Assembly: GCA_033980235.1 (NCBI GenBank)
Contig: CM067062.1
Coordinates: forward strand, 1,579,709 to 1,643,708
Direction of reading: 5' to 3'
Length of the DNA stretch: 64,000 nucleotides
DNA from: Diadema setosum
Lineage: Eukaryota; Echinodermata; Echinoidea; Diadematoida; Diadematidae
Positions 1-64,000 of this stretch are shown here, in pieces. Made by a program: the position numbers and the translations under genes. A model generated the notes under the pieces. The model had not been told where the DNA came from and made no database searches. It saw only the letters and a list, made by a program, of their open reading frames with translations. Within the stretch, counting starts at the first letter, position 1. Each line of letters opens with the position of its first letter.

Positions 1-1
1 A

Positions 2-1189
2 ACACAACGCAATGAAGTAACAAATATGCTGAGAAGACTCAATGATGACATTGACAAGACGTACGAGGACTACATGAAACTATTGTCAGCCAGGAGAGAA
101 GCGCTGAAATGTCAAGTAAAACGATGGTCTGAAAAATTCGAGAACGAATTTAAAGTCATGGATGAAGAGAGTCGGCAAACAATAAGCGACATGAAATCTA
201 TGGAAGAGCTGGTAACAAACGGTATGAAGGTACCGCTAGAGAAAGACGCCTTGATTGCACACGACACGCTGTGTGAGAACCTGAAGAGGTTTCTGGGACG
301 AGTTGATCCTGACGACCAACCACCAAGAGGTGTGACAGAACAAGCTCAGAAGATTTCATTCCGTAGATGTGTGAAGGTCAATGAACTTTGCCTTGGAGAG
401 CTGGAAGTTTACACATGGGATGCCAAAGCAGACGTAGAGCTTCCAGGTAAAGACTGCATGTCCTGTATCACTCGTGCACGAGACGGTAAGATGGCGGTGG
501 GTTTGGATGACGGAGGAATTTATCTCTACTCCCCTGATGGCGAGTTACAGCAGATCGTGCTGAGAGATGTCTGCATCAATGAACTTCGATTCCTGTCTGA
601 TGGTCGAAGTGCTGTACGTGATACAGACAACGAGATGTCACTCTACACTCCACAGTGGGAGAAGCTTGACGTCACGTTCGAGACGATGGGTAATGAAGGA
701 GGGATTGGTGGTCTCACTGTGGATAGAGATGATAATATCTACGTGGGTCAATGGATACCCAAAAAGATCCAGGTATTTACTCCACAGGGTGGTAAGGCTG
801 TCAGGGAAATAACATGTGATGGATACACACCTCAACAATTACTCTCTCTTCACACCACAGGGAAACTGATATTAGGAGTTCCATCAGCTGTCGTGTGTCT
901 CGATGGTAGCGGTAAGAAGGAGCATGTCTTGGAGAAGGAGAATATGTCAGCCTGGCCAGCTGTGTGTCGAGATGATTCTGTCATTGTAGCCTGGGTGAAG
1001 CCCAAGAAGGGTCTTGTCAGTATCGATCAATACACGAAAGATTTGAAGTACCTGCACAATATCATTACTGATTTCAAAATAATAGTACCAGGATTTGGTT
1101 GGTGCTATCTACAAGAGTTTGAGAGTGGCGAGATAGCTTTCTGCACTCGAGATAGACTTTACATATTTGATGTGAAATGTGAAGCATGA
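2..1189 (+). CDS. TRIM-type protein, C-terminal part (coiled coil + beta-propeller-like domain), 5' partial
   Basis: The reading frame is open from base 2, eight codons before the first ATG at 26, and ends at TGA 1187-1189, so the 5' end lies outside the window. Counting from that ATG, residues ~1-95 are charged and heptad-like (MLRRLNDDIDKTYEDYMKLL), as in the coiled coil that follows the B-boxes of TRIM proteins. Residues ~135-387 carry repeated short blade-like motifs (GLDDGGIYLYSPDGELQQIV; DRDDNIYVGQWIPKKIQVFT) typical of the divergent NHL-like beta-propeller in invertebrate TRIM2/56/71-like proteins. TRIM proteins are usually cytoplasmic RING E3 ubiquitin ligases and the propeller binds the target. 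The RING and B-boxes would be upstream and are not seen. No intron is visible, as in the expanded intronless TRIM families of echinoderms and amphioxus. Base composition is less AT-rich than the flanks, as expected for real coding DNA. I am confident of the TRIM-like class, less so of the subfamily. Confidence 0.8.
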   Translation, partial: TQRNEVTNMLRRLNDDIDKTYEDYMKLLSARREALKCQVKRWSEKFENEFKVMDEESRQTISDMKSMEELVTNGMKVPLEKDALIAHDTLCENLKRFLGRVDPDDQPPRGVTEQAQKISFRRCVKVNELCLGELEVYTWDAKADVELPGKDCMSCITRARDGKMAVGLDDGGIYLYSPDGELQQIVLRDVCINELRFLSDGRSAVRDTDNEMSLYTPQWEKLDVTFETMGNEGGIGGLTVDRDDNIYVGQWIPKKIQVFTPQGGKAVREITCDGYTPQQLLSLHTTGKLILGVPSAVVCLDGSGKKEHVLEKENMSAWPAVCRDDSVIVAWVKPKKGLVSIDQYTKDLKYLHNIITDFKIIVPGFGWCYLQEFESGEIAFCTRDRLYIFDVKCEA

Positions 1190-2558
1190 TAGACGCCTAA
1201 TAATTTGCTGTACGTGTGTCACGTCTATACTCACATGAATGATACTTGTTAGGAGCTTAATTATGTCTAGATATTACAATATTCTATATTAATGATTGGC
1301 CTTTTCAAAAGTACATCAGGGTCAATGAAAACATTTGTTTTGCAATGTTAGTCCTTTAAATATTACATCATTTAATAGGGGAAATACTCTTCAACTGAAA
1401 TAGGCGAAAATCTATTACATTCACCGTTAGGTCTTAAGTGGTTTCGGGGAATCATGGTAATGACGGGTGTACTTAACCCCTTCAGCGTACGCCTACATAA
1501 TATCATAAATGGGTATTCAAGTTTCTATAAGTTTAGACCCATGCGTGTAATTTTCTTCATAATATGCAACTTGAATAAAAATGAATGAAATTGCCAATAA
1601 CAATGATCTACAAATCACGGATTCTGTCAGTGTAATCGGTAAGTGCAAAAAAGTATTGTAGCTGGGGTACTTTTTAAAAATTATTTACTATGGTGCATAC
1701 GTTACTATGCCGTGTTGAGTTGTAGATACGAATTATGAAAAATTACCACATGACTTCTGGAAGAGAAGCCTACTGCATACCTACGCCTCATGTGGAGAAC
1801 ACGTCCTGCGAAAAGAAAGCCAGCCTGAAATGGTTTGCAGCAAAACACGCACAGTAAACACATTCGGGAGATTCAGGGCAAACACCAAGAAGCCGCACGA
1901 GGCCCTACCCATACCCCAGAATGGGGGTGATATATTAACCTTATCTTTGGACCTTATTTCAGGATTGTTCGGGAAAGATTTGAAAACTATTCCTAATCAA
2001 AATATTTCTGGAAAAAATATTCAAATCAATAACATCTATTTCAACGGTTTTCGGATTTTTTTTTCCGCAATTGAGACCCTAACTATGTCCCTATTCCCCC
2101 AAAAATGGGAATGCGCAATCGGTACAGATGACTACGTGAGTTACCAGTGGGGGGATTCAGGATTTTCAAAATTTCTGGTATTTTGATATCATGACAGAGA
2201 GAAAAAGTTTGAAAATGAACTTTTAGCTGACATTAAACAAACAACATATAACTTTAACTCTCATCACATTCTTACTCTACTTAGAATATCACAAGTTTGA
2301 CCATAATTGAGCAGTAAAAAGCAGGTGACAGTATTGGATAATATGACATGACTGAAATGGAATGCAGGAGAAACAAACAGACAAACAAACAATTTTAATG
2401 TTTGATGGATTGTTACATGAGCCTCAGTTTCATGTAAACCTAAAATGCAGTCTTTAAAACCTTGATGTAACAGAAATAAATGATTTGGTAATAGGTTCAA
2501 TCATGGGAAGTGTGACAATACCAAAACCAAAAAACAAAAGACAGCAAGAAACAGCAAC

Positions 2559-2580
2559 AAAAAAAAAAAAAAAAAAAAAA
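2559..2580. repeat. Poly(A) tract
   Basis: An A-only run of about 22 bases, possibly the remnant tail of an old retroposed sequence. No recognisable body precedes it. Confidence 0.8.
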
Positions 2581-4956
2581 GACAGACAGACCAGAAATGA
2601 ACTCCGGTGGTTTACTCTGCTCAACGCCAATATCATCACAATATCAAAAATTTTGGCAGATGTACGTTGCCAGGATATCTAAAATTCCCTTTTTGTTAGG
2701 TTTGCTATTGATATGCCTTGCCCCGGTTTGATCGAATGGGAGATAAATTGAACATTTCGATTTATTGAATCAGATTATTTTGCACTGTTTGTATTTATAA
2801 TCTCAGTGTCCCCGATAATGCTTTGAGTGAGATTATAATCAAGGTATTATTTTGTACGACTAGTAGTGCAGACCGGTCTTTAAATCCAAGAAATTCACAC
2901 ATCCCCACGGGACTTATATATTTTGATAAACAGTGGTTTTCTGCTTCAACATTTAGAGAGTATAATGTATATGAACACTTAATGCGTGGAAGAAAGAAAA
3001 CAAAAACAAAAAAAAAACGTTGTAGTTGTCAGCCATGCAACCGTAAAAATTGTTTTTCATTTTAATTGCCATTTATTATTATTGTTGTTATTGTTGTCGT
3101 TGTTTTCGTTTTAATTAGCTAAAGATGTAAGATATTTCCTTGTTGTATTGCGCAAAAAAAAACAAAAAACCACACAACTGTTTGAGTAAAGTTTTAGTAA
3201 CGTATATCATATTTTGTATATATTATCGTATAGGGAAAGCTACAAACAAAATTATTTTGTGTTGCACATTTCCTTTCCCTTTTCAATCAATCCCGACCTC
3301 CTCATCCAGCTTGCCCCCACAACTTTTTTTTTCTCTCTCTCTTGTCTTCATTTTCAATTTCATTCACATTTCTATCTGGTGATATATATTGAGATCATTC
3401 CCTTTTTGTATAAAGTTTGGAACAAAACAGTGGGGTATAAACTACTGGAGGAATGGAAGTTGATGCATTTCTGATAGTGTGGTGAACCAAATAAAATAAT
3501 AGAGAGGAAGTGTGCTTATTATTATGACCAACACTATAGCATAAGGAATTAACTTGCCTTGATAGTTATTTGTAGCATAGCATCAAAATATGCTTGATTT
3601 ATGTCATCATGTATCGGTGTAGCAGGACTGTAAGACCAATTCAAACCATTTACGCATAGTAGTCATATAGCTTTTTAGAAATGTAAACTTCATCGAATGT
3701 ATACTTTTACAAATGTTTTGGTCATATTTCAAAACTATTATTACACACGCAATAAATATAGGTTTTTTGTTTTGTTTTGTTTTGCAGCACGTTAGTTATT
3801 GCTATAGTATTAGACTTCGTTCGAATTCATAATTGTCATCCTAGTGCAATCCTGTATTTACTTAACAGGACGCTTCGTACTAGGTGTTACAAAAAACATT
3901 TTCCACTCTTGAAAACTATAAATCAGGTAACACTGTCATTGATATAAGTAATAGCTAAATAGCATGAATAGTGTACAATTTAGTTGGAGGTGATTTGAAT
4001 ATGGGAGCATTCGATGAATCAGTTTCGTTATGTCTATTGATTTTAAAGGCAAGTTTCAGATTTTGGTCAAACTTGAATCCTCTGTAAAATAAAATGAACT
4101 CTACACAAGAACCAATGATGTGTATGTGAGTGTGTGCTTGCAATGACCCTGACTAATGCCACGAATACCACCTCTTCAGAAATATTCTGAATGGGCTTAT
4201 GGACTCTTGCTCCAAGAAACATGAATGCTTTATTAGAAGTTTATGATGGTTTGGGCACTGGTCACGCTGGTAGTCTGAATTCATGGTAAAGGATAAAATG
4301 TATGCACATGTAAAAACATGTTTTCATGTGCTTGCATACACTACATTTCAGGATGAATAAAGACTAGCTGTGATAGTGGCATTTCTGATGAATATGTAAT
4401 AGAGCATTCCAATCTTGGTCATTGTTCAGGACCATCTTCAGGGTGTTAACCACTGACACACTCCCATACACACCAATTGACCCCGTGCAGAATTACAATT
4501 TTGTACAGAGGGCTGAAAACAGAGCAAAATCTGAAACCTAACTTAAAAATAAATCTTGAATTCAATGGAACTAATTTAAGCTATCATAATTACCGCCAAC
4601 AGACTTTTACGCTATTTAACTATTGCTCATAACAAAGTCAGTGTTATGTGATATATAGTTTTTGAACTATGAAGAATTAAAAGTGGGAATTTTTTTTTAA
4701 CACAACAAATATAATGGATAAATAATCATTACGCTATTTTAGTCAAGACAAAACGAATACTACCAGTGCTACGATTGAGAATAAACAATAACTTGATATA
4801 GAGTTTAAAGCGCATTTATATGGTTGTGTTTATCGTTTTAGTATAACCAAAATTCAGTGTTCGCTTACAAATTCTCCCTAATTGTAACAATGACAGCAGA
4901 AGTCTGACTCTCCATCTATGACGTTACAACCATTATCTCCAGACTTCATCTTGGCC

Positions 4957-4965
4957 CTCTTTCTT

Positions 4966-4996
<31 letters not shown>

Positions 4997-4997
4997 A
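4957..4997. repeat. (CT)n microsatellite
   Basis: Nearly pure CT dinucleotides interrupted by a few TTT/CCC steps. Confidence 0.85.
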
Positions 4998-5174
4998 CTC
5001 TCTATGCAATGTATTGAATCAGTTGAGAGTTCAGCATTTCACCCAATGTAAATTTCATGTTTCGTCCAATTATGTTGTAACATTGGTCTGTTCATATCTC
5101 ATATTACTATACTGTGTGTATTTTTTTTTAATGTATCAAATCGCTTGCAATTATTCAACAATTTTTTTAAACAG

Positions 5175-7121
5175 ATTATTGGTAGTAAAATGACACCCTT
5201 AGTGTATATTTGTAATTTGTCACTCTCAACTGGTGTATTTCCGAATGCATGTAAAATTGCTTAAGTTATTCCAATATATAAAAAAGATGACTCCTCTCTT
5301 GTATCAAATTACCGTCCTATATATATTCTTCCTAGTATTTCTAAGGTAATAGAAAAACTTGTATAGAATAGAATGTATGAATTTTGACACAATATGATAT
5401 ATTTAACCAATACCAGTATGGTTTCAGTAAATTTAATTCTACAGATATGGCACTAGCCCAATTATACGTTAGAGTGTCGACTGCCTTAGCTGAACAAAAA
5501 CATGTCATCGGTGTTATCATGGACCTAAGCAAGGCATTCGACACTCTTGACCACACTATCCTCATACGTAAATTGCAGTCCTATGGTTTTCGTGGCATTC
5601 CACTTGAATGGTTTGAAGATTACTTGTCGAATAGAAAGCAATATGTGTACTATGAATCTGTTAACTCTGAAGTATTACCTATTCAACGTGGAGTCCCACA
5701 AGGATCCATATTGGGACCGCTATTATTTCTAGTGTATGTAAATGATATTTCAAACTCATCTAAATCACTGCAATATTAGCATTATGTTTGCTGATGACAC
5801 CAATGTATTCTGTTCAAATTCTGATTTTCATTCGCTCCTAAGAGCTCTCAATTCTGAATTACCGAAATTATCTATGTGGTTTAAGAGTAATAGATAATCA
5901 CTCAATCTGAAAAAGACAAATTTTATGTATTTCTATAATAAGAGTCATAACAATGAAATGCAACATTCAAATATTATGGTGGATGGTATATTATTGGAAC
6001 AAAAAGAAAGTATCAAATTCCTCGGTATATATATAAATGAATGTTTCGTGATGTTGATATACTCCAGAAGTTCAAGTATTATGTCCCACAGAATATTTTA
6101 TTCATGTTATATAATTCGTTGATATTATCGCACATTTCTTATTGCAAAATTGTATGGGCAACTTCAAAAAGCCACATTAATAATATATTACTTTTACAAA
6201 AGAAAGCTATCTGCACCAACTCAGGTTATCGAGACAATTCAGATCCTTTATTCGCAGAATTAAAAAAAAAAAAAACTTAAGGTAAATGACATTATTTTTT
6301 TGCAAAAATCACTCTTTATGTTCCGCTTACATAATGGTCAGTTGCCATCTTCTTTTTACTCACTATTTCAATTAAACAAGGACAGGCATTCTTATCCAAC
6401 AAGACAATCTGATAAGTTTCATTGATATAATCCCAAAACAGTGATGGCTCTGAAATCTGTCAAACACACCGGACCCGATGTTGGAATTCTCTTCCTTCTG
6501 ATATTCAAAGTTTAAAGTTCATGTATTCTTTTAGGAAAGCTGTAAAAACAATGTTGCTTTCTGGCTATCATTATTCCATTGTCATTGTTAATGTATTATA
6601 CACCAAATTCTTTCGCAGAAATATCAACGCATTCAATTTATTATGTAATAATGTAACTGACCATGACCTGTATCAACTGTTCACCTGTACCTCGGTGACA
6701 AAATATTTTGTCATGCCTTGCTAATCAGTGATACAGGTGATTTTATTTTGTATAAACCTTTAGTGAAAGCAGACAAACCTTTCCCTTTCTCCTTTCATCT
6801 ATTCTATCTCTATGCAAGTCATCCCTCCCTCCTATTCTCCTTCCGATGTATATTATGATATAATGTTATGCTACGGGGGCTGCGGAGGACAGCACGCAAA
6901 TGGAGCCACGCTTATGCTGTAGCCCCTCTGTATGATTCATTGGTGTATGTTTTGTTGTACCTTTGCTGTACATTGTACATAGGCAATGAAGAAGAAAATA
7001 CTCTACGAACAACTTATATTTATGTTTGTACATGAATGTGTATGTACAATGATGATACAGAAACCAATAAATCAAATCAAATCAAATCAAGTCAAATCAA
7101 ATCAAATCAAATCAAATCAAT
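5175..7121 (+). mobile_element. 5'-truncated LINE (CR1/jockey-like group), decayed, with (AATCA)n tail
   Basis: The element starts inside the reverse transcriptase domain and ends in a pentanucleotide tail of AATCA repeats (about 7072-7121), the 3' microsatellite typical of CR1/L2-like LINEs. It carries only the 3' half of ORF2 with several in-frame stops and frameshifts. The 3' UTR holds CAATAAATC just before the tail. No target-site duplication was identified. It belongs to a different family from the LINEs at 8-14 kb and 36-40 kb, judged by RT sequence and tail. Confidence 0.85.
5193..6730 (+). pseudogene. LINE ORF2 fragment: reverse transcriptase, broken
   Basis: Translated fragments in shifting frames give an ordered RT domain: NLSLSTGVFPNACK (about 5215), NYRPI (about 5310), QYQYGFSKFNSTDMAL (5405-5455), GVIMDLSKAFDTLDHTILIR (5512-5571) and GVPQGSILGPLLFLVYVND (5690-5745), then a frameshift before the FADDT-type catalytic motif (about 5788-5802). 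The C-terminal region has recognisable pieces (SILSHISYCKIVWATSKSHI near 6110-6180; RNSLPSDIQSLKF near 6485-6515). Stops near 5263 and 5322 and an A-run frameshift near 6262 break it. The domain order and motifs are of the non-LTR RT family. The 5' endonuclease part is missing. Confidence 0.85.
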
Positions 7122-7211
7122 TTTTTTACTTCCTTGTGTTTGTTTCTATTTTTGGTGACAGGAGTTTATTAGATCATCAATATTTGTGTAGAAGTTTGTT
7201 TATATGCCTGG

Positions 7212-7264
<53 letters not shown>

Positions 7265-8228
7265 AGGGAGGGAGGAGGAGAGAGGGGGAGATGTTGGGAG
7301 GCTGGGAAAGGAGAGAAAGATAGAAAAGACAAGAAATCAGCAGAGTTTGGCCGCAATGAACGATAGCTGGCGCTCTTTCTCTATGACGGTTCAGCCAGAT
7401 GAACACACCGTTAGATTTAGATTGATGCATGCATGTATGTGAGGTGTTAGTCGAATTTGGACTTAGTGAAAAGAAACGCCTTCTCGTGACAACTACTGTT
7501 ATTGTGGAATAATGGCTAAACGAAGGAATGCAGAAGACTCGCAAAGAACTCCACCCCACCTCCCAGGATTTTTCAATGTTGAAAGAAACTAGGTTAGTAG
7601 ACGGAACGTACTGAATCTGGTTGACAGAGATCATGAAATAATTAGTGTGACCCAACAGCAGCTTTGAACTACGATCCTTCAGTCTGCAAATGCAGATTTC
7701 ATGCAAATCAAAACTAAAGGAATGATGTGATCAATATTAGAAATATCATGTTTAATCAGGCATAAGTATGTAAAAACTTTTGCATGCTATTACTTTCATC
7801 ATATTTATACATCGTATTTATCCAACGTCTTCACAGTAGTAAGGAAGCTTTAAGAGGGTTCACAACGTGATTATCATTAAAAAGAGGGAGTTAGATAGAA
7901 AGATAAAAAGAAAGAAAATCCATACGCGTGGAAGTTGCCTGTTGCATACATTATGCATATAAAAGAATTGTGAAATCATTTCATGCATTTATTTTTTTTC
8001 TATTTATCAAAAAAAAAAAGTAGTTCTGTTCGACGTCATGACGAGGCTGAAGAGCAAATCGTTTTCTGATCCTACGAAGAAAATCTTACGAATTACAGAT
8101 TCAATCCATTCATACATATGTGCTCTGTATAATCTGGTATCAGACAAATTGGGGAAACTTTTTTCCTTGGTCTAAGCTTGTCGACAAAAGTCATCGCTTC
8201 GAACTATTGAATTAAAGTGAAATAATGC
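7122..8228. other. Gene-free stretch with a (GT)n microsatellite
   Basis: Holds a long GT microsatellite at about 7214-7260, followed by a GA-rich stretch to 7330, then AT-rich sequence without recognisable features. The open frames here come from the GT/CA run and are not genes. Confidence 0.6.
7214..7260. repeat. (GT)n microsatellite
   Basis: About 23 uninterrupted GT dinucleotides. Confidence 0.95.
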
Positions 8229-8269
8229 TTCGTCAGAATGTCTCACTAAATGTGAGACATTCTGACGAA
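8229..8269. repeat. Perfect 18-bp-arm hairpin with TGTCTCACTA repeats
   Basis: Arms TTCGTCAGAATGTCTCAC (8229-8246) and its exact reverse complement (8252-8269) surround a 5-base loop. Two further direct copies of ATGTCTCACTA follow. It lies about 170 bp upstream of the ORF1 of the next LINE and could mark its 5' region or be an independent small foldback. Confidence 0.8.
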
Positions 8270-8439
8270 ATGTCTCACTAATGTCTCACTAAACTGAAAC
8301 CTAAGCAAAACATCTTCTCGATACGCTCGATACGGATACGGATTTTGCCCCTGAAATCTCATTTCCGTGTTTACCTGAGTAATAGGTTGAGAAACCATCA
8401 CTGGAATCTGAACAAGATTTGGTTACTGATTGCACCTGA

Positions 8440-9222
8440 GTGAAAATCATTGGAAGAAATGTGATAATTAGCGAGAAAATGTCGTCGCAAAAAGCAAACA
8501 ACAAGACGAAGGGAAACAACGGACAATGGGCTGGAAGACTTCTCCCGAGTTCCCCGGTCGGCCCCAGCCCAGAAAAGCCCATCAGCCTGGCTGGTCAGTC
8601 AAGTGTAGATGCCCCAAAGACGCTAGAGGAGATAAGCGAGAATCTTGAACCCAGAATAAAGAGCACATTGTGTTCGGACGACGTGCTTGAGAAGATTAAG
8701 CCCGTAATAATGGAGGCAATTGTGGAGAAGGTGACACAGGATGTGTACGAGGCTCTGACGCACGATCTGTCAAACATCAAACTGGAACAGGAAGAAATGA
8801 GCGAAAACATCAAAGGAATCACAAAGGAAATTGAAAAACTCAGAGAAAACCTTGATGACTTGGAGCAATATGGCCGAAGAGAGTCCCTCCGCTTTTTCGG
8901 TGTGCCGGAAAAGCAATCGGAAGACACAGATAGCGTCATACGTGACGTAGTTCAGCAACACCTCAAAATTCTTCTAGATGAGAAGGACATTGCTCGTCGC
9001 AACGTCTACGAAGCCAAATCCAAGCTGAAGGGTTCTAACATCTTCATACAGGAGGATCTGACGCCGTTCAAGATGGATCTGATCAACAAGACGAGGAAGA
9101 TGTCATCGGTGAAGCGAGTCTGGTCCAGTGACGGCCGCATCATCGCCCTTCGATCTGCCCCTGATGGTCATGAGAAAAAGGTAGTGGTTAGGAACGTCAG
9201 TGACCTAAATCTACTTGAGTAA
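8440..9222 (+). CDS. LINE ORF1 protein (coiled coil + RRM/CTD-like), uninterrupted but internally deleted
   Basis: A 260-aa open frame. Residues ~55-145 are a charged helical region ending in NLDDLEQYGRRESLRFFGVP (about 134-153), the hallmark junction between coiled coil and RRM-like domain in L1-type/CR1-type ORF1 RNA-binding proteins. The C-terminal domain has KLKGSNIFIQEDLTPFK and VWSSDGRIIAL. Compared with the ORF1 copies at 11.7 and 40.2 kb, the stretch with the DRSHRLG and IIVKF motifs is missing between DEKDIARR and NVYEAK (about residues 180-188), an in-frame deletion that removes the core of the RNA-binding fold. The codon after ATG 8440 is not strongly supported as the start; the ATG at 8479 (MSSQKANNKTKG) is equally possible. 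The product would bind LINE RNA as a chaperone, but this copy is probably non-functional. Confidence 0.8.
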   Translation: MKIIGRNVIISEKMSSQKANNKTKGNNGQWAGRLLPSSPVGPSPEKPISLAGQSSVDAPKTLEEISENLEPRIKSTLCSDDVLEKIKPVIMEAIVEKVTQDVYEALTHDLSNIKLEQEEMSENIKGITKEIEKLRENLDDLEQYGRRESLRFFGVPEKQSEDTDSVIRDVVQQHLKILLDEKDIARRNVYEAKSKLKGSNIFIQEDLTPFKMDLINKTRKMSSVKRVWSSDGRIIALRSAPDGHEKKVVVRNVSDLNLLE

Positions 9223-9269
9223 GAGCACACACAAACTTGATAAAACTTTGCAGTTCGCTTATAACCTAA

Positions 9270-10964
9270 ATGAAAAACATATTCCCATGCATTGTTTGTG
9301 AAAAGAACGTCAAGGGAAATCAAAATGCTCTCCTTTGTGTTGCATGCCTACAGTGGTGTCATTTGCCCTGTTCTGGTGAGGATAGAAAATGTTTTAGCAC
9401 GGATAAAGATTGGATGTTGGATGTCGTAAATGTTACTTTGCAGAACTTCCGGTAGAAATGTTTGACACTCAGCCTGAAGATGAACTCCGAGAAGAAGCGA
9501 ACGCTCCCGAATTGTTCCCAACAGCGAACTTCCCTGTCATTCCAGTTCCCGAATCTGTCGAGGAAGAAATAGACAAGATAAGAGAGGAAAAGGGATTCAA
9601 AATTACCCATCTTATCACTAACAAAAAACGTTGATGAACTGCGACATTTTGCCAAGAAAATGGACATTGATATATTTACCCTTAGTGAAACTCATTTAGA
9701 TGATTTGATTGAAGATGGTGAAATTAATATTGATTCGTATTATCTTATCCGTAAAGATAGAACACGTGCAGGTGGAGGAGTTGCTGTTTATATTAAGAAT
9801 ACAATTGTATGTAAAGAGAGACATGATATAGCTGAACCTGACTTACAAATGATAATTTTAGAGGTTATGATGTTCAGAGCAAAATCATTTTTCATAGTTG
9901 TATGTTATAGGCCGCCAAATTCAACAATATCCACTTTAAACTCATTTGAAAATGTTTTGCAAAAACTGGATGACATTAACTGTGATTATATTGTACTAGG
10001 TGATGTGAATTGTGATTTGTTAGCAAACCGTAAATCATGGCAAACTGAATGTTTTGTAAATCTAATCAACAATTTTGGTCTTGCTCAATGTATTCAGTCA
10101 CCAACCAGAGTAACAAAACAGACCAGTACTCGTATAGATTGGATCTTGACAAACAATCTTGACAAAATTGTTTCAACTAAAGTTATTCCTGTCACAATGA
10201 GTGATCATTACGCCATTTATTGTACTTGGGGTAAACGTAAATCATCATAAGATTATATGCATGAATACAAATTTAGTAGAAATTTTAGACGTTTAAACTT
10301 ACCTGGTTTTTATGAAGATATTGCCAAACTTACTTGGGAAGACGTCTTGAATGAGACCGATGTCGAAAAAGCGTATGATGCCTTTGAAAAAAAGTTTCAC
10401 TGAAATTTTGAACAAACATGCTCCTTTAAAAAAGAAACGAGTAAAAAACGAAGAATCACCATGGATTAATGATAACATACAAGCTGTACTACAAATAATA
10501 CGTGAGCGAAATAAGCAAAAACAAAAAGCCAAGGAGTCTAATCTGGATAAGGATAGGAAACCGTATAGAAAACTTCGTAACAAAGTAACTTCTCAAATAC
10601 GAGTTGCAAAGAGACATTACATTTCAAATTCAATAGAATCATGCAAGGGGCAATCAGGAGACATAATTATGGAAATCATTACAATACGTACTTCCCAAGA
10701 AAAATAAATCGTGTGCAATCACTGAGATTAATGAGTAATGATGTGAGTGATAAAAAAGAAATAGCTGAGTTATTCAATTCACATTTTGTACGTGTTGGCA
10801 AAAAGATTCAAGGTAACATTAAAATAAGTTCAGATAAAGATTGTAATGATAAGCAAATCACTCCATATGTAAATACAAACTTATTTTATTTCAGTGAAGT
10901 TTGTGAAAGCGAAGTTTTAGATATTATTAAAACTTTCCAAGTAAAAAAAAAACAAGTGGATTAG
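9270..10964 (+). pseudogene. LINE ORF2 5' part: PHD finger, AP-endonuclease, linker; frameshifted
   Basis: MKNIFPCIVCEKNVKGNQNA begins a cysteine/histidine-rich PHD-type finger (CxxC...CxxC...HxxC...CxxC), whose last CRKC pair lies one frame over at about 9422, so a frameshift splits the finger. The frame then runs to ITHL near 9612 and shifts again. It loses the usual NIRSL residues and resumes at KNVDELRHFAKKMDIDIFTL. The endonuclease shows SETHLDD (SETH/W active-site block, 9684-9704), GGGVAVYIKN (about 9772-9801), VCYRPPNS (9900-9923), LGDVNCDL (about 9998-10021) and SDHYAIYC (10201-10224). A further frameshift near 10400 and stops in the linker follow. Apart from the frameshifts the endonuclease block itself is continuous. 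Confidence 0.85.
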
Positions 10965-10984
10965 ATAACATACCTGTATCAATA

Positions 10985-11506
10985 GTGCAGCAGACAGCAT
11001 CTTACATTGTTAAACCATTAGTTTATATTATTAATTTGTCTCTCACTCAAGGAACGGTACCTGTGCCATGCAAGCTATCTAGAGTAACTCCAATATTTAA
11101 GGGAGGAGACAAATTAGATCTGGGAAACTACAGGCCAATATCAGTTCTGAATGTGTTTACAAAAAATTTTGAAAAAATCGTTTTCGGACAATTATATGGA
11201 TACCTAAAACAACACTCATTATTATGTGAAAATCAATTTGGATTCAGACCAAAACAGTCCACGGAGACGGCACTTTAATGTAACACAAAATTGGGCTGAT
11301 TATCTCGATAAAGGGCACGTAGTTGGAATACTTACCCTCGATTTTCAAAAGGCATTCGACACTGTTGATCACGATTTGTTGCTTTCCAAACTCAAACGTT
11401 TGGGGATTAGAGAAATATCACTAAAATGGTTCCACAGTTACTCAACGAACCGGGCACAATGTACTGTAGTTAACGGTATATCGTCTACCATGCAACCGAT
11501 CGAGTC
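10985..11506 (+). pseudogene. LINE copy A reverse transcriptase, N-terminal half
   Basis: Shows YIINLSLTQGTVPVPCKLSR, TPIFKGGDKLDLGNYRPISV, ENQFGFRPKQSTETAL, then after a one-base shift near 11270 GILTLDFQKAFDTVDHDLLL and LKWFHSYSTNRAQCTVVNG. It ends at TMQPIE just where GVPQGS would be expected. The catalytic ADD block is absent. Confidence 0.85.
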
Positions 11507-11590
11507 ACGGCTTTCACCACGGACGGACGTGCTTGAACTAGTGTTCCGCCAAGCATAGAAGTTATAATAGATCCGAGCAAAATCCCCAAA

Positions 11591-12423
11591 ATGCCGAACT
11601 CCGAAAGACCCACTACTTACGAGGCAATGCTTCCAACAAGGCCGATGGATCACCGAGACATGCACCTGAGAAACCGCTACACGAGCCTTGCACAACGGAC
11701 AACACAGCAATGGAAGGAGCTCTCGACAACCTTTCCACAGCTATCCAAAATGCTATCGAAAAGCTACTTGCTGACGACAAATTTGTCTCGAAACTTGTGA
11801 AATCCATCGAAACCCAGCTCATGTCCACCTTCTACGATGCATTCTGCAAGGAATTGAAGGAATCGCTGCTGTTTGACATCGAAAGCCGAGACGCTCAGAT
11901 TTCCTCGCTTTCACAAAAAGTGCAGGACCTGCAGGCTGACATGGACGAGGCAGAGCAGTACTCGCGGCGAAATTGCTTGATATTCGCCGGCATAGAGGAG
12001 AGCAGCAACAAGTGCACCGACGACGTCATCCTCGACATATGCAAAGACGGCCTAGGAATCGACATCACGAGCAGCGACATCGACAGAAGCCATCGTCTGG
12101 GTCCCGTCCTCGAGAAAAGTGGCAGCAACGACAACAAAAGGGCAAAACGCAATCGGCACATCATAGTGAAATTTACCAGCTATCGCATAAGATAGAGGGT
12201 CTACAGCTCAAGATTCGATCTGCGAAAGAAAGGAATGAGCAACATCTACATCAACGAAAACCTCACGAAAGAGCGATCGCGGCTGTTTTGGAAACTGAAA
12301 AGGAGCCTGAAAAGGGGAACCCACAAACTCTGGACGCAGGATGGTAGGATCCTTGTCAAAACACCGAGCGGCGAACGAGTTACCATCTCGAGGGAAAGCC
12401 ATCTCTACAAAGTCGTTAAGTGA
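11591..12423 (+). pseudogene. LINE copy B ORF1 (coiled coil + RRM-like), one stop
   Basis: From ATG 11710 the frame reads an N-terminal acidic/helical part, a coiled coil (about residues 55-80), DEAEQYSRRNCLIFAGIEES, DIDRSHRLG and HIIVKFTSYRIR. TAG at 12193-12195 interrupts it. The same frame resumes with SNIYINENLTKERSRLFWKL, HKLWTQDGRILVKTPSGERV and ends at 12421-12423. The frame is also open upstream of 11710 (KADGSPRHAP, matching KADGDPRNDS in the minus-strand copy), so the true N-terminus lies near 11,590 with a frameshift. It is about 270 residues if repaired, close to the 283-aa intact relative. Confidence 0.85.
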
Positions 12424-12517
12424 GCATTCCATTTTGAACTTTTGAACTCTTACGTGTAGTTTAAAAGAGTACCCAGGATACAGGATTTCTTCTGTTCATC
12501 TTACGTGTTCTATTTGT

Positions 12518-14190
12518 GTGTTTTTGTGTGTGTGTGTCATGCATTCTCCCAATTTCCCAAAATACAAAGGTATGAAAATTGCACATCTTAATATCAGAAG
12601 TTTAAGAAATAAGACAGACGATTTGCTTCAATTCTTACAACAAAATCCGTACGATATCATGTCGTTATCAGAAACTTGGCTTGATGATGGTATCCACTCC
12701 AATGTAATATCAATTGACGGTTATAAGATAGAAAGGAAAGACAGGGGCCAATTAGGTGGAGGTGTTGCATGTTATATCAGAGAAGAGATTATTCATTTAA
12801 GAAGAAGCGATTTAGAATGTGATAACGTTGAAATTTTGTGGATTGAAATACGTACGACATGTAAAAGACCACTTATAATAGGAGTGGTATATCGTAAACC
12901 CCTTCCAGGTTAGCGTCCCTGGTCAGCGACGGAGCATTAATCTGCACATTACTTGAATATGAGACCGTTCTGAAGCAAATCATTTTCACACAACAATAGA
13001 TATACAATGAACTCTTGAATGAATCCCATAAGGATTGGAACAATCATCCCCCAGCATTTCCACTGATTCCCACTGATCAGTTACTAGCCTTCCCCTTTAA
13101 CTGTTCATTACAAACTGGTGACGTACCCAATGATTTTAAACGTGCGAAAATCATTCCTATTCCAAAGTCCAAAAACTCAACTGAGATGTCGAATTTCAGA
13201 CCTATATTAATTCTGCCCATCGTTTCAAAAATCCTTGAAAAAGCTGTTCATAAGCAATTATATGATTATTTACACAGGCAGCACCTGTTATCTGAGAGAC
13301 GATTTGGATTTCGTCCAGGACATTCTGCAACTACCTGTCTGACAGAAATTTGCGACTCCATTTTGGACTGTTTAGACAAAGGGTTAATCACCGGCGCTGT
13401 ATTTCTAGATCTTAAAAAAGCATTCGATATAATACCGCATGAAGGTCTGCTAGACAAACTACCGTATTATGGTGTTCAGGGCAACGAACTTACGTGGTTT
13501 GCCTCGTATATAAAAATAGACAACAATGTGTGTCATTCAGAGGTGTAATGAGTGGGCTCCTTCCAATGTTATCCGGTGTACCTCAAGGCTCTATCCTTGG
13601 GCCGCTTCTTTTTTGTGTATATGTCAACGACATATGTAAATTGCAATTTCATGATAAGACGAGAATTTCTCTGTATGCCGATGACACAGCCATTTTCAAC
13701 TCTTCTAAGGATGTTCGTACAATTCAGGCCTCGCTGCAAAAAGATTTAAACACTCTTTCTTCCTGGTTTCAGAACAACGGAATGAGGGTTAATGGTGAAA
13801 AAACAAAAGTTATGATATTTGCTTCGAAAAGGAAAAGAAATGGTTTAGATATGAGTTTAAAATTTGATGGTCAGTATCTGGATATTGTCAATGATATCAA
13901 ATATCTTGGAGTAATTATCGCAGACAGTCTAGATTGGTCACTTCACATTGAACGTATCATAAAAAAGACGGCCTGCACATTAGCTTGTATGGCGCATTCG
14001 GTCTTGTATTACCATGGAAAATGGCTGCGCAATTATACTTCTCACTGGTATTGCCAAACATCGACTACTGTTGTACTGTTTGGGGCACATGCACCAAGAC
14101 TAACTTGGTCAAATTACAAAGGGTACAAAACAAAGCTGCCCGACTCGTACCCTTGTAAAACAAGGAAAAGTAGAAATTACGCGGTGCGTA
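12518..14190 (+). pseudogene. LINE copy B ORF2: endonuclease N-half + RT, deleted and frameshifted
   Basis: The endonuclease starts MKIAHLNIRSLRNK (about 12,572) and shows SLSETWLDDG (12,665-12,694), ERKDRGQLGGGVACYIREE (12,730-12,786) and GVVYRKP, then stops at 12,911. After a ~100-bp unrelated joint, RT appears: NCSLQTGDVPNDFKRAKIIP, NFRPILILPIVSKILEKAV, GFRPGHSATTCLTE, GAVFLDLKKAFDIIPHEGLL. After a frameshift near 13,500 come SGVPQGSILGPLLFCVYVND and LYADDTAIFNSS (catalytic ADD about 13,676). The thumb region follows (DIKYLGVIIADSLDWSLHI) and the frame decays near 14,060-14,190. No PHD finger is present between ORF1 and the endonuclease, unlike its relatives. Confidence 0.85.
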
Positions 14191-14211
14191 ACATATGTCC
14201 CCGCCGGAAGT

Positions 14212-15149
14212 AGCATTTTGTAACAAAATGTGCAATATAGGTAAAAAATCAAGGTCAAAGGTCAAAGAAGTCAAAGGTCAAAATTCTGTGTAGAAGTTTT
14301 GAAGCCCTCACCTAGTGCCATCACATAAAGCAAATGGAATCGAAATTGGGTTAGAAATGGCGAAGGAGTAGCATTTTGTAGCCAATGTACAATATAGGTC
14401 AAAAATCAAGGTCAAAGGTCAAAGAAGACAAAGGTCAAAATTCTGTGTAGAAGTTTTGAAGCCCTCACCTAGTGCTATCACATAAAGCAAACGGAATCGA
14501 AATCGGGTTAGAAATGGCGAAGGAGTAGCATTCTGTAGCAAAATGCACAATATAGGTCAAAAATCAAGGTCAAAGGTCAAAGAAGTCAAAGGTCAAAATT
14601 CTGTGTAGAAGTTTTGAAGCCCTCAACTAGTGCCATCATAAAAAGCAAACGGAATTGAAATCGGGTTAAAAATGGCGAAGGAGTAGCATTTCGTAGCAAA
14701 ATGTACAATATAGGTCAAAAATCAAGGTCAAAGGTCAAAGAAGTCAAAGGTCAAAATTCTATGTAGAAGTTTTGAAGCCCTCACCTAGTGCCATCACATA
14801 AAGCAAACGGAATCGAAATCGGGTTAAAAATGGCGAAGGAGTAGCATTTTGTAGCAAAATGTACAATATAGGTCAAAAAATCAAGGTCAAAGGTCAAAGA
14901 AGTCAAAGGTCAAAATTCTGTGTAGAAGTTTTGAAGCCCTCACCTAGTGCCATCACATAAAGCAAACGGAATCGAAATCGGGTTAGAAATGGCGAAGGAG
15001 TAGCATTTTGTAGCAAAATGTACAATATAGGTCAAAGGTCAAGGTCAAAGGTCACGACTGAAATTCTGTGTAGAAGTTTCAAAGCTCCCATGTAGTGCTA
15101 TCATACAAAGCAAACAGAATCAAAATTGGCTCATAAATGACAGAGAAGT
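14212..15149. repeat. Six ~158-bp tandem units with nuclear-receptor-like half sites
   Basis: Each unit contains TCAAGGTCAAAGGTCA (first at 14249-14264, with one extra A upstream in some copies), followed by GTCAAAGGTCA, then GTGTAGAAGTTTTGAAGCCC. Units are highly similar, with the last more diverged. Confidence 0.9.
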
Positions 15150-15173
15150 AGCAAATTGAAGATTTTGATCACA

Positions 15174-15253
15174 CACGGACGCACACACGGACACACGGAC
15201 GGACGGACGGACGGACGGACGGACGGACGGACACACGGACACACACACGTACG
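15174..15253. repeat. (ACGG)n / (ACAC) microsatellite
   Basis: About ten GGAC units at 15191-15231 flanked by ACACGG/ACACAC steps. It forms the internal microsatellite of the preceding element. Confidence 0.9.
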
Positions 15254-15302
15254 GAGCCCGTTTCATAGTCCCCTGCTCGAACTCGTTCGGCGGGGACAAA
15301 AA

Positions 15303-16410
15303 TACCATGGTTTGACTATGAGGCATAACCATGGTTTTACATTGGATCCATCCATGGTTTAACCATAGTGCAATATTGTTTGATTATGGTCAAACCATGG
15401 TGCACTAGTGTTTAACCATAGTTTAACAATAGTTAAACAATGGCGCACTATGGTTAAACCATGGTAACTACGGTTAAACCATAGGTTTAGCATGGGTTAA
15501 CCAATGATGGTAACCATGGTTTAAAGGTGGTAAATTGGAACGCACTTACCATGACATTACTGTGGTATTACCATGGTCACTACTGTGGTTCTACAGTACC
15601 AAAACCATGGTAAGGAAAAAGTAAAACCTTGGTTAAGGAAGTGTAAAACCATGGTTAGGAAATGGTGAAACTATGGTTAGGAAAAGATGAAACCATGGCA
15701 AACTCATGGTTTTAACCATAGTGCAATATGGTTTAATTATGGTCAAACCATGGTGCACTAGTGTTACCATAGTTTAACCATAGTTAAACAATGGTGCACT
15801 ATGGTTAAACCATGGTAGCCATGGTTAAACCATAGGTTTAGCATGGGTTAACCATGGTAACCATGGTTTAAAGGTGGTAAATTGGAACGCACTTACCGTG
15901 ACATTACTGTAGTATTACCATGGTCACTACTGTGTTTTTACCAAGCCAAAACCATGGTTAAGAAAAAGTGAAACCATGGTAAAGGAAGTGTAAAACCATG
16001 GTTAGGAAATGGTGAAACTACGGTTAGGAAATGGTGAAACTACGGTTAGGAAAAGATGAAACCATGATAAACTCATGGTTTAACCATAGGGCAATATGGT
16101 TTAATTATGGTCAAACCATGGTGCACTAGTGTTAAACCATAGTTAAACAATGGTGCACTATTGTTAAACCATGGTAACCACGGTTAAACCATAGGTTTTA
16201 GCATGGGTTAACCATGGTAACCATGGTTTAAAGGTGGTAAATTGGAACGCACTTACCATGACATTACTGTGGTTTTACCATGGTCACTACTGTGTTTCTA
16301 CCGTGCCCAAACCATGGTTACGAAAAAGTGAAACCATGGTTAAGGAAGTGTAAAACCATGGTTAGGTAAAGGTGAAAGTTTGGTTAGGAAAAGATGAAAC
16401 CATGGTTTTA
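15303..16410. repeat. CCATGG-rich palindromic tandem array (three ~355-365-bp units)
   Basis: Three long units begin with AACCATAGTGCAATATGGTT-like sequence at about 15360, 15714 and 16081. About 28 CCATGG hexamers occur by eye in 1.1 kb, mostly as AAACCATGGTTA-type palindromes on both sides of GGTAAATTGGAACGCACTTA. No ORF. It starts a few bases after the pearl-like element ends, so the two may be related or co-inserted. Confidence 0.85.
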
Positions 16411-16439
16411 CAGCTGCCAAACCACAGAATCACAACCCA

Positions 16440-17168
16440 AATCACGATACAACCATCATCCATTGTACATAGTAAACCCACTATTTAACCACAGTGCAAT
16501 ATCGTAGAAAAATGTATTTTTAACTACAGTTGTATTTCACAAGTACTTTGAGAAACCATGGGGAAAATTGGTTGGAGAAATATATTTTTCCACAATTGCT
16601 TTGCTATTTGATGAATAATGATCAATAAATAGCACAGTAGAGTCTTCACATAAAGTGATGAAATAAAAATATTTTCAGTAAATTACCTGGAGCAGAATAA
16701 TAATTCTTACAATTCCTATACATATGTATTATGATACAGTACATTTGTAAACATGTATATGAACCTGGACTCTGAAACAGGAGAAAACCAATTCTCTATT
16801 ATTTTCCTTCTAGCTATAGTCTAAAAATATGTACAGCTGTATTTAAAAACTGACTTCCATGTGTGTGTTGGTGGATGGGTGCAGATTGTAAGTGTTAATT
16901 GATTCATTGTTTAATAAAAGAAGCTATATGTAGCAACGAGTAGGTTGATGCTCTTACCAGCATTGACTTTCACACAGCCAAAGCTCTCCCAAAAACATAC
17001 ATGTATATCGAATACACTATGGCCAAATTGAGGAAACCAAAAAGTCCCAATTTTTATGGCCTAGTCATGTGTATTCCTCTGAACATGCAGAAGTCAAACA
17101 TTGCCCAATTTGATGCGCTTTTTCAGTCAAAACTGACTGACTGGAGTTGACTGTATTGTCATTAGCAT
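16440..17168. other. Gene-free stretch
   Basis: AT-rich unique sequence. I see no coding, RNA or repeat feature of note. Confidence 0.5.
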
Positions 17169-17562
17169 TTAAAGGCACATAGACCCGGTGGTTTGCTTGC
17201 GTACACGGCGCACGGCACAAGCTTCCTTGAGAGACCTATGCTATCGACTCCTCTTTATCGTTAGCGCTTACGCTTTGACCCATTTCCATGAGGCCGAAGA
17301 AGTCCAATCCACTGCTGATGATGACAGCTTTAATATTTTTTTTTTTCTCTGAAGTCAAACAAAGAAGCATGCACCCTGGCATTCAAATTCTACGGACTGT
17401 CTGACACGCAGAGAAGACAATGAAGGCAACATTACCTAGCAACACCTACGCGCTTTACTGTTGACGACAGCTCAATTTCGGCAGTCTTTGTATCAATGCT
17501 AATGGTGATCGGCACTCTCATCCAAAAGCGCTGCAGCAACTACCGGGTCTAGGCACCTTTAA
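17169..17562. mobile_element. ~386-bp MITE with TTAA target duplication
   Basis: TTAA (17169-17172) precedes AGGCACATAGACCCGGT (17173-17189). The inverted counterpart ACCGGGTCTAGGCACCT (17542-17558) is followed by TTAA (17559-17562). The terminal inverted repeats match at 14 of 17. There is no ORF. A TTAA duplication is used by piggyBac, Kolobok and Sola3 transposases; the ends do not decide which. Confidence 0.75.
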
Positions 17563-19949
17563 AATAAGAAAGTACACAAGGGTAGAAACAGTCAATTATG
17601 ATTATACATTCAAAAGTTATTTTTCAGCAGCTGGGTGTGAGAAGTCAAATTATCATACAAATATCACATTATTTCCAGTTGCAAAACTGTAGGTTTATGT
17701 AAACAAATCAATGAAGAAAATGTACTCTTACTGAACCTCAGTCAACAAATAAGACATAAGAATGCACATTTGCTCACTTTGCTGTTACGATGGAAAAGTA
17801 GCTGTAGCGGCAGAAGTGTGATTTTTCCAATGTATTTGACTTATAATGCCTACACTCATTCAGAATAATGAGATGTCAGTAGAGGAGGTCTGATATGTAT
17901 ATAGTTCAAATAATATTCATAGAGAAACGCGGGTCATAAGGGTTATGACAGAGGTCAAAAGAGGACTAACCGTGTCAAGATGACGGATCACTAAGGGGAA
18001 TTTACCCGACCCAGTGCACTTAGCACCACTTTCGGCATTGTTTCAAGTAGTTTCACTTCTAGAAATCCTTTTTGATATAATTTGTATAGAGAAAAGGGAG
18101 AATTGGTTTTAAACAGGCAAAACTTCTGACACTTCTTCACTGTGCAACTATCGGTGATAGAAGGCAGTCAGAACCAACGAAGCAGTGGAGGCTGCAAAAT
18201 ACAGTATGGGACTGTATGGCAACAATTGACTGGGGTTCTCAAACAGTTGGTAAGTTGAGATAGAAGCTTAATACTTGTTATTTCAGCCACATATCAATAG
18301 TTGTGCTAATTCAATTGTGATATAAGAAGAAATGTTTGTTGTCATTATAATTAGGTATAATTAAAGGTGTGTACAGTTGTACAGTTGTAGTAGTAAAGCT
18401 TTACAGCAGTTTGTATGTCAAAATCTCAGTTATTTGAAGGAGATTCACACACACACACACACACACACATAATTCCATGCATTGTTATGACTGTATTATG
18501 CAATGATTATAAACACTCCGTTCATGTTACCTAGACAGGTAGTTTATATAATGATTTGTAGAAGGTTATGAAGTGAACCCTTCAGAATGATGAAGTTATA
18601 AGACTTTGTCCGATTACATTGTAAATATCATTCAGTTCAAGTATTATGTTTATGTTCATTAATTACTGTTCTATAATCAATTATTGTTTATTAGTAATAC
18701 TAGTCAAGTATACACAAGGTGAGCTATAACGACGCTTACGTACCATATGTAGTAGCATTTACAGTGTAATTAAAGTGTATTATACATGTATTCCTCTGTT
18801 ACAGTAAACCACTTCACCCCCGAGACACTTTCAGGACATCTTTAGGACACTTCACACCGACGCTTCAAATCTTCATGACACTTCCTTGCAACACTTCATC
18901 CCATGATTGAACCACGAGTTCACATCATATTGCTTTGGATACACATTGGTGTATTTATGTTCAATTGTGATTCTCCAAGGAATGTTTTGATGAATCGATC
19001 ATTAAATCAGGACAGGCCTGGATTATTGATTCAATCAAACGAGTTGGACAGTGTTTCATTATTTTCTTGACGACTGGTCGTGTGCCGGTGATGCAACAGT
19101 GCGTTTACAAGAACGAATCCCACCCAATGTAGTGAAGCTACAGTAGTTTTTATTGCTTCATGAGCAGCATCTTGACTTTACGTAGGTATGGCTTATTGCC
19201 AGTCACATGATTTAAAACTATAACAATATCACCTGCAAAGAATTATTTGGATAATTAAATACAGTGTACATACATTAGTGCATGTTTGATGTACATGATC
19301 ATTTGTAGCTTTGTATAGATAATGCAAATTTTATGAGAGCATACATGCACACTTCACATGCTTTGAAAACTGTCCTTGTACTTCTACTGTCCAAGACTAT
19401 CCAGCAGTAAGCTTTGATGCAACTTCTGGATGAGGCTTCGCAGGAACTAGGTCTTGATATAGCTTGGTTAGTGTGCCCTTTGTCGTTGTGGAGCCTTGAG
19501 ATGTCCTTCTTTTGCAACCGTGAGCCCTGAGAATTTTCTTGGGGAAGATAACTCCTGCAACGAACTGAGAATTTATTCATTACGCTATTACAAGTGTATT
19601 TTTTTTTTTATAATAATAACATGTAGTACGTGTTAAACTCTACTTCAAATACAAACCTGTACTCAACACACAAAATTCTTGCACAGAATAGCTACCTTGC
19701 AAAAAACATAAGAAGAATGGGATTAGATTGATGTGGTATACGTAGCCATCATTTCATCACTCTAATGTGCTGGAGAGATACTGTTTAAAATACAGTGTAC
19801 TTTTACACTCATTTTAACCCCTAAGTGCCACATCACAGGTGAAGCCATTACGTTCAACATTCCATATCATGTATTGTGCACAAATTGCCTAGAGTAATTT
19901 GATGTTTTTCAAAAATTGATCACATTCTATTTTAAGCAGGTTGCCAATA
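17563..19949. other. Gene-free stretch
   Basis: Contains a CA microsatellite (18446-18469) and AT-rich sequence. A C-rich stretch near 18,800-18,900 has no supported coding frame. The minus-strand open frame at 19,299-19,580 has no recognisable domain or initiation context. Confidence 0.5.
18446..18469. repeat. (CA)n microsatellite
   Basis: Twelve CA dinucleotides. Confidence 0.9.
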
Positions 19950-21120
19950 TTTTAGGATGCTGCATAGCATGCTGCTGGTATTTGAGGATGTTGCACAAGA
20001 ATTTGGGTATGCTGCAGTGTAATGCTCAAATTCTTCATGAACCACACTAATAATGGGTTGAAAAAAAGAAAGAAACAAAGAAAGAAAGAAAGAGGAGTAT
20101 CATACCCTTGATGACATGGAAAAGCGGGAGAAAGTATGACATCAGTAGATGGACTTCTCTGCAACAGAATTCAGCCAGGAGGATGCCATACACGTATCAG
20201 CACTGCATGTACTTGTACCCATGAAAGGAGCTAGCTAGGGGACAGCCTGATCGATGATCATGGGTGGACTTAAAGTCTTCTATGGAGAAACCTTCTCGTG
20301 TCAGCCACTGGCACAATCAATCATTGATTCTGATGAGGAAAAAAATAACACAACATAACGATAATAGAGATGATTGAGAGAAGTGAAATAAGGTTAGGCA
20401 GAAAAATCACACAGGAAAATGACGTAACATACAAAATACAGCATTGGATGATTTAAAGTTTGGTGCTTGTGCTAGCTCCCAAATGACTGCTGGAATAAAA
20501 GACTCCCAAATATTCTACAATGTCGCATAGCATGCTGCTGGTTTTTGAGGATGTTGCACAAGAATTTGGGTATGTTACAGCGATATGCTCAAATTCCTAA
20601 TGAACCATACTGGGTTGAAATAAAGAAACAAAGAAAAAGGAATACCTTCTCCCTGATGACATGGTCAAACGGGAAAAAACATGACATCAGATGATCCACT
20701 TCTTTGCACCAGAATTCAGCCAGGAGGATGCCATGTACACATATTGATGTAAATCAGCGCTGCATGCGCATCATGTACTTGTACCCATCATGGAGCAAGC
20801 TAGTGGACAGCACGATCAATGGTCACGGATGGACCTCAAGTCTTCTATGGACTGCAAGTCTTCTATGGAAACACCTTCTCACATCAGCCACCTGCACAGT
20901 CAATCTTTGATTCTGATGAGGAAAAAAAAAAAACACACGACATAACAATAATACACCTATTAATGACTGAGAGAAGAAAAATAAGGTTAGCCAGAAAAAT
21001 CACTCAACAATCCGTTAGGTGAATGATATACTGGTATAATATACAAATTACAAAATACAGCATCCTTTCCATTGGGGGATTTCAAGATCAGTGCTAGTGC
21101 TAGCTCCCAAATGACTGACT
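19950..21120. repeat. Tandem duplication of a ~0.56-kb unit
   Basis: GCATAGCATGCTGCTGG at 19962 recurs at 20525, and the similarity continues through an AAAGAAAGA-rich part, AATTCAGCCAGGAGGATGCCA, TCTTCTATGGA and GATTCTGATGAGGAAAAA. A second shared block, GCTAGCTCCCAAATGACTG, occurs at 20471 and 21099. Copies differ by many substitutions and small indels, so the duplication is not recent. No coding sense. Confidence 0.8.
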
Positions 21121-21810
21121 TAAACTGAGCTCCAACACCGACGGTCGGATTATCTAAGCGATACTGATCAAATTTATTGATCCCCAGCAATAGGTGTTGG
21201 AATCGCAGCATCGCGAGGTCCGTGAGAATCGCACGACGAAAAGTGATGGCGCATGATTACACTCGAATATTAAAAGATGCAGGACTGTTTAGTTTTTAGA
21301 CACAAAGTGAGGAAGACAGATCGACTAAAATGCCCCAAATTTCAACCATTCTTCAAAACACAACTAACTTAATATTTAATTTTATGCTTCCAGGCTCAGA
21401 TAATTTATGAAGCCACATGCTTGTGTAGGACCTACGTTTCGTGGCGTGGGTGACCATTGCATTAGCATAAAATGTACATGCTACAGGCCTAACTCTAACA
21501 CTACGAAATGGCGGAGCTAGGTTCAGCAGACGACATTCTTTGATTTATACATCAAGCCCAGCACTTCACCGAAAGATTGGTCTGTATCTTGTCAACGGGG
21601 ATATGTTCCACAGAGCAGAGACTGCATCTGGCTTTACGGATCCTCTCCTATAGACATAGTCCGGAGGTAGAGAGCCATAAGTAACGTAAAAAAAAAAAAA
21701 AAATAAAAGACTCCTCCTCCGGACAGACGAATCTTTCACAAGTTTGCCCAACACCAGCAACCAGAAATTTATGACATATTTTTGAGGTCATCCTACCAGC
21801 ACCTACGGAC
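21121..21810. other. Gene-free stretch
   Basis: No gene seen. A ~16-base A-tract is at 21,688. The last 100 bases approach the G-rich repeat array. Confidence 0.5.
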
Positions 21811-23190
21811 TTCAAGCGACCGAGCCCGAGCGAGCGGAGCGAGCGAGGGGGGGGGGGGGGAGGGTGTGGGAGGGGGGTGTCCCCCCCTCCGACGGTAAGA
21901 ACTTTTTGCATTTTGATGTTGTAAATGGTGCAATTTGATGCATGTTTTTGCGCGTTTTATCGACGTGAAACAGTCCCACTTGTTTAAGGAAGCAGTATGT
22001 TTTAGTGTAGATTATTATTGAACAATTTGCCTATAAAATGGTATAATTTAAACACACTTCTCAATATTAATTCTTTTCACTGAATATCATGAACGCGACT
22101 GAACCCGAGCGAGCGGAGCGAGCGAGGGGCGAGGGGAGGATGTGGGAGGGGGTTGTCCCCCCTCCCACGGTAAGAACTTTTTGCATTTTGATGTTGTAAA
22201 TGGTGCAATTTGATGCATGTTTTTGCGCGTTTTGTCGACGAGAAACAGTCCCACTTGTTTAAGGTAGCAGTATATTTTGATATAGATTGTTATTGAACAA
22301 TTTGCCTATAAAATGGTACAATTTAAATACACTTCTTGTGTTAATTCTTTTCACTGAATATCATGAACGCGACTGAACCCGAGCGAGCGGAGCGAGCGAA
22401 GGGGGAGGGGAGGGTGTGGGAGGGGGTGTCCCCCCTCCCACGGTGAGAACTTTTTGCATTTTGATGTTGCAAATGGTGCAATTTGATGCATGTTTTTGCG
22501 CGTTTTATCGACGAGAAATCGTCCCACTTGTTTAAGGTAGCAGTACATTTTGATGTAGATTATTATTGAACAATTTGCCTATAAAATGGAACAATTTAAA
22601 TACACTTCTTGTGTTAATTCTTTTCACTGAATATCATGAACGCGACTGAACCCGAGCGAGCGGAGCGAGCGAAGGGGGAGGGGGAGGGTGTGGGAGGGGG
22701 GTGTCCCCCCTCCCACGGTGAGAACTTTTTGCATTTTGATGTTGCAAATGGTGCAATTTGATGCATGTTTTTGCTCGTTTTATCGACGTGAAACAGTCCT
22801 ACTTGTTTAAGGTAGCAGTATATTTTAGTTAGATTATTATTGAACAATTTGCCTATAAAATGGTATAATTTAAACACACTTCTCAATATTAATTCTTTTC
22901 ACTGAATATCATGAACGCGACTGAACCCGAGCGAGCGGAGCGAGAGAGGGGGGAGGGGAGGGTGTGGGAGGGGGGTGTCCCCCCTCCCACGGTGAGAACT
23001 TTTTGCATTTTGATGTTGCAAATGGTGCAATTTGATGCATGTTTTTGCGTGTTTTAACGAGTTGAAACAGTCCCACTTGTTTAAGGTTGCAGTATATTTT
23101 AGTGTAGATTATTATTGAACAGTTTGCCTATAAAATGGTATATCATTTAAATAATCTTCTTGTATTAATTCTTACACTGAATATCATGAA
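21811..23190. repeat. Five ~275-bp G-rich tandem units
   Basis: Units begin with GAGCGAGCGGAGCGAGCGA at about 21,813, 22,099, 22,373, 22,641 and 22,919. They continue with a GGGGAGGGTGTGGGAGGGGG block, a facing CCCCCCTCCCACGGT, then AGAACTTTTTGCATTTTGAT and a ~180-bp AT-rich part with CCCACTTGTTTAAGG. The G block and the C block pair to form a hairpin. Minus-strand frames through the units are by-products of composition. Confidence 0.9.
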
Positions 23191-24120
23191 CGCTGTCTGC
23201 AGTTCAGCAATCAAACAGAAAAAGCATGCACACGAGGGTGTAGATAGGGGCATATCCCCTCCCACACGAAGGTGATTTTGCGTTTTCAGACCTGAAATTC
23301 AGCGATCTGGTGCAAATTTTTGGTGCAATACTTTTTCATCGAAGTGTTAAAATCACGGAATTTAGCTCTTATTCGAATGTGCACCATCTGTGTGTATGTA
23401 TAAATACAGGGGAAGGGGGAAGGGGGATTCCCCCTCCCGCTCGCGGAGCTTTTGCGTTTTTAGAATTGAAATAAAGCGTCTAAACAGTCTACTTCTATGC
23501 ATGGCGGAAGGGGGGGGGGAGGGGCGGGCGATCAGGGAGAAGGCTTGGGCGAGTGTTATCTCCACCCTTCCCTTCCGATGGAGCTTTTGCCTGAAATTGA
23601 GATATCTCGTATACGCATATTTGATGGAATCAACATTTGGGAAATCACCAAAAAAAAAAAAAAAAAAAAAAAAACTGATGGGGGGGGGGGCTGAGGGAGG
23701 AAAGGGTAGATTAAAAGGGGAAAATCCCCTTATACATGAGGGAACCTTGAGTTTTCGGAATATAAGTGATAAGTCTTGTGCACTCAGAATTATTCATATT
23801 TTGTGTCTGTGCGTAAATCTAAAAAGCTAGGGAAAGAGGCACAGAGGGGGAGGGTTTGGGAGGGGTATCCCCCTCCCAAGCACGAGAGATTTTGCATATT
23901 TTGAACTGAAATTTAACGATCTGGTGCACACTTTGAGTGAAATATTCAAAAAAAATATCTTATTTCATGAAAGGTTGCAAAGGAGACCCGCTTCATGTGC
24001 ATGCATACAGTATACACGCATTTTTTTTTTTCCGCCTCCCAAATCCCCGGTCCAAATCTTAGGAGGGGGCGACCGCCCCCATCGCCCCCCCCCCCCCCCC
24101 CCCCCTGGCTACGCCAGTGA
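23191..24120. repeat. Degenerate short relatives of the G-rich unit, with homopolymers
   Basis: Shorter units share the G block, facing C block and GGAGCTTTTGCGTTTT-type follow-on (near 23,240, 23,410, 23,520, 23,690 and 23,850). The region also has an A-tract (23,651-23,674), a G-tract (23,681-23,690) and a ~20-base C-tract (24,086-24,105) followed by TGGCTACGCCAGTGAG. Confidence 0.7.
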
Positions 24121-26200
24121 GTGAGTTGTTGAAACTCGGAAAGTCGACTTGCTTGGTTCAAGAAGACAAGATGACAAGTTGTTGAAACTCGTAAAGTCGA
24201 CTTGCTTTGGACAAGAAGTCAAGATGACAAGTTGTTGAAACTCGGCAAGTCGACTTGCTTGGGACAACAAGACAAGATGACAAGTTATTGAAACTCGGCA
24301 AGTCGACTCGTTTGGGGCAAGAAGTCAAGATGACAAGTTGTTGAAACTCGGAAAGTCGACTTGCTTTGGACAAGAAGTCAAGATGACAAGTTGTTGAAAC
24401 TCGGCAAGTCGACTTGCTTGGGACAACAAGACAAGATGACAGGTTATTGAAACTCGGCAAGTCGACTCGTTTGGGTCAAAAAGACATGAATACGAGTTGT
24501 TGAAACTCGGCAAGTCGACTTGTTTGGGACAAGAAGACATGGTAACGAGTTGTTGAAACTCGGCAAGTCGACTTGCTTGGGACAAGAAGTCAAGATGACA
24601 AGTTACTGAAACTCGGAAAGTCGACTTGCTTTGGACAAGAAGTCAAGATGACAAGTTATTGAAACTCGGCAAGTCGACTCGTTTGGGACGAAAAGACATG
24701 ATAGTGAGTTATTGAAACTCGGAAAGTCGACTTGCTTGGTTCAAGAAGACAAGAGGACAAGTTACTGAAACTCGGAAAGTCGACTTGCTTTGGACAAGAA
24801 GTCAAGATGACAAGTTATTGAAACTCGGCAAGTCGACTCGTTTGGGACGAAAAGACATGATAGTGAGTTGTTAAAACTCGGAAAGTCGACTTGCTTGGTT
24901 CAAGAAGACAAGAGTTGATGACAAGTTGTTGAAACTCGGAAAGTCGACTTGCTTTGGACAAGAAGTCAAGATGACAAGTTGTTGAAACTCGGCAAGTCGA
25001 CTTGTTTGAGACAAAAAGACATGATAACGAGTTGTTGAAACTCGACAAGTCGACTCGTTTGGGTCAAAAAGACATGAATACGAGTTGTTGAAACTCGGCA
25101 AGTCGACTTGTTTGGGACAAGAAGACATGGTAACGAGTTGTTGAAACTCGGCAAGTCGACTTGCTTGGGACAAGAAGTCAAGATGACAAGTTGTTGAAAC
25201 TCGGAAAGTCGACTCGTTTGGGACGAAAAGACATGATAGTGAGTTATTGAAACTCGGAAAGTCGACTTGCTTGGTTCAAGAAGACAAGAGGACAAGTTAC
25301 TGAAACTCGGAAAGTCGACTTGCTTTGGACAAGAAGTCAAGATGACAAGTTGTTGAAACTCGGCAAGTCAACTCGTTTGGGACGAAAAGACATGATAGTG
25401 AGTTGTTGAAACTCGGAAAGTCGACTTGCTTGGTTCAAGAAGACAAGAGTTGATGACAAGTTGTTGAAACTCGGAAAGTCGACTTGCTATGGACAAGAAG
25501 TCAAGATGACAAGTTGTTGAAACTCGGCAAGTCGACTTGCTTGGGACAACAAGACAAGATGACAAGTTATTGAAACTCGGCAAGTCGACTCGTTTGGGGC
25601 AAGAAGTCAAGATGACAAGTTGTTGAAACTCGGAAAGTCGACTTGCTTTGGACAAGAAGTCAAGATGACAAGTTGTTGAAACTCGGCAAGTCGACTTGCT
25701 TGGGACAACAAGACAAGATGACAAGTTATTGAAACTCGGCAAGTCGACTCGTTTGGGGCAAGAAGTCGAGATCACAAGTTGTTGAAACTCGACAAGTCGA
25801 CTTGCTTTGGACAAGAAGTCAAGATGACAAGTTATTGAAACTCGGCAAGTCGACTTGTTTGGGACACAAAGACATGATAACGAGTTGTTGAAACTCAGCA
25901 AGTCGACTAGTTTTGGACAAAAAGACATGAAAATGAGTTGTTGAAACTCGGGAAGTCGACTTATTTTGGAAAAGAAGACATGATAATGAGTTGTTGAAAC
26001 TCGGAATGTCGACTTGCTTGGGACAAGACGTCAAATGACAAGTTGTTGAAACTCGGCAAGTCGACTTGCTTTGGACAAGAAGACATGATGACGAGTTGTT
26101 GAAATTCGACAAGTCGACTTGTTTTGGACGAGAAGACAAAATGCCGAGTTGCCAAAACAGGACAAGTCGACTTGTTTTGGAAAAGAAGACAAATTGGTTA
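24121..26200. repeat. 53-bp satellite, about 39 copies
   Basis: The unit is GAGTTGTTGAAACTCGGCAA followed by GTCGACTTGCTTGGGACAAG and a short AAGTCAAGATGAC-type linker. GTCGAC occurs every 53 bases (24143, 24196, 24249, 24302 and so on). The GTTGTTGAAACTCG and AAGTCGACTT parts are partly self-complementary. Variant linkers alternate in higher-order blocks. Because 53 is not a multiple of three and the unit lacks minus-strand stops in all frames, long minus-strand open frames appear here; they are not genes. Confidence 0.95.
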
Positions 26201-26219
26201 GTTAGTGGAACAAAAAAAG

Positions 26220-26665
26220 TCGACGGGGGGGGGGGGGGGGAGTGGGGGGGGATGATCGGCGATAGTCACCATTACCACGGTTACAAGCCAATAACCGGAC
26301 CGGCGCATCCTTTTGTTTTTTGTTTTTGTTTTTTGGAGGGGGAGAAGCTTGGTGACCCCCCCCCCCCCCCCCCCGACACACACACATACTTTACAGGGAG
26401 CGAATGTCCCATTCTTTTGCATGAATTATAAAGTGGGAGGGAAGTGGCAGCAAAAATATGAAGTCTTTTTGTTCTTGTTTTTGTTTGTTTGTTTTTGCTT
26501 GTCAGTATGAAGACTTTTTTGTTGTTGTTTCTCTTGTCTTTTGATTTCCTTTCTTCTTCCCTGAAAGGTAATTTTGACCCCCCCCCCCCCCCCCAACCTT
26601 TCAAAAATGTGGCGCGGCCCTGAATAGTGCCCAAATAAATTCCATAAAATGGTAACATTTTTTAA
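26220..26665. mobile_element. Dispersed G/C-tract repeat, copy 1
   Basis: Contains a G-tract, GATGATCGGCGATAGTCACC, ATAACCGGACCGGCGCA, an ACACACAC run, TTTACAGGGA, AAATGTCCCA-type sequence, a T-rich TTGTTTTTGCTTGTCAGT part, and GGCGCGGCCCTGAATAGTGC near its end. The same order occurs at 30,583-30,985. The body is short and non-coding and probably a non-autonomous element; termini were not defined. Confidence 0.7.
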
Positions 26666-26884
26666 GGTAATAAAATTATGTACAGACCATCCCCCCCCCC
26701 CCCGCCTCCATATACAGGGGGAATTCACGCCCATGGCTGTTATGCTTAATCATTCTTTGCCTTCTTCTCTGTTGGGTTTTTCGAATTCGCTATTGTGTAA
26801 TATTCAAAAAAAAAAATGTCACAAAAACTTATTAGTACATCATTCGGTTCATGCCCTTTTCCCCGTATACCTTCTCTATTACTG

Positions 26885-27154
26885 TCATCTATAAAATGTT
26901 GAAATCCAAACTTAAGACGTATCTGTTCCCCTCACAATGAGGAGTATAACTGCAATTTGTAACGTTCGGAACGATTGCAATCTTTATCTGGTATGTGATT
27001 GTTTGTTGCTTGTCATTTTCTTCTGTGTTTTCTTGTTTGAACATGTATGATATCTAAATTCATTTTTATTTCTTGAAAAGCCATCGAAAAAAGTAGACCT
27101 GTGCCCTGTGCAGGTATAGGCACCATTATTAGTATTTCTTTCTTTCTTTCTTTC

Positions 27155-27202
<48 letters not shown>
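26885..27202 (+). mobile_element. 5'-truncated LINE 3' end with TTTC/ATT tail
   Basis: Encodes a short KMLKSKLKTYLF-like peptide near 26,895-26,935, resembling the C-terminal end of CR1/L2-type ORF2 proteins. This is followed by a ~200-bp UTR and a compound (TTTC)n(ATT)n tail at 27,137-27,202. The assignment rests on that short peptide and the tail. Confidence 0.45.
27137..27202. repeat. (TTTC)n(ATT)n compound microsatellite
   Basis: About five TTTC units followed by about 15 ATT units. Confidence 0.95.
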
Positions 27203-27216
<14 letters not shown>

Positions 27217-27756
27217 TAATATCATCATTATTCACATTATCATCATTATCATATGTGAAGCAAGCAAGCTTTTCACGATTACATTCCTAGACAGAATGCA
27301 GAAATGGGGATCTCTTTATGAGCGTTAGCCTTGGATGACCAGCACGACCGCAAAGTAAGCAAGCAAACAAGCAAGTAAGCAAAGGGACAAGACAAAAAAA
27401 AAAAAAAAAAAAAAACAGATGGTTAATGTATTATCGGCTCTGATGTGGCTCGGGAATACCGAGATCATTACAAAGAAACGAATAATTAATCACTGTGATT
27501 TCGAAGACTTCGTTGATACCCGTTATTTTTCGCTGTTCACAGAATATGAGTTTTTCCGACTGAAATAACAAACGATGTTAGAAAATTTAAATGGGAGTGG
27601 TAATTTTCTTGAGGCAAATTAATTGGAGGAGAGGTGATTGTTTGTGGCCTAATTTTAGAAAAGTGCAATTTTAAATGGAAATAATGTTCTATGTTACCTA
27701 TAATGTAGTGGTTACTGCAAAATGATGCAGCAGGGCAATACTGAAATGAATGCTAT
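27203..27756. other. Gene-free stretch
   Basis: AT-rich, with CAAGCAAGCAAG-type short repeats (27,350-27,385) and an A-tract (27,395-27,415). Nothing else supported. Confidence 0.5.
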
Positions 27757-28600
27757 AGTCTGGCAGCCGAGGGGGCTAAGTACTTTTTCTCTGATATACA
27801 TATTTTTTCTTTGTTGATTATTCATCTTTGGGATCTCTACAATGATATTCAGGTGGGTGTGGAGCTCTCACCCTTGGGCAATTTTAATTATTCAAAGTGG
27901 CGTCCAAAATGGCCGTCATGAAGCCTAAAAGTCAGAAAAATGTCATTAAACACTAGTACTTCAATTAGAACACTTATCTAAACGGCCAGTAATATTAGTA
28001 TAATGTCTTTAGTCGAACAAAATCTGGTTGCCATGGTAACCATCAAATAATTGGAACAAACCTCAAAAAAGTTAACAAAGTATGCAAAATACACAAAAAT
28101 GCCTGTTATTTGTGCGAAGTGCACGAAATATCAATTGCCTGCATACCTCTTACAAAGAAAGTCTTAATGAAGTTACCATTAATCTAGCCTTAATTTATAT
28201 TTATAGTTACCATAGCAACCTAAACTTGAATTTAATTGTGAATAAACGCCGAAGGACTGAATTGCAGTATAGCAATGATGTGAAAATGTGAAATACCATA
28301 GTTCAGGTCTTTACTCCACATATGGCTATAATGGTTACACATACCGGTACCTCCCTCTGTTATAATTATGAAGTTGATATGTCCTGGTTGCCATGGTATT
28401 TGCTCAATGTCACTTTCAAGGACAGTCCCATATTTTAAACATGCATACATATACATTGCAACAAAATTGCTTGACACTATTAAAATTAGATGGCAAGAGA
28501 CTAATATTATCTTTGTGTAATATTGGATGGATAAACCGACTGTTAGCGGGGATGTGCATGGTTTCATTTGTTTCCAAGTTGTAATACAAAAATAAAATCA
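27757..28600 (+). repeat. Dispersed repeat with X-box-like palindromes, copy 1
   Basis: CTGGCAGCCGAGGGGGCTAA, TTATTCATCTTTGGGATCT, GTGGAGCTCTCACCCTT and TTCAAAGTGGCGTCCAAAAT recur in the same order on the minus strand at 41,180-41,385. Further on, GTTGCCATGGTAAC (28027-28040), GTTACCATAGCAAC (28206-28219) and GTTGCCATGGTATT (28387-28400) occur. A GTATCCATGGCAAC match lies in the corresponding part of the other copy (40909-40922). Extent beyond 28,050 is judged from scattered matches only. Confidence 0.6.
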
Positions 28601-29500
28601 TACAATGTGAAACATTTTCATGGTTTTGTCAAATTATTGGAACATACATTGCAATATTACAGCCTGCATAAATGTCCTAAAAATCGTTCATTAAGTGTTA
28701 TGTGAAAACAACATTTCAAAAATGAGACTTCCTATGTGGTACAAGGTGAAGGCTATAATGAAATAACTTTCACATTCATGACATTGACATCAATACATAC
28801 ATTGTTCGTAATAAACTACAGTCCTGGAGAATGAAATAATCCAGTTTGTTTCATGATTTCCTGTTAATTATCTCACTATACTTACCTGTAGTTTTTTTTC
28901 ATGAGTCATGCATATTAATTTAACTGAAGTTGATATTATACAAGTGTAGAAGGCAAAAACACTCTGAAAAAGAAAATATGTGTTTGTTATAATTTTCTGT
29001 AAAAAAAACACACAACATATTACGACTTACTTTTCTTGTTTCATTTCTGTAGTACATGTAGGTTTCTCATTTTGGTCATGTAAGTTTTTTTTTAAGATTC
29101 AGGTTCCAGTTCTGACGAGTAGCTTATTTTTACTTTGCGTCATTATGCGAGGGACTATAGTATCTAAGACATAGGGAGGGGATGAGTAAACTTAAAGAAT
29201 CTTAAATATCGTACTTGATTCTCACTCTGTTCTTCCTTACCACTCTCTCTGTTCCCTTCTCTACCGTCTCCACTATAGTACAACTTCAACTTCCGACCCA
29301 TTACTACCCCCGCTCTTCACTTTTGCCCTCCTTACTATCCCCATATGTCGCTTCTCTCTTCAATTCTCCTCTTTCTAGTCTCTTCTGCCAAGCAACGATG
29401 CGGTTAAGGACTACATACAAACGGTGTCACCGCAAACCTTTCTCCCTCAAACTTGAAGTTCCATTGCAAAATATCATTACGCAAAACTTTACTTTTCACT
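28601..29500. other. Gene-free stretch
   Basis: AT-rich. A C-rich part at 29,215-29,400 has an open frame without recognisable domains. Confidence 0.5.
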
Positions 29501-29787
29501 GTAATACACAGAGCCGACGCAAACAAGGAGTGAGGACTCGCCTCACCTTTTTTTGTTTTTTGTTTGTTTGTTTGTTTGTTTGTTTGTTTTTTTTTTGGGG
29601 GGGCATAATACATACGAATATATAGGGTCTTACCACCAGGATCCCTTCACTTTTTTATACTTAATAGGCACAAGAAAAGTGGGATAGGCCCCCTCACCTT
29701 TTTTTTTTTTTCTTGTCAGCTGATTCAGCCTATTTACCCTGGAAGTAATATCAGAAAATAATAGTTAAGCCCTCTTCTCCCCCCCCC

Positions 29788-29824
<37 letters not shown>

Positions 29825-29905
29825 TGTCAGTAAAACCCAGAAGTGGCACCAGAAATATAAACTGGGCCGCCTCACTTTTAAAAAACATAGCGCCAGCCCT
29901 GATAT
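29501..29905. repeat. Degenerate repeat with T-, G- and C-homopolymers
   Basis: Three related segments each read CCTCACC/CCTC followed by a long T-tract and CTTGTCAG, near 29,540-29,600, 29,690-29,720 and 29,770-29,830. The third T-tract is about 30 bases. The last segment ends in AGCGCCAGCCCTGA, resembling the 3' part of the repeats at 26.2 and 30.6 kb. Confidence 0.55.
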
Positions 29906-30580
29906 GAGTGGTTCTTATAAGGGATGTTTAAGAATAAAGTGCATTATGAGTGTTTGAACTTCTTAAATTTTCATATCTTTCTATGCTTGAATTTAGGATA
30001 AAATTTAGGATTTTGTTAAGCTAATATTTATTTCTGGCTACTGGCTACTTGTAAGCCGATTTTGTAAACTAATCTTTATGGTTTGACATCGTGGTTTAAC
30101 TCTAAAAACAAGTAGCACATGTCTTCTAAAGGTGGCCCAACTCATGGCTTAACTCTCCTTGCTCTGCAGAGTGTTGACATTTATTTTTCTAAAGAAAGTT
30201 CTTTTTTTTATTAGGCAATTTCCTAGAACAGTAGAAGAAATTTTCATAGTTACAAGACAGGTTTATAGTTGTTCTTCAATTTGGTAACAAACACTTGTTG
30301 TGAGCAAGAATTGATTATGAAACATATCCAAAAATGGAAAAAGTGGCTCAACTCTCCTATATCTCCTCTACTTGATATCATAGGATTTTCTTTAATGTAT
30401 ATAATTTTATGATGCTTCAAGACATCGTAGGAAATTATCTCTTCAGATGATACTCTCATGGTAACATGTATAACACCAAGGCAAATTCGGAAGGCAACGA
30501 TGTAGTCAGTTTCTTTTACAGATTGATAAGCTTCCTATATATATACAAGATACACCAACGGCGTAAATCCGTTCTGAGGA
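29906..30580. other. Gene-free stretch
   Basis: AT-rich with no recognisable gene or repeat. Confidence 0.5.
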
Positions 30581-30582
30581 GT

Positions 30583-30985
30583 GGGGGGGGGGGGGGGATG
30601 ATTGGCGATAGTCACCATCACCACGATTACAAGCCCATAACCGGACCGGCGCAGCCGTGGGGGGGGGGGGGGAGGTTTGCCCCCCCCCCCCCCCACTCAC
30701 ACACACACTTTACAGGGATCAAATGTCCCACTCTTTTCCATGCAAAGTGAGAGGGAAGTGGCAGCAAAAATATGACGAATTTTTGTTCTTGTTTTTGCTT
30801 GTTTGTTTTTTCTTGTCAGTCGACTTTCGGCGGAAAATCAGACCTTAAAAGTATGAAGACTTTTTTGTTGTTGTTTCTCTTGTCTTTTGATGTTCTTTCT
30901 TCTTGACTGACAGGCGATTTTGCCCCCCTCTCCCTTTCAAAAACGTAGCGCAGCCCTGAATAATGCCCAAATAAATTCAATAAAA
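30583..30985. mobile_element. Dispersed G/C-tract repeat, copy 2
   Basis: Same order of blocks as 26,220-26,665: G-tract, GATGATTGGCGATAGTCACC, ATAACCGGACCGGCGCAGCC, C-tract, ACACACAC, TTTACAGGGAT, TTGTTTTTGCTTG, GTAGCGCAGCCCTGAATAAT. Same orientation. The two copies differ by substitutions and by homopolymer length. Confidence 0.7.
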
Positions 30986-31119
30986 TGCTAATAAGGATAT
31001 CCATTTCTTGAATAACGTAGTAGATATTTTCCTGTAGCTATTACTTGTATTCTTCAATTTTCTTGATTTAAGTCAGTGAAGCAGTCATCACAGGGGCATC
31101 GTTCCGTTTTAATGATGGG

Positions 31120-31740
31120 GGTAGGGGAGGGATTTTGAGTTTGAATATCTGTGCGAGGGAGCGGAGCGGCCTGGGGGAGGGTGTGGGAGGGGGTATCCCC
31201 CTCCCACACAAGGAAAATTTGGCATTTTCAGACCTCAAATTCAGCGATCTGGTGCACACTTTTGGTGAAATTTGGGATTTTTTTTCCTATAAAAAGACAA
31301 GTAAGAAAAAGAAATATTCATAGATAACTGAATGACTACATCGTGGTATTTCAGCTCTTGCTCCGCCTGTGCACGTCACCTCCCTGGCCTGTGCGACATC
31401 ATTGTAAAGGCCTACTAAATAGTGGGGCCTATCACCGGTGTAGCCAGGATTTGATCTTAGGGGAAGCGGTTAGATGCGAGGGAGAGATGCGAGCGAGGGG
31501 GAGGATGTGGGAGGGGGGTTTCCCCCTCCCACAGTGAGAACTTTTTGCACATTGATGTTGTAAATGGTGCAATTTGATTCATTTTTTTGCGTGTTCTATC
31601 GACTTGAAACAGTACAACATGTTTAAGGTAGCAGTACATTTTATGCAAATTATTATTGAACAATTTTGCCTATAAAATGGAATCATTTAGAGAAACTTCT
31701 TGTCTTAATGCTTACAATGAAGATCATGAACGCGATCATG
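31120..31740. repeat. Two units of the G-rich ~275-bp family
   Basis: The first has a 27-base palindrome, TGTGGGAGGGGG (31,182-31,193), TAT, and its exact complement (31,197-31,208). The second, 31,480-31,740, matches the five-copy array near 22 kb over AGAACTTTTTGCAC, GGTGCAATTTGATTCAT and GTTTAAGGTAGCAGTA. It directly precedes the ~175-bp array. Confidence 0.8.
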
Positions 31741-32885
31741 AATTTTGACATTGTACAGTCCAAAAGCGGCCGTTTGTAGCTATATTTTCTTTTTCGAAAT
31801 TAAGGGGGGGGGGGGCGCACCGGGCGCATTTGCTGGCAATTTAATACTGGCAGCAACATCAGGAGAATGACATAACGATTAAATGCGAGCTCGCGAAGAG
31901 AGCGAGCTTGAAAATTTTGACATTTTACAGTCCAAAAACTGCCGTTTGTAGCTAAATTTTTTCGCTTTGAAAATTAAGGGGGGGGGGGGGGACACCGGGC
32001 GCAACTGCTGCCAATTACCCGGCACAGCAACATCAGGAGAATAGCATAGCCATTAAATGCGAGCGAGCAAAGCAAGCGAGCTTGAAAATTTTGACATTGT
32101 ACAGTCCCAAAACGGCAGTTGGTAGCTATATTTTTTCGCTTAGGAAATTAAGGGGGGTGGGGGCGCGCCGGGCGCAACTGCTGACAATTACTGGCAGCAA
32201 CATCAGGAGAATGACATAACGATTAAATGCGAGCGAGCTTGAAAATTTTGACATGTCACAGTTCAAAAACGGCCGTTTGTAGCTATATCTTTTTCGCTTT
32301 GAAAAATAAGGGGGGCGCACCGTGCGCAACTGCTGGTAATTACCCGGCAGCAACATCAGGAGAATGGCATGACGATTAAATGCGAGCGAGCGAAGCGAGC
32401 GAGCTTGAAAATGTTGACATTTTACAGTCCAAAAACTGCCGTTTGTAGCTGTACTTTTTTCGCTTAGGAAATTAAGGGGGGTGGGGGCGCACCAGGTGCA
32501 ACTGCTGGCAATTACCGGCAGCAACATCAGGAGAATGACACAACGATTAAATGCGAGCAGGGAGGTGTTTCTCTTCCCACCTCCCTGATGCGAGTGAGCT
32601 TGAAAATTTTGACATCTTACAGTCCAAAAACTGCCGTTTGTAGCTATATTTTTTTTTTTCGCTTTGAAAAATAAGGACGGGGGCGCACCGGGCGCAACTG
32701 CTGGCAATTACCCGGCAGCAACATCAGGAGAATGGCATGACGATTCAATGCGAGCGAGCGAGCTTGAAAATTTTGACATTGTACAGTCCAAAAACTGCCG
32801 TTTGTAGCTGTACCTTTTTCGCTTTGGAAATTAAGGGATGGGGGCGCACCGGGCGCAACTGCTGGCAATTACTGGCAGCAACAAA
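31741..32885. repeat. Array of ~150-200-bp units (cluster 1)
   Basis: Each unit has TTAAATGCGAGCGAGC (about 31,878, 32,055, 32,225, 32,375, 32,548 and a TTCAATG variant at 32,745), then TTGAAAATTTTGACATT, ACAGTCCAAAAACTGCCGTT, a G-tract and GGCGCAACTGCTGGCAATTA and CAGCAACATCAGGAGAAT. Open frames on the minus strand come from unit sequence alone. Confidence 0.9.
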
Positions 32886-33868
32886 TATCTCGTAAACACA
32901 TTTATGATGAAATCTGTTGAAATTTCAATCCCAGAAGTGTATACTATTTTTTAGGGGGGGGGGGATCCTCCGTTAACTGAAAGTATCTAGACATCTCCTC
33001 CCACCCAAGGAACATTTGCATTTCTTTAAACTGAAGTAACAGACCTTGTGCACACTTTTGATGAAACATTTTGAAATCTGTCAATCTAAAGTGTATTAAG
33101 TAGAAATGATTGAACGGGGAGGGTATGGGAGGGGTTTGGCCTATCCCCGTCTTACGCGAGGGAGATTTTGTATTTTCAGAATTGAAATTCAGCCATCTTT
33201 GGGTGAAATATTTAGACAGTCTTTTCTATCAAAAAAAAAGTAAGAACATTTCCACATCTCGGGAGTTACGAGGAGGAGCAAAATGATCTGTTTGTCCCCA
33301 ATACTTTTATGGGGGAACCATCCCCCTCCCCCTCCATCGACGCCTCTGCATAATTATGAGGGAGCTTTTGTAAGTGAAAGATCTGCTGCACACTCTTTGA
33401 TAAATATAAGGAAATAAAACGTCAATCTCAAAAGTGTACAAAGTCTATGGAAAGGGACCCAGTAGCTTTTGCATATTTATGATTGCAATTCAGCGATCCG
33501 GTGCATAATTCTGGCGGTAGTTGTCCAATTTTCCATAAAGAAAGTTCGAGGTTTGTCCTGATCTCGGGAATTGCTTGGGGGACAAAATGATTTGTCTCCC
33601 CCAACTTTATCCACAGCACACGATTGAACTGTTAAAGCGCTCGGTTTCGCGCGCTTGCGCTTTTTTTTTTCCGGGGGGGGGGGGATATAATCACCGATAA
33701 TGGTACTTGGCAGAATAACGAAGAACGGTTTCCACAGAAGTCGAGTTGTAGTGGCAAGGTATAGTGACAGCTCTTCATGTAACCCGGGATAACTTGTGAC
33801 ATGCGACAACTAACACACTAGTTTTCCTCTGATCAAAACACTATTGAGAACAAATTGCTGGATAAAGG

Positions 33869-33870
<2 letters not shown>
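32886..33870. other. Gene-free stretch with further degenerate G-rich units
   Basis: Shows single degenerate copies of the G-block/C-block motif near 33,120 and 33,310 and a G-tract at 33,675-33,684. No gene seen. Confidence 0.5.

Positions 33871-33920
<50 letters not shown>
33871..33920. repeat. (TA)n microsatellite, left of tRNA
   Basis: About 25 TA dinucleotides. Confidence 0.95.
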
Positions 33921-33922
<2 letters not shown>

Positions 33923-34065
33923 CTCATAAGAACATCCAGCTGAGGCACGCGGCTGGTTATTATTCATAACTCTCTGCCCCAAAAAGGAACGTGTGCATAA
34001 AGTCAAAGAGTTGAAGGGTTGGTCCGTCGGGTATTCGAGCTTGGGTCTGCCTGAACCACCATGAC

Positions 34066-34137
34066 GTCTCCGTGGCCGAGCGGTTAAGGCGTTGGCGTTC
34101 CATGCCAAAGACCCGGGTTCGAGTCCCGGCGGAGACC
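34066..34137 (+). tRNA. tRNA gene, anticodon TCC (Gly-like by anticodon)
   Basis: The acceptor arms GTCTCCG (34066-34072) and CGGAGAC (34130-34136) pair fully. The D-arm TGGCCGAGCGGTTAAGGC holds the A box. The anticodon stem TTGGC/GCCAA encloses loop GTTCCAT (34097-34103) with anticodon TCC at 34099-34101. The variable loop is short. The T-arm CCGGG-TTCGAGT-CCCGG holds the B box. A T5 Pol III terminator follows at 34140-34144. All stems pair, so it looks functional. Oddities: the D-arm resembles Leu/Ser tRNAs although there is no long variable arm, and the discriminator base would be C instead of the A usual for eukaryotic tRNA-Gly. The isotype is therefore uncertain. Confidence 0.85.
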
Positions 34138-34232
34138 AATTTTTCAACTCTTGTGCTTTTCCGAAAAGGAGAAACAGTAAGAGGAATAATAATGTCAAAG
34201 CTACGCACCGATTTTCTCCTTCCTTTCTCATA

Positions 34233-34237
<5 letters not shown>

Positions 34238-34274
<37 letters not shown>
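34238..34274. repeat. (TA)n microsatellite, right of tRNA
   Basis: About 18 TA dinucleotides. With the left tract it brackets the tRNA gene. Confidence 0.95.
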
Positions 34275-34276
<2 letters not shown>

Positions 34277-35905
34277 TTATTCACTTGAATAAAGTTATTC
34301 CGCGAGATCAGTTTTGTACATTATGTGTTAAAAACCTTAACATAAAACAGTAACAAAGCAAACAAGGTTAAACAAACAAGCACAGTTTTTTTCTCCGTAT
34401 GTGTCTCTATGACAATCTTTGTGGACTCTTAATTATGTTCCGTTATTCCAATCGACCATATGAAATATTATCTTTTATGTCTAACCCCATTCCTTTGGAG
34501 AGTAAACAATAAGCATTATCAGAAACGCAAGGTTATATAAGGACCGTATAGGCGGATTGAAAAATTGAAAGTTCATCTCGTATTGAAGGAAATTTTACCT
34601 TTTAACTTCAGTTACCGCACAGGAATATATTGAGCAAACCGTACTTTAATTGAAGACAACCCAACGTTTACTAACTATAAATCTCGCAACATAGGCCTAC
34701 ATATCAGAGCACTTCTGAAGCCCAGGTCTATCAGATGTTAACATACTGTAGCCTTTGAAAGTTCAAACATAATTGGGCATATGATGCCGACAATTTGAAT
34801 AATTTCCTGAGATTTTTCCTTTTTCTAAGATTCTTTTGTATAATTTATTACCATTTAAACACAATTCATATTTGCAGAAATCAAAATGAGTTCAGCCCTT
34901 CCTTTTCGTAGAGATAGTTCTATCTATTTTGCTCACCTTTTTCCCATCTTTGTCAAGTTAATGGCTTCATATCTTGCCCCTACTAAGCACAATGACATGA
35001 TAAGCAACGTTGTTTTCCAACAACATAACAGGCTCATAAATACAGTTGTAAAATTTATTCTGGATCACGGCACACTTCAGGTTTTATACATTCTTACCAA
35101 CGTGTGAAAATGATTTGGTAAGGTACAATATCCGTTTCAGTACTCAATTCCAAGTAGGTCCTATTCACTGGAAAAAAAAAGTGAAAATTTTTTCATACTA
35201 TTCTGGCAAACTGTTAGAATGTCTTGCCTTTTATTTGGGATTGTTTAATTAGGGATTAAAGAATCCATTTTTCTGTTCGTGAGATGATATGTTGCATATC
35301 AATAAAATTGGCTGCGAATAAACTTGTCTTATTAATCTATTGATGTATGTTTGTTAACAGGTGAACTTTCTTGTGTTTCTTGCACATCTCCCATGAAAAC
35401 AAAAAGATATCTGGTTAATAGGTCTGAACCATTAATCTAAAGCAATGTTCATTAGATTAAAGGAGGTACTTGCATATGGCAAAATATCGGAATCGACACC
35501 CATTCCTTTTGTTTTTTCTGGAGGCAAACGAATTATATTAACTGAGCAAAATCACTGCCAATATGGAGAGGGTAAATGTGTTGCAATTCCTACGACTGAA
35601 ACTCGTACAAGGCTGTTAACGAACTCGTTTGTTATCTAGATCTTTGGGTAACTCATGCGGAGCTCGACGTGAGTCGTATCGCGCTCGGCATGGTGCACTC
35701 GTTCACGCAGACGTCCATGGCCCTACAGACTGTGTTGCATTAAGGAGGTGGGAAGAGCACCTCTCTGGTTGCATGCAGCTTACATGCATTGGCGTGCGAG
35801 AGAAGTACGCGAGCGCTGCTAGCACACTGTTCAGCAGTATGCTCTCGTCACGAGGCGGGCGTGCAAACGTCATGGCTCATGCATACAGTATGCAGCCTAT
35901 AACGT
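34275..35905. other. Gene-free stretch
   Basis: AT-rich to about 35,630, then a GC-richer 250-bp segment (35,640-35,900) just beyond the 3' tail of the LINE. The latter has no recognised gene, although GGTGGGAAGAGCACC-type short inverted repeats are visible. Confidence 0.5.
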
Positions 35906-36179
35906 ATTTATTTATTTATTTATTTATTAAGTCTTCTTTAAAAGCAGGGTAGTCCCATTCAGTGCCACAAATGCCTGCTTTACAAGGGAGCCCTGCGTTG
36001 ATATACATTACATTGCATGTGCACACAATTAAAAAAAAAAACAAGAACAACACAAACATAGATATGATACAGCTAAAGAACAATCGGTTCGAAAGAACAT
36101 AAAACACATAAGAAAGAACATAAAACGAGCAGAGAAAATAAATATCTGAATAATTCGTAGCTAGTGTAAAGGGTTTATA

Positions 36180-39100
36180 TCAAATGAGAGACTGATGTTG
36201 GCGTACACGTGAAGAGGCTGTTTGAATAAAAATGGGTAACTCATTAAACAATTTGCTTGCAGCATATGTAAAGGAGCATTTCTTATATTCAGTTCTAGGT
36301 TTGGGTATATGTAATTGGCAAGAAAGGGCATAACGAGTAGTATAAGTAGTAGGGCGTTTGGTCACAAGTTTGGCTATGTACGTTGGGGCTAAATTGTGTA
36401 ATAATTTGTACACCAGGACACAGTAATGATATTGAATTCTTTGTTCAACTGACTGCCATTTGAGAGCATGCGTAAGAGCTTGCGCTGACATGTAATAACC
36501 TCCATTCAATACTACACGAGCATACTTGTTTTGACAGCGTTGCAATCTATTTAAATTTGTCTTTGTTAATGACCCCCATACAGCACAACAGGAATCAATA
36601 TGTGGAAGTATGAAAGAAAAATACAACTGATTCATGATTTTACGTGTCAAACACGATTTGATTCTTCGTATACATACAATAGAACGAGACATTTTCGTGA
36701 CTACTTCATCGATGTGGGGAGACCAGTCAAGAGTTTGTTCAAAGATTACCCCAAGGTGTTTGATTCTCGCGACAGTTTCCAAAGGCCTGTCATTCATACA
36801 AATTTGAAGAGAATGTCTCTGTTTTCCTCGGCGAGGTCTGAATAACATAGCTTTCGTTTTGTCTAAATTAACAATCATACCATTGTCTAAAAAACATTTA
36901 CTGAGGAGTATAGTGTCTGCTTGGAGTTGTTCCTGTACTTTATAAGCATCACGTCCTGGGTGATGCCGTGTCGTCTGCATAGAGAGATACTTTAGTCGAA
37001 GTACTAAAGTTTAAGTTAGGAACATCATTGATGAACATACAAAAGAGCAATGGCCCTAGTATTGAACCCTGTGGAACTCCTGTTTGTACGGGGAGAAATT
37101 CGGATCTCTTGCCTTTAAAAGAAACGCATTGCTCTCTCCCTATTACGTAAGAATTAAACCACTTTAGTTCAGTTTTGTCTATGCCGAAGTAGGACAATTT
37201 CAGTAAAAGCAGGTCATGGGGTATGACATCGAAGGCCTTTTTTAGGTCTAAAAAGACTGCCCCAACCACATTGCCTTTGTCAAGGTTATCAGACAAAAAA
37301 TCACTAATCTCTGTTAAACATGTTGTGGTTGAGTGACTGGGTCTAAAACCCGATTGGCGCTCCGTCAACAGCTCGCCTTCATCCAAGTAACTAAGGAGTT
37401 GCGAGTGGACTGCTTTTTCGAAGATTTTTGCTACAGTGGATAAGAGTGAGATAGGACGATAATTGCGTATGTCGCTCACAAACTTATTTTTTTTGGTACA
37501 GGTATAACTTTAGCAAGCTTAAATGAGCGGGGAAATACTCCCGTTTCTAACGATTGATTAAAAATATGCGCTAAAGGTGAGGCTATCAGATGAGCGCTTA
37601 TTTTCAAAAGTTTAGGATGAAGTTCATCCAACCCAACAGATTTTGTACAGTCTAACTTCTGTAATTCTCTTTGAACAAAATCTGTACTTATTTCGTCAAA
37701 AGAAAAAGAAGATCGTGCACGGTTTACATAATTCAAACACTTTTGCCGTTGCTGATTTTTATCATTCTTGTCATTATTACTACAACATAATTTGCTAACA
37801 TTACTGAACATGACATTGCAATCTGTTGCAATCCTATGAAAATCATCAGTTGATTCACCGTCAATACATACATTTGACTCATCACATACTTTCTTATTTG
37901 GCAATAAATCTTTAAGCACGTTCCATCTTTTCCTCATATCATTACACCACTGTCTGATAATGCATCGCGATAATACACCCTTTTTAACTTTTTATTCAAA
38001 TTATTTGCTTTATTTCTGTAATATTTATATTTTTCCCAAAATGCCATTTCCTTAGTTTCACTGTGTTTTCTCTTATTAAAATCACGTTCCCTTGCTATGT
38101 TGATGTATTGCTCATTTATCCATGGCGATCCCTTTTGCTTTTTACGAACTGTAACATAGGGTGCATGTTTATTGCACATGTCTGAAAACACTTCATGGAA
38201 TTTACACCATTTCACATCAACATCTGCATTTTGTGATAACAATCAATTCCAATTTACAGCAGCCAAATCACTCAGAAAGGCATCCTGATTAAAGGATCGA
38301 AAAGAACGAAAAGACGAGGTCTTAGGTTTCAACTGTTGTGTCTTTGAGTTTGTTACTACATACACTAGGGAGTGGTCACTTAATCCGAGTGATTGTACAC
38401 CGCAATGAAGTTCCCCTAATGACTGCGACACAAAAATCAAGTCTATAAGTGTACTGCTGTTGGGAGTAACCCTGGTGGGTTGTTGAATACACTGAGATAA
38501 TCCCACCAGCCCACTCAGCTCTGCCAGCCTTTTGGAGAGTGGATTTACCGTAGACATGTTACAATTAAAGTCTCCCAATAGGATGATTCTATCCGAGATT
38601 GAATACACACGATCGAGGCTTTCTTCTAACATATCAAAGAAAGACGTTTGGCAACTAGGTTTTCTATAGGCTATCCCAACAAAGAGACTAGCCTCGTTTC
38701 TGGGCTTCACTTCTATCCATAAAAGTTCAAGATCAACTTTTTCTAAATCATACCTTCTCACGTAAGGAATATTTTCACGAATAAAACAACACACTCCGCC
38801 TCCGTATTGATCACGATCTTTCCTTTCAAGTTTGTAACCATAAAGCTGAACCATATTCGAACTTATTGTACCATCTAACCATGTTTCTGAAAATGACATT
38901 ATTTCAAACGGACAACACGTTAAAAAATTATTCAAATCTGCAGTCTTATTTCGAAGACTCCTTATATTTAAATGTGCTACTTTCAGCCAAATTTACTGTT
39001 GGAAACCGTGCTTTCACATTCTCTTCTTTTAACAGATAACATTCATATTCAGGCCCCTCTCTCGTACTTTCTGGATAATCAATATCATTCATAAAAGGCA

Positions 39101-39290
39101 GCTGAGTCAGCAAACATTTAGTACATAGCCAGTCAAGGAATGTTTCTTTGAGATCATCATATTTTGACTTTGATATGTCTATACATTCAATGTGAACCCA
39201 TTTGTGGCATTGCGTACATTTCAGAGCTCTCTGATTGTTTTTGACACTTTTATCACACCTAACACATGGAAATGAAATAACCATTGACAC
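36180..39290 (-). pseudogene. LINE copy C ORF2: PHD finger, AP-endonuclease, reverse transcriptase
   Basis: Segments in order: PHD-type finger with CVRCDKSVKNNQRALKCTQC, HKWVHIEC and LCTKC (39,260-39,100). A frameshift near 38,985 precedes the endonuclease with VAHLNIRSLRNK, SFSETWLDG, YGGGVCCFIRE, GIAYRKPSC, LLGDFNCNMS and LSDHSLVYV (38,990-38,330). A TGA at 38,243-38,245 is in frame. The linker includes KGSPWINEQYINIARERD. A frameshift near 37,940 is followed by SVGLDELHPKLLK and another shift near 37,480. The RT reads NYRPISLLSTVAKIFEKAVH, GFRPSHSTTTCLTE, GAVFLDLKKAFDVIPHDLLL, GVPQGSILGPLLFCMFIND and LYADDT (catalytic, about 36,975). A shift near 36,970 precedes the C-terminal part with LGVIFEQTLDWSPHIDEV and YFSFILPHIDSCCAVWGSL. 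Every expected domain is present, with no large deletion. Confidence 0.9.
38946..39290 (-). pseudogene. PHD-type zinc finger segment of LINE ORF2
   Basis: A 114-aa open segment with cysteine pairs CVRC, CTQC, WVHIEC and CTKC, spaced as a C4HC3 PHD finger, followed by a Pro/Glu-rich linker. PHD fingers are known in CR1-like non-LTR elements and may bind chromatin. In the ancestral element it was probably fused to the endonuclease, now one frame away. Confidence 0.8.
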
Positions 39291-39384
39291 TAGCGATCAA
39301 AATAACACACTATGAGTCTTTACAATGATGTAACAAAGGTAAATAAAAAATGAGTAAATGACGATGTACCTGTCATACAACAGT

Positions 39385-40236
39385 TCATGAAATGTTCAAA
39401 TCAGTTAGTTTCGTTAGATCTGATTTAAGAGTCACCTTGATGCGGACGCCTCTCGGTGTTTTCACGACGATTGTTCCATCCTGTGTCCAGATTTTGTGAT
39501 CTTTTTTCTTGTTTGCTTTCCTGATTCTCCAAAACAGATCTGCTCTTTCCTTCGTCAGGTTCTCGTTGATGAAGATGGCTTCGTCTGCAAACTTGCGGAG
39601 ATTCATCCTGGCACCGTACACCTTTTCGCGAATCCGATAATTTGTGAATTTCACGATGATATTCCGGGGCATTTTCCTTCCAGGGGGTCTTCTGCGCTGA
39701 TCGCCTGGATCCCGTCCCATTGTTGCTAGGCCCAGACGATGGCTGCGGTCGATGTCGTTGATATCCAGTTGAATGTCGAGTTTCTCCTTGCACACAGATC
39801 TGATGATATCGTCGGTGTTTTCGCCCTCCTTGTCTTCCACTCCAGCGAAAATGAGGCATGACCTTCTCGAATATTGTTCGGAGTCGTCGATAGCGGCTTC
39901 CAGCTCATTCACTTCCTTTTCCAGCTTGGAGATTCTGTCGTTCTGGGCGCCTATTTCAAAGTCGAGAGACTTCTTCACTTCGTCACACAAAGTTTCATGG
40001 ACTTCGTGGAGTAGCTTGCTTTTGATTGCCTTTACAAGCTTTGAGATGAAGTTGGTGTCAGTGAGTAGGTTTTCGATCACAGACTGGATGGCGGTGGATA
40101 GATCAGAGTCCTCTGAGTCAGTGTCGTCGTTGAGATTTTCAGCAGCTGCTTCTATCTCGTTTCTGCTAGAATCATTTCTCGGGTCTCCGTCGGCTTTGGG
40201 CTTAGCAATGTCCCGTTTGCGGCGATTCAAGCCCAT
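39385..40236 (-). CDS. LINE ORF1 protein, intact (283 aa)
   Basis: An uninterrupted frame from ATG at 40236. Residues 1-50 are basic then acidic. Residues ~100-125 form a coiled coil (RISKLEKEVNELEAAIDDSE). EQYSRRSCLIFAGVED (about 124-139) leads into the RRM-like core, with NDIDRSHRLG (about 160-169) and NIIVKFTNYRIREKVYGAR (about 192-210), and the CTD-like segment IFINENLTKERADLFWRIRK and HKIWTQDGTIVVKTPRGVRI. This is the ORF1p architecture of non-LTR retrotransposons: a trimerising coiled coil and RNA-binding domains acting on LINE RNA in the cytoplasm. The same family at 11.7 kb has a stop. Since ORF2 of this copy is broken, the intact ORF1 shows only that the insertion is not very old or that ORF1 escaped lesions. 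Confidence 0.9.
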   Translation of the reverse strand: MGLNRRKRDIAKPKADGDPRNDSSRNEIEAAAENLNDDTDSEDSDLSTAIQSVIENLLTDTNFISKLVKAIKSKLLHEVHETLCDEVKKSLDFEIGAQNDRISKLEKEVNELEAAIDDSEQYSRRSCLIFAGVEDKEGENTDDIIRSVCKEKLDIQLDINDIDRSHRLGLATMGRDPGDQRRRPPGRKMPRNIIVKFTNYRIREKVYGARMNLRKFADEAIFINENLTKERADLFWRIRKANKKKDHKIWTQDGTIVVKTPRGVRIKVTLKSDLTKLTDLNIS

Positions 40237-40340
40237 CGCTGGAGTTCCGAGCTGCCTTCCTATTGAATTCTATATGGTTGGCGGAGCATCAAGAAAACAC
40301 GCCTTCACTCTCTCGCACCCATCTCGGGGATGCAGCTGGT

Positions 40341-40547
40341 CTGATGCGACGAGACTACGAACAGTGCGATGCGCGCGAATACACCGCCGATGATCCAGTT
40401 GTTTGTCGTTGTTTTCTTTTCTTTTTTTTTTTGAATGGGTGGCAGTCTTCTTACACGAAAAAAAAAAAAAAAAAAAAACCTGCCACCGATCGTGGCGTCT
40501 AGCGGACGCAGTAGATGCGTCCACTGTCCGTAGTCTCGCCGCATCAG
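40341..40547. repeat. Foldback in the 5' leader of LINE copy C
   Basis: Arm CTGATGCGACGAGACTACGA plus ACAGTG (40341-40366) pairs with 40522-40547 (24 of 26 matches). Inside, GGTGGCAG (about 40438-40445) faces CTGCCACC (about 40481-40488), and the centre holds facing T-rich and A-rich tracts. Confidence 0.8.
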
Positions 40548-40599
40548 ATGTTTCGCTTGGCAAAGACAATTATCTCGCTGCATTATACATTTAGCTTAA

Positions 40600-41725
40600 C
40601 AGCAAATTACAAAGACAATAACTGCACTCTCCGCCTAGATTATAGGCTATGCAATAATCCATCATGCTGAAATCAATATCACCACATTTCTTTTTTTTTG
40701 TTGTTCCTACATCTTTTTCTTGGGAGAATTTCAGGGGGGATATTTGTACAGGCCATCCCCCCCCCCCCTCCTTCAAAAGTGGGGGGGGGGATATATCCCC
40801 CCCCCCCATCCCCCGGGATTTACGCCCATGTTACTTATACATTCTGAAACATCCCAGGACTATACATTCATATGTAAAATATCATGTCTGCAACCAGCCA
40901 AAGAGCAAGTATCCATGGCAACCATCTACTCAGGTCCTTTAAGTAAAATAGTTTCTATTAATTTCTGCCAAACATTCTGGTCAACATGTCCCTCACCACA
41001 CACACAATCCCGATTCTTTATAATTTTGTATTTATATTGTGCATTTTTAGGGCAACTGTCCTGCAACAAATGACAAAAATATCTTGTTCAAGTTATTGGA
41101 CCTTTGGACAAATGCTCCAATCCAAACGTTGATATAGCATTTAGAACACATGATTACATACATTATCCTGTTGAGGGCTGTTTTGCGGCCATGTTGGACG
41201 CCATTTTGAATAATAAAAATTGCCGAAGGGTGAGAGCTCCACAACCACCTGAATGTTATACCTTTGAAAAGATCCCAAAGATGAATAATCATCAGAGAGA
41301 AAAAAAAAAAAAACTATATCAGAGAAAAAGTACTTCGGTAAAAAAAAAAAAAAAAAAAATGGCTTCTGGCTGCCGGACTACTACGGTATAAATAGAAAAT
41401 AGCATCGAAATTCTCCTAGACACATCTGGAGGCGGTGATAAGAATTTTCAAAATAGATGCAGTAATGTACTCATTAATTTATGAAATAAAGGTAAAATAT
41501 GTGGGCCCATACATGACCTTTCATCCCTGCCTGCCTCTGAGTAGTTGTCGTGGGCCGTGGGTTCGGGGGATGCCCGATGGGGAATTGTTCTGGTGAATTG
41601 GCCTGGAGGGTAAGAAGTTTGATATCCAGAGGTATTTTTTGTAGGCTATCAGGATTGGTGGGAAAGCCCTAGAGGGAGTAATCAACCGGGTGATGTTTAT
41701 CTGGTGGGTAATTGCCCTGCAAAAA
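40600..41725. other. Gene-free stretch with dispersed repeat fragments
   Basis: Includes G- and C-tracts at 40,735-40,815 resembling 26,690-26,740, a minus-strand copy of the repeat from 27.8 kb (about 41,060-41,385), and A-tracts at 41,300 and 41,340. No gene seen. Confidence 0.6.
41060..41385 (-). repeat. Dispersed repeat with X-box-like palindromes, copy 2 (inverted)
   Basis: On the minus strand it reads GGGATCTTTTCAAAGG, GTGGTTGTGGAGCTCTCACC, CAAAATGGCGTCCAACATGG, in the order seen at 27,835-27,920. Two A-tracts mark the outer side. Confidence 0.7.
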
Positions 41726-41729
41726 TTGG

Positions 41730-42560
41730 GTGACACGACATATGCTCCTGCGACAAATGCTCCGACGACAATTACTCCGAAAAATGCGACAAATGCTCCG
41801 CGACATTTGCTCCGCGACAAATGCTCCGGCGATATTAGTCTAGCTTCTGGACTCTTTTTACTCGTAGGGGTGATTCAGTGTACGCGACAAGCCGTATGAG
41901 GGCGTGACACCCGAGGATTGCGATACGCCGAGAACTGCGATTGTTGGGCGCGCAGTCTCTCGATTATCGCAATCAGAAAATTTGCGCCCTCTCTTGGTCG
42001 CACCAAGGAAAAGGGGACGGAGCCCAGACTACGGCGATATTTGCTCCGGCGACAAATGCTCCGGCGACATTTGCTCCGCCGACAAATGTTCCAGCGATAT
42101 TTGCTCTGGCGACAATTGCTCCTGTGACAATTGCTCCTACGACAATTGCTCTGGCATCAAATGCTCCGACGACATTTGCTCCGGCGATAATTGCTCCTAC
42201 AACAATATTGCTCCGGGGATATTTGCTCCGGCGACATTTGCTCCGGCGACAATTGCTCCTACCGCAATTGCTCCGACGTCATATAGGCCTAATGCAAAAG
42301 TCTGAAGGTACGTCTGTACCTTCAGACAGGTACGACATTTGCTCCGGTGACAATTGCTCCTACGACATTTGCTCCGACGTCATATGATGCAAAAGTCTGA
42401 AGGTAAAGACAGGTACGACATTAAAATTTGCTCTGGCGACATCTACTCCAACGACAATTGCTCCTACGAAAACTTCTTGTACCACCTTTGCTATACAAAG
42501 GTAAGACATTTGCTCCGGCGACGAATGCTCCAGAGACATTTGCTCGGACGGTCCTCCGAC
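41730..42560. repeat. 15-bp tandem array, family 2 (CGACAATTGCTCCGG-like), left copy
   Basis: 15-mers such as CGACATTTGCTCCGG and CGACAAATGCTCCGG are repeated from about 41,735. A ~105-bp unrelated segment (41,840-42,030) and a module with GACGTCATATGATGCAAAAG / TCTGAAGGTA / GACAGGTACGACA (twice, near 42,270-42,340 and 42,385-42,420) interrupt them. The reverse-orientation array at 57.0-57.6 kb carries the same module. 15-bp tandem repeats form the outer terminal domain of sea urchin TU foldback transposons. Open frames through the array are periodicity artefacts. Confidence 0.85.
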
Positions 42561-43912
42561 GGCAATTCATTCCAATGGCTCGATAATTGATCTGGTGAAA
42601 TTATATCAGACGAAATTTGTTTAGAAGATGAGACAATTCAAGGGTGAAAAATTGCCCTCCTCACAATTTCTCCGGCGGAAAAAAAAAAAAATCTTCCTGG
42701 ACTTCTCCTAAGAATTATACATGTTTTTGTTTTTTTGTTTATTTTATTTATAGTTATTGCATATTGACTCTTTTAAAATTAATTTTGAAAGATCAAATGG
42801 AGAATCCTTAATAAAGATAACGAACGAATGAAACGAAATAACAAAATACACAATTAAACAAGGAAACCCATATTTTCTTCTTCTCACAATATTATTAACT
42901 CAAATTACGCTTTCACATACTGATCCAAGTCTCTGGAACTTTCCTGAAAGTGATACAATAGATTGAAGGTCAATGTTTCAAGAAAAATATAAAAAAAATA
43001 TTTTCCTGACATTAACAATTGGTATTGCAGGAATGTAATCTTCGTATTTTGTATACTCCTTTACTCATAATCATGTATATTGCATTGTTATAAGCTGCGT
43101 AACGTGATAATTCAATTTTGTCACATTTCCCCCATTATTGTTCGTCGTTGGATATTCAAACTGTGTGCTTGTCAAGCTTTTGTTTCAGGACATTATTCGT
43201 AACGGTTTGGAAAAGACTATGCGATATATAGCGCACGTATATCGAATTACAATGTATTGTAGATAATCCCCCTCCTTGACACACACCCACACCCCCACAC
43301 ACCCGCATCCCCCCCCCCCCACACACACACACAAAACAAATTTCTTTTGCACGATGACGTAGCGCAACGCATAACACGTACTGACTAGTAATTCACATCA
43401 ACTCAAGCTTGAGCCTCCTAGATGTAATACTGAATTTTACAAGCGATCATTTATATGCTCAGCAATATCCGATTAGAATAATCTACCCATAGAGACACGC
43501 TGTTCCCCAATTCAGAATTGTTTAAAAGTAAATTATGATATACATATATGTTTTTAATACCAGGAGGACCCCTTCTCAATAATCAATACCCACACAGGAT
43601 AAATCATAACAGAGGTTTGATTTGTGTAATAAATGTTATTGTTCATTTTCCCCAATTCCCAGGAATAAATGACCAAATGCAAGAATTCCCTTTTTTCCTA
43701 CAAGAAAACAATACTACTACTTGAAGTTGTTATATTGACATCAATTATATCACCTGTTGCAAAGTCCATTTTATCCATTTCTGTTTCTATTAATTATGAT
43801 TTGTTTGATCCATGTGTTTGAACGCACATACACATATTATGAAATATGTGTATGTATATTATTATATATGATTTTATATGCAATATCTGAAGTTACCATT
43901 GTACACTGGATT
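42561..43912. other. Gene-free stretch between the two 15-bp array families
   Basis: AT-rich unique sequence with a C-tract at 43,308-43,320 and CACACA. No gene recognised. It may be the inner domain of an outer foldback element. Confidence 0.5.
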
Positions 43913-43913
43913 G

Positions 43914-43921
43914 TTGTAAGG
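43914..43921. repeat. Left 8-bp target duplication of foldback element 1
   Basis: TTGTAAGG. The preceding G also matches the right side, so a 9-bp duplication cannot be excluded, but the end shared with element 2 supports 8 bp. Confidence 0.75.
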
Positions 43922-44310
43922 GGGTCTAGGACTTGTCCCCCGGAGGACAACTCCCCCGGGGACTACTCCCACCTGACAACTCCCCCGGAGGACGTCTCCC
44001 CCGGAGGACTACTCCCCCGGAGGATGTCTCCCCCGGAGGACGACTCCCCCGGAGGACGACTCCCCCGGGAGACAACTGCCCCGGGGGACCACTGCCCCGG
44101 GGGACCACTCCCCGGGGGGGACCACTCCCCCGGGGGACCACTCCCCCGGAGGACCACTCCCCCGGAGGACCACTCCCCCGGAGGACCACTCCCCCGGGGG
44201 ACAACTCCCCCGGGGGACAACTCCCCCGGAGGACAACTCCCCCGAATTGTCCTCCCCCGAATTTGAACAACTCCCGAACTCCCGAACTCCCGAATTCGAA
44301 CAACTCCCCC
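43922..44310. repeat. 15-bp array, family 1, outer left array of element 1
   Basis: Tandem GGACAACTCCCCCGG with third-position-like variants (GGAGGACTACTCCCC, GGGGGACCACTCCCC). The inner edge dissolves into CCCGAACTCCCGAATTCGAA before the unique inner domain. Confidence 0.9.
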
Positions 44311-44432
44311 GAATTTGAATTAAAGTTGGCGTTACCTAAGACCCGTCTATCTTTATAACAAAGTTTTTGAAGTCTCAGCACAAAGTTTTTACCATTGTAC
44401 ACGCTACATGTAATGTCGAAACAAGTAGAAAC

Positions 44433-44513
44433 GCAGGTGTGATGAATTTAGAAAATTTTGATTCCCAACAAATTACCTCCACTGCTTCCTTCAGAATGAA
44501 AAATATTTGTTTC
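44433..44513. repeat. Displaced inner-domain fragment of the foldback element
   Basis: This ~80-bp segment (GTGTGATGAATTTAGAAAAT ... TTTGTTTCG) is the reverse complement of 54,362-54,443, i.e. part of the right inner domain, joined between two left-end copies. Confidence 0.85.
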
Positions 44514-44872
44514 GGGTCTAGGACTTGTCCCCCGGAGGACAACTCCCCCGGGGACTACTCCCACCTGACAACTCCCCCGGAGGACGTCTCCCCCGGAGGA
44601 CTACTCCCCCGGAGGATGTCTCCCCCGGAGGACGACTCCCCCGGAGGACGACTCCCCCGGGGGACAACTGCCCCGGGGGACCACTCCCCGGGGGGGACCA
44701 CTCCCCCGGGGGACCACTCCCCCGGAGGACCACTCCCCCGGAGGACCACTCCCCCGGAGGACCACTCCCCCGGGGGACAACTCCCCCGGGGGACAACTCC
44801 CCCGGAGGACAACTCCCCCGGAGGACAACTCCCACCTGACAACTGCCCCGGGGACGTCTCCTGGGGGACAAT
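44514..44872. repeat. 15-bp array, family 1, second left array of element 1
   Basis: Begins with the same terminal sequence GGTCTAGGACTTGTCCCC as 43,923 and contains the same run of variants. The following 100 bases (to about 45,087) repeat 44,318-44,432, so the element's left end is partly duplicated. Confidence 0.9.
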
Positions 44873-46614
44873 CCCATACTGAACAGAGATGGGTTTTTTG
44901 TGTGTGTCCTAGAAATTGAAATTAAATTCATCTGTGTAAAAACAGTATTCTTTTTATGTAAAATTTGAATTAAAGTTGGCGTTACCTAAGACCCGTCTAT
45001 CTTTATAACAAAGTTTTTGAAATCTCAGCACAAAGTTTTTACCATTGTACACGCTACATGTAATGTCGAAACAAGTAGAAACGCAGGTCCATTTTATCAC
45101 TGAAAAATTGGTCAAGAGATAAACACATTGACGGAAACACGCTTTGGAACGAAGAGTTCATTCCTTAGCATGTACCTGTTATTCTTCATTATCTTATAAT
45201 ATTTTAAGAAGTCCATGCTTTGATGATTTTCTTTTTCATTTTGCTATCCATGATTATGATAAGGAATATGTTAAATGAAAGAAAGATATTATTCAGAGGG
45301 GTGAAGGCTCAAGTTGTTGAGTTTCTTCAGTTTGTCTCCCTCTACAAAGGAATATGTTGTAAGAAATACCCTTTTAATGGGGTTATGATTTTTATCTTAG
45401 ATTCTTATGATAGTTACTATCCTGTATGTCACTGTCAGTAATTTCATTGTGATATTTTTGTTTGTTATGTTGACTGTGAATTTATCTGAACATCATTACA
45501 ATTCTTAATGTCGGAGAAATAACTGACAGAAAAAAAAATGAATATTCTGTTCCTGAAAAGACTTGAACGTGTAAAAAGGTAATATCTTCCAACAGGCATT
45601 GGGCACTATAATGCAGAAACATTATTAGCACTGGTTGCACAGTTACCATGCATCCTGAATGCACCAGCATATACCGGTATCTGCATGACACAACCCTTGC
45701 TGTACTATTGTACTATTGTACAGAAAACACCAGATTGATAGCTAGAACTAGTTATAAGAGTATGGTAGTCAATACTACTTGAAAAAATACAGAAAAAAGT
45801 GCAAAAAATGGCAGTTGGGGTAGGGGTAAAGGGCAAGGAAAATTTATGCCTAGATATGGGCAAAAGGCTAGTATTATGTGAAAGATTAGGTTTTACACTA
45901 AAATTATCATTATAATCCATTTCCTTGACCCCAAAAACATGGGGTTAGACACCAAAACCATCACAATTGACCAAAAATAGCCGAGTTATAACCAGAAATG
46001 TCTTTTTAAAGCCGAAACGGCGACCAGCTTGGATTTTTTACGATTTCGGACGGGGCACCCTGGATTTCGCATTTTTCGTTCTTTTTTTTTTTTCAAAAAT
46101 GGTGTCAGTAGGCACAAAGTCATCAAACTAAGGTGTGATGAGCATGTTCTGAAAATGTCACCCTCTTTAGCCCATCTCTAAGAGATATCAAAGGATGACG
46201 ACTGTAATATTTAGGCTGTTATTTAGAGAGTTCCTTAGTTGTTTCTTTAATCAGTCAGAATAAGCACACGATCTTGGCAGTAATTTTTTGTTGTATTACA
46301 ATCATGACGAGTTTTAACAATGCAAATGCTTTAGCGATATCGATTGCATCGGATGCCCAAGGGAAGAAACGAACACTGGTCAAAAAGTATATGTGCAAAC
46401 TTTGTTAACACGCAGGTGATAGGTTGATATGTTTTTATTCTTCTAGGTCTTGGGTGCAAGTAAGGAAGTTTGCTGAGGTAGTACATCTATAACCTCCGGG
46501 GTATCTCGAGAGGGGCGTCTATAGAGCATAGCAACAGCATCATCTCTATGGGGATTGGTTGGCGCTGCATAGCTAGGCACTAGTCTGTGCGTTCAAACTG
46601 TACTAATTTCAAAC
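44873..46614. other. Left inner domain of foldback element 1
   Basis: AT-rich, non-coding, and nearly identical in reverse complement to 61,968-63,705. Only short unsupported open frames. It ends exactly at the ATAT target of the nested element. Confidence 0.8.
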
Positions 46615-46618
46615 ATAT

Positions 46619-46650
46619 CGTCGGCGTTTTCACGAACTGACGCTATTTCG
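46619..46650 (+). repeat. Left terminal inverted repeat of the 6.8-kb transposon
   Basis: 32 bp, with 28 positions matching the right end. It includes a CACGAACTGACGC motif. Confidence 0.9.
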
Positions 46651-46814
46651 ATTTTGGTCAAAATTTTCAAAATCGAGATATTGGTACCAAATGAAAGTGC
46701 TTTCAAAACTCTACCAAATCCCAAAATTTTAGATCACAAAAATAATTATTCTTAATTTTATCAAAGAAAGAAAAAAACGACGGTACTCGAAATATCGAGA
46801 AATTGAGAAAAAGG

Positions 46815-46906
46815 AGTTTCACGAACCGACGCACGAAAGATACGCCGGTTCGTAAAACCCGAATTGCTACGGTGAAGAGCAATGCGGGTTTCACGAACCG
46901 TCGCAG
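46815..46906. promoter_or_regulatory. Left subterminal motif cluster (CACGAACCGACGC family)
   Basis: TTTCACGAACCGACGC at about 46,817, an inverted CGCCGGTTCGTAAAACCC at about 46,843, and GGTTTCACGAACCGTCGC at about 46,887. Repeated subterminal motifs of this kind are typical transposase-binding sites; that role is inferred. Confidence 0.7.
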
Positions 46907-48690
46907 TTGCATTACTTTGAGCATTGTTCAACTTACTGGCCTAGAATTAGGTTTTGGCCCTAATCCAGATCTCAGAGTGAGAACCAAGCCTTCTGAAAGA
47001 TGAATGACGGCCTAAGCCAGCCCACTGTCCACGAGTGAAGTGAATGGTAAGCTATAATCCTATTAAAATCATGCTCAAAATAACAGTTTCAGTTGGACTA
47101 CCATAACCATTAATTGCGGTAGTGTGTAGTCCCATGTATTCAATCGCGTGATGCTTATGAAGCCTAGTCTGTAAACGCCATACAATTTCAAATTAGATCC
47201 CAAATCATATTATTTATTGTTTCTTTTCAACTTATGTCGTTAGACGTTACTTCTGAGACTACTGAGTACTATAGTCGTAACGTCTGTGTGCAAGACATGC
47301 AGATTGCCAGATTTCAAAGTCTCGAAGACACTAAAACTAGCCTTGACTTTTGAGTTGAAAATGAAATCGACATGAGATTGACAAAGTAGGCGTAGGCCCT
47401 ACTAAACTAAAAAAAAAAAATAAATTAAAAGTCTAACAGTAAAACTCAAAGGAAGAGTAAAGAATAAAGTTAGACATGTTAGACTTTTACTTTCAAGTCT
47501 AACTATTAAGTCTAAGTTAAGACTTTACTTTTAATACCAGTTACTAAAACTAAGATCAGCTGCAGTCTAAGACCAAGTCAAATTAACACAGTTCAGAGCC
47601 ATACCGGTAGTCTAGCTCTAGATCTACATCTAGACTAGTGGTAATAGTAGGTAGAGTCCACCCATTTTTTCCCCCAATCTTTACTGGTCCATTCCTGAAA
47701 AAGTTACTGGTCAGTGTCCAACAGTGATTTTTCCTGGTCAGGGACCGTCGGACCAGTGCCAGTGTGCAGCGTTGGTGTAGATGTCATCTATGACAGTATG
47801 TGGTCTAGTGATACTACCTAAACACTACGAGTACTCTACAGGTTAGGTGGCTTTCCTGTACAGTGCAGTGTTAAAGTATACTTGTGAATTCAGCCCTAGT
47901 ACCGTACTGTGTGTAGTGTATGTCTAACGTTAGTTCGAGTGGAGTACCTAAGCACAGCGGTGGGGCTTTTTTCCCCTAAAACTTGTGAATGTGGCCCAAC
48001 CAAATGGCGTTTGTATATTTACGCTTGATTGATAGTGATACAGTGGCGCTGTCGATTTCCACAGCAGCCATACATAATCTTTTGTCCTTTCTTCTTTCCT
48101 TTTTCCCCCTTTGTTCTTTCACTCTTTTTATTCTTGGAATCGAAGGACTTCCTAAGAAATGTCCCTCGACTGATTTAACCAGGACTCTTGAGTCCTGGTA
48201 AACCTAACCTTACCGAGTAACCGTTAACGTTTGTTAGGCCTAACATAACAGTAACACTGACTTAGCCCTGTATTGACTTTGTCTTAGGCCGACTTACTGA
48301 GATGGCGAGTCTCATTCTTTAACGTTAGTCTAAACATAGTCGCTAGATCTGTCAGTGTCAGTGTCACCGGTTATTGTATATGGTGCCATCTCTAACGTAC
48401 TTTAACAAGTTGATGTTAGTTATCTATGTCAACTTACTGATTTAGTAATAGCGGTACTGTCATCCTGTTGGACATCGCCGAAATATCATCCGTGACGTGT
48501 TAATTTCGTGTCACAAAGACAAAAGTTGCCAAGATCTAATAGTATTAGATGTCTAGATTTAGATGTAGTCTAGATCTAAGTAATATGAAATCTGTGTAAC
48601 TTAAAAGTGAAAGGTCTAGACTTCACTTAGTCTATAATTAGACCAGACATTCATGAGGCAAAGGCCTATTTAGTAGATCTATTCTTATTC
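46907..48690. other. Interior of the 6.8-kb transposon, left part
   Basis: No gene recognised. Rich in AAGTCTAA / TCTAGATCTA-type short motifs (47,420-47,640 and 48,530-48,620). Confidence 0.5.
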
Positions 48691-48697
48691 TATTTTA

Positions 48698-48883
48698 ATG
48701 TCAATTCCTGCTAACTCGCCACGTGTTATTCCTAAGGCCAAGGACTTCCGGGTTAGTGATTTTTTTTTTGTTGATAAATACCAAACAGCAGACGTGTTTC
48801 ATTTGCATTCTTGCACAGACTTCATGAAAATATGTGCAGTATCAAAGAAATATGATGCACATGACAATGCCACTGTTTTATAG
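48698..48883 (+). other. Exon-like open segment inside the 6.8-kb transposon
   Basis: A 61-codon frame from ATG 48698 (MSIPANSPRVIPKAKDFRVS...) ends in TAG directly followed by GTGAAT, a donor-like sequence. Its composition looks more protein-like than the surroundings, but no domain is recognised. Presented as a possible exon only. Confidence 0.25.
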
Positions 48884-48921
48884 GTGAATGGTTAATACCT
48901 TTAAAAGCTGAATGATAATGT

Positions 48922-50002
48922 AGAGTCTAGGTCTAATTAAGATGATACAGTCTCTGATAAGAAACAGGTTTGATTGTCGTAGACTGTTTCCCAAATGCAG
49001 GTAGTAATATTCAGCTACTTCAATGCAATGCCTTGTTTACAAGTACATGTAGATTTATATTCATGTGAATGATAATTCAATTTCTACATGAGACTTACTA
49101 AGTGCTAGACATAAGATCTTGCATCATTAAAATGTGTAAATGACGAGACAATTTGAATATGGATCAAAGACGAACAGCAGTATATTTTGACATTCTTTGA
49201 TCCTGCATAGGCCTACCATTTTGTTTTATGTTTAATATAAATAGAGCAAAATAATTTCAACTTCAGTTTTGTTGGCTGAGTTTTTTTTTCTTCTCAAAAT
49301 TAAAGTTGTATCTTGTACCATGATGTTTGATTTTAATCAAAAGTTCTTAATTTCTTTTTCTTTCAGATGACTGGTGCCATGTAGTAGCGAAGAACTGGAC
49401 TGTCTCAGAAAAGAAAAGAAAAAGTACAGGGTCGTGTACATCATCAACGGATGTGAATACAATGGTAATTAGAGTCTAGGTCTAATCAAGATGTTAAAGT
49501 CTCTGATAATAAAGAAGTTTGATTGTCGTAGACCGTTTCCGAAATGCAGTTAGTAATATTCAGCTTTTTCAAAGCAATGCCTTATTTACAAGGACATGTA
49601 GATTTATTCATGTGAATGATAATTTAATTTCTACATGAGACTTACTAAGTGCTAGACATAAGATCTTGCATCATTAAAATATGTAAAAGGCGAGACCATT
49701 TGAATATGCATCAAAGACGAACAGCAGTATTTTTTGACATTCTTTGATCCTGTATACCATTTTGTTTTATGTTTAATATAAATAGAGCAAAATGATTTCA
49801 ACTACAGCTTAGTTGGCTGATTTCTTTTTCTCAAAATGAAAGTTGTATCTTGTATCATGATGTTTGATTTTAATCGAAAGTTCTTAATTTCTGTCTTTTC
49901 TTTCACATGACTGATGCCATGCAGTAGCGAAGAGCTGGACTGTTTCAGAGAAGAAAAAAAGTACAGCATCGTGCTTATCATCAAGGAATGTGAATACAAT
50001 GG
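48922..50002 (+). repeat. ~549-bp tandem duplication with an exon-like end
   Basis: AGAGTCTAGGTCTAAT at 48,922 recurs at 49,471. Both copies run ~540 bp and end GTGAATACAATGG. In the first copy a polypyrimidine tract and CAG at 49,364-49,366 are followed by a 98-nt open frame (DDWCHVVAKNWTVSEKKRKS...) ending ATG|GTAATT. In the second copy the acceptor AG is lost (CAC) and TGG has become TGA. This looks like a duplicated exon with one decayed copy. Confidence 0.5.
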
Positions 50003-50722
50003 CTTAGGAAAGAAGACAATCTACAGATAGGATAGAAGGGAGAACTTGGGATAAAGGGCGACAACATAAGGACGGTATATCTACATTAAAATGTGATTGT
50101 AAAGTGGAAACATGAAAGAAGATTCTAAGATTGAAGGTGAAAACATGCATTCCATTCTGTGATGTCGTAATTACAATTTTGCTACACTTTAATAACACTA
50201 CTGAGAGACATTTATATCAAGGCAAGCTTCATGTGGATATGGAATGTTAGATTTTCTTTAAGTGTTCATTGGTATGTATTTCATGATAATAAATCTTGAA
50301 GGTTTTGTGTGGTAATCATAACCTTGTGATACATCTTGATAAATTTCTAAGTGCACATTGGCAATATTCAGATGATGCTGTAATCAGATGAAGTTAGATG
50401 GTTGAATAATCATTGCATAAATTGACATAATCATTCAACCATCACTAGACAGTTCTGTTATGAGATGTTCTTTATTTAACTAAAATTGTAAATTATGATA
50501 CGTGTTTGCTCCCCTGCAAACTCACAACAAAATACAGAAATATGATTTCTTTTAATAATAATTCATTATGTCTCTAAATGTACAATTAAAGAAAGTGATT
50601 ACAAAAAGGATGTCAAACATTGTATATTAAAATAATAGATTATTCATTTGTCTCCATCCGTAGTAACACATGCAACTGCAGTGTGCAGTTTGTGGGCTGC
50701 TGTGAAAAAAAAAAAAATCACA
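50003..50722. other. Gene-free interior
   Basis: AT-rich and unremarkable up to the tRNA-like sequence. Confidence 0.5.
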
Positions 50723-50800
50723 GGCAGCCCAAGCGGGATTCGAACCCACGACCTCCGGATTACTAGACCAGCACCATAACCACTAGACCACCGGGATGCC
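50723..50800 (-). tRNA. tRNA-like sequence, anticodon loop suggests AGT (Thr), possibly pseudogene
   Basis: On the minus strand: A box TGGTCTAGTGGTTATGG, anticodon arm CTGGT-CTAGTAA-TCCGG (four pairs plus a T-T mismatch), B box GGGTTCGAATCCC within T stem GTGGG/CCCGC, acceptor GGCATCC/GGCTGCC with one mismatch, and a T-run (about 50,718 down to 50,705) as terminator. It is about 5 nt longer than a standard tRNA and has two stem mismatches. It is therefore a pseudogene, an atypical tRNA, or a tRNA-derived SINE head. Confidence 0.5.
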
Positions 50801-53010
50801 CTAGCACTACCTTTAGACATGAATGATTAAATATAGAAGGGCTTGGGGGCGCTTCGAAGTTAACTGCTCTTATTGAATATGCACATGTCATTTGCAACTC
50901 GACTAAAGATGATTAAACGCACTGAAATTCTTACTTTAAATAATATTCATAATCTGTTTTTTTTTTTCTTTAATAGCTTGGGATGTACACTGTATCGGTC
51001 TACATTTCGCCTACAATATGGAATTCTTTACTTCGAGACGTTTGTTTTTTACAAAAGAAAATTAAGAGTCCTTTAAAGGTGCTGTAGAACAGTGGCGTGT
51101 TTTTTTTTTGAGGGGGGGGGGGAGGGGAGTCAAATTAGCCTTGGCCCCTCTACACCGTCCTTTTTTTTTTCACCTTTGGCTGCATTTTTTTTTTTTTTAG
51201 TCATCACATGAAAATTCGTCTGCATCCACCCCGTAGTTTTGCTGATGACCTTTCTTTTTAATTATCTTAACCACACACAATTTTGGCCGAATTTCCCCAC
51301 CCCTCTTGTGAATTTGCTAGCACATGTGTTTATAGTACTGGTGGATTAAGGATTCGGAGGGGGGGGGGGGTCGGCCAAAATTTCTCTTTTCTCATATGTA
51401 ACAAGCCTACGGGGCGAAAGGCTGATATTATGGGCTTTCTACACACATTTTTAGATGCTAATTATTGGTTAATATGAGCACGATCATTTATGTTGTGATT
51501 AATTTGTTTCCTTTTCATATATGTATGACTTCTATTAGAGACTTAATTGGCTTGGCACTCCTTACATCGACCTATTTTAGACACCCATTTCCTTCTCTCT
51601 CTCTTGCTTTTTCTCTACTGTCCTGTGAATAGTGTAACTACATGTACATGCAGTACCTCTTCTCTTTTGTATGATATACATCAAGTTTCCATCTGAGCAT
51701 AATGTGTGTTGCAGCACTCTCAAGCTTCATGCATATGCAGCAACATCTTTTTATGTCCATATACATAATTATGCTTGATATATTAATTTGAGAATGTTAT
51801 TCTTTCTTTTGTATATGTTCCGTCCGCACTCTATAGATGTAAATGTACATTGTAAGATTTGGTGCGCATGTTCGACCTGTGTTTCTCTTTTTGTGAACAC
51901 ACAAGAACTGATTTAATAATGAACTTGAATTACGCATATTCTTTAATATTGATTCCATCTCCATTTGCCATTAGATATTTATTGATTTATGGAGCTCTTC
52001 CACAATTGTTATCCTTCCCATTGTCATTACTCATCTCTGAATAATTCAAATTTGATACTTTATTGAGAACCTATGTTTCTTCGATTACATAATGTACCTC
52101 TTCAATATACACATGTGTTGCTGCAAAAGGCATAATAAAACATGACCATTGTTATATATTTAAAATGAAGCTTGAAATTCTGATAATTTTGATATTTATG
52201 TATTTTTAGGAGTTTATCAGTTTCGAAGAGTGCATGCAGGATGAGTTTTATGTTTTTATATGATCAAGTGCAGCTATCAAAGAATCTGTTGAGCAGGAAA
52301 GAGAAAGATGGAAAATGAGGAATTATGAGTGAATTCGCATGCAAGCCAAATGACAATAATGACACCGATAAAAATTGTGACAAAGTAAAAGTCACAAATA
52401 ATGTGGAATAATAAGAAATAAAGAAATTAATAGATTATTTCAGAGAAAGAAATAACAGAGTGCATGAGTATGAAAGATGAGTAAATGCAAGTAATCATTA
52501 CTGACTGGCACATCTTTTTCCCTATATTTAGCGGTATCCTTCATCTTAGAACAAACATTCATAATTATTATGAAAGAAGTGAACTGAATTTGAATTAAAA
52601 ATTATGTGAAAAATAAAGAAAGTAAGTTAAAAAAGTATAAAAAAAAACAGTAAAAAGTAAAAAAATATGAAACACAGTATACCGAGTACATATTAATTAC
52701 CAAATGATAAATGTCCACATGCAAAAGTGTTGAATAATACATCCACACAAAAAAGGAGGGGGGAGGGCAAAGAAATCTTTGGAGCGATCAACGACAGCTC
52801 TAATAACAATGCTAAATGAAGATGAAAACAAGGACAACACGCTTTTTAGAACAATTAAGAGAAACTGGCTTACATTATCATCTTAATTATCACCTAATGT
52901 ATTATAATCATCACAATAATCATTACATGACAATTAATTTCAATTAATAAGGTTATTGTTGATAAGCAGGTATAGCCCTAATAGTATTTGTATGTAAACA
53001 CATACGAAAA
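50801..53010. other. Interior of the 6.8-kb transposon, right part
   Basis: Contains T- and G-tracts at 51,100-51,200 and 51,358-51,371, resembling short dispersed repeats elsewhere in the window, otherwise AT-rich. No gene recognised. Confidence 0.5.
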
Positions 53011-53017
53011 TGAAATA

Positions 53018-53185
53018 GCGACGGTTCGTAAATACACGCGTATTGCACGTTACCTATTGTGCAGGCCCTACAGCGCGGGTCCCACGAACCGGCGTAATAC
53101 AACTTACGTCGGTTCGTGAGACCCGCGCTTAAGTACATAACCTATGGCGCGCGCAAGAAACGATGGATTTACGAACCGACGCAGT
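53018..53185. promoter_or_regulatory. Right subterminal motif cluster (CACGAACCGACGC family)
   Basis: GCGACGGTTCGTAAAT (about 53,018), CCCACGAACCGGCG (about 53,082), ACGTCGGTTCGTGAGACC (about 53,106) and TTTACGAACCGACGC (about 53,168), in mixed orientations. With the motif inside the TIR this gives five on the right and four on the left. Confidence 0.7.
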
Positions 53186-53380
53186 GAGTTTGAAGACAGA
53201 AATATCGTAATTCTTTTGAATTCACACTAAAATTACACTATGGATAGGAAGAACAACTTCCACTCTCATCACCCTGTCAAAATTTTCACACACAAGACAG
53301 GAAAAGTCATTGAAAACGTTGTCTAAAACTTGTGAGATCTTTAAACGCGATTTTCTCAGAATTGCATTTTCGCTCAAAAA

Positions 53381-53412
53381 CGAAATAGCGTCGGTTCGTG
53401 GTAACACCGACG
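53381..53412 (-). repeat. Right terminal inverted repeat of the 6.8-kb transposon
   Basis: CGAAATAGCGTCGGTTCGTG and then GTAACACCGACG, the inverted partner of 46,619-46,650. Confidence 0.9.
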
Positions 53413-55173
53413 ATATGGCATCTCCCTTTCTTTAGAAAAGTAAAATGTCTTCTTTTCACACAAATTTTTTTCATTTATCAACTACCACTGAAACTAAATG
53501 AATAAGGCATTGTCTTTTTCGGATTATCATGGCAATTATTATTTTGATACGTTGTTCACACAATATACTTGTCCTATTTGAGTAATAATGGAAATACTTT
53601 ACTTGTATGGGCGTGTTTGGCTTGCCATACCTTATATCTTACATTCAACTTTACTACATGTGTAATCATAGCAACACATCTTATAACCACAAACATTAGT
53701 ACTTGTAAAGTGAGTAACACTTCACTTCAATGTTGAGATATCGCGGCTTTGTATGATACATTACAACGCACTCTTGTAACGACGTAAGTTCAATATCGTT
53801 CTTCACACTTGGAGGAATACTTGTGATCGTTTTGTGAACTGTACTTTTGTTCACTTTTAGAAATGTGTTATTTTTGTCTTTGAAGAAACGTTAATCATTG
53901 TTTCTCTTATAATAATCAACAGAGCTGTTACTTTGGATAAGTCAGATGAAACACTTTTATTGCACTCAAAATGTAACCAACTCTACTCTCCATATGGGCA
54001 ATTCCATGGGAATGTGGACATGGCACCAGAATTTCAAGTTTATCATATTGCAAAAGAATTACTCATTATGTATTAACCATATATTGAAGTTAAAGACACT
54101 AAAAGAATTATGTCAATCGGTCAAATATTTCCCAAGAAACACCTACAGATGTTGAACACAATTTTTCAGTCATCCAAATTGCTAAAATGCATGCTTTACT
54201 TAATACATTTCTTTTAATAGAAAAATTCTGCTAGCACTTCAGTTAATTTATTTTAAAGAAGCAAATTAGTTCTACTTCAGTGTCCAATGAGGACATTTTT
54301 ATGGCACCTTCCAAAAATTTTAATCGCCACATGAAAGTTCAGCCCTTGAGCCATGTAACGCGAGTTACCGAAACAAATATTTTTCATTCTGAAGGAAGCA
54401 GTGGAGGTAATTTGTTGGGAATCAAAATTTTCTAAATTCATCACACCCTGATACTGTACACAGGATAAACACTGTTATCACATTAAAAAAATGTCAATGA
54501 AAAGTGTAACGCGAGTTACCGGCATGTAACGCGAGTTACCGACTACTAGTTTCTCCCAACATAAGCAAATTTTAACACTCAATTGAGCTAGATTGTGGTG
54601 AAAACAATCAAATGCAGTGTTAAACATTATGCTGAACTGAAACAAAGGAGAGAAGCCTAATAAACTGTGATTGTATAATACTAGAATCCAGACCACTGAT
54701 CACATGCCACATTGAGGAGTCTGGCCAGGCTTTCACTGCATGTGTACGTGTACATTGTTTCCACCAGTGAATGAGAACATAAAATTTATCTTCGGAGTTT
54801 CCTGCATCAGTAGGCCTAATACAGAATTTTTATTACAGAATGCTATAAAGCAGCAAGTGTTGGTTCTAATCCTTATTCTGTGGTCTACTGAAGACGATGC
54901 CTGTCCGGAGATCAGGAGGTCATAGGTTCGAATCTTGCTTCAGTATGTATGCCCATGATTTTTTATCATGGCTGCTACTAAAACACTGATTAATTCAGGG
55001 CTTGTTTACCTTGATGGAGGGCAATTTGTCAACAGTTGCAATGAAAACATCTTACTCTATTCGCTCCTGAAATAAAAAGAAATTGGAGTGAATTTTGAGT
55101 GAAAATGTTCATTTTCACTCGTTTTCGAGTGACCTCAGGGATCACTCCAAAATCTTCGAGTGACAAACATAAC
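53413..55173. other. Right inner domain of foldback element 1
   Basis: Nearly identical in reverse complement to 60,200-61,967. It holds three GTAACGCGAGTTAC hairpin motifs (54,356, 54,508 and 54,526) and a tRNA-like segment (54,880-54,941). No gene. Confidence 0.8.
54880..54941 (+). other. tRNA-derived segment in the foldback inner domain
   Basis: GTGGTCTACTGAAGACGATG (A-box-like), CCTGT-CCGGAGA-TCAGG (anticodon-arm-like) and AGGTTCGAATC (B box). It aligns with the tRNA-like sequence at 50.7 kb. No acceptor stem is recognisable. The mirror copy is at 60,439-60,497. Confidence 0.5.
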
Positions 55174-55419
55174 AAACCGGGGGAGTTGTCCTTCGGGGAG
55201 TTGTCCTCCGGGGGAGTTGTCCTCCGGAGGAGTTGTCCCCCGGGGGAGTTGTCCCCCGGGGGAGTAGTCCCCCGGGGGAGTTGTCCCCCGGGGGAGACGT
55301 CCTCCGGGGGAGTAGTCCTCCGGGGGAGACGTCCTCTGGGGGAGTGGTCCTCCGGGGGAGCTGTCAGGTGGGAGTAGTCCCCGGGGGAGTAGTCCTCCGG
55401 GGGAGTTGTCCTGATACGG
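55174..55419. repeat. 15-bp array, family 1, right terminal array of element 1
   Basis: Tandem CCGGGGGAGTTGTCC (reverse of the left array), ending GTCCTGATACGG at the 8-bp duplication. Confidence 0.9.
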
Positions 55420-55427
55420 TTGTAAGG
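55420..55427. repeat. Right 8-bp target duplication of foldback element 1
   Basis: TTGTAAGG, identical to 43,914-43,921. Confidence 0.75.
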
Positions 55428-55489
55428 ATATGTCTTTCAATTCTTAAAACCTATTCTTATTGTATCAACTGAATTTATTCGGGGTTTTT

Positions 55490-55738
55490 ATGTATGTTTT
55501 TTTCCCTTCGTTTAACCTAGGAATCGTTTTAGTCTTTCATTTTTTTTAACTACCATACTAGTATCATCATGCTTTGTCCTTCGATTTGTATTTAAATGTT
55601 TTAAAATGTATTGTTAGTAACTGTGATTCTGCACTGTTTTTATGTATTGTGTTTTAAAGGGACCCGATGAAAACCAGCTAATGCTGACTCGGGCTACCAT
55701 TTTTAAAGATGTGAAATAAATAAATAAAATAAATAAAA
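55490..55738 (+). mobile_element. LINE 3'-end fragment with (AATA)n tail
   Basis: CGATGAAAACCAGCTAATGC and TGACTCGGGCTACC form a near-terminal hairpin-like segment followed by AAATAAATAAATAAAATAAA. A short stem-loop and simple-repeat tail fit a CR1/L2-like 3' UTR. No coding part remains. Confidence 0.5.
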
Positions 55739-57020
55739 CACATACACAGAATAAAATACTGCATACGGCCTAAGTCTGTTAGGTATGTAGTTATTTTGTA
55801 GTGATTTCTAGTATAAAGCATGCTGGATTTATACTTCCGAGTCTGAAGCGGAGTAAAAAGTTGTGATGAAATAAATCATTTTTTTTTATTATTATTGATC
55901 AGAATCAGGAAAGCAATTACAGAATCAAAACAGTAACGTTTTTGGGTAACACAGAACTATAATATGAATAGAAGAAACACAGAAGACTTCTTAAGTCACG
56001 TCGAATGGTAAATGCAGTTTTTATAAAAGATAATGGTGAATCTTGAAAAAGACCTGTAAAATTCAAAACAAACAAACAAACAATCTTTGCAAAACTTTCT
56101 ACAAAACTTCCACAAAATATACAAGCTCTCGAGGAATCAGAAAAGTTGGCACTCCCCAAAGTATTGTCTTTTGTAAAAACGTAACATCGTAGCATTAAGC
56201 TGCTGGAATACCGAAATTTCAAAGGTCCACATAGTATAAATATCGTATAAAAAGAGTTTCACTCAATCTCTTCCGTCTGATTTTGTGCCCGAAAAGAGAA
56301 AGCACGTCAATTGACACGTCAGTTCGTGGATAATGGATTTGTTATTGGGTTTCTTGGAGGGGGGGGGGGTGTTAAAACATGGCCAGAAGAAATCTATGAT
56401 TTAATTTCGGTAGTTAATCATCATGATACCCCACTTATTACTTTGATAACACTATAATTGATTTAGCAATGTTACAGTTCGCTGAATTATGTTAATGGGA
56501 ATGTTTCATAGATACGTATTTTCTGATTTTGCTATTCATGTATTTGTTATTTTGTCAATTGTAAAAGTCATATTAGTTTGTTATTTTGAAAATTGTGAAA
56601 GTCATATTATTTCGTTATTTCCTCCATTGTGAAAGTCATATACTATTTGTCGAAAATTTATTGTAATCCTTTTTGTTTGGATCAGATCAATAAACTCAAT
56701 TGAATTGAATTGAACACATGGGCGCCGGAGCGGGAGACAGAGTGGGCCCTTGCCCCCCCCCCCCCCCCCCCCCCCTTCCCCCCAAGAATTTTTCTTCGGG
56801 GGGAACGAATGTGCCCCCGGAAGGTTAAGAAATAATTAATAAATCAATTAATTAAAGACAAAATTAAACAATAAGGCACTTTTCTTGTCTAAAACTTGTT
56901 AATGATATAACTGAAAATTGCGAAATTTTCGCCCCTGATGGACGTGGCGCTTAAAATTAATGTATTTCAATTTTAATTTAATTTCCATTCCAACGCTGAC
57001 GGTGTCGTGTTTGATGTTCT
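55739..57020. other. Gene-free stretch with a retroposon tail and C-tract
   Basis: Three imperfect ~40-bp repeats of GTTATTTTGTCAATTGTAAA-type sequence (56,545-56,645) precede CAATAAACTCAATTGAATTG (56,690-56,715), which looks like the 3' end of another retroposon. A ~22-base C-tract is at 56,754-56,775. Confidence 0.5.
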
Positions 57021-57029
57021 GAACTTTCA

Positions 57030-57585
57030 TTTGTCGCTGGAGCAACTGTCGCCGGAGCATTTGTCTCCGGAGCAAATGTCGGAGGAGCAAATGTCTTACC
57101 TGTCTGTATACCTTCAGATTTTTGCATCAAATGCCCTTCGAACAATTGCCATCGGAGCAAATGTCGCCGGAGCAAACGTCGGAAGAGCAAAGGTCGTACC
57201 TGTGAGTATCTTCAGACCTTTGCATCATATGACGTCGGAGCAAATGTCGTAGGAGCAATTGTCGCCGGAGCAATTGTCGTACCTGTGTGTACTTTCAGAC
57301 CTTTGCATCACCTGACGTCGGAGCAAATGTCGTAGGAGCAAATATCGCCGGAGCAAATGTCACCGGAGCAATTGTCGCACCTTAGGATCATTTTGTCGTA
57401 GGAGCAGATGTCGCCGCAGCAAACGTCGCTGGAGCAAATGTCGCCGGAGCAAATGTCGCTGGAGCAAATATCGCCGGAGCATTTGTCGGCGGAGCAAATG
57501 TCGCGGAGCATTTGTCGCATTTTTCGGAGCAATTGTCGTCGGAGCATAATGTCGCCGGAGCAAATGTCATGGAACCGAAAATTGT
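57030..57585. repeat. 15-bp tandem array, family 2, right copy (inverted relative to 41.7 kb)
   Basis: Tandem CCGGAGCAAATGTCG-type 15-mers interrupted three times by a module with ACCTTCAGACCTTTGCATCA and ACGTCGGAGCAAATGTCG. This is the reverse complement of the module in the left array. Confidence 0.85.
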
Positions 57586-58075
57586 CCTGGTGGTATTTAT
57601 CCGGGGGCGGGGGATGTTGTCGGGGGAGGGGGTGTAGTTGCAGGGGCGTCAGCTTTTTTTTTTTCAAGGGGGTGCGTTTTGACAGTTACTGTAAATGTAA
57701 ACTGTGAGATTATTATTTTTTATTTGATTTATTGGCTCCTGTGTCATCATGTACATTTACACATACTCTATGTATGTACACATGTGATTGTATACATAGG
57801 GCCTACACGAATCTTTCGCTATGAAGGACTATACGGGGGTACATTATGTGACGGTGTGAGATCCTCGACGATGATCCATTTCGCTCCTTCAGTGCGGAGG
57901 GTGTGGGAGGGGGATACCCCCTCCCACGGTAGGAACTTTTTGTAAAAACAAGAGTGTAAAAGTCGCGTTTATAGAGCATAGTGAAAATAGAAATACTATG
58001 AAGGACTATTATGGGGGTACATTATGTGACGATGTGAGATCCTCGGCGAGGGAGCGAAGCAACCGAGCGGGAGAG
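57586..58075. other. Gene-free stretch with one G-rich unit
   Basis: A GGGTGTGGGAGGGGGATACC / CCCTCCCACGGTAGGAAC unit at 57,895-57,940, and a nearly repeated segment containing ACTAT-ACGGGGGTACATTATGTG at 57,820-57,860 and 58,000-58,040. Confidence 0.6.
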
Positions 58076-58079
58076 GGTG

Positions 58080-59215
58080 TTGTGCATAACAATTAAATGC
58101 GAGCGAGCGGAGCGAGCGAGATTGAAATTTTTGATATTTTACAATCCCAAACTGCGGTTTGTAGCGATATTTTTTCGCTTTGGAAATGAAGGGGGGCGCA
58201 CCGGGCGCAACTGCTGGCAATTACTGGCATCAACATGAGGATAATAGCATAACGATTAAATGCGAGCAAGCGGAGCGAGAGAGCTTGAAAATTTTGACAA
58301 ATTTACAGTCCAAAAACTTCCGTTTGTTGTACCTATATTTCTTCGCTTTGAAAATCAAGGGGGGCGCACAGGGCGCAACTGCTGGCAATTATATACTGGC
58401 AGGAGAACGGCACAACGATTAAATGCAAGCGAGAGAAGCGAGCGAGCTCGAAAATGTTGACATTTCAGTTAAAAAAAATGCCGTTTTTAGCTACGCATCT
58501 TTTCGCTTTGAAAATTAAGAGGGGGCATCGGGCGCAACTGCTGGCAATTACTGGCAGTAGCATCAGGAGAATGGCAAGGTGATTACATGCGAGCGAGCTT
58601 GAAAATGTTGACATTCTACAGTCAAAAAATTACCGTTTGTAGCTATTTTGTCCGCTTTGGAAATTAAGCAGGGCGCACCGGGCGCAACTGCTGGCAATTA
58701 CTGGCAGCAACATCAGGAGAATGGCATACCGATTATATCGTCTGTATTACTTCAGTCAATCAATTTTCCTTACAACGTTTCTGTTACCCCAAGGTTCCAC
58801 AATTATGTTTTCTCAATTTACTATGTTTTGATTATGCAACCTTATTCTATGTTACCAAAGGAAGTGAAATGTTTGTTTTTTTTTTCGAAAAATGAAATAA
58901 AGTTTGAATTGAATTGAATTTATTAAAATGCGAGCGAGCTTGAAAATTTTGGCATTTTACAGTCTAAAAACTGCCGTTTGTAGCTATCCTTTTCGCTTTG
59001 GAAATTAAGGAAGGGGGGGCGCACCGGGTGCAGCTGCTGGCAATTTAATACTGGCAGCAACATCAGGAGAATGGCAGAGCGATTAAATACGAGCGAGCGG
59101 AGCGAGTGAGAGTGAATATTCTGACATTTTACAGTCCAAAAACTGCCATTTTTAGCTATAAATATGTTGTTTTCGCTTTGGAAATTAAAGGGGGGGTTGG
59201 CAGTGCGCCACTGGT
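58080..59215. repeat. Array of ~160-170-bp units (cluster 2)
   Basis: Same family and orientation as 31,741-32,885. TTAAATGCGAGCGAGC-like starts lie near 58,097, 58,256, 58,420, 58,583, 58,925 and 59,083, each followed by ACAGTCCAAAAACTGCCGTT-like and GGCGCAACTGCTGGCAATTA blocks. Confidence 0.9.
58735..58923 (+). mobile_element. Short retroposon 3' end inserted in the ~170-bp array
   Basis: The unit sequence breaks after CCGATTATAT and resumes at TTAAAATGCGAGCGAGC. The insert ends AATAAAGTTTGAATTGAATTG, a TTGAA-repeat tail. A short ATTA duplication may flank it. Confidence 0.65.
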
Positions 59216-59336
59216 AGTCAATTTAAGGATGTTTATGTTCATGATTGGGGGAGGTATGACCAGCGAGGGGGCGTCGAAGTGACCAAGCGGGGGAAGGATG
59301 TCCAAAATCTGCACTTTAGAACATCCCCTAATTGTT

Positions 59337-59377
<41 letters not shown>

Positions 59378-59975
59378 CATACATAGAAAAGTTGGGAAAT
59401 AGCCCGTCAAGTCTTATTATTGGCAATGCAAGGCATTTTGATATAGACTATAGTATGTAAAGCAACAATCAGTGATCTAGCTTTGATATAACGAAGTGTA
59501 AGGTACAGAGGTGTACATTCTACATCACATTGCGCAACATTACAGCGACTCTTTGCCATTCGGATGTTCTGAGTACGTTGCTCCATCCTGCCTATCATTC
59601 AGAATGCCAACCAGGAATCACGCTGAATCACAATCTTTTGTCGGCTCCGGGCTTTTTGAACAATGTTTCACACTATTGATGCCTCTTTAATTATGGTTAA
59701 AAGAAATCTTAGAAAAAAAATAATTTCTTGCTCACCCTTTCATGTCAATTTCAAAAGCAGTTTACTAACCCTTGAATTACCATTTTGATATTTTTTTTAC
59801 CAGCGGATTGGGGGGGGGGGGGGCACGTGCCCCCCCCCCCCCCCACCCCAGTTACGCCACTGATTGGAGACCTATAACGAGGGAGGGGGTGGGCGGGGTA
59901 TCTCCCTCCCATGCGATGGAGCTTTTGCTTTTTCTGAATTGATAATCCGTTGCACAATGAATGAAATATACCTTA
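59216..59975. other. Gene-free stretch
   Basis: A GT microsatellite (59,343-59,376), facing G- and C-tracts around CACGTG (59,811-59,843) and a degenerate G-rich unit (59,880-59,935). No gene. Confidence 0.6.
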
Positions 59976-59984
59976 CCGTATCAG

Positions 59985-60200
59985 GACAACTCCCCCGGAG
60001 GACTACTCCCCCGGGGACTACTCCCACCTGACAGCTCCCCCGGAGGACCACTCCCCCAGAGGACGTCTCCCCCGGAGGACTACTCCCCCGGAGGACGTCT
60101 CCCCCGGGGGACAACTCCCCCGGGGGACTACTCCCCCGGGGGACAACTCCTCCGGAGGACAACTCCCCCGGAGGACAACTCCCCGAAGGACAACTCCCCC
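59985..60200. repeat. 15-bp array, family 1, inner-facing array of element 2
   Basis: Tandem GGACAACTCCCCCGG variants, matching the reversed array at 55,174-55,413 including the off-pattern CCACCTGACAGCTCC. Confidence 0.9.
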
Positions 60201-60438
60201 GGTTTGTTATGTTTGTCACTCGAAGATTTTGGAGTGATCCCTGAGGTCACTCGAAAACGAGTGAAAATGAACATTTTCACTCAAAATTCACTCCAATTTC
60301 TTTTTATTTCAGGAGCGAATAGAGTAAGATGTTTTCATTGCAACTGTTGACAAATTGCCCTCCATCAAGGTAAATAAGCCCTGAATTAATCAGTGTTTTA
60401 GTAGCAGCCATGATAAAAAATCATGGGCATACATACTG

Positions 60439-60497
60439 AAGCAAGATTCGAACCTATGACCTCCTGATCTCCGGACAGGCATCGTCTTCAGTAGACC
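60439..60497 (-). other. tRNA-derived segment, element 2 copy
   Basis: Exact mirror of the segment at 54,880-54,941. Confidence 0.5.
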
Positions 60498-61960
60498 ACA
60501 GAATAAGGATTAGAACCAACACTTGCTGCTTTATAGCATTCTGTAATAAAAATTCTGTATTAGGCCTACTGATGCAGGAAACTCCGAAGATAAATTTTAT
60601 GTTCTCATTCACTGGTGGAAACAATGTACACGTACACATGCAGTGAAAGCCTGGCCAGACTCCTCAATGTGGCATGTAATCAGTGGTCTGGATTCTAGTA
60701 TTATACAATCACAGTTTATTAGGCTTCTCTCCTTTGTTTCAGTTCAGCATAATGTTTAACACTGCATTTGATTGTTTTCACCACAATCTAGCTCAATTGA
60801 GTGTTAAAATTTGCTTATGTTGGGAGAAACTAGTAGTCGGTAACTCGCGTTACATGCCGGTAACTCGCGTTACACTTTTCATTGACATTTTTTTAATGTG
60901 ATAACAGTGTTTATCCTGTGTACAGTATCAGGGTGTGATGAATTTAGAAAATTTTGATTCCCAACAAATTACCTCCACTGCTTCCTTCAGAATGAAAAAT
61001 ATTTGTTTCGGTAACTCGCGTTACATGGCTCAAGGGCTGAACTTTCATGTGGCGATTAAAATTTTTGGAAGGTGCCATAAAAATGTCCTCATTGGACACT
61101 GAAGTAGAACTAATTTGCTTCTTTAAAATAAATTAACTGAAGTGCTAGCAGAATTTTTCTATTAAAAGAAATGTATTAAGTAAAGCATGCATTTTAGCAA
61201 TTTGGATGACTGAAAAATTGTGTTCAACATCTGTAGGTGTTTCTTGGGAAATATTTGACCGATTGACATAATTCTTTTAGTGTCTTTAACTTCAATATAT
61301 GGTTAATACATAATGAGTAATTCTTTTGCAATATGATAAACTTGAAATTCTGGTGCCATGTCCACATTCCCATGGAATTGCCCATATGGAGAGTAGAGTT
61401 GGTTACATTTTGAGTGCAATAAAAGTGTTTCATCTGACTTATCCAAAGTAACAGCTCTGTTGATTATTATAAGAGAAACAATGATTAACGTTTCTTCAAA
61501 GACAAAAATAACACATTTCTAAAAGTGAACAAAAGTACAGTTCACAAAACGATCACAAGTATTCCTCCAAGTGTGAAGAACGATATTGAACTTACGTCGT
61601 TACAAGAGTGCGTTGTAATGTGTCATACAAAGCCGCGATATCTCAACATTGAAGTGAAGTGTTACTCACTTTACAAGTACTAATGTTTGTGGTTATAAGA
61701 TGTGTTGCTATGATTACACATGTAGTAAAGTTGAATGTAAGATATAAGGTATGGCAAGCCAAACACGCCCATACAAGTAAAGTATTTCCATTATTACTCA
61801 AATAGGACAAGTATATTGTGTGAACAACGTATCAAAATAATAATTGCCATGATAATCCGAAAAAGACAATGCCTTATTCATTTAGTTTCAGTGGTAGTTG
61901 ATAAATGAAAAAAAAATTGTGTGAAAAGAAGACATTTTACTTTTCTAAAGAAAGGGAGAT

Positions 61961-61968
61961 GCCATATG
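61961..61968. other. Empty target site for the 6.8-kb transposon
   Basis: GCCATATG with one ATAT at 61,964-61,967. The flanks on both sides continue the two flanks of 46,615 and 53,416 in element 1. Confidence 0.9.
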
Positions 61969-63709
61969 TTTGAAATTAGTACAGTTTGAACGCACAGACT
62001 AGTGCCTAGCTATGCAGCGCCAACCAATCCCCATAGAGATGATGCTGTTGCTATGCTCTATAGACGCCCCTCTCGAGATACCCCGGAGGTTATAGATGTA
62101 CTACCTCAGCAAACTTCCTTACTTGCACCCAAGACCTAGAAGAATAAAAACATATCAACCTATCACCTGCGTGTTAACAAAGTTTGCACATATACTTTTT
62201 GACCAGTGTTCGTTTCTTCCCTTGGGCATCCGATGCAATCGATATCGCTAAAGCATTTGCATTGTTAAAACTCGTCATGATTGTAATACAACAAAAAATT
62301 ACTGCCAAGATCGTGTGCTTATTCTGACTGATTAAAGAAACAACTAAGGAACTCTCTAAATAACAGCCTAAATATTACAGTCGTCATCCTTTGATATCTC
62401 TTAGAGATGGGCTAAAGAGGGTGACATTTTCAGAACATGCTCATCACACCTTAGTTTGATGACTTTGTGCCTACTGACACCATTTTTGAAAAAAAAAAGA
62501 ACGAAAAATGCGAAATCCAGGGTGCCCCGTCCGAAATCGTAAAAAATCCAAGCTGGTCGCCGTTTCGGCTTTAAAAAGACATTTCTGGTTATAACTCGGC
62601 TATTTTTGGTCAATTGTGATGGTTTTGGTGTCTAACCCCATGTTTTGGGGGTCAAGGAAATGGATTATAATGATAATTTTAGTGTAAAACCTAATCTTTC
62701 ACATAATACTAGCCTTTTGCCCATATCTAGGCATAAATTTTCCTTGCCCTTTACCCCTACCCCAACTGCCATTTTTTGCACTTTTTTCTGTATTTTTTCA
62801 AGTAGTATTGACTACCATACTCTTATAACTAGTTCTAGCTATCAATCTGGTGTTTCCTGTACAATAGTACAATAGTACAGCAAGGGTTGTGTCATGCAGA
62901 TACCGGTATGTGGCTGGTGCATTCAGGATGCATGGTAACTGTGCAACCAGTGCTAATAATGTTTCTGCATTATAGTGCCCAATGCCTGTTGGAAGATATT
63001 ACCTTTTTACACGTTCAAGTCTTTTCAGGAACAGAATATTCATTTTTTTTTCTGTCAGTTATTTCTCCGACATTAAGAATTGTAATGATGTTCAGATAAA
63101 TTCACAGTCAACATAACAAACAAAAATATCACAATGAAATTACTGACAGTGACATACAGGATAGTAACTATCATAAGAATCTAAGATAAAAATCATAACC
63201 CCATTAAAAGGGTATTTCTTACAACATATTCCTTTGTAGAGGGAGACAAACTGAAGAAACTCAACAACTTGAGCCTTCACCCCTCTGAATAATATCTTTC
63301 TTTCATTTAACATATTCCTTATCATAATCATGGATAGCAAAATGAAAAAGAAAATCATCAAAGCATGGACTTCTTAAAATATTATAAGATAATGAAGAAT
63401 AACAGGTACATGCTAAGGAATGAACTCTTCGTTCCAAAGCGTGTTTCCGTCAATGTGTTTATCTCTTGACCAATTTTCAGTGATAAAATGGACCTGCGTT
63501 TTTACTTGTTTCGACATTACATGTATCGTGTACAATGGTAAAAACTTTGTGCTGAGATTTCAAAAACTTTGTTATAAAGATAGACGGGTCTTAGGTAACG
63601 CCAACTTTAATTCAAATTTTACATAAAAAGAATACTGTTTTTACACAGATGAATTTAATTTCAATTTCTAGGACACACACAAAAAACCCATCTCTGTTCA
63701 GTATGGGAT

Positions 63710-64000
63710 TGTCCCCCAGGAGACGTCCCCGGGGCAGTTGTCAGGTGGGAGTTGTCCTCCGGGGGAGTTGTCCTCCGGGGGAGTTGTCCCCCGGGGGAGT
63801 TGTCCCCCGGGGGAGTGGTCCCCCGGGGGAGTGGTCCCCCGGGGGAGTGGTCCTCCGGGGGAGTGGTCCCCCCCGGGGAGTGGTCCCCCCCGGGGAGTGG
63901 TCCCCCGTGGCAGTGGTCCCCCGGGGCAGTTGTCCCCCGGGGGAGTCGTCCTCCGGGGGAGTCGTCCTCCGGGGGAGACATCCTCCGGGGGAGTAGTCCT
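63710..64000. repeat. 15-bp array, family 1, far array of element 2 (runs off window)
   Basis: Tandem GGAGTTGTCCTCCGG variants, the reverse of 44,514-44,872. It continues past the last base. Confidence 0.9.

Follow-up and report, generated by a model that had tools for sequence, protein, structure and literature searches.

A 6.8-kb insertion in one arm of a Diadema setosum foldback, probably a copy of a young non-coding DNA transposon family

The window analysed here, i.e., the whole stretch of 64,000 nucleotides of Diadema setosum DNA (assembly GCA_033980235.1, contig CM067062.1, positions 1,579,709 to 1,643,708), contains two foldback arms which, when compared with each other, differ by one exact insert of 6,794 bp (46619-53412). 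What is this insert, how did it come to lie in only one of the arms, and to which group of transposons does it belong?

The filled and the empty arm

The insert (46619..53412, no strand assigned) is flanked by a left ATAT (46615..46618) and a right ATAT (53413..53416), while the other arm carries a single ATAT at 61964..61967 (all three likewise unstranded), and the site with the insert exceeds the empty site by 6,798 bp in length. The original prediction had described exactly this arrangement, and all of its coordinates were confirmed; its view of one insertion into one arm with a duplicated ATAT is supported by the filled/empty pair and by the ANNT flanks of the relatives. Since ATAT overlaps itself, the window site alone is compatible with a 4-bp ATAT duplication, a 2-bp TA duplication or none at all.

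With the minisatellite left out, the arms show 9 substitutions and 4 gaps in 3,474 aligned bases; the right arm extends past the window edge. Beside the insert, the differences are close to zero (0 in 500 bases on the left; 2 substitutions and 2 gaps in about 500 on the right), and since the arms of a palindrome are able to convert each other, the empty arm could also have arisen by precise loss, through excision or gene conversion, rather than through a single insertion into the other arm. However, the empty site has a single ATAT and no footprint, and we regard such a loss as improbable; even if it were true, the identity of the element would be unchanged. That the palindrome is an artefact of assembly is hardly credible: inverted repeats are often misassembled and one arm does leave the window, but the insert has the boundaries of a genuine family whose copies are flanked by duplications, and if one molecule had been read twice, both arms would show the insert.

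Recurrence, age and target sites of the family

The pattern of the element ends was found at 463 places in the host genome (229 forward and 234 reverse), against 0 forward and 0 reverse matches for the same pattern written backwards, and 463 end places therefore correspond to roughly 230 copies. The ends thus recur elsewhere with target duplications, the point on which the original prediction had staked itself. Among the end pairs listed, 28 of 41 measure 7.28-7.35 kb. The predicted unit of 6.8 kb is right for the window copy (6,794 bp) but not for the usual unit, which is about 7.3 kb. The window copy is without about 538 bp present in other copies, and at 50418..50420 (unstranded) all 20 fetched relatives carry 535-540 bp extra. 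The 20 complete copies compared differ from their consensus by only 0.27-0.64%, with a pairwise median of 0.82%, and the family is considered recent because of this low divergence. Recent insertion and activity, first deduced from the near-identical arms, are therefore supported, but the arms are not needed as a basis, as gene conversion could maintain their likeness.

In all 39 relatives read at both ends (19 + 20), the flanks are identical and of the form ANNT: ATAT in 9, ATTT in 9, AAAT in 7, AATT in 6, ATGT in 4, ACAT in 3 and ACTT in 1. Two of the nine ATAT cases sit within a longer ATATAT match. Because NN varies and is nevertheless duplicated, a fixed TA duplication (IS630/Tc1/mariner) is ruled out, the middle pair being TA in just 9/39 relatives, and zero duplication (Spy) is ruled out by the duplicated flanks in 39/39. 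By the simplest reading, the duplication of the family is 4 bp at ANNT. The outer A and T are constant in 39/39 relatives, hence a 2-bp duplication of the inner NN in A|NN|T, by an element whose termini are T...A, is equivalent in sequence, and a similar ambiguity is described for NuwaII (PMC4482050). This 2-bp alternative is unlikely, in that it demands a chance identity of the element termini with host bases, whereas 4 bp demands none.

Terminal structure and internal content

The left TIR (46619..46656, + strand), beginning CGTCGG, and the right TIR (53375..53412, - strand) are each 38 bp long and match at 33/38 positions, compared with at most 22/38 across 2,000 shuffled end pairs; the inverted repeats of about 32 bp starting CGTCGG that had been predicted match at 28/32 and reach further than was thought. 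The CpG-rich 13-mer GCGTCGGTTCGTG, scored at ≤3 mismatches, forms a left cluster of four copies (46631..46904; 46631(-), 46820(-), 46842(+) and 46892(-)) and a right cluster of five (53018..53400; 53018(+), 53083(-), 53106(+), 53170(-) and 53388(+)). All nine lie within 400 bp of the element ends, and the 5,994-bp middle contains 0; in 300 shuffles of the ends, the motif occurred 0.25 times on average and never more than twice, against the 4 + 5 observed. The ends have a CpG observed/expected of 1.95, the middle one of 0.58. The letters of the motif had no occurrence in the literature searched. A terminal hairpin was rejected as a functional feature, the folding of neither end being clearly above chance (z -0.45 and -1.57; equalled by 61/200 and 13/200 shuffles).

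In the interior, there is a direct duplication (48911..50002, + strand; 48911-49465 and 49461-50002, 88.5%), which is common to the 20 fetched relatives and partial in L029, and a tRNA-Thr-like sequence (50723..50797, - strand). As for coding content, a Pfam search of the six frames of the window element gave no family at the cut-off, the sole match being Ets1_N_flank (E 0.012, 15.6 bits vs a cut-off of 27), and the two ORFs at the left end had zero matches at E ≤ 1 in the protein collection searched. The longest ORF among the 20 complete copies is 110 aa. Two end patterns had zero exact matches among viral contigs; one bacterial contig (L001) matched over 20 bases, but the match does not extend past 21 bases and was taken as chance.

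Proposed movement in trans and possible sources of the transposase

Since the ends recur with duplications, the divergence is low and no ORF in the copies compared exceeds 110 aa, we read the window element, with a probability of about 0.88, as belonging to a young cut-and-paste family of DNA transposons that is non-coding, has the ends CGTCGG...CCGACG, duplicates ANNT targets and would be moved in trans. The TIR DNA transposon originally proposed is borne out by the TIRs, by the duplications at many sites and by the 463 end matches set against a control of 0. Such a family implies recent activity of a matching transposase in the host genome. To our knowledge, a burst made of a 7.3-kb non-coding element instead of a short MITE is unusual.

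In the proposed mechanism, a DDE/D transposase supplied in trans by another element would bind the TIR together with the CpG-rich subterminal motifs, excise the element and insert it at ANNT sites whose two strands are cut with a 4-bp stagger; repair of the resulting gaps would then yield the duplication. Ds of maize, a member of the hAT family with 8-bp duplications, offers a comparison. Ds is non-autonomous, has common TIRs and subterminal repeats and is mobilised in trans (PMC3260210), as is proposed for the family, whereas its sizes vary greatly and those of the family mostly fall in the narrow range given above.

No autonomous element with the family ends was found among the samples read. 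The family interior was present at 20/20 left-end loci sampled. When 20 probes were placed at pairs of unusual size or at variant ends, 17 matched this interior and 3 did not (L062, L064 and L065). L071, which was reached via L062 and has a frame of 898 aa, was rejected as the partner, because its frame belongs to a separate transposon of 6,559 bp (L071:89-6647) that lies within a family copy and has a TIR of its own as well as a TATT duplication. This nested transposon resembles the family in its genome, its 4-bp duplication and the presence of CTATTTCG inside the TIRs of both, but differs in its TIR (GGCCCAAAACC...) and open frame, and is a distinct family. L072, which surrounds L065, had no family match and contains long low-complexity repeats.

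The genome was also searched with a transposase protein which we take to be Sola-like. Of 17 transposase matches, i.e., those on the contigs whose end places were fully listed (C1 to C7:25.07 Mb), 1 lies within 10 kb of a family end (end places at ≤1 mismatch, two tables compared by eye), and this is the nested L071 element. At six sampled transposase loci, the flanks (2-2.5 kb per side) contain no family TIR at ≤8 mismatches, and the motif cluster is absent from all 12 flank stretches, in which matches to GCGTCGGTTCGTG at 3 mismatches are scattered (two in L076, one in L080); one stretch (L073) matches the family consensus over 22 bases.

Judged by its duplications, the family is most likely to lie in the Sola2 group, at roughly even odds, since the published Sola2 duplications are AWWT with ATAT included: for amoebozoan Sola2, PMC3627910 gives AT-rich AWWT duplications and names ATAT, AAAT and ATTT. 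The earlier view that no family with an ATAT target could be named is not supported in view of this. Sola2 as described there shares with the family 4-bp AT-rich duplications and short imperfect TIRs (12-21 bp in Sola2); on the other hand, the family copies examined encode no transposase, the published cases considered are amoebozoan, and AWWT holds for 31/39 duplications, the other 8/39 being ATGT, ACAT or ACTT, with A..T in 39/39. The lack of a transposase in the copies examined is what a non-autonomous element predicts; for such elements, the Repbase rule is a terminal sequence alignable at positions 1-11 (PMC4455052).

It is possible, at somewhat less than an even chance, that the element is of the same type and its transposase comes from another superfamily with short duplications (Chapaev, Academ, Ginger2, a PHIS group or an undescribed one), as no partner was identified and the six transposase loci carry no family ends within about 2-2.5 kb; the ANNT pattern, however, agrees with the published Sola2 rule (PMC3627910). 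According to PMC2836005, Ginger1 needs CCGG/CCGT targets, which the family does not have, and Ginger1 and Ginger2 both require TGTNR termini, whereas the family ends are CGTCGG. Ginger2 as described there is like the family in its 4-bp duplications, AT-rich target and some elements of 6-7 kb, but its RTATAY target is not that of the family, in which no integrase-like gene was found. ISL2EU duplicates AT at A|AT|T (PMC4482050), and the middle pair is AT in just 6/39 relatives. It is very unlikely that the family represents an undescribed superfamily, with ANNT targets, CpG-rich and possibly methylation-sensitive subterminal sites and a transposase source that moves a 7.3-kb non-coding passenger at about 230 copies.

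The filled/empty pair and the many near-identical insertions are material for testing which transposase recognises the CGTCGG ends. An older family copy (L050) was also seen, with long stretches 91-95% identical, and two adjacent frames in it, of 300 and 274 aa, look by inspection like a reverse transcriptase.

Filled and empty sites in the foldback

Of the two arms of a large foldback, only one contains the element (46619–53412; 6,794 bp). The sequence is AACATAT-element-ATATGGC at the filled site and AACATATGGC at the empty one. Elsewhere the arms are near-identical: across 3,474 aligned bases (minisatellite left out) they are separated by 9 substitutions and 4 gaps. The original prediction of a segment confined to one arm and flanked by ATAT was correct, and its positions and both sites were confirmed. 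The two TIRs match each other at 33 of their first 38 bases, the maximum among 2,000 shuffled end pairs being 22.

The large foldback itself (43928–55439 and 59958–64000) has 16-bp minisatellite arrays in each arm and extends past the right end of the window; we take it to be reminiscent of sea urchin TU foldback elements. A second inverted pair of 15-bp minisatellite arrays, about 75% alike, lies at 42032–42383 and 57028–57568, one of them within the foldback spacer. The window is eukaryotic and contains several non-LTR retrotransposon ORFs (Pfam). For a retrotransposon ORF1, sea urchins gave the best named matches (Lytechinus pictus 45%, Diadema antillarum 42%), and other echinoderms, a fish and lancelets gave weaker ones; on this evidence the host is probably a sea urchin. 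In a non-LTR retrotransposon, a PHD-finger ORF (38949–39296, minus strand) separates ORF1 from the endonuclease.

Target-site duplication of the family

Since ATAT overlaps itself, the window site alone is compatible, by enumeration, with a duplication of 4, 2 or 0 bp. In a search of the 885.7-Mb genome (window at C4:1579709-1643708), 21 of 2,009 first-look candidates were scored, namely the window copy and 20 others; these 20 were fetched, and 19 are two-ended, L028 being without its left end. All 19 carry an exact 4-bp duplication immediately outside CGTCGG...CCGACG (AAAT 5, ATTT 5, ATAT 3, AATT 2, ATGT 2, ACAT 1, ACTT 1). Twenty additional end pairs, picked from the end-pattern listing at a spacing of 7.29–7.35 kb (the first one 7.79 kb), gave ATTT 4, AATT 4, ATAT 4, AAAT 2, ACAT 2, ATGT 2 and, in 2, ATAT within a longer ATATAT match. 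Altogether, ANNT stands at both sides in 39/39 relatives, and AWWT in 31/39, which rules out a fixed TA duplication, or none. Because the outer A and T are invariant, the flanks would look the same if the element itself ended in T...A and only the NN of A|NN|T (2 bp) were duplicated; this is formally conceivable but unlikely, and a 4-bp duplication is the simpler reading of these flanks.

Matches to the end pattern (≤1 mismatch) number 229 in forward and 234 in reverse orientation, and the backwards control gave 0. With 463 end matches and ANNT flanks throughout the 39 relatives, the point on which the original prediction turned, that the ends recur with duplications, was borne out. The element ends, the duplication beside them and a precise empty site are directly observed. 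Most likely, a putative transposase, produced elsewhere, would recognise the TIR and subterminal sites and would then excise the element, which would be inserted at ANNT with a 4-bp stagger.

Uniformity, age and subterminal structure

Among the 100 end places listed there were 41 pairs and 18 unpaired ends, and 28 of the 41 pairs span 7,278–7,346 bp. With the left 312 bp as query, 249 first-look candidates were obtained, and all 40 that were scored showed 99–100% identity. The 19 complete fetched copies measure 7,134–7,351 bp. The 20 complete copies including the window copy differ from their consensus by 0.27–0.64%, the median between pairs being 0.82%, and their longest ORF is 110 aa; in its examined part, therefore, the family is uniform, non-coding and young. 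Support for the recent insertion that had been claimed comes from the low divergence of the compared copies; the likeness of the arms alone is no proof of it, because gene conversion can homogenise palindrome arms. There is also an older layer, 91–95% identical and with slightly different ends; the older copy L050 has the duplication AAAT.

A segment of 535–540 bp near 50419 is present in 20/20 fetched copies and missing from the window copy. The window copy lacks about 538 bp there and L050 about 442 bp, with overlapping but different breakpoints, and the flanking sequences GATGGTTGAAT...ATTCAACCATC are suggestive of a nested element at this place.

Allowing ≤3 mismatches, the window holds 14 copies of GCGTCGGTTCGTG, where 5.1 would be expected. 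Nine of these belong to the element and lie in its outermost 400 bp, 4 on the left and 5 on the right, the intervening 5,994 bp having none; in shuffled ends the mean was 0.25 and the maximum 2. In the Ac/Ds and Spm systems, clustered subterminal sites are transposase-binding sites, and by analogy the GCGTCGGTTCGTG clusters are putative sites of this kind. The CpG observed/expected ratio is 1.95 in the element ends, 0.58 in the middle and 0.76 in the window. Each element end can be folded into a terminal hairpin, though not one clearly above chance. The right subterminal region (53018–53182) is an imperfect 165-bp palindrome (~70%), whose inverted match is listed in 21/21 scored copies, some partial. 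A tRNA-Thr-like sequence (50723–50797, minus strand) followed by a T-run is perhaps a SINE.

Superfamily and the search for an autonomous partner

The element represents a new family, but one of an already known kind. In the literature, the duplications of amoebozoan Sola2 are AT-rich and of the form AWWT, ATAT, AAAT and ATTT being named (PMC3627910); Ginger1 targets CCGG/CCGT and Ginger2 RTATAY, and the two share TGTNR termini (PMC2836005); and ISL2EU cleaves at A|AT|T (PMC4482050). Among these four, by the rules as published there, only Sola2 fits. Whether a non-autonomous element is a member is settled by aligning its termini with those of known members (PMC4455052) or by an autonomous element sharing its ends. 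Judged by the duplication rule, the family would belong to Sola2 with a probability of about 0.5.

As for an autonomous partner, 20 additional left-end loci all contained the family interior; 3 of 20 probes of odd pairs and variant ends were without that interior. One of the three led to L071, a locus bearing an 898-aa frame, which was rejected as the partner since it sits in a separate transposon nested in a family copy. No family ends were found in the flanks of six loci matching the 898-aa protein, and on contigs with fully listed end places, 1/17 matches to it lay ≤10 kb from an end, namely the nested one. No partner was found in the sampled loci, flanks and contigs; it therefore lies outside the examined set, carries ends that have diverged further, or is a member of another superfamily.

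The nested transposon (L071:89-6647, on G000:C4; 6,559 bp) has a TATT duplication and the TIR GGCCCAAAACC, whose first 30 bases agree at 29 positions between the two ends. It is inserted at position 29 of the family copy, i.e., within the family TIR, and CTATTTCG is common to both TIRs. Its 898-aa protein, for which Pfam and PDB gave no relative above noise, may be Sola-like, to judge by its motifs. Against the genome, 54 matches to this protein were listed, several of them grouped, with open frames of 700–900 aa.
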